Source: a virus. Taken from it: a stretch of DNA of 21,099 bases. Every line of letters begins with the position of its first letter. The first letter of the stretch is position 1. Location: positions 1 through 21,099 of IMG/VR virus record IMGVR_UViG_3300031566_000442. One strand, written 5' to 3'. A model generated the notes under the pieces. That model had not been told where the DNA came from. It saw nothing but the letters and a program-made list of their open reading frames with translations, and made no database searches. The translations under genes and the position numbers were made by a program. Positions 1 through 21,099 of this stretch are shown here, in pieces.

Positions 1-1
1 T

Positions 2-3000
2 GCCGCGGATTTTTTTGCATCTATACCTGAGTTTTTTGATCAAAGATTGTATCAAAAAGGTTACGAAAAAAAGGGAATATTAAAAGGTTTATCTGAAATG
101 CTTTCAGATTCTGCTGATCATATAGATATGGAAGGGTTAGCGCCCGTAAGCAGAAGAACCTTTCAGCAAGGAAAACCTGTATTATACAAAGGAGAAGAAT
201 ATATTGTAGATAAAAATGGACAAGTATTTGACGGAAAAACAAATGTACTTGTTAATGACATACTTAATCCAAAAGAGGTATCCGACATAATAGTAAGGTC
301 AAAAGACGTAACAGAAGAGGTTGCAAATTGGACAGCAGGATCTTTATTACAAGGTTCCACTCAAATGATAACAAATCTTTATGCCTTAATTAAAGCGGGG
401 GGAAAGACAACTAAAGCATTGGGATTAAAGGGCCCTAGAGCAGGAGCTTTTGGTATGGGTATATCTTCATATGCAAGTAGCCTTACGGGTAGTGTAGAGG
501 ATGTTAGAAGCCAATTGGTTGCTTCGGGAATGTCTGAAGATGAGGCCACAGATATAGCTATTAACGCAGGGAATGCAATTGCATCTTTAGATGGTATATT
601 TTCAGGATTAGCAGGATCAAACACAAAACTTTTGACAGGACTGCAAGGTGTAAAGCAAGAAATCATAAATCTTGCAACAACAAAGGGTAAGAAGTTTACA
701 ACTGAGCAATTAAAGAAAAAAGGGTTAGAGTTCGTTAAAGAAAGCGCAAAAGAATTAGGTATAGAAGAAATACCTGTTTTGCTTAGTGAAAGAGGTATCA
801 ATTATTTAGTAAATCAAAGTATAGGCCGAGAAGTTCTAAACCAAAGCGTCACTAAAGCTGATCTTTTAGAAACAGCCGTTCTAACTATTGGAGCAACTTC
901 TGGTCTTGGTGGTAGAAAATTACTTGGTGGAAACAGAAGAGCTGACTTTGTTAGAGTTATAGGAAAAGATATAGATAATCTTCAAGGAACTCTTAATGAG
1001 TTGGTTTTAAATAAAGAGCTTACAAAAGACCAAGCCTACAATGCATATAATGAAATATATAACATGCAGGCAGGCGAGCTCAAAACAAAAGGAACTATCC
1101 TAATGTCTCAAAACGTAGAGGAGGCAGCAGATCTTTTGACGCAAAGAGAAAAGCTAACACAACAAAGAGAGGGTTTAGAAGGACCTCTAAAGGAAGATAT
1201 TGATAAAAGAATTACAGATGTTGATGAGCAGATAAAAGCACTTAAGCAGAGAGATGTAAGTGAAGCTCAGGCAATCATTGATAAAGAAAATAATGTAGAA
1301 TCTAAAACAGAACAAGATGCCAGTACGGAGCAAATCACAATGGAGGAAACTAGCGCAGACACAACCCAAGATACTGAAGAGGTGGTTGAAGGAGTACCCG
1401 GCACAGTACGAGAGTCTACCAGAGAGACTGACACCGAAGTCCAAACCACTCCTGACCAAGAGGCGCAGACAGAAATCAATTCTTTAACTGATACAGAGCA
1501 AGACACAGAGATGAGTGTGAACACAGATAGAGTTAACTCTATTGTGGATGGAATCATCGAAAAGACTCGAGGACGAGGTAAGAGAAGAGGAGATAAGGAC
1601 AATAGATTATCAGAGCAAAAAAATGCTTTAAACTATTTAGAAGGATCACAGGTGTTTAATGAGCAAATGAATGATAGCGAAAGAGAAGCTGTTGTTCAGG
1701 ATTTAAACAAGAAGCTTGGATTAGAGATTCCTTCTCCAACCAAAAGACAAATAGACGCAAAGAAAAAGAAGGATAAAAAGTTTGTAAAAGTTGATGAGTA
1801 CGCAGCTCTAAAAGACCAAATAAAACTCGAGGCAAAAGCTGCTCGTGATGCAAAGAAAGACCAAACAACTAGAAGAAAATCCTTATATGAGTCTATAAAG
1901 AATGTTAGGAAGATGGGCAACATTAGTCTGAATAAGGCTAAGCAACTTATAAAGCAGGTTTCTACAGTTAACCTGAATAACGCCAAAAAAGTACAAGAGG
2001 TTATAGACTATGTAGAAAATGCAGCCAACAATGCTGAGTACGAAGCAAAAGTAAAAAAAGCAAAAGTTATTCAAAAAGCCATAAAGAAAAGCGCTAAAGG
2101 CAAAGAAGCAACATTGTCTGATGCAGCATTGCAGTTTGCAAAAGTAAACCCATCTACTGTAACTGATATTGATGCGTATCTTGAAAATGCACAATCCGTA
2201 AAAGATGGTCTACAAAAAACAAAGAAAACTAAAGGAGGTCTCAAAGTAGCCAAACCTTTTGATGTTGCAAAAATTGATCAGTATAGTAAAACTGAAATAG
2301 AAAACGAAGCCAAAAAGAACTTTCAGCTTGCAAAAGAGTCGTTTGAGGAGCTCACAGGAACAGATCCTGGTGATCTTACATTAGAACAAATAAAAGACGT
2401 TTTAAACACCTACGAAACAACTCCTGAAAAAAGAGCAGATTTTGAAAAAGAAAACGCAGAAGTAATTGATAAGGCTGTAAATAACGCCTTCAATAACACT
2501 AAGATTAATATTAAAGGAAGTATTGAGAGTGGAGACTTGCAGTTAGATGGTGAAAAGAAAGCTTTGATTAGAGGTTTTTTGAATATGGATTTAAGTGTGT
2601 TTAATACTTCTCAAAAAATGGCTGTATTAGATGCGATTGTAAACTTTGAGATGAATCAGTCTACAGGCGGTATGCAATCTATATTAAGCCAATACAAGGG
2701 TGATAAAGGAATGAAGACCTTGAAAAAAGACGGCATAAAATCTATAGAAAAAAGCAGTTGGCTTGGAAGGACTTGGAATAAATATATAGCTACCCTTCCA
2801 AATGTATTTGACCTTATGTTTAAATCACAAGCAAAGGCCAACAAAGTTATGAAGGAAATGGGCTTTACAGACCTTGTAAATGGAGCTAACAAAGCCAACA
2901 AACAAGCCTCTGTGGTTGAAAAAGACTATGCAAAAGCTTTTGATAAAAAGAAAATGCGTGAAGGAAAATACTTTGATGAAAAGAATGATATCGAAAGAGG

Positions 3001-5101
3001 TATTTTAGCTGAGGTTAGAAGGGTTGCTCCTGGAACTGAAGCAGAGCAACAAGCTGAGTTTGAAACAAGTAAAGGGTTGGTAAAAGAAACATATGAAAGA
3101 TTACTTAACAGCAAAGATCCTTCAAATCAAAAAAAGGGCGAGGTAATAAAAGAGGTTTATGACAAGATATTAGCTGACGCTGAAACTATAAACGATGTAG
3201 AGAGTAAAGTTGATCCTGTAAACCTTGAAGGTGTAAATTACATTACTGAGGTTTGGGCAAATGAGTATGAAGCGTTGGCAGATATATCTTTAAATATATA
3301 CAACAGAAACTTAGGAAAAGATATAAACTATACCCCTAGAAGTGTTCAGAAGCTTCAAGCTGAAGACAAGCCTATAGATATTACAGAACCTGCGTTTAAC
3401 CCAGATATGCAGAAAAGAGGTGTTTATGACAAAGAAACGGGAGTAATTAAACCAACTACCAAACCCAAAACACTACCAAAAGGAAGGGTTCTTAATTTAG
3501 GATTTGACAGACAAAACCTAACAAATTACAAGGCAGCAATGACCGATGTATATACAGCTCCGTCAATACAACAGATACAAGGCGCTAGAGATTCCGATGC
3601 ATATAACGATGTTTTGCCAAATGAAAACTCAAGAGAGGTTATTCAGGATAGAATAAATAATTATATAGCAAGTATTAGAGGTGTAACTCAGTTCGAAAAA
3701 GAACAAAGGGAGAATAAGATGCTTGTAAAAGCTATGGATAAGATAGCTACATTTGGTGTTGTTAGGGCGTTAGGAGGTTTAACTCAGCCGTTAAAGCAAA
3801 TGGTTCCTATTTTCAATACAGCAGTAAATGCGGGTGTTGTAAACACATTAAAAGGAGTTCAGTTAATTACACAAAAAGAAGTAAATGATGCTATAAACAA
3901 TTCAGGAATGCCTATTGCAAATAGAGGTGTTCAGTCTCAATCAGACATAGAATCAGTAGATAGTAAAATTGAAAATGTTACTAGAGGAATAGGAGGCAAG
4001 ATTGTAAAGGGTTTTGATAACGCAAATAAAAAGCTTTTAGATGCTACTCTTGTAAAACCTGATGTTGGAACAGCAAGAGCTTCTTTTATAGCGTATTACA
4101 TAGAATCAGAAGCAAAAAGAGGAGTTCCTTCTAACGAAATAGATTGGACTAAGCCATTAAATCAGGAGTCATTAAACTTCGCTCAACAACAGGTAGATAG
4201 ACAGCAAAATGCTTCTGACCAAAACCTTCAAGGTGGGTTGTTTACGAGTCAAAACTTTACAACTCAGTTCATAAGAAAGACAGCGTTTCCTTTTGCAAAT
4301 TTCCTATTAAATCAAAAAACAAGAATGTACGCAGATATTAATACTTTAATAAACAATCCAACAGCTCTTCCGGGTGATAAGAAAAGAGCGGCCAAATCTT
4401 TAGCAGGATTAGGAGTTGAGACAGCTGTGTTTAATTTGTTAGGACTTGGAATATCGTCTATGCTTGCACAGGCCACTCAATCTATTGTTGGTGAGGACGA
4501 GGATGATAAGAGACCTCAATGGGAAAAAGATATGATAGCTAGAGAAGAGGGTGATAAAAGAATTAGAAATCAGGTTAGAGGTAGACTTGGAAACGTATTA
4601 AATGATGTAATCAATCCACTACCTATTACCAATGATCAAGTTTTAAACTCAGCTAATTCTTTAATAGGATTATTTCAAGACGGAGAAAAAGATGGAGATG
4701 CATTTAAGTTTTTTGCAAAAACCGACAAAGGAATGTTAGAGCAATTAGGTGTGTTGGGTATTGGAGGAACAAAAGCAAAGCAGTTAGTAGAAATGATAAA
4801 AATTTCTCAAACAGGAGAGTTTAAAAACTATTATGGATCAACCACAAAGCTTAGCAAAAGCGCGCAAGAAAAAGTGGGGAATACTGCTATTATTTATGCG
4901 TTACATTTAGCGGGCGCTATCCCATTCTCAGAAGTTGGATACATGTCTGAAAGAGCTCTAAGAGACATAAAGAAAATGAAGGAAGCTAAACCTGAAAAGT
5001 TTAAGGAAGAAAAAGACACAAGAAAAACTTTAGACGATGTTGGAAAAAAGAAAGGGTCTAAAATAATTAAATCTAGCAAACTAGGAAAAGGCAAGCTTTA
5101 A
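2..5101 (+). CDS. Giant virion-associated / large polyvalent protein, 5' end outside window
   Basis: The frame is open from the first bases of the window to TAA with no break, giving at least 1699 residues, so the gene starts upstream; the in-frame TTG at 47 is not a convincing start. Near the N-terminus is a Gly/Ala/Ser-rich hydrophobic stretch (about 330-620). A Thr/Glu/Asp/Gln-rich low-complexity linker (about 1300-1540) is followed by a basic RGRGKRRG patch. Long Lys/Glu/Ala-rich, probably helical segments fill 1700-3200. The C-terminal third has apolar segments around LGGLTQPLKQMVPIF and AFPFANFLLNQKTRMYADI, then a Lys-rich tail. This architecture, and the resemblance of the AFPFANFLL region to large polyvalent-protein-associated domains (possibly LPD38), fits very large phage proteins packed in virions or injected with DNA. 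No protease, transglycosylase or polymerase motif was recognised. It is the only + strand gene and probably belongs to the late module. Confidence 0.8.
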   Translation, partial: AADFFASIPEFFDQRLYQKGYEKKGILKGLSEMLSDSADHIDMEGLAPVSRRTFQQGKPVLYKGEEYIVDKNGQVFDGKTNVLVNDILNPKEVSDIIVRSKDVTEEVANWTAGSLLQGSTQMITNLYALIKAGGKTTKALGLKGPRAGAFGMGISSYASSLTGSVEDVRSQLVASGMSEDEATDIAINAGNAIASLDGIFSGLAGSNTKLLTGLQGVKQEIINLATTKGKKFTTEQLKKKGLEFVKESAKELGIEEIPVLLSERGINYLVNQSIGREVLNQSVTKADLLETAVLTIGATSGLGGRKLLGGNRRADFVRVIGKDIDNLQGTLNELVLNKELTKDQAYNAYNEIYNMQAGELKTKGTILMSQNVEEAADLLTQREKLTQQREGLEGPLKEDIDKRITDVDEQIKALKQRDVSEAQAIIDKENNVESKTEQDASTEQITMEETSADTTQDTEEVVEGVPGTVRESTRETDTEVQTTPDQEAQTEINSLTDTEQDTEMSVNTDRVNSIVDGIIEKTRGRGKRRGDKDNRLSEQKNALNYLEGSQVFNEQMNDSEREAVVQDLNKKLGLEIPSPTKRQIDAKKKKDKKFVKVDEYAALKDQIKLEAKAARDAKKDQTTRRKSLYESIKNVRKMGNISLNKAKQLIKQVSTVNLNNAKKVQEVIDYVENAANNAEYEAKVKKAKVIQKAIKKSAKGKEATLSDAALQFAKVNPSTVTDIDAYLENAQSVKDGLQKTKKTKGGLKVAKPFDVAKIDQYSKTEIENEAKKNFQLAKESFEELTGTDPGDLTLEQIKDVLNTYETTPEKRADFEKENAEVIDKAVNNAFNNTKINIKGSIESGDLQLDGEKKALIRGFLNMDLSVFNTSQKMAVLDAIVNFEMNQSTGGMQSILSQYKGDKGMKTLKKDGIKSIEKSSWLGRTWNKYIATLPNVFDLMFKSQAKANKVMKEMGFTDLVNGANKANKQASVVEKDYAKAFDKKKMREGKYFDEKNDIERGILAEVRRVAPGTEAEQQAEFETSKGLVKETYERLLNSKDPSNQKKGEVIKEVYDKILADAETINDVESKVDPVNLEGVNYITEVWANEYEALADISLNIYNRNLGKDINYTPRSVQKLQAEDKPIDITEPAFNPDMQKRGVYDKETGVIKPTTKPKTLPKGRVLNLGFDRQNLTNYKAAMTDVYTAPSIQQIQGARDSDAYNDVLPNENSREVIQDRINNYIASIRGVTQFEKEQRENKMLVKAMDKIATFGVVRALGGLTQPLKQMVPIFNTAVNAGVVNTLKGVQLITQKEVNDAINNSGMPIANRGVQSQSDIESVDSKIENVTRGIGGKIVKGFDNANKKLLDATLVKPDVGTARASFIAYYIESEAKRGVPSNEIDWTKPLNQESLNFAQQQVDRQQNASDQNLQGGLFTSQNFTTQFIRKTAFPFANFLLNQKTRMYADINTLINNPTALPGDKKRAAKSLAGLGVETAVFNLLGLGISSMLAQATQSIVGEDEDDKRPQWEKDMIAREEGDKRIRNQVRGRLGNVLNDVINPLPITNDQVLNSANSLIGLFQDGEKDGDAFKFFAKTDKGMLEQLGVLGIGGTKAKQLVEMIKISQTGEFKNYYGSTTKLSKSAQEKVGNTAIIYALHLAGAIPFSEVGYMSERALRDIKKMKEAKPEKFKEEKDTRKTLDDVGKKKGSKIIKSSKLGKGKL

Positions 5102-5205
5102 TCTTTTTGTTTATCTAAAAGCTGTTGAAGCTTTCTAATTAATTTGAAGTTTGGTTTTTTCTTTAACTTCTCTTCAAGTATTTGTTTTTTAATGTGATCT
5201 TTCAT
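5098..5205 (-). CDS. Small basic protein, 35 aa, unknown function
   Basis: ATG to TAA encodes 35 residues starting MKDHIKKQILEEKLKKK, rich in Lys/Gln/Leu and probably one amphipathic helix. The start overlaps the 3' end of the upstream diphosphohydrolase-like gene by 17 bases. The stop overlaps the stop of the convergent giant gene, both being read from the same TTTAA. The gene would be the last of the leftward operon. No Shine-Dalgarno sequence is seen, only an A-rich leader, as usual in Bacteroidota. Support is limited to position, compactness and composition, so it could be non-coding trailer sequence. Confidence 0.45.
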   Translation of the reverse strand: MKDHIKKQILEEKLKKKPNFKLIRKLQQLLDKQKD

Positions 5206-5479
5206 TTTCTATTTCTTTTTGTAAACATGCTAATGCACGCCACGCTACTTTTGCGGTATGACGAATTCCATCACTATCTATTGTTCCTGCATCAATCAAA
5301 TGTCTAGCAAGAGCATCATAATCATCATTAGATTTATTACGATCCCAATGCAATGGCTTATCAGGGTGGTGTTGTTTGTTTCCTTGTAAGGAAACTCTTG
5401 AAACTTCCATTAATGCATCTGGGAAATACTTAATAACGCCTGTAAATACAGGTCGATTTTTTCTTTCTTCTGCGTTCAT
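5189..5479 (-). CDS. dATP/dGTP diphosphohydrolase-like protein (DUF5664 family)
   Basis: This 96-residue protein starts MNAEERKNRPVFTG. It carries the family-like features GVIKYFPDALMEVSR, then HHPDKPLHWDR, then NDDYDALARHLIDAG and a C-terminal Ala-rich helix. The DUF5664 / dGTP_diPhyd_N family contains phage enzymes (MazZ type) that hydrolyse purine dNTPs to dNMPs; I assign family membership from motif recall and infer the activity. A longer reading from 5566 would add 29 residues, but that stretch belongs in another frame to a membrane peptide whose TAA overlaps this ATG (TAATG), so 5479 is chosen. Acidic and His residues suited to metal binding lie in the HHPDKP and NDDYDA segments. In MazZ systems the enzyme feeds 2-aminoadenine synthesis with PurZ; no PurZ is visible here, so it may simply adjust nucleotide pools. 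Confidence 0.65.
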   Translation of the reverse strand: MNAEERKNRPVFTGVIKYFPDALMEVSRVSLQGNKQHHPDKPLHWDRNKSNDDYDALARHLIDAGTIDSDGIRHTAKVAWRALACLQKEIENERSH

Positions 5480-5580
5480 TAAAATGCCATTCCAACTAAT
5501 AACATTCCGTATAAAACTCCCGCTGACATTGTCAGTATCATAGACCATACTAATACGGCCAACCAATTTATTTTCTTCAT
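5479..5580 (-). CDS. Single-pass membrane micropeptide, 33 aa
   Basis: ATG to TAA encodes 33 residues: a short MKKINW head with two lysines, then an almost uninterrupted apolar stretch (LAVLVWSMILTMSAGVLYG and onward to the C-terminus). This predicts one membrane segment with the basic N-terminus in the cytoplasm. Its ATG follows the phosphoesterase stop by two bases (TAATTATG), and its own TAA shares one base with the ATG of the DUF5664 gene (TAATG). Both junctions are typical of coupled genes in this operon and are the best evidence that it is real. No lipobox or cleavable signal is seen. Function is unknown; a small phage membrane peptide could be a host-envelope modulator, but nothing here proves it. 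Confidence 0.6.
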   Translation of the reverse strand: MKKINWLAVLVWSMILTMSAGVLYGMLLVGMAF

Positions 5581-5582
5581 AA

Positions 5583-6599
5583 TTAAAATATGTGCGTTAA
5601 TCGAGCAACTTGCCCGTGTTGTTTTGAATGAATAAAGCCTTCAATAGCTTTAACCCCACCAATACCGTATCCATTACGATGATGCCAGGAATCTGTTCCG
5701 CTTGGTGATCGTAAGCTTTCTACAGTTATTCCATGAAAGTCTTTGCTTGTTTTGTGGTGTACATGGTGAGTGTACACATACCTGTGTTTTGTTTCAGCCC
5801 ACTCTTGAGCAAACTCATTGGCCATTATAAGTGGCAAGTCAGGAATCTTAGCCCCATCCCCATGTGTAGTTCCGATAAGGTTTTTGTCATACTTAAATGC
5901 TTTCCTGTGCGCTATCGAACAATCAAATGTTATGTTCTTGCATTTTCTAAACCAAGACTGTATTGAGTCAGAAAGCATAAATCCTGACATATAATCGTGA
6001 TTACTAGGATTGTAGACAAAGTGCACATCAGCTACGCTAATCAGCATTTCAAGTATATCAACATAAAGTTTTTTAGCTATCATAAAGTTTTCATACCACA
6101 TACCATCTGTATCCTGTGGAGTTCCTGCTGTAGTAGCTCTTTTAGGTGTATCAACGTGAAGTATGTCGTTTCCTCCAACAAAAAGTATCTTATCTATATT
6201 AAATCCTTGAGCTTTATTTAAAATGCCTTCAACACCTTCCTTAACTCTTTTTACAGCAATTTGCGAATTGTATTCTTCTCCTGTTTCAAAGGCAGAGCAA
6301 AGCTTGCCGATGTGAATATCAGCAGGATCAATTACAAGTAAGTGTCCTTTGTTTAGTTTCTTGCGCTTTATTTTGTGGTATTTAGGCGAGTGTTTGTCCA
6401 TCGCCTTAATGATGTCGTCTCTCAGTTCTTCTGGAGATACACCTTTGTTTTTTACATGAAGAGAAAAGTGTTTACCTTTATACCAATAGTGATTTACTTC
6501 ATCCATTGGGATACCTGAGGTTTCGCATTCTTTTTGAAGAGCTCGGTGTTTGGTAATTAATGCATACTCCTCTTCACTTAATCGAGGTCTATATTTCAT
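5583..6599 (-). CDS. Calcineurin-like metallophosphoesterase
   Basis: The 338-residue protein carries the metallophosphoesterase motif series in order: DIH (Asp94, His96), GGND (142-145), NPSNHD in place of GNHD (197-202), THGD (245-248) and a late H-x-H in YTHHVHH (about 279-281). These residues coordinate a dinuclear metal centre in this superfamily, so a phosphodiesterase or phosphatase activity is likely. The substrate cannot be read from the sequence; phage members have been associated with nucleic-acid or nucleotide cleavage. The first 85 residues are charged and helical, before the catalytic core. Its start lies inside the 3' end of the upstream 62-residue gene (11-base overlap), and the membrane peptide follows two bases after its stop, so all three are probably co-transcribed. 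Confidence 0.85.
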   Translation of the reverse strand: MKYRPRLSEEEYALITKHRALQKECETSGIPMDEVNHYWYKGKHFSLHVKNKGVSPEELRDDIIKAMDKHSPKYHKIKRKKLNKGHLLVIDPADIHIGKLCSAFETGEEYNSQIAVKRVKEGVEGILNKAQGFNIDKILFVGGNDILHVDTPKRATTAGTPQDTDGMWYENFMIAKKLYVDILEMLISVADVHFVYNPSNHDYMSGFMLSDSIQSWFRKCKNITFDCSIAHRKAFKYDKNLIGTTHGDGAKIPDLPLIMANEFAQEWAETKHRYVYTHHVHHKTSKDFHGITVESLRSPSGTDSWHHRNGYGIGGVKAIEGFIHSKQHGQVARLTHIF

Positions 6600-6777
6600 C
6601 GTCTGCTAGTTTTTGTGTATCCCTTAGAACTTGATGTAGCTCTTTGATTGCAACTCTTAGAGCGTCATCATCTTCGTCCATCAAGGATTCGTAAACATCG
6701 TCAGTCAATGAATTGATTTGCTTCATCAAAATATTGATGAAGTTGATCGAATTGTGGTTGTTTTTTTGGATAGCCAT
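6589..6777 (-). CDS. Hypothetical acidic protein, 62 aa
   Basis: The product begins MAIQKNNHNSINFINILM and has an acidic helical second half (DDVYESLMDEDDDALRVAIKELHQVL). I do not recognise the family. It overlaps the phosphoesterase start by 11 bases, a coupling arrangement. A gap of about 55 bases upstream holds a candidate promoter, so it may head a short transcription unit running to the end of the leftward cluster. It has no membrane segment, cysteine motif or signal peptide. Confidence 0.6.
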   Translation of the reverse strand: MAIQKNNHNSINFINILMKQINSLTDDVYESLMDEDDDALRVAIKELHQVLRDTQKLADDEI

Positions 6778-6792
6778 TCATTGATTGTTTCT

Positions 6793-6822
6793 TAAAATTA
6801 TGAATAATAAATAAGAAATCAA
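6793..6822 (-). promoter_or_regulatory. Candidate Bacteroidota-type promoter
   Basis: Reading leftward, TTG (complement of 6820-6822) is followed after 19 bases by TAATTTTA (complement of 6793-6800), one base from the Bacteroidota -7 consensus TAnnTTTG. It sits in the short gap between two genes and would start RNA about nine bases before the next ATG. In DNA this AT-rich the pattern could arise by chance. Confidence 0.3.
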
Positions 6823-6832
6823 TAAAAAGTTA

Positions 6833-7063
6833 TTAACTATCCATGTGATATATCAAACTTTTACCTACTTCCTTATCAATCTTTGAAATAGCCCTGTATA
6901 TTAATCTTGATCGTTTTTTTGTGTTTTCACGCTCGGTTTTATTGCTATCTGTACCCATGTTTGTGTACATAGTGCAGTCTATACGCAAAAGCTCGTCTAT
7001 TTTTTTTCTGTTTGACCAAGATTTAAAATCTAAAATCTTATCAATATCATTATAATTATACAT
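6833..7063 (-). CDS. Hypothetical protein, 76 aa
   Basis: The product has the stretch LLRIDCTMYTNMGTDSNKT followed by a basic helix (ENTKKRSRLIYRAISKID). No family is recognised with confidence, although the pattern suggests a conserved small phage protein. The start overlaps the 3' end of the DnaA-domain gene by eight bases. The high charge and basic helix would suit nucleic-acid or protein binding, but no defined motif is present. Confidence 0.65.
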   Translation of the reverse strand: MYNYNDIDKILDFKSWSNRKKIDELLRIDCTMYTNMGTDSNKTERENTKKRSRLIYRAISKIDKEVGKSLIYHMDS

Positions 7064-7451
7064 AATCTTCTTGTTTTTCTAATGTTAATAACTCTTTCTT
7101 TAATTCATTTATTTTTTCGCGAATCCTAGCTTTTCTACCATCTAGCCCACCGACTGCAGCTAAACACTCTAAATAATTTTCTTTAAATTTTGGATCTACA
7201 TCCATCAGGCTATTTGTAGTATTAACGCCAAAAAGCACAGTCGCATGGTCTTTATTAAACATAGAGCCAATTTTTGCATATGAATAACCTTTCACAACTC
7301 TAAATATCTTATAAGCAATTCTTCTAGCGTCAACATATTCTCTTTTCCTGGTTTTGCTTATATAAAAATCTTCAATTCCTGTAGATGCTCCTACAGCTTT
7401 CATAATTAATATATCTTCACCTTTCAGCTTTCCATTGGGTTTAATTTTCAT
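7056..7451 (-). CDS. Stand-alone DnaA domain IV (DNA-binding) protein
   Basis: This 131-residue protein lacks any AAA+ ATPase module but matches the DnaA C-terminal DNA-binding domain. A helix with KTRKREYVDARRIAYKIF (about 33-50) is followed by YSYAKIGSMF and the signature KDHATVLFGV (67-76), close to the DHTTV signature of DnaA. The residues after about 105 form a Lys/Glu coiled-coil tail. In DnaA, domain IV binds the 9-base DnaA box, so this protein could recognise such sites, recruit the phage primase-helicase, or compete with host DnaA; these roles are inference. Its ATG shares bases with the upstream stop (ATGA). A perfect DnaA box lies about 37 bases before its start. Confidence 0.75.
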   Translation of the reverse strand: MKIKPNGKLKGEDILIMKAVGASTGIEDFYISKTRKREYVDARRIAYKIFRVVKGYSYAKIGSMFNKDHATVLFGVNTTNSLMDVDPKFKENYLECLAAVGGLDGRKARIREKINELKKELLTLEKQEDYV

Positions 7452-7762
7452 TTAATGTATTTATTAAGGTTAATATAATCTAAATATTTATCCACATCTA
7501 TTTGCTTAATATCTATAAGCACTATAGGCGAATCACTTGTTTCTCTAAAATAATCTACTAAAAAGAAAACAGGGTTATCATTACTGTCGTTTACATGCCC
7601 CGCAATGTTTTTCATTCTACCCTTGGTATGGTCTAAGCCAAACATCTCATCTATTTTGGTTGCTATCCTTACTGATACTCCGTTTTTAAATCTGTTGATT
7701 TGTTTGATAAAATACTCATCTAATTCAAACTCCTCCTCTGTATACTTCTGTTTTAATTCCAT
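7448..7762 (-). CDS. Hypothetical protein, 104 aa
   Basis: The chosen start gives MELKQKYTEEEFELDEYF. A start 27 codons further upstream would run deep into the VRR-NUC gene, so the nearer ATG is preferred, leaving a 38-base overlap. The sequence has a mixed alpha/beta look with NPVFFLVDYFRE and SPIVLIDIKQIDVDKYL, but I recognise no family. Its last codons overlap the DnaA-domain gene start as ATGA, so the two are probably translated together. The perfect DnaA box lies within its 3' coding end. Confidence 0.6.
   Translation of the reverse strand: MELKQKYTEEEFELDEYFIKQINRFKNGVSVRIATKIDEMFGLDHTKGRMKNIAGHVNDSNDNPVFFLVDYFRETSDSPIVLIDIKQIDVDKYLDYINLNKYIK
7488..7496 (+). promoter_or_regulatory. 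Perfect DnaA box (TTATCCACA)
   Basis: The 9-base match to the bacterial consensus lies inside the end of a gene and about 37 bases upstream of the DnaA-domain-IV gene. A single perfect match in a window this size on either strand is not very improbable (roughly 0.16 under equal base use), and no cluster of further boxes was seen nearby, so it is a candidate site only. Confidence 0.35.
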
Positions 7763-7970
7763 GTTCTTTAAGTTCTTTAATTCTATATTGTTGTATTGCA
7801 GACACCTTGCCTGCAGGTTTTTTAATCTCAGAAAACAAGACATCTGAGTCTTGAGGTATTGCTATTAAATCAGGTATACCGTTTTTGTTGGTTTTAATCA
7901 ACTTAATAACATAATATCCCTGGGCTTCTAGCTCCTTAATTCTTTTTGCTTGTATTTGCTGTTCTGTCAT
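7725..7970 (-). CDS. VRR-NUC domain nuclease
   Basis: This 81-residue protein is essentially one minimal VRR-NUC domain of the PD-(D/E)XK superfamily. Visible elements are an N-terminal helix with GYYVIKLIKTNKNGIPDLIAI (Pro33-Asp34), the catalytic SEIKKP (Glu48-x-Lys50), and a following Gln-bearing helix (SAIQQYRIKELKEHG). Phage stand-alone VRR-NUC proteins of this size are known as structure-specific endonucleases, including Holliday-junction cutters, so a role in resolving replication or recombination intermediates is likely. The ATG overlaps the stop of the upstream nuclease by one base (TAATG). The helicase gene lies just upstream, a common pairing in phage replication modules. Confidence 0.85.
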   Translation of the reverse strand: MTEQQIQAKRIKELEAQGYYVIKLIKTNKNGIPDLIAIPQDSDVLFSEIKKPAGKVSAIQQYRIKELKEHGIKTEVYRGGV

Positions 7971-8470
7971 TAAAATTTATTTAACTCCCCTATTGTAAGC
8001 ACAGTTGCGTTTGCTTTTTTAAATTTAAACTTATCAAAGTCAGTTCCTTTAGATATAAATGTTCCTTTTTTAAAGAAATCATCACAAGATATCCAACCTA
8101 AAATCCAACCCTTTGAAAAATCATTTGTTATTCTCAAAAAAATATAATAATCTGCTTTCTGTTTATGAACTCCATTTAAATCGTGTGAATTTACTGTACA
8201 CCAATAATCTTCTTTAGGTTTAAACTTGCAACTTATTGTTTTTACTTCTAGCCTTTTATTTTTTTTTGACATCAAATCAAAATCAAAATCATCAACGTCT
8301 TTTTGCAGAGAGAGGTAATCCATTATTATCTTTTCTCCAATATATCCAACCAATATTCTATGCCTTTCAGATCCAAACTTGTTTAAATCTAAATTATCTT
8401 TAGATATGACCTTACTTAATTTTTGTTTAGCATATTTAATTGCTTCCTCAGTTATGATTATCTCAATCAT
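7970..8470 (-). CDS. PD-(D/E)XK-fold nuclease-like protein
   Basis: In this 166-residue protein the pattern GYIGEKIIMDYL (Gly-Glu at 45-46), then FDFDLMSKKNKRLEVKT (Asp65, Glu75-x-Lys77), fits a PD-(D/E)XK active site: helix Glu, beta-hairpin Asp, and E-x-K. The following WCTVNSHDLNG and YYIFLRI segments would complete the core sheet. It resembles restriction-endonuclease-like proteins of phage replication clusters, but I cannot place it in a named family, and substrate specificity is unknown. It lies between the SF2 helicase (11-base gap) and the VRR-NUC gene (one-base overlap), so a combined DNA-processing role is a reasonable inference. Confidence 0.6.
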   Translation of the reverse strand: MIEIIITEEAIKYAKQKLSKVISKDNLDLNKFGSERHRILVGYIGEKIIMDYLSLQKDVDDFDFDLMSKKNKRLEVKTISCKFKPKEDYWCTVNSHDLNGVHKQKADYYIFLRITNDFSKGWILGWISCDDFFKKGTFISKGTDFDKFKFKKANATVLTIGELNKF

Positions 8471-8481
8471 AAAAATTATAT

Positions 8482-9720
8482 TTAAATTAAAGTTAATAAA
8501 TCTTTTTTAAAGTGTCTAAGTGTGTAGTCTTTTTTCTTTGTAACGGCCTTGTATATATCTGGTTCTATACCGTTTCGTGTGAACACCCAATAGACGTTAT
8601 TCTTTAGTCTGTTTTTAGTTGTCATTCTGTCTCTTGATTGCCAATAGCTTGTAGCGCTAAAGTCAATATTGTAATATACAAGACAATCTGCTTCTTTTAG
8701 GGATATACCCTCTCTGCCGCTAACTATTTGAAGCGCAATGTTTTTATCTGTGTTGTTAAAATCTTCTAACGTGTTGCAAATTTGCTCTCCATAAACTTCT
8801 TTTAGTGCGTTGTATTCTTCTTTAAACTTGTAGAAGATTGCGATCTTTTTACCCTTGAATGTTCGCTTGATATATTCGGCTTTGAATGTGCTTAACACCA
8901 TTGAGTTTCCGCTTTCAAACTTTACAGTACCACTATACATTTGGTGAAGCTTCTGCATAAGCTTTACACTTGTGTCTGCAAGTATTACTTCATCTGCACC
9001 CTCAACAACTAAGTCTCTTTTGAGATCGCTACACATTTTGTATATAAAGTCAGGTGCATCTACACGCAATACCTTTTCTTGTATTGTGGTTTCAAAACCC
9101 GCTTCTTTTTGTGTGTATGATATCATGTATGGTTGCATCTCATGCAATACGGTTTCTTTTGCATTGCTGTAATCATTGATCATAAATCCATTGATTTTTC
9201 TTTGAGTAACATTCACATGCTCTATCGCAAACTTATAGAATGTACTATAATTGTTGAAAGGATTGCTCGGTATACCAAACACCTGGTGGTACATTTGACT
9301 GAACGACTCAGGTGTTGGTGTTCCCGATAACAAAACTACATATGGGTTGTTGGTTAGTATGAGAGACTTGACTTGCTTAGCTCTCTTATTGGGTTTAGGG
9401 AAAGCTCCCATGCTGTGCGCTTCATCACACACAATAGCATCCCAACCTCTTTGCTTAATCTTATGTAGACTTTCGTAGTTTATAACAAAAATGTTATAAC
9501 TAGGGTTTAGCATACTGTAGTCAGCTTCAATACTGCCTATTGCCTTCTTCTTTGTAATGAATAATACATTGTTCACACTCATCATTTTGTTCAGGCATCC
9601 GAGTGAGGTAAGTGTCTTGCCTGTTCTTACTTCCATTGACAGGTAAAGGAACCTATGCTTTGAAAGCACTTCTACTGACTTCTCAATAATTTGTTTTTGG
9701 TAATCTCTAAATTGTATCAT
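8482..9720 (-). CDS. SF2 DEAH-box (SNF2/RAD3-like) helicase
   Basis: The 412-residue protein has the SF2 motif set: a Gln-type start (QFRDYQKQII), motif I EVRTGKT (30-36), motif II DEAH (99-102), motif III SGTP (132-135), motif V GREGISL (335-341) and motif VI QSRDRM (361-366). The two RecA-like lobes are compact with no added domain. Phage helicases of this type act as ATP-driven remodellers of forked or branched DNA. Motif I lacks the usual first glycine (VRTGKT) but keeps GKT. It overlaps the next upstream gene by 14 bases and precedes two nuclease genes, suggesting a helicase-nuclease unit for replication or recombination. Confidence 0.9.
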   Translation of the reverse strand: MIQFRDYQKQIIEKSVEVLSKHRFLYLSMEVRTGKTLTSLGCLNKMMSVNNVLFITKKKAIGSIEADYSMLNPSYNIFVINYESLHKIKQRGWDAIVCDEAHSMGAFPKPNKRAKQVKSLILTNNPYVVLLSGTPTPESFSQMYHQVFGIPSNPFNNYSTFYKFAIEHVNVTQRKINGFMINDYSNAKETVLHEMQPYMISYTQKEAGFETTIQEKVLRVDAPDFIYKMCSDLKRDLVVEGADEVILADTSVKLMQKLHQMYSGTVKFESGNSMVLSTFKAEYIKRTFKGKKIAIFYKFKEEYNALKEVYGEQICNTLEDFNNTDKNIALQIVSGREGISLKEADCLVYYNIDFSATSYWQSRDRMTTKNRLKNNVYWVFTRNGIEPDIYKAVTKKKDYTLRHFKKDLLTLI

Positions 9721-9949
9721 ATTTGTGTCTAATTTCCATTAATGCTTGACATCTTTCATAATCTTCTTCTTCTTCGAAATAAGAAATCAAATCATCAATA
9801 ACATGTATTGTGATAGGTTTTGTTATGTCGTGGATAAAGAAGCTTGTGTCGGTAATTGCAAGCTCGGAAAAAGGCACTTTGTAAATCACTATGTCATAGG
9901 AATTTAGCATCCCAAAATGTAATTGATCATGTTCATCATACATTTCCAT
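9707..9949 (-). CDS. Hypothetical acidic protein, 80 aa
   Basis: This small protein is rich in Asp/Glu and Ile, with beta-like segments (YDIVIYKVPF, ITIHVIDDLI) and a C-terminal acidic helix (EEEEDYERCQALMEIRHKY). I recognise no family. It overlaps the helicase start by 14 bases and the previous gene's end by another 14, so it is embedded in a coupled chain. Its acidity would suit a protein-binding adaptor or DNA mimic, but there is no direct evidence for either. Confidence 0.65.
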   Translation of the reverse strand: MEMYDEHDQLHFGMLNSYDIVIYKVPFSELAITDTSFFIHDITKPITIHVIDDLISYFEEEEDYERCQALMEIRHKYDTI

Positions 9950-10217
9950 AGCGTTTTCTTAGATAAGCATAAACCTCGGGAAGTTTTTCCATGGCGTGGT
10001 TTTGTTTTTTATACACCACTTCTCCTACGGTTTCTTTGCTATACAAAGTTACGCCTTTTTCTTTATCATATTTTGAGGGCTTCCCATCTGTAGAGATACC
10101 TCCCTTTCTAATTGCTATTCTACAATTACCGATGTTATCCTCTGGCTTTATGTATACTTGAAAATCGTTTTCAATACACCATTTAAAATTATGATAATCC
10201 ACAGTATCCACTATCAC
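9936..10217 (-). CDS. Hypothetical protein, 93 aa, GTG start
   Basis: The frame begins at GTG, with GAGGA about eight bases before it; no ATG is available nearer the N-terminus, and a stop lies a few codons upstream. The product has GNCRIAIRKGGISTDGKPS and a C-terminal helix (AMEKLPEVYAYLRKRYGN). No family is recognised. It overlaps the end of a 28-codon reading frame resembling the beginning of a PAPS-reductase-like gene, so this junction may be the scar of a deletion that changed the upstream gene. It overlaps the next gene by 14 bases. Confidence 0.6.
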   Translation of the reverse strand: MIVDTVDYHNFKWCIENDFQVYIKPEDNIGNCRIAIRKGGISTDGKPSKYDKEKGVTLYSKETVGEVVYKKQNHAMEKLPEVYAYLRKRYGNV

Positions 10218-10275
10218 ATTCGTTATCCTCGGTTCTTACAAGTTTTCCGCCCGATAAACTATTTACTGTTTTCAT
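10189..10275 (-). pseudogene. Remnant of PAPS-reductase-like (PP-loop) gene
   Basis: An ATG one base after the primase stop opens a 28-residue frame beginning MKTVNSLSGGK and continuing LVRTEDNEC before a stop. Phage proteins of the phosphoadenosine-phosphosulfate reductase-like family typically begin with a SLSGGKTSS PP-loop, and some 15-20 residues later have an ALVRT/D-type strand followed by Cys. Here the two pieces are joined directly, as if an in-frame internal deletion and then a truncation had occurred. The PP-loop is cut after SGGK, so the product cannot be an active reductase. It could instead be a chance resemblance or a functional micropeptide, since the start position is well placed for translation. 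Confidence 0.4.
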
Positions 10276-10276
10276 T

Positions 10277-12715
10277 TTAAAATGGTATTTGTTCGTCTAA
10301 AAATTGTTTAGATATTTTTTCTATTTGTTGTTTGGTTAAAAATATAATCCATCTTCCGTTCAGGTCTCTTCCTTCATCAGGCTTGAATCCTGTCTTGTAT
10401 AAAGCAAATGAATTTAACCAACGATAAAACTCTGTACGAGATATTGTACGTTTTGCTTTAGGCGCAAAATCAGGATTGTCTGCAATAAACTCGATGTAAA
10501 GATCGTTTTTGTAAATCTTTTCATCATATTTAATTGATTCATTTGTATTGTCATTTCCAATCAAGCCACACCACTCTATAAACTCGTGAGAAGTATCTGC
10601 AGAAAGCTTTCGAATTGTAAGGTTTTTGAAGTTTGCTTTGATGAGTCCATTTGTCAAATAAAACATAAGGTTTTCAACCATGTAGTTGTCAAACGCACAC
10701 CACTCTTCTTCATTCCATTCTGAAAACAAAAGTTTTCCAAACTCTACTAGAGGTGTAAATTCTTTGGTATAGAACTGCTTGAACTCCAACTCCCACTTTC
10801 TTCTTTCAAAAGAATTACCCCTGCCTTTTATTGCGTAGTTAGTTGTAATAGCAACCTTTGGAGACTTACTGAACGGTATCTTGATTGCGTCTTTGTTTTT
10901 CTTTTCAAGCGTAAGTCCTTCAGTAACAACACTAAACAGTCTTTCAAAATCAAAATGCTTTTTGACATCATCAAAGCAAAGTACCTGGGTATCAGCTGAA
11001 ACAAGCTGATAAGCAAAGCTTTTCTCAAAATTAAAAGCCTTGCCATCTATGACGACAAGCTTTTTCATCTGAGACAAAGCATTGATAAACAATCCCTTAC
11101 CAGTTCCTCCCTCAGGGTCATCAGATATAACTTCATCATTTAAAATAATAGCAGGGCAGTATGAAAGATTTTTATATGCGTGTAACATATATCCTATTGT
11201 GCTTCGCATTGACTTGATTGTTTGTTTATTGTCTCCTGCAATGTTTGAAATAAATGTCTTGTAGTCACAATTAAAAGACTCGCACATTTCAAAGTCACGA
11301 TCAATAACCTGATCCTTCCAAACATAACCACCTAAATCAAGATAGTCAATAGTGGTTTTCTTGTCTTTTGTGACCTTAACAGCACAGTTTCTATAATACA
11401 GATAGGCCGTGTCTTTATCGTCTTCAATAAAGTAAACATCAACCGTTCCAAGTAACGATAGAAACTCTTCACGAAAGAACCTAGTCTTGTCTGCAAAGTA
11501 ATTATAAACAGACATATCATCTAGGTCCTCCAGATAACCAAGCACAAAGTCCTTAATCTCTTCTTCTGTTGTGTGGTCGATTAAATTATTTGTAACACGA
11601 ACAAATATAAAGTTCTTACTTCCTTGTGGAGCAAACTTGTAGAAGCCATGGTCCTCCAGGAACTGCCTAAACAAATAATGTATTATAGTTATAACTCCCT
11701 TTTCACTCTTGTTCCAAAACCTTTTCTCGCTTTCGTCTTCTTCTATTGAAATAATAACAGAGTCTATTACAGCGTCCTCAATTTGAGAGTCAGCTAATTG
11801 AGAACGGATTTCTTTTTTTGATACACCTCTTTTTAGTTTCATTCTAACTTGATTCACTCTATCTTCATCTTCATAATACTTTGAACCAAAGTTTTGTGTT
11901 TGAGTATATGCTGAGTTTATTGTTTGCTTAATCTCTTCCAAACTAAATCCCTGTGTCTCAAACTGAGACATAATGTATTCAGCTAAAGACTTGTTCACGC
12001 CATAATCATTAAAAGCTGCTGCGAGTATGTATACATTGTTGTTTCTTTCTCCCTCAACCAACCCATACTTCTTTGTCCACCACCTCATTAATATGTCAAC
12101 AATTTTGTTTTCATCTGTAACGGGTATTGTAGGTCGTGAAGAATATTTATCTACAACCTTAAACTCTTGCTCCTCTATCTTAGTCCAAAGGTGTGAGTTT
12201 ACATTTACATGAATCAGAGGGTCGTAAGACTCATAGCAAACCCTTGATATGTTTTTACTTGTCTTATCAAAGTATTGTGAATTGAAATACTTATCTAAAG
12301 ACATGAAATAATTTTTATGGTTCTGTGGATCCTTAGGTATTTTGACAATAGCTTTTAATCCGTTGCCACTTGGAGACACAAATAAAGAATAAACGTACCT
12401 GTCTTTTGATAATCGCTCTTTTTCAGACATCATATCTTTCTTGGTCTTGTAGCCATCAAAGTCTAAACAAATAAACCCTGAGTGCTCAATCAAGCTATCA
12501 TCATTTCTTTTATTGAATATACCTGAGAAACAAATCGCGGGTAAATTCTTTTTAAGCTCCTGGCGAACCTCTTTGTTCTTTTCGGAACGTATTTGTTTGA
12601 TTAACTCTTTAGACTTCCCTTCCTTTATCCTGTCTAGTATAGATTCGAGGTCACGGAAGAAAGGAGTTGAGGTGTCTTTTATGTTTCTAAATATAGTGAC
12701 TTGATTTATTTCCAT
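10277..12715 (-). CDS. Primase-helicase (VirE_N/BT4734-type primase with SF3-like helicase)
   Basis: The 812-residue protein combines two machines. The N-terminal 180 residues match the VirE_N/BT4734-like domain, with CLDFDGY (Asp85, Asp87) and SPSGNGLKAIVK (114-124) as the metal-binding and nucleotide-binding signatures of archaeo-eukaryotic-type primases. A helical PriCT-like segment (about 205-275) follows. The C-terminal half is an SF3/D5-like ATPase: Walker A GGTGKG (536-541), Walker B VLCFDD (578-583) and sensor KVAITTN (620-626), with an Arg-rich finger region RGNSFERRK. The family is typical of Bacteroidota phages and elements. It probably primes and unwinds at the phage origin. A candidate promoter and repeat pair lie just upstream, and the terminator of the previous unit is beyond them, so this gene seems to begin a transcription unit. 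Confidence 0.88.
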   Translation of the reverse strand: MEINQVTIFRNIKDTSTPFFRDLESILDRIKEGKSKELIKQIRSEKNKEVRQELKKNLPAICFSGIFNKRNDDSLIEHSGFICLDFDGYKTKKDMMSEKERLSKDRYVYSLFVSPSGNGLKAIVKIPKDPQNHKNYFMSLDKYFNSQYFDKTSKNISRVCYESYDPLIHVNVNSHLWTKIEEQEFKVVDKYSSRPTIPVTDENKIVDILMRWWTKKYGLVEGERNNNVYILAAAFNDYGVNKSLAEYIMSQFETQGFSLEEIKQTINSAYTQTQNFGSKYYEDEDRVNQVRMKLKRGVSKKEIRSQLADSQIEDAVIDSVIISIEEDESEKRFWNKSEKGVITIIHYLFRQFLEDHGFYKFAPQGSKNFIFVRVTNNLIDHTTEEEIKDFVLGYLEDLDDMSVYNYFADKTRFFREEFLSLLGTVDVYFIEDDKDTAYLYYRNCAVKVTKDKKTTIDYLDLGGYVWKDQVIDRDFEMCESFNCDYKTFISNIAGDNKQTIKSMRSTIGYMLHAYKNLSYCPAIILNDEVISDDPEGGTGKGLFINALSQMKKLVVIDGKAFNFEKSFAYQLVSADTQVLCFDDVKKHFDFERLFSVVTEGLTLEKKNKDAIKIPFSKSPKVAITTNYAIKGRGNSFERRKWELEFKQFYTKEFTPLVEFGKLLFSEWNEEEWCAFDNYMVENLMFYLTNGLIKANFKNLTIRKLSADTSHEFIEWCGLIGNDNTNESIKYDEKIYKNDLYIEFIADNPDFAPKAKRTISRTEFYRWLNSFALYKTGFKPDEGRDLNGRWIIFLTKQQIEKISKQFLDEQIPF

Positions 12716-12720
12716 GTCGA

Positions 12721-12780
12721 TTTTATTTTGCTATATACTATATATATATTTTATTTAACTTAATTTTTATTTTGCCATAT
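12721..12780. repeat. Pair of 16-base direct repeats upstream of primase
   Basis: TTTTATTTTGCTATAT (12721-12736) and TTTTATTTTGCCATAT (12765-12780) differ at one base and start 44 bases apart, about four helical turns. Between them is very AT-rich DNA with a TATATATATA run. The distal copy overlaps the candidate -7 element and the proximal copy abuts the primase start codon. They could be operator half-sites or short iterons. Confidence 0.5.
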
Positions 12781-12806
12781 CTAAGGAAAATAATTGACAT
12801 TTTCAA
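12776..12806 (-). promoter_or_regulatory. Candidate promoter of the primase unit
   Basis: Leftward, TTG (complement of 12804-12806) is separated by 20 bases from TAGATATG (complement of 12776-12783), one mismatch from TAnnTTTG. It lies directly after a terminator-like hairpin and would give a leader of about 50 bases before the primase ATG. The position, between two transcription units, is better support than the sequence match alone. Confidence 0.4.
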
Positions 12807-12814
12807 CATAGATA

Positions 12815-12848
12815 ATAGAAAAGAAAAGAAAAGGGGTGCTAGACCCCT
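12815..12848 (-). terminator. Intrinsic terminator after the SSB-like gene
   Basis: Read leftward, AGGGGT and ACCCCT form a six-base-pair stem with loop CTAGC (12832-12848), followed at once by a T-rich run (TTTTCTTTTCTTTTC). It lies about 24 bases past the SSB-like gene's stop and before the primase promoter, so it should end the recombination-gene transcript. Confidence 0.65.
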
Positions 12849-12871
12849 CGTCTCTTCGTTATGAACAACAA

Positions 12872-13135
12872 TTAGAAAGGTAAATCCTCTTTAACAGCCT
12901 CTTCCTCAGCTTGCTCTGTTTCCCTTTTCTTAGGAACAAACTGATCCAATTCAATGTATGGTTTACCTGATTGACTGTTAAGTACATTTAGGTTTACCCA
13001 TCCATTCTTTTGATTGGTTTTTAAAAATGTAATAGCTTCATCTACTTTTACACTTATGTTTCCGATTACAAAATCGGGTGCATTCTCTCTTCTTTTGAAA
13101 AGAAAACCATCTGCAAATACTTTGTCTTTTGACAT
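12872..13135 (-). CDS. SSB-like single-strand DNA-binding protein
   Basis: The 87-residue product starts MSKDKVFADGFLFKRREN and contains short beta-like segments (FVIGNISVKV, GWVNLNVLNSQSGKPYIELD). It ends in an acidic tail closing in EDLPF. That tail closely imitates the acidic tip of bacterial SSB (DDIPF), which docks replication and repair partners. Its size and position among recombination genes fit small phage ssDNA-binding proteins; the core fold is inferred. A GTG at 13177 with AAGGAG before it would add 14 residues (CCSNSALKINTIN) unlike the rest, and that stretch overlaps a hairpin, so the ATG is preferred. It is the last gene before a terminator. Confidence 0.65.
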   Translation of the reverse strand: MSKDKVFADGFLFKRRENAPDFVIGNISVKVDEAITFLKTNQKNGWVNLNVLNSQSGKPYIELDQFVPKKRETEQAEEEAVKEDLPF

Positions 13136-13155
13136 ATTTATAGTATTAATTTTGA

Positions 13156-13175
13156 GTGCTGAGTTGGAGCAGCAC
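13156..13175 (-). other. Leader hairpin before the SSB-like gene
   Basis: GTGCTG and CAGCAC form a perfect six-base-pair stem with an eight-base loop in the 70-base gap between the exonuclease stop and the SSB-like ATG. No T run follows, so it does not look like a terminator. It may affect translation or processing of the mRNA, or be without function. Confidence 0.3.
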
Positions 13176-13206
13176 ACCTGACTCCTTAATTATTAGTGTG
13201 AACAAT

Positions 13207-13944
13207 TTAAAATTCTTCACGCTCTATATACTGTGTAATGTCTTCTGCTGAGTCTTCAGAAAAGAACGTCTTATATACCTCAATAGCTTTCAAAACCTTG
13301 TCTCTGCCTCTCAGTATAGTATCAGAAGATGGCTTAGCTATCTTAAGTTTCAATGTAGTTTTATCTATAATGTAAAACTCCACAGGTTTACCGAACAGCT
13401 GTTCGTATATATATGCCTGGCTGTCGTAGTTGTAGTCGTTAGCACTCCACTTAAAATTATCGACATTACCTGATGTTTTGATGTCAATTACTTTAGTATC
13501 TGTAACGATGTCGGCCTTACCTTTCCATTCCATACCAAAGATAGTAGCAATAGCGGGTTTCTCGTACTCGTTACCTTCTGCATATATGTCTGTATACATT
13601 TCAAAGTTAGACTTCATAGCGTCAACCAATACGTTAATCTTGTCTACCTCTTTATTAAGTAGTACATCGTATGGATCAAGATTGTTGTCATCGATGTATT
13701 CTTTAAAACCTTTGGTGGATCTACTAGAAACATCCATTACATTATATTTATCTAACTTATCTGGCTCTAACATGGCCGTATGAAAATAGCTACCCTCTAA
13801 TAAGGGTAGACTTTTTTCTTTCTGTCTAAACTTTCTAGGATTTTTAAGCAAGCTATAAATATCCGAATTAGATAAGTACTTTTTTCCGTACTCGCCATAG
13901 TAATCACTATCGTTTCTGAGTTTCTCTAATATACTACTTGACAT
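13207..13944 (-). CDS. RecE-like / PDDEXK exonuclease
   Basis: The 245-residue protein has the nuclease layout of the RecB/RecE-type PD-(D/E)XK exonucleases (PDDEXK_12, exodeoxyribonuclease VIII-like): LLEGSYFHTAML (Gly51, His55), GKADIV (Asp145), VIDIKT (Asp154-x-Lys156) and the following DSQAYIY (Gln176, Tyr178). Such enzymes resect double-stranded DNA ends to expose 3' single strands for an annealing protein. The adjacent gene encodes exactly such a protein, overlapping by 11 bases, and the SSB-like gene follows. Together they form a RecET/Red-type pathway. The N-terminal helical part before residue 45 resembles the usual helical lead-in of the family. Confidence 0.85.
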   Translation of the reverse strand: MSSSILEKLRNDSDYYGEYGKKYLSNSDIYSLLKNPRKFRQKEKSLPLLEGSYFHTAMLEPDKLDKYNVMDVSSRSTKGFKEYIDDNNLDPYDVLLNKEVDKINVLVDAMKSNFEMYTDIYAEGNEYEKPAIATIFGMEWKGKADIVTDTKVIDIKTSGNVDNFKWSANDYNYDSQAYIYEQLFGKPVEFYIIDKTTLKLKIAKPSSDTILRGRDKVLKAIEVYKTFFSEDSAEDITQYIEREEF

Positions 13945-14524
13945 AAGCTCCTAGTTCTTTTTTGAGAGCCGTAGGCACTATGTACTTTTGCTCAATAGTT
14001 TTGATAGTGGTGGAGAAAGGTTCATTACTCTTGCTCTTTACATAGTCAACCACACTATTCCAATTAGCGTGTGTCTTTTTTAGTGTGTCTTTCTCTTTAG
14101 GTGTAACTGCAGGAGCTGTCTCACTCACATCTACAAGGTCTTCGCCTGCCCATAAAGACAAACCTAATCCGTGCATACCAATAGCCTTTACTGTGCTGCG
14201 CTGAATTGTCTTGTTTACAGCAAAAGAAGTTACCTTATCCATTGTTAGCGATTGATTGTTGTGCCCCATAATTGGAAGATAATCAATGTGCTCTATTTCG
14301 TTTATTGTAACACCCACCTTTACATATGCCGTGTTGCCGTCTGTGAAATAGTTTAGGCCTGTGTGTTCGCTTTCATACACAGTTCTGTTTGCATCGGGGT
14401 ATTTGTCTTTTACGATTGCCCAGGCATACGCCCACGACAAGTAATCGAATCTTCCCTTTTTCTCTACCTTACCTTTTACATTGATTGCGGTAAGCTCTTT
14501 AAATGTTGATTTTGTGTTTCCCAT
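13934..14524 (-). CDS. Sak3-type (DUF1071) single-strand annealing protein
   Basis: The 196-residue protein matches the DUF1071 / Sak3 family of Rad52-superfamily phage annealing proteins. Visible hallmarks are an N-terminal KGRFDYLSWAYAWAIVK, then YVKVGVTI, YLPIMGHNNQ and the conserved FAVNKTIQRSTVKAIGMHGL (about 101-120), with GLSLWAGEDL at the end of the core. The C-terminal 60 residues are charged and probably form the oligomer- or partner-interacting tail. Annealing proteins of this kind coat the strand exposed by the paired exonuclease and anneal it to complementary DNA. Overlap with the exonuclease gene and the downstream SSB-like gene support this role. Confidence 0.85.
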   Translation of the reverse strand: MGNTKSTFKELTAINVKGKVEKKGRFDYLSWAYAWAIVKDKYPDANRTVYESEHTGLNYFTDGNTAYVKVGVTINEIEHIDYLPIMGHNNQSLTMDKVTSFAVNKTIQRSTVKAIGMHGLGLSLWAGEDLVDVSETAPAVTPKEKDTLKKTHANWNSVVDYVKSKSNEPFSTTIKTIEQKYIVPTALKKELGAYVK

Positions 14525-14526
14525 TT

Positions 14527-14910
14527 TTACTTATTTAAATTACTATACTTATTAATTAAAAATTCTCTTCGATTTTTTAAAGCTTCGAAATGCTTTTTGT
14601 TGTTTCTACTATTTACTTCTCCTTGAATTTCTGTGTTTATTTTATCTATTTGTTCTTTGTATGTGTTTTGCAGCACAATTTGAACACCTTTTTTAAATCC
14701 ATTTTGGAGAAACTCATAGTATTGTTCATCAGTTATTTCCTTGTAGTTCATGCCTGCCTTGCGAGTGTTGTATATTTTTATTTTATCATCTCTTTTAGCT
14801 ATTCTTATACCTTTATATAAGTATGCCTCTTCAAAGGATGAGCTTACATTCGCAGCTTTGTTTTCTGTAGTGGCTTCGTACCACAAGGTTTCCAAACTAT
14901 GTTCAAACAT
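14527..14910 (-). CDS. Hypothetical protein, 127 aa
   Basis: The product contains YLYKGIRIAKRDDKIKIYNT and YKEITDEQYYEFLQNGFKK followed by a long charged helix (about residues 75-127) that is probably a coiled coil. I recognise no family, although the small-beta-plus-helix layout recurs in phage early proteins. It is separated by two bases from the annealing-protein gene and overlaps the DnaA-like gene's end by eight bases, so it travels with the recombination set. Confidence 0.7.
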   Translation of the reverse strand: MFEHSLETLWYEATTENKAANVSSSFEEAYLYKGIRIAKRDDKIKIYNTRKAGMNYKEITDEQYYEFLQNGFKKGVQIVLQNTYKEQIDKINTEIQGEVNSRNNKKHFEALKNRREFLINKYSNLNK

Positions 14911-15214
14911 AGCTTTCCTCTAACGAACACTCATTGACACCTCTGCTAATAAAGTCATTAGCATCTACATCATTGTCTTCTTGAATTTTCTCGATCCCGT
15001 ATTGTACACCTGCTCGTGCTATTTCATAGCCGTTCTCTGCCATCAAATCAACAATCTGAACAACAGTCATAGGCCTTTGGTAACAAAGCGCATACAATAG
15101 AAATCTTGCTGTAGAAAATTTAGCTGACCTGTTTTTTTGAAACAGCTTTTCTTTAGATACGCCTGTCTCTTTACAAACGTAGTCAACGTAACGATTAAAT
15201 ATTCCTCTTTTCAT
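14903..15214 (-). CDS. DnaA domain-IV-like HTH protein
   Basis: The chosen start gives 103 residues beginning MKRGIFNRYVDYV. A start 75 bases further up would overlap the upstream gene heavily and adds an unrelated leader. The body follows the DnaA domain IV plan: VCKETGVSKEKLFQKNRSAKFSTARFLLYAL aligns with the Arg/Lys-bearing helix and Ala-Arg pair, followed by a helix-turn-helix (MTVVQIVDLMAENGYEIARAGVQYGIEKI). The DHTTV-type recognition signature is replaced by YEIARAGV, so DNA specificity may differ or be lost. The acidic tail follows. It is a second domain-IV-like protein in this window; Trp-repressor-type fold membership is the safer statement. Confidence 0.5.
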   Translation of the reverse strand: MKRGIFNRYVDYVCKETGVSKEKLFQKNRSAKFSTARFLLYALCYQRPMTVVQIVDLMAENGYEIARAGVQYGIEKIQEDNDVDANDFISRGVNECSLEESYV

Positions 15215-15413
15215 TTTTAGATTTTGATAAATTAAACTTAGTTTCCTTAGCTCCTCCAAATATTTCACCCCACGCTGTAAATATCTCATTCAATACTAAG
15301 CGCTGTTGGTTGTGATGATACTCAGCAGCCTGGTATTCATCGTCAATAAATGATGCTAATGTTTCTGATTGTCGTTCACGTTCTCGGTTGAACATTTCTT
15401 TTGATTTTCCCAT
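15195..15413 (-). CDS. Hypothetical protein, 72 aa
   Basis: The product (MGKSKEMFNRERERQSETL, then EYQAAEYHHNQQRLVLNEIF) is strongly charged and helical. No family is recognised. It is the first gene of the recombination transcription unit: the gap upstream is AT-rich and carries a candidate promoter, and its 3' end overlaps the DnaA-like gene by 20 bases. Being first in the unit, it may be an early regulator, but no defined binding motif is visible. Confidence 0.65.
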   Translation of the reverse strand: MGKSKEMFNRERERQSETLASFIDDEYQAAEYHHNQQRLVLNEIFTAWGEIFGGAKETKFNLSKSKNEKRNI

Positions 15414-15437
15414 GATGATTAAATTAAATTGTGTTTG

Positions 15438-15468
15438 TAAAAATAATAATAATTTATTTATTATGCAA
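15438..15468 (-). promoter_or_regulatory. Candidate promoter of the recombination unit
   Basis: In the 72-base AT-rich gap, TTG (complement of 15466-15468) is followed after 20 bases by TATTTTTA (complement of 15438-15445), close to TAnnTTTG. It would drive the 72-residue gene and the recombination genes behind it. The very high A+T content makes chance matches likely. Confidence 0.33.
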
Positions 15469-15485
15469 CTTTTATTTGTTTTTTT

Positions 15486-16091
15486 TTAATGAAAAACTAA
15501 CCCAACCTTGTTTGTTTGGTTGAACCATTTAGTTGCGTAAAGGTCTGTGTCTGAAGCATCTACATATCCTGCATCTTTCAAACTCTCCTTACTATCAAAT
15601 ATTTTAGTGTGTCTGTCCACTTCTTTATTTATCATATGTTTTTGTTTCCCTGAATCACTAAATATTATATCATAGTTCTCAGGAAGATCAGCCTTGTACA
15701 TCATATCGACCATGTTTGTGTAGCTATAAAATCGTACATTTAGATTTGCCTTTGCAATTGTTATCCACTTGGCTAGATAACTCCTGGAATAGTAGTCACC
15801 ACTATCGTGTACCCTTACATAATCAGGGCGTTTCTTTTCTATCTCAGTATTCATAGCGTCAATAAACTCTAGCGTCTTACTTAGTTGATACCTCTTCTCA
15901 AATGCAGGTTGCACGTTGCTCCAAACGTACGCACCTTTCTTTGCATAGCAGAACTTGACACACTCGTCAGCCATAGGGCATGTAAGCTTGCCGCTTGCTG
16001 ACTTGTATGCAGGTATTCCAAAATTAAAAACCCTCAAATTGAGGGCTTTACTTGTTTTCTTTAACTTACTGTTTTGTGTTAATAGATTCAT
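15486..16091 (-). CDS. GP88-family protein
   Basis: The 201-residue protein matches the phage GP88 family: KLTCPMADECVKFCYAKKG (Cys38, Cys44, Cys48), a Pro-Ala-Phe-Glu-Lys-Arg segment, then VRVHDSGDYYS (92-101) and RFYSYTN. The three cysteines, in CPxAxxCxxxCY order, could bind a metal or Fe-S cluster. The family is widespread in phages, but its biochemical role is, as far as I know, unestablished. It lies just downstream of the methyltransferase-like gene (18-base gap). Within its first codons is a terminator-like hairpin, which might limit expression. Confidence 0.75.
   Translation of the reverse strand: MNLLTQNSKLKKTSKALNLRVFNFGIPAYKSASGKLTCPMADECVKFCYAKKGAYVWSNVQPAFEKRYQLSKTLEFIDAMNTEIEKKRPDYVRVHDSGDYYSRSYLAKWITIAKANLNVRFYSYTNMVDMMYKADLPENYDIIFSDSGKQKHMINKEVDRHTKIFDSKESLKDAGYVDASDTDLYATKWFNQTNKVGLVFH
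16021..16045 (-). terminator. Terminator-like hairpin inside the GP88 gene
   Basis: Read leftward, CCCTCA and TGAGGG form a six-base-pair stem with loop ATT (16031-16045), followed at once by TTTTTAATTT. This has the form of an intrinsic terminator but lies within codons 16-24 of the gene. It could act as an attenuator, or be a by-product of conserved codons. Confidence 0.35.
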
Positions 16092-16109
16092 ATCTCCATG
16101 TTTTTTATT

Positions 16110-16715
16110 TTAAATTATTGTCCATTGTTTTGCCATTGCATTAGCAATACCTGGGAAAGTTTTGCTTCTTACCTTTGACCTTTCCTGTTTACTCATTCCC
16201 CAAGCTTTAGAGTACCAAGCGGGCATTGTTTTACCACTATCAAACCTTACTCTTGGTTCAGGAGTCACAACATTTGTGGCTTTCAAATCAGGTAGGTTTT
16301 TTAGCCAAAGACATGTTCTTTTTTCATATGGATCACCAAACTCATAAGGTTGAATTATTTGGTTTGGCTTTCTGTATTTAGAACTCATTATACCCACAGG
16401 GTTTTCTACTGCTATTTTATCTATAGGAGCATTAATAAGCTTCATGAAAAAGTCTATGCCTTGTTGTTGTCTTCCGTCTTTTTGTTTTTGCTCGAACCAT
16501 CTTGCGCCACTAGAAGCTAAATGAGTGCACGGTGGAAACGCAATCATCATATCATATTGATAATTATATGCATGAGATATTACATCTCCTTTTATGTGCC
16601 ACTCAGGATGCCCCCCACTACAGTCAAGTATATCGCAACTATATGCTTCATGACCAAGTTTTCTAAGGGCTTTAGTTACTGTTTGGCTTTCCTCGCAAGC
16701 TACTAAAACTACCAT
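16110..16715 (-). CDS. C5-cytosine-methyltransferase-like protein
   Basis: The 201-residue protein begins MVVLVACEESQTVTKALRKLG, a compact SAM-binding motif-I-like strand-turn-helix, followed by an acidic strand end (SCDIL). The FPPCTHLASSG segment (60-70) keeps the Pro-Cys of the cytosine-C5 methyltransferase active site, and VENPVGIM (103-110) resembles the ENV motif. The recognisable target-recognition region is short, so the protein is about half the usual length. It may be a small phage DNA methyltransferase or a related enzyme on another target. A longer start at 16745 overlaps the upstream gene more, so ATG at 16715 (seven-base overlap) is preferred. Phages use such enzymes to evade restriction, an inference here. 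Confidence 0.6.
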   Translation of the reverse strand: MVVLVACEESQTVTKALRKLGHEAYSCDILDCSGGHPEWHIKGDVISHAYNYQYDMMIAFPPCTHLASSGARWFEQKQKDGRQQQGIDFFMKLINAPIDKIAVENPVGIMSSKYRKPNQIIQPYEFGDPYEKRTCLWLKNLPDLKATNVVTPEPRVRFDSGKTMPAWYSKAWGMSKQERSKVRSKTFPGIANAMAKQWTII

Positions 16716-17167
16716 GATGATTGATAATAGTAACTTACAGACCAATCTTCTTCTTTGTTTATCTCCTCTTCTAAAACCCTGACTGTGTCTGCTAGGTCGG
16801 CATAGTAATAGTCATCGACCTCACTTGAACCAAAAAAGAACCCCTGTGTTGGCGCTAATAACTCTGGAGTCTTGTTGATTACTACTTGCTCGCATAGATT
16901 TTTTAGCTCTATCAGTTTATCTATTTCTACATAAGCTTTCTGACATTGGTCTATTCCGTCTTGACAGTTTTTTACAAACCAACCATGAATGGCGTTTGCT
17001 TTTCTCCAATACATAACCTCTTCAACCACTCCAGATATTCTATCAGTTTTGATTGATGGGTGGAGTTCTCCACCTTTTTTAACATTTACTTCATGCCTTT
17101 CTTCAGGCGTTTGATGATCCCATTTTTTGACATAAGTTTCTTTTGTCAAATACATGTCTAATCCCAT
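16709..17167 (-). CDS. Conserved MGLDMYL-type protein, unknown function
   Basis: The 152-residue protein begins MGLDMYLTKETYVKKWDH, a start seen in a conserved but uncharacterised protein group of phages and bacteria. It continues with a Trp/Tyr-rich middle (VMYWRKANAIHGWFVKNCQDG) and an acidic C-terminal helix. A start 41 codons upstream is possible but reads through a probable non-coding terminator region, so this ATG is chosen. The family has no known activity, to my knowledge. It overlaps the methyltransferase-like gene by seven bases. Confidence 0.7.
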   Translation of the reverse strand: MGLDMYLTKETYVKKWDHQTPEERHEVNVKKGGELHPSIKTDRISGVVEEVMYWRKANAIHGWFVKNCQDGIDQCQKAYVEIDKLIELKNLCEQVVINKTPELLAPTQGFFFGSSEVDDYYYADLADTVRVLEEEINKEEDWSVSYYYQSSW

Positions 17168-17183
17168 AATAATTAAATTTAAA

Positions 17184-17205
17184 GTTAATAAAATCCCCGA
17201 AGGGA
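17184..17205 (-). terminator. Candidate UUCG-loop terminator
   Basis: Read leftward, TCCC-TTCG-GGGA followed by TTTTATTAA gives a four-pair stem with the extra-stable C(UUCG)G loop. It lies in the 161-base gap after the 3D-domain gene. The stem is short, so it may be weak. The rest of the gap (to 17328) shows no convincing gene, tRNA or promoter. Confidence 0.4.
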
Positions 17206-17328
17206 GCCGTCTTTCCGTGCTGTCAGTCTTGTTGTAATTTGTTGGATTATGAGTACAAATATCTATTAGCGCACTCCAACTTTGACTCACGCATTACAAC
17301 GGCCTACATTAGCGACAACTAAGGATTT

Positions 17329-17709
17329 TTATTGTGCATCTAATAGTTGTATTGTTACGTTTTCCCATTTACCCCCACGCATACTTTCGTTTACAAGGAA
17401 GTCTATTCTCATAGTCCAACGCTTATTCATTCTGTCCTGTACAGTATACACTCCATTCATTTGGCCTGCACCTGTTATCATAACCTTACATCCAAACACA
17501 AACCCCAATGGCTCAAGGTCACGAGATACTGCGATCCACCTATGCCCCGCGGGGTTGTTTGGGTTGATGTGTTTGCCACTTGCTGTAACAAATGGCGTGC
17601 TATCTGTCTGCTCTTCTACTGCGTGGTAGATAGTAGCAGTTACTTGTTCTCCCATTTTGGGAACTTCCATGATGAGTGTGAACAATCCTAATATCATTAC
17701 TGTCTTCAT
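17329..17709 (-). CDS. 3D-type / RlpA-like double-psi beta-barrel protein
   Basis: The 126-residue protein starts with a short hydrophobic MKTVMILGLFTLIM, a possible uncleaved signal anchor. It then carries VTASGKHI, HRWIAVSRDLEPLGFVFG, KVMITG, GVYTVQDRMNKRW and MRIDFLV. This series matches the 3D (Asp-Asp-Asp) and RlpA double-psi barrel families, which include murein-active lytic transglycosylase-like domains; the Asp of VQDRM and of RIDF correspond to the conserved acidic positions. It may act on host cell wall during infection or lysis, but lies among early genes, not a lysis cassette. Its ATG overlaps the upstream stop (ATGA), and a candidate terminator follows the gene. Confidence 0.7.
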   Translation of the reverse strand: MKTVMILGLFTLIMEVPKMGEQVTATIYHAVEEQTDSTPFVTASGKHINPNNPAGHRWIAVSRDLEPLGFVFGCKVMITGAGQMNGVYTVQDRMNKRWTMRIDFLVNESMRGGKWENVTIQLLDAQ

Positions 17710-18392
17710 AATTCTAAAAATTTATTTCTTTCCCATTTCTTGTGTCTTTGTTTTAGTTTATCTACTGCTATTCTAAAGTCCTTGTGCAAGAACTCTTCTA
17801 ATATATAGTCTAGGTAGTATCCTCTCTTGTAGTTTCCCTGACCGTTACTATAATCCTCTTTTAAAAGAGTAACATAACCATATCCATAAACTTTTTCTCT
17901 ATACTCATCAAGCATGTCACCTGTGAGCTCATCCCATTTTTTAGTACTCCACTCAGGAAGATCCCATTCCATTTCTCTGTAGAAGTCTCCGTTTTCAGCC
18001 TTCCATATAGCACCATACCCCTGCTCTTCTTCCCACTCATAATAGAAGCTAGGTATATCTTCCATCAGCATTCGAAAGATTTCTTCATTCGGAGGAGACC
18101 AAGCCGTTTGAAAGGTATAACCACCATCCTCATAGCTTGTCTTATAACAACCCCACTTAGTTCCCCACTCTCGACTAGCCCATGTGTACCAATCGGAAGT
18201 ACCGTACTTTTCTGTTAGTCTGTCATGTTCCTCCTGAGATATTGTCTTACCCATTCTCTGAGGGCTTGTTGTTCCTACTAGTTCTTCTGGCATTGGCTTG
18301 TAGTATCTACACAGCCCTACTTTAGCAATCTCTGCTAGTTTATCGGCATACTTTTCTTCAACCGATATAAAATTGAATACGTGATTCGGCAT
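17706..18392 (-). CDS. Api92-like / DUF1281 ferredoxin-like-fold protein
   Basis: The 228-residue protein begins MPNHVFNFISVEEKYADKL and has REWGTKWGCYKTSYEDGGY and TFQTAWSPPNEEIFRMLME, a pattern seen in Api92-like proteins with a ferredoxin-like domain (DUF1281 group), found on phages and plasmids. The fold is predicted to have no iron-sulfur cluster, and the sequence shows no Cys cluster. Function is unestablished, to my knowledge. Its stop overlaps the following gene's ATG (ATGA), so the two are coupled. The 55-base leader upstream is AT-rich. Confidence 0.7.
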   Translation of the reverse strand: MPNHVFNFISVEEKYADKLAEIAKVGLCRYYKPMPEELVGTTSPQRMGKTISQEEHDRLTEKYGTSDWYTWASREWGTKWGCYKTSYEDGGYTFQTAWSPPNEEIFRMLMEDIPSFYYEWEEEQGYGAIWKAENGDFYREMEWDLPEWSTKKWDELTGDMLDEYREKVYGYGYVTLLKEDYSNGQGNYKRGYYLDYILEEFLHKDFRIAVDKLKQRHKKWERNKFLEL

Positions 18393-18448
18393 ATCTATTT
18401 AATTTTATTTTTATTTTTATTATACTCGTACTGCTTTTAAAATTGTTT

Positions 18449-18769
18449 TCATAAGTGTCCTCCTATTTTTAGTTCGTCACATTCGTACCTCCATTCAGAG
18501 TCTTGGTCTTTGTCTATCCAGTCCCCACTATCCATTCCAAGTCCGAAGATGAATTCAGATTCGTTTATCTTGTGGTCTATGTCATCAACCCATAGGTCTT
18601 CGTTGTCTATAAGATAGTCTGATATATAATCTTCTGCATTAGCACCCTTTGGTGCATTGTACTTTAAGTAGTGCTGAAAATCATTTTTGTCTATATCTAT
18701 CTCTAACTCTGCCGTTTTGTAGTATACACTACGTTGTAAAATTCTTACTTTTTTCATAAGTGTTCTCAT
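18449..18769 (-). CDS. Hypothetical acidic protein, 106 aa
   Basis: The product is acidic (DLWVDDIDHKINESEFIFG, DSGDWIDKDQDSEWRYE), with a helical first half. I recognise no family. Two in-frame ATG codons lie near the 5' end; the first is chosen because it follows the stop of the 26-residue frame by one base. The final codons (GGHL, TGA) overlap an ATG of a 10-residue frame preceded by AGGAGG, which is probably incidental. The acidity could reflect DNA mimicry or simply a small binding protein. Confidence 0.6.
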   Translation of the reverse strand: MRTLMKKVRILQRSVYYKTAELEIDIDKNDFQHYLKYNAPKGANAEDYISDYLIDNEDLWVDDIDHKINESEFIFGLGMDSGDWIDKDQDSEWRYECDELKIGGHL

Positions 18770-18770
18770 A

Positions 18771-18851
18771 TTACTTGTTATTATTTATTAGCCACATTAA
18801 CTGCGCATACTCTTCGTACTCTAATTCATTGTTAAATCCGTATTCTCTCAT
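18771..18851 (-). CDS. Micropeptide, 26 aa
   Basis: ATG to TAA encodes MREYGFNNELEYEEYAQLM and seven further residues; acidic, with no recognised motif. Its stop is one base before the next ATG (TAATATG), in keeping with the junctions elsewhere in this operon. Length and lack of homology make this a tentative call. Confidence 0.4.
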   Translation of the reverse strand: MREYGFNNELEYEEYAQLMWLINNNK

Positions 18852-18867
18852 TATATATAGTATTTAA

Positions 18868-18969
18868 TTAATATTCATCTTCTTCGTCGAACTCTGCCCA
18901 TTCAAGGCAAGCACCACATAGCTCATCACTTAAATATGATGGTGGTGCACTACAACAATTGCTTATCAT
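18868..18969 (-). CDS. Small Cys-pair (zinc-ribbon-like) protein, 33 aa
   Basis: ATG to TAA encodes 33 residues containing NCCSAPPSYL, then LCGACLEW, then an acidic tail (FDEEDEY). The paired Cys-Cys (5, 6) and Cys-x-x-Cys (18, 21) are the ligand pattern of a minimal zinc ribbon. Its start follows the upstream stop by two bases (TAATTATG). Similar tiny CxxC proteins are common in phages. Metal binding is inferred. Confidence 0.6.
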   Translation of the reverse strand: MISNCCSAPPSYLSDELCGACLEWAEFDEEDEY

Positions 18970-18971
18970 AA

Positions 18972-19157
18972 TTATATTTCGTATAAATGTTTCTTGTGAA
19001 TAAATATCTCTACGCATTGCTCTACATTGTCTGTGTGCATTACGCTGAATTGTCCTGAGGCAAAGTAATCCTTGTCCTCATCACCTACAAGTATCTGTAG
19101 GTCTCTGTCTTGATCCTCTATGTTTTGAAGGATTTCTGCTAATTGTTTTACTTTCAT
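18972..19157 (-). CDS. Hypothetical protein, 61 aa
   Basis: The product starts MKVKQLAEILQNIEDQDRD, continues ILVGDEDKDYFASGQFSV and ends with a beta-like CVEIFIHKK. The layout (helix, two strands, acidic loop) is common in small phage early proteins of unknown function, but I cannot name a family. It overlaps the upstream gene end by four bases. Confidence 0.65.
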   Translation of the reverse strand: MKVKQLAEILQNIEDQDRDLQILVGDEDKDYFASGQFSVMHTDNVEQCVEIFIHKKHLYEI

Positions 19158-19405
19158 AATGTATATATTACTTCATATTTATTTTGCTTTGATGGGTACT
19201 CAAATAATGCTGCCCCACCATCGTTACCCTCATCATCACATTGAAGCATAAGGTAACCTCCGTCCGTAAAGAATATGATGAGTGGTCGTTTGTACCAACC
19301 CATGTCATCAGCCTCTTCTCTTGTCATGTATCGACAGCTGTCGATCTTTCTGCCTTTGAGCATCTTGCTCATCTTGGCAGAGTGTTGTTCATCTGTTGTT
19401 CTCAT
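19154..19405 (-). CDS. Hypothetical protein, 83 aa
   Basis: The chosen ATG gives MRTTDEQHSAKMSKMLKGRK and follows the upstream stop by one base. The longer frame would overlap the previous gene by about 80 bases. The C-terminal half, MGWYKRPLIIFFTDGGYLM and DDEGNDGGAALFEY, looks like a small conserved phage domain, but its function is unknown. Its stop overlaps the next ATG by four bases. Confidence 0.65.
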   Translation of the reverse strand: MRTTDEQHSAKMSKMLKGRKIDSCRYMTREEADDMGWYKRPLIIFFTDGGYLMLQCDDEGNDGGAALFEYPSKQNKYEVIYTL

Positions 19406-19406
19406 A

Positions 19407-19652
19407 TTAGTCTCTGATTGAAAAATTAATGCGTCCGTCTTTAATACATTTATACCCACCATACACACTATCATGTGTTTCCTTTTCAACTCGATCTATT
19501 AAGTCGTATGAGGATATCCCCTGATTTCGTGGTATGGGATAGGAAAAGCCATTGTATCCTGATTTAGCTTTCTGTTTTGCTATCTCTATGATAGCCCAAA
19601 CATGTTTTCCGAAGTTGTTCGCTTGCGCGTTTTTGTTTACTTGAATTTTCAT
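19407..19652 (-). CDS. Hypothetical protein, 81 aa
   Basis: The product begins MKIQVNKNAQANNFGKHVW and has KQKAKSGYNGFSYPIPRNQ followed by a helical SSYDLIDRVEKET segment. I recognise no family. It lies 11 bases after the end of the amidotransferase-cyclotransferase gene in the leftward order and may belong to the same transcript. No metal or catalytic motif is evident. Confidence 0.6.
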   Translation of the reverse strand: MKIQVNKNAQANNFGKHVWAIIEIAKQKAKSGYNGFSYPIPRNQGISSYDLIDRVEKETHDSVYGGYKCIKDGRINFSIRD

Positions 19653-19663
19653 ATAATTAAAAT

Positions 19664-20683
19664 TTAAAAGTTAAATAATTCTTTTTCGTCTCCTATAATT
19701 TCTCCGTAGCATATGTCACAATACAACTCATCGTAGTCTCTGACTGGCTCGGGGTTTGCACAACTACAAAACTCACTCACATGATCCCAACCTTTTACAT
19801 AAGAGTCGTTGTATGTTCTTGTATCCCAATCATCAACGTATACATGCTGAGCATATGTTTTGTGGTATATACCCGAGTCTTCTACGGTGTCATTGAAGTA
19901 TACATATGGCATGAACACATTACCTTTCTCTGTCTGTACCTCTACACACTTACGCTCATACCAACGAGGGTGTCCTTCAAGTGCATCAATGTTAGGCAAT
20001 TGCGTCCTGTTGTCTACAAGGAACAGGTCAATCTCTACATTGTGACCGACACCTGGCTTGTTGAGTAGGTATGGTAATCCATTGATAATGAGTGGATACT
20101 TCTCTACTGTGTAGCTCTTGCCTACATATGTAGCGTTTTTAAGGTGTGCATGATAATTGCTGTACCCTTTCTTAAGAGTACCATACACGCCTATCAAAGT
20201 CTTATCAAGCACATTATCTTTGCTGTAATGTATTTTGTTTTTGGTAATCCAATCCTCTTTGTTGTATAGCTGAAAGGTTTTCTTCTTGAGGTTGGCTGTC
20301 ACAAATCTACAGTTGTTCATCTCCAACACTTCTTTCCATCGCTTGCGTGGTAATTCTGACAGGATCTCTGCCATGTGCTGAGTGTCTGTCTTTTTCTTGT
20401 TACCAAGATTGTAGATTGTGCCATTCTGAAACAGCACCTCGTTGTCATTGATGTTGAATGGGTGGCAGTTCTTTCTGTTCACAGCACCGACTGTCGCATA
20501 CCTGAAGTGTGCAATGTATGGTCGCTGAGTCTTGAGAACCATGAACTCATCACTATCGTGATAGGTAATGTTCCACTTGTCCAACCATAGAACTCCCAAT
20601 CCATGAGGGTTCTTGATTGCTGATGTCATCAATGTTTCTGTCTTGATGAGCTTCTTGTTGTTCTTTACTATAATAATACACAT
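19664..20683 (-). CDS. Fusion: class II glutamine amidotransferase + gamma-glutamylcyclotransferase + zinc ribbon
   Basis: Three modules are readable in this 339-residue protein. Residues 1-150 are a class II glutamine amidotransferase-like domain: Cys2 after the initiator Met as the nucleophile, HGLGVLW, the hallmark HFRYATVG followed by NxHPF (59-76), and FQNGTI. Residues 163-300 match the AIG2/gamma-glutamylcyclotransferase fold: GVYGTLKKGYSN (165-176), PGVGH, and DALEGHP (Glu236, the expected catalytic acid) with YERKCVEV. The end carries CSC (306, 308) and CDIC (322, 325), a likely zinc ribbon. Both enzymes handle gamma-glutamyl or glutamine amide chemistry. The gene follows, by two bases, a probable amidoligase C-terminus, matching predicted phage amidoligase clusters. 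Substrate unknown; all key residues appear intact. Confidence 0.8.
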   Translation of the reverse strand: MCIIIVKNNKKLIKTETLMTSAIKNPHGLGVLWLDKWNITYHDSDEFMVLKTQRPYIAHFRYATVGAVNRKNCHPFNINDNEVLFQNGTIYNLGNKKKTDTQHMAEILSELPRKRWKEVLEMNNCRFVTANLKKKTFQLYNKEDWITKNKIHYSKDNVLDKTLIGVYGTLKKGYSNYHAHLKNATYVGKSYTVEKYPLIINGLPYLLNKPGVGHNVEIDLFLVDNRTQLPNIDALEGHPRWYERKCVEVQTEKGNVFMPYVYFNDTVEDSGIYHKTYAQHVYVDDWDTRTYNDSYVKGWDHVSEFCSCANPEPVRDYDELYCDICYGEIIGDEKELFNF

Positions 20684-20685
20684 AA

Positions 20686-21099
20686 CTAATCTTCTTCTCT
20701 TTTATCGTTAATAAATTCCCCTACTAGACATCCGACATCTTCTGCAATAAGATAATGTCTGAACTGTCTCGCCACATTGTATACGTGGTCAACCTTGTCC
20801 TCGTTGCCATTGTACATTTTAAGCACAATGTGTCTGACTTTCTGCAGGAACACCTCGAATGATACTCGTCTTGTGAATGAGTGGTACATCATCTTGTACA
20901 ACAAGTCATACCTAAGCTTGAGTTGTGTTGTGTTCTTGACGGCTGATGGCAGTCTGAACTCTACTCTACTACCCTTGACATTTACAGGAGAATACTTTGA
21001 GTTGTTCTCCTTCTTCGCAGGTTTGTTTTGATTGCAGTAGCTACGCTTCAGTCTGTACCTGTATAGTGCATACATAAGTGCAAGTGTCTGTCGCATCTT
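20686..21099 (-). CDS. Probable phage amidoligase (COOH-NH2 ligase), C-terminal part only
   Basis: The frame is open to the right edge of the window, so the true start may lie outside; the first in-window Met (21096) is not secure. The visible 137 residues contain LALMYALYRYRLKRSYC, then a KYSPVNVKGSRVEFRLPSAV segment, then KLRYDLLYKMM. The RVEFRLPSAV stretch resembles the Glu-x-Arg motif near the C-terminus of amidoligase-type (PF12224-like) enzymes, which join a carboxyl group to an amine using ATP. The N-terminal catalytic part would be beyond the window, so the call rests on one motif and on the following amidotransferase-cyclotransferase gene. The alternative is a hypothetical phage protein. 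Confidence 0.5.
   Translation of the reverse strand, partial: KMRQTLALMYALYRYRLKRSYCNQNKPAKKENNSKYSPVNVKGSRVEFRLPSAVKNTTQLKLRYDLLYKMMYHSFTRRVSFEVFLQKVRHIVLKMYNGNEDKVDHVYNVARQFRHYLIAEDVGCLVGEFINDKREED

What the first reader, a model, noticed from the sequence alone, without database searches (positions are those of the whole stretch)
19664..21099. Probable phage amidoligase system: amidoligase C-terminus next to a fused glutaminase-type amidotransferase, gamma-glutamylcyclotransferase and zinc ribbon
The fusion keeps the Ntn nucleophile Cys2, the HxRxATxG signature, the cyclotransferase YGTL motif and catalytic Glu236, and ends in four cysteines. Directly upstream is a protein tail with an amidoligase-like EFR motif. 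Comparative genomics (the amidoligase families described by Iyer and colleagues) predicted that phages carry amidoligase, class II amidotransferase and cyclotransferase genes that make or remove gamma-glutamyl-type peptide modifications. A single-chain fusion with a terminal zinc ribbon is a distinctive form. The substrate (host peptidoglycan, a protein tail or a small metabolite) is unknown. This is the best candidate for an undescribed system in the window.
Basis: partly seen in the sequence, partly recalled or inferred. Interest (0 to 1): 0.78.

Follow-up and report, generated by a model that had tools for sequence, protein, structure and literature searches.

The report
Phage two-gene gamma-glutamyl amide module
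Viruses of Bacteroidota bacteria carry a conserved pair of genes, one predicted to build an unusual amide bond and one fusing two enzymes predicted to break such bonds, which looks like a compact form of a known phage cassette thought to remodel the host cell wall, although nobody has yet tested what it acts on.

Summary
Window 19664-20683 (-) encodes a 339-aa chain: Ntn-type glutaminase domain (GlmS-like), gamma-glutamylamine cyclotransferase (GGACT) and a four-Cys tail. The catalytic residues C2, R61, N87, G88, D100, YGTL and E236 are invariant in 64 of 64 aligned relatives; a CxC/CxxC...CxxC tail is present in 62. The gene 2 bp upstream is cut by the contig end. Its full-length relatives (up to 75% identical) fold like glutamine synthetase and YbdK, match phage 'amidoligase' models, and keep G-E-E, D-S-E, H, R and ExR, but no Pfam model recognises them. 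The pair is a real module: all 73 related loci with enough upstream sequence carry both genes on the same strand. The kind is already known: podoviruses such as RIO-1 and LUZ24 carry a 'peptidoglycan modification cassette' with the same activities as separate genes. Here it is cut to two genes, without the ATP-grasp and COOH-NH2 ligase, with glutaminase and cyclotransferase fused and a divergent amidoligase. Most likely it writes and trims gamma-glutamyl amide bonds early in infection of Bacteroidota. The substrate is untested; peptidoglycan is the leading guess. New variant of a known kind, moderate interest.

The parts
19664..20683 (-). Fused glutaminase - gamma-glutamylamine cyclotransferase - four-Cys tail protein, 339 aa, complete
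20210..20683 (-). Ntn/class II glutaminase (GATase) domain, residues 1-158; nucleophile Cys2 (codon 20678-20680), R61, N87-G88, D100 invariant in 64/64
   Evidence: PF13522 E 9e-6; GlmS glutaminase 1xff Z 11.4, 156 residues; conservation
19838..20206 (-). GGACT/AIG2 cyclotransferase domain, residues 160-282; YGTL 167-170, catalytic E236 (codon 19976-19978)
   Evidence: PF06094 E 1e-17; 1vkb/3jub Z 19; profile match to 1vkb E 2e-16
19709..19768 (-). Four-cysteine tail CxC...CxxC (C306, C308, C322, C325), zinc-ribbon-like; relatives have CxxC...CxxC
   Evidence: 62 of 64 aligned sequences keep it; metal binding is inferred; model confidence in this stretch is about 62-73
20686..21099 (-). C-terminal 137 aa of the divergent amidoligase (glutamine-synthetase fold), 5' end cut by the contig end; EFR at 20953-20961; its stop is 2 bp before the fusion's ATG
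   Evidence: 75% identical to the end of L031:4718-5998 (426 aa); fold of that protein

Best explanation
The two genes form a compact phage module for making and unmaking gamma-glutamyl amide (isopeptide) bonds. (1) Inferred from fold: the amidoligase uses ATP to activate a glutamate-type side-chain carboxylate as an acyl phosphate and joins it to an amine, as glutamine synthetase and YbdK do. (2) Inferred from fold and invariant residues: in the fusion, Met1 is removed so that Cys2 becomes the N-terminal nucleophile that hydrolyses glutamine (a gamma-glutamyl amide), giving glutamate and ammonia for the ligase or trimming its product; the cyclotransferase domain releases gamma-glutamyl caps from amines as 5-oxoproline, with E236 as general base. 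(3) Chemical constraint from the known GGACT reaction: the cyclotransferase needs a gamma-glutamyl group with a free alpha-amine, so its substrate should be a terminal gamma-Glu cap on an amine, not the N-acylated D-Glu inside an intact stem peptide. (4) Inferred from gene order: it is expressed with the replication genes, that is early. (5) By analogy only: the target is the host cell wall or its precursors, altering crosslinking, superinfection or lysis. Steps 1-2 are supported by sequence and models, 3 rests on family knowledge, 4-5 are inference.
For: Invariant catalytic residues in all three enzymes. Folds. Pair found together in 73 of 73 testable loci, the ligase's end 1-11 bp from the fusion in 12 of them; the other 9 loci have under 2 kb upstream. 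Phage C75C1 has the same fusion (37% identical) near a different, true PF12224 amidoligase (E 3.5e-30), so the pairing survives a change of ligase subfamily. Other podoviruses have amidoligase, class II GATase and GGCT in one cluster. The published reading of those clusters is cell-wall modification. Downstream of the fusion come a DnaA-like HTH, Sak annealing protein, exonuclease and primase in most loci.
Against: No biochemical test of this family was found. No PF12224 match for the ligase. The loci are related phages, and the distance correlation between fusion and ligase (r 0.80) is no higher than with replication genes (0.82, 0.79), so there is no specific co-evolution signal. The peptidoglycan target rests on analogy. 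In most relatives small genes separate the two by 0.5-5 kb.
Confidence: 0.5

Rival explanations
1. Glutamine-dependent amidation: the glutaminase domain feeds ammonia to the glutamine-synthetase-like ligase, which amidates a carboxylate of a cell-wall precursor (like MurT/GatD or AsnB-type amidation); the cyclotransferase only clears by-products.
For: Class II GATase domains normally feed a partner synthase; all GlmS-type glutamine-binding residues are invariant; the partner has the glutamine synthetase fold. Methylophilales phage MEP402 has a GATase next to a large gene, and its paper reports amidoligase plus GATase without mention of a cyclotransferase.
Against: The GATase is fused to the cyclotransferase, not to the ligase, and the genes are often kilobases apart; no ammonia channel can be shown.
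Confidence: 0.23
2. The same chemistry acts on something other than the wall: a host protein lysine, a polyamine, or phage DNA.
For: Predictions for related ligase families include protein and metabolite targets (cited); the four-Cys tail and the Cys-rich beta-repeat N-terminus of the ligase in the window's clade (5-12 Cys) could bind a macromolecule.
Against: No target is known, and nothing in the neighbourhood points to one.
Confidence: 0.15
3. Breakdown only: the fusion degrades host gamma-glutamyl compounds to recycle Glu and ammonia for nucleotide synthesis, and the ligase works independently.
For: Located in the replication module; the reference cassette was also discussed as resource recycling.
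Against: The ligase is retained in every testable locus, which pure recycling does not need.
Confidence: 0.1

Closest known systems
Putative peptidoglycan modification cassette of podoviruses RIO-1, HP1, LUZ24, phiEco32, CW02 (PMC5498523; PMC11945000)
   Same: Amidoligase, class II glutamine amidotransferase and gamma-glutamyl cyclotransferase, lying among replication genes
   Different: Here two genes instead of about five to seven; GATase and GGCT fused with a four-Cys tail; no COOH-NH2 ligase (PF14395) and no confident phage-type ATP-grasp found in records of fusion-bearing phages; ligase not recognised by PF12224
Phage C75C1 (OQ984151) fusion plus PF12224 amidoligase
   Same: Same fused GATase-GGACT, amidoligase upstream on the same strand
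   Different: No four-Cys tail; its amidoligase is a canonical PF12224 member only 18% identical to the window clade's
OM43 phages MEP401/MEP402 (PMC10580990)
   Same: Amidoligase (PF12224) plus GATase pair
   Different: GATase not fused to GGACT; no cyclotransferase mentioned in the passages read
Clostridium prophages with phrog_2443 amidoligase and phrog_2520 GGCT (PMC11318856)
   Same: Amidoligase plus GGCT in one prophage
   Different: Separate genes, temperate phages, different host phylum
Human/mouse gamma-glutamylamine cyclotransferase (3jub, 1vkb)
   Same: Fold and catalytic Glu of the middle domain, 34% identity
   Different: Stand-alone enzyme acting on gamma-glutamyl-epsilon-lysine

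Membership tests
Pfam PF06094 GGACT | Profile score above cut-off, YGTL motif, catalytic Glu | tested here: met
   65.1 bits against 22.8; YGTL and E236 in 64/64; Z 19 to 1vkb
Class II (Ntn) glutamine amidotransferase domain | N-terminal Cys, Arg/Asn-Gly/Asp glutamine pocket, Ntn fold | tested here: met
   C2, R61, N87, G88, D100 in 64/64; GlmS glutaminase Z 11.4 over 156 residues
Pfam PF13522 GATase_6 | Score above the gathering cut-off | tested here: not met
   26.2 of 27 bits, lower in relatives
Pfam PF12224 Amidoligase_2 | Profile score above the gathering cut-off | tested here: not met
   No match in 58 members nor in the window and 15 records of related phages; of the fusion-bearing phages only C75C1 matches
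Glutamine synthetase-like amidoligase fold | GS/GCS fold with conserved acidic strand motif, His and Arg | tested here: met
   GS Z 9.9 over 164 residues and YbdK Z 9.1 over 184; BFVD matches with names are mostly amidoligases; G191, E193, E195, D225, E231, H272, R338 invariant in all full rows; hhalign to phage amidoligases E 2e-4 but probability only 47
Podovirus peptidoglycan modification cassette | Contains COOH-NH2 ligase (PF14395) | tested here: not met
   None in 16 records of fusion-bearing phages; found in all 4 records with the split cassette. The window itself is a fragment
Podovirus peptidoglycan modification cassette | Contains an ATP-grasp ligase | tested here: not met
   No credible match in fusion-bearing records (only E 6e-4 and 2e-3 inside frames of 2467 and 3115 aa); E 1e-40 or better in all four split-cassette records, which however supplied rows of the profile
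Podovirus peptidoglycan modification cassette | GATase and GGCT near an amidoligase, among replication genes | tested here: met
Podovirus peptidoglycan modification cassette | Modifies peptidoglycan | not testable with these tools
   Needs muropeptide analysis; presented as hypothesis for the reference cassettes in the papers read

The most novel reading that the evidence does not exclude
A self-contained two-gene writer/eraser that attaches and removes gamma-glutamyl caps on amines of a specific host or phage macromolecule (for example protein lysines), rather than bulk cell-wall editing, with the Cys-rich parts acting as the targeting modules.
Probability: 0.12. Interest if true: 0.8.

Novelty: new variant of a known kind. 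Interest (0 to 1): 0.42.

Why it matters
The larger cassette has been noted in many phages for over a decade, and the papers read here present its role only as a hypothesis. A two-gene version with all active sites clear is the smallest form found here to test: two proteins, defined catalytic residues, and a clear small-molecule assay (5-oxoproline, glutamate, ADP). It also shows that an amidoligase family widespread in phages that probably infect Bacteroidota goes unrecognised by current profile libraries, and that records annotate the fusion only as a cyclotransferase.

Tried and rejected
Defence system: no PADLOC match for the fusion or for the window clade's ligase. Cellular or prophage origin: only one of 395 Bacteroidota genomes has the fusion, and the two MAG contigs with it (L109, L110) carry the same phage gene order; plasmids give only partial matches, those listed all to the cyclotransferase part. 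The MAG contigs end 0.6-1.2 kb upstream, so the absence of the ligase there says nothing. Specific co-evolution by distance correlation: not distinguishable from core genes. The structural matches do not test the four-Cys tail or the beta-repeat N-terminus of the ligase. The original Iyer et al. 2009 paper and the phage Marvin paper are not held, so their claims are taken from citing papers; the RIO-1 paper (Hardies et al. 2013) was likewise read only through citing papers. A literature search for the fused form found no description of it, but most subscription papers are not held. A first attempt to search the Bacteroidota class failed for want of a genome handle and was redone at phylum level.

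Full report
WHAT IS THERE. The window is a 21,099-base IMG/VR virus record, very likely a fragment, since relatives are mostly 53-64 kb. At 19664-20683 on the minus strand lies a complete 339-aa ORF; 2 bp before its ATG ends a frame open to the contig end (20686-21099, 137 aa). Pfam gives GGACT (PF06094, E 1e-17, residues 166-266) and a sub-threshold GATase_6 (E 9e-6) for the ORF, and nothing for the truncated tail.

THE FUSION. Relatives were found in viral contigs: 14 close ones and, with an alignment, 399 matching stretches of which the best 80 were kept. In 64 aligned sequences (relatives 40-70% identical to the window) C2, H59, R61, N87, G88, D100, Y167-G-T-L170, E236 and R244 are invariant. 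By established GlmS knowledge these first ones are the nucleophile, the glutamine carboxylate-binding Arg, the oxyanion Asn-Gly and the amine-binding Asp; YGTL and the Glu are the cyclotransferase motif and base. The AlphaFold2 model (pLDDT 88.2) places residues 159-282 on mouse GGACT (Z 19.2, 2.1 A, 34% identity) and 2-160 on the GlmS glutaminase domain (Z 11.4, 156 residues), the aligned ranges starting at Cys2 and at GlmS residue 1. A profile search of solved structures returns only GGACT/AIG2-type chains. The tail has CxC...CxxC in the window's clade and CxxC...CxxC elsewhere, in 62 of 64 sequences; L076 and L110, and also C75C1, lack it, so it is common but not essential.

THE UPSTREAM GENE. 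Full-length relatives are about 270-600 aa. None of 58 aligned members matches PF12224; six weakly match phrog_2443 'amidoligase enzyme' (best E 0.0024). The model of L031:4718-5998 (pLDDT 91.4), whose C-terminus is 75% identical to the window's tail, matches glutamine synthetases (Z 9.9, 164 residues, 3.5 A) and YbdK, a carboxylate-amine ligase of the GCS group (Z 9.1, 184 residues). Among viral structure predictions, most of the named matches are 'Amidoligase enzyme' (from E 3e-12). Profile-profile comparison with seven phage amidoligases gives E 2e-4, probability 47, with the motifs in register: GxExE, DxS..E, H, R..C, ExR. G191, E193, E195, D225, S227, E231, H272 and R338 are invariant in all full members. 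The second His of the PF12224 proteins is replaced, by Thr in most. So it is an amidoligase-fold protein by structure and motif, but outside the Pfam family as drawn. The window's clade adds a roughly 165-190-residue beta-repeat N-terminus with 5-12 cysteines in most members.

THE TWO GENES GO TOGETHER. Of 82 loci examined, 73 carry the ligase upstream on the same strand, 1 bp to 4.9 kb away (12 at 1-11 bp); the other nine have under 2 kb of upstream sequence. Some loci are near-identical contigs (77 of the fusion proteins are distinct), and all come from related phages, so this is conservation in a lineage, not 73 independent events; the pairwise-distance correlation with the fusion (0.80) equals that of replication genes such as dnaA-HTH and exonuclease (0.82, 0.79). 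Yet apart from the genes of the downstream replication block few neighbours are as constant: an upstream HTH gene is in 55 loci, GroEL in 36. An outside case is phage C75C1, where the same fusion stands near a canonical PF12224 ligase.

SURROUNDINGS AND HOST. Order in relatives: ligase, small variable genes, fusion, DnaA-like HTH, Sak annealing protein, PD-(D/E)XK nuclease, a small conserved protein, BT4734-like primase; the window has the annealing protein, nuclease and primase in the same order. The window's primase is related to those of Flavobacterium, Polaribacter, Nonlabens, Cellulophaga, Maribacter and Bacteroides phages, and two Bacteroidota MAGs hold such phage contigs. A Bacteroidota host and early expression are inferred.

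COMPARISON WITH WHAT IS KNOWN. Phages Bjorn, BroderSalsa, Vibrio 1.208.B and T4S1-k141_470236 carry GGCT, class II GATase, amidoligase and ATP-grasp and/or COOH-NH2 ligase as separate neighbouring genes, and LAh_8 and MW202615 similar sets. [quoted passage not shown] OM43 phages have an amidoligase-GATase pair (PMC10580990), Clostridium prophages an amidoligase with GGCT (PMC11318856). In records of fusion-bearing phages neither PF14395 nor a credible cassette-type ATP-grasp was found, while the split-cassette records showed both. The module is therefore a reduced, fused variant; it fails two features of the full cassette and is not filed as a member.

MECHANISM. Most likely the ligase forms a gamma-glutamyl amide with ATP and the fusion hydrolyses glutamine and removes terminal gamma-glutamyl groups. 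Because cyclotransferases of this family need a free alpha-amine on the glutamyl group (family knowledge, not tested here), the eraser should act on gamma-Glu caps on amines such as Lys, DAP or polyamines, not on D-Glu within an intact stem peptide. Whether the glutaminase feeds ammonia to the ligase, supplies Glu, or trims products is open. The cell-wall target is analogy.

VERDICT. The finding is real and its reading is largely right; the novelty is the compact fused layout and an amidoligase family missed by profile libraries, not a new kind of system.

Noticed in passing
relatives of the window, e.g. L016 1178-2806, and about 4.6 kb upstream of the fusion in 36 loci: Many related phages encode GroEL (MW202828 also a GroES-like chaperonin 10) on the opposite strand near this module.
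   Followed up: no
window 5189-5566 (-): A 125-aa stand-alone dATP/dGTP diphosphohydrolase N-terminal domain (PF18909, E 7e-10), possibly linked to nucleotide pools or base modification.
   Followed up: no
window 17329-17709 (-); L003 9097-9489: Small secreted-looking protein (phrog_21574, unknown function) that lies directly after the fusion in L003; by eye it recalls 3D/RlpA-type cell-wall domains, but Pfam finds nothing.
   Followed up: partly
window 2-5101 (+): Protein of at least 1,699 aa without any Pfam or PHROG match, on the opposite strand from the replication genes; probably a virion protein.
   Followed up: partly
window 15486-16091 (-): GP88 family protein (PF17338, E 4e-37) of unknown function beside a phrog_757 DNA methyltransferase (16110-16745).
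   Followed up: no
L031 4718-5998, residues 1-185: The ligase of the window's clade has an extra N-terminal region of repeated beta hairpins with 5-12 cysteines in most members, absent in most relatives; its fold was not searched by itself.
   Followed up: no
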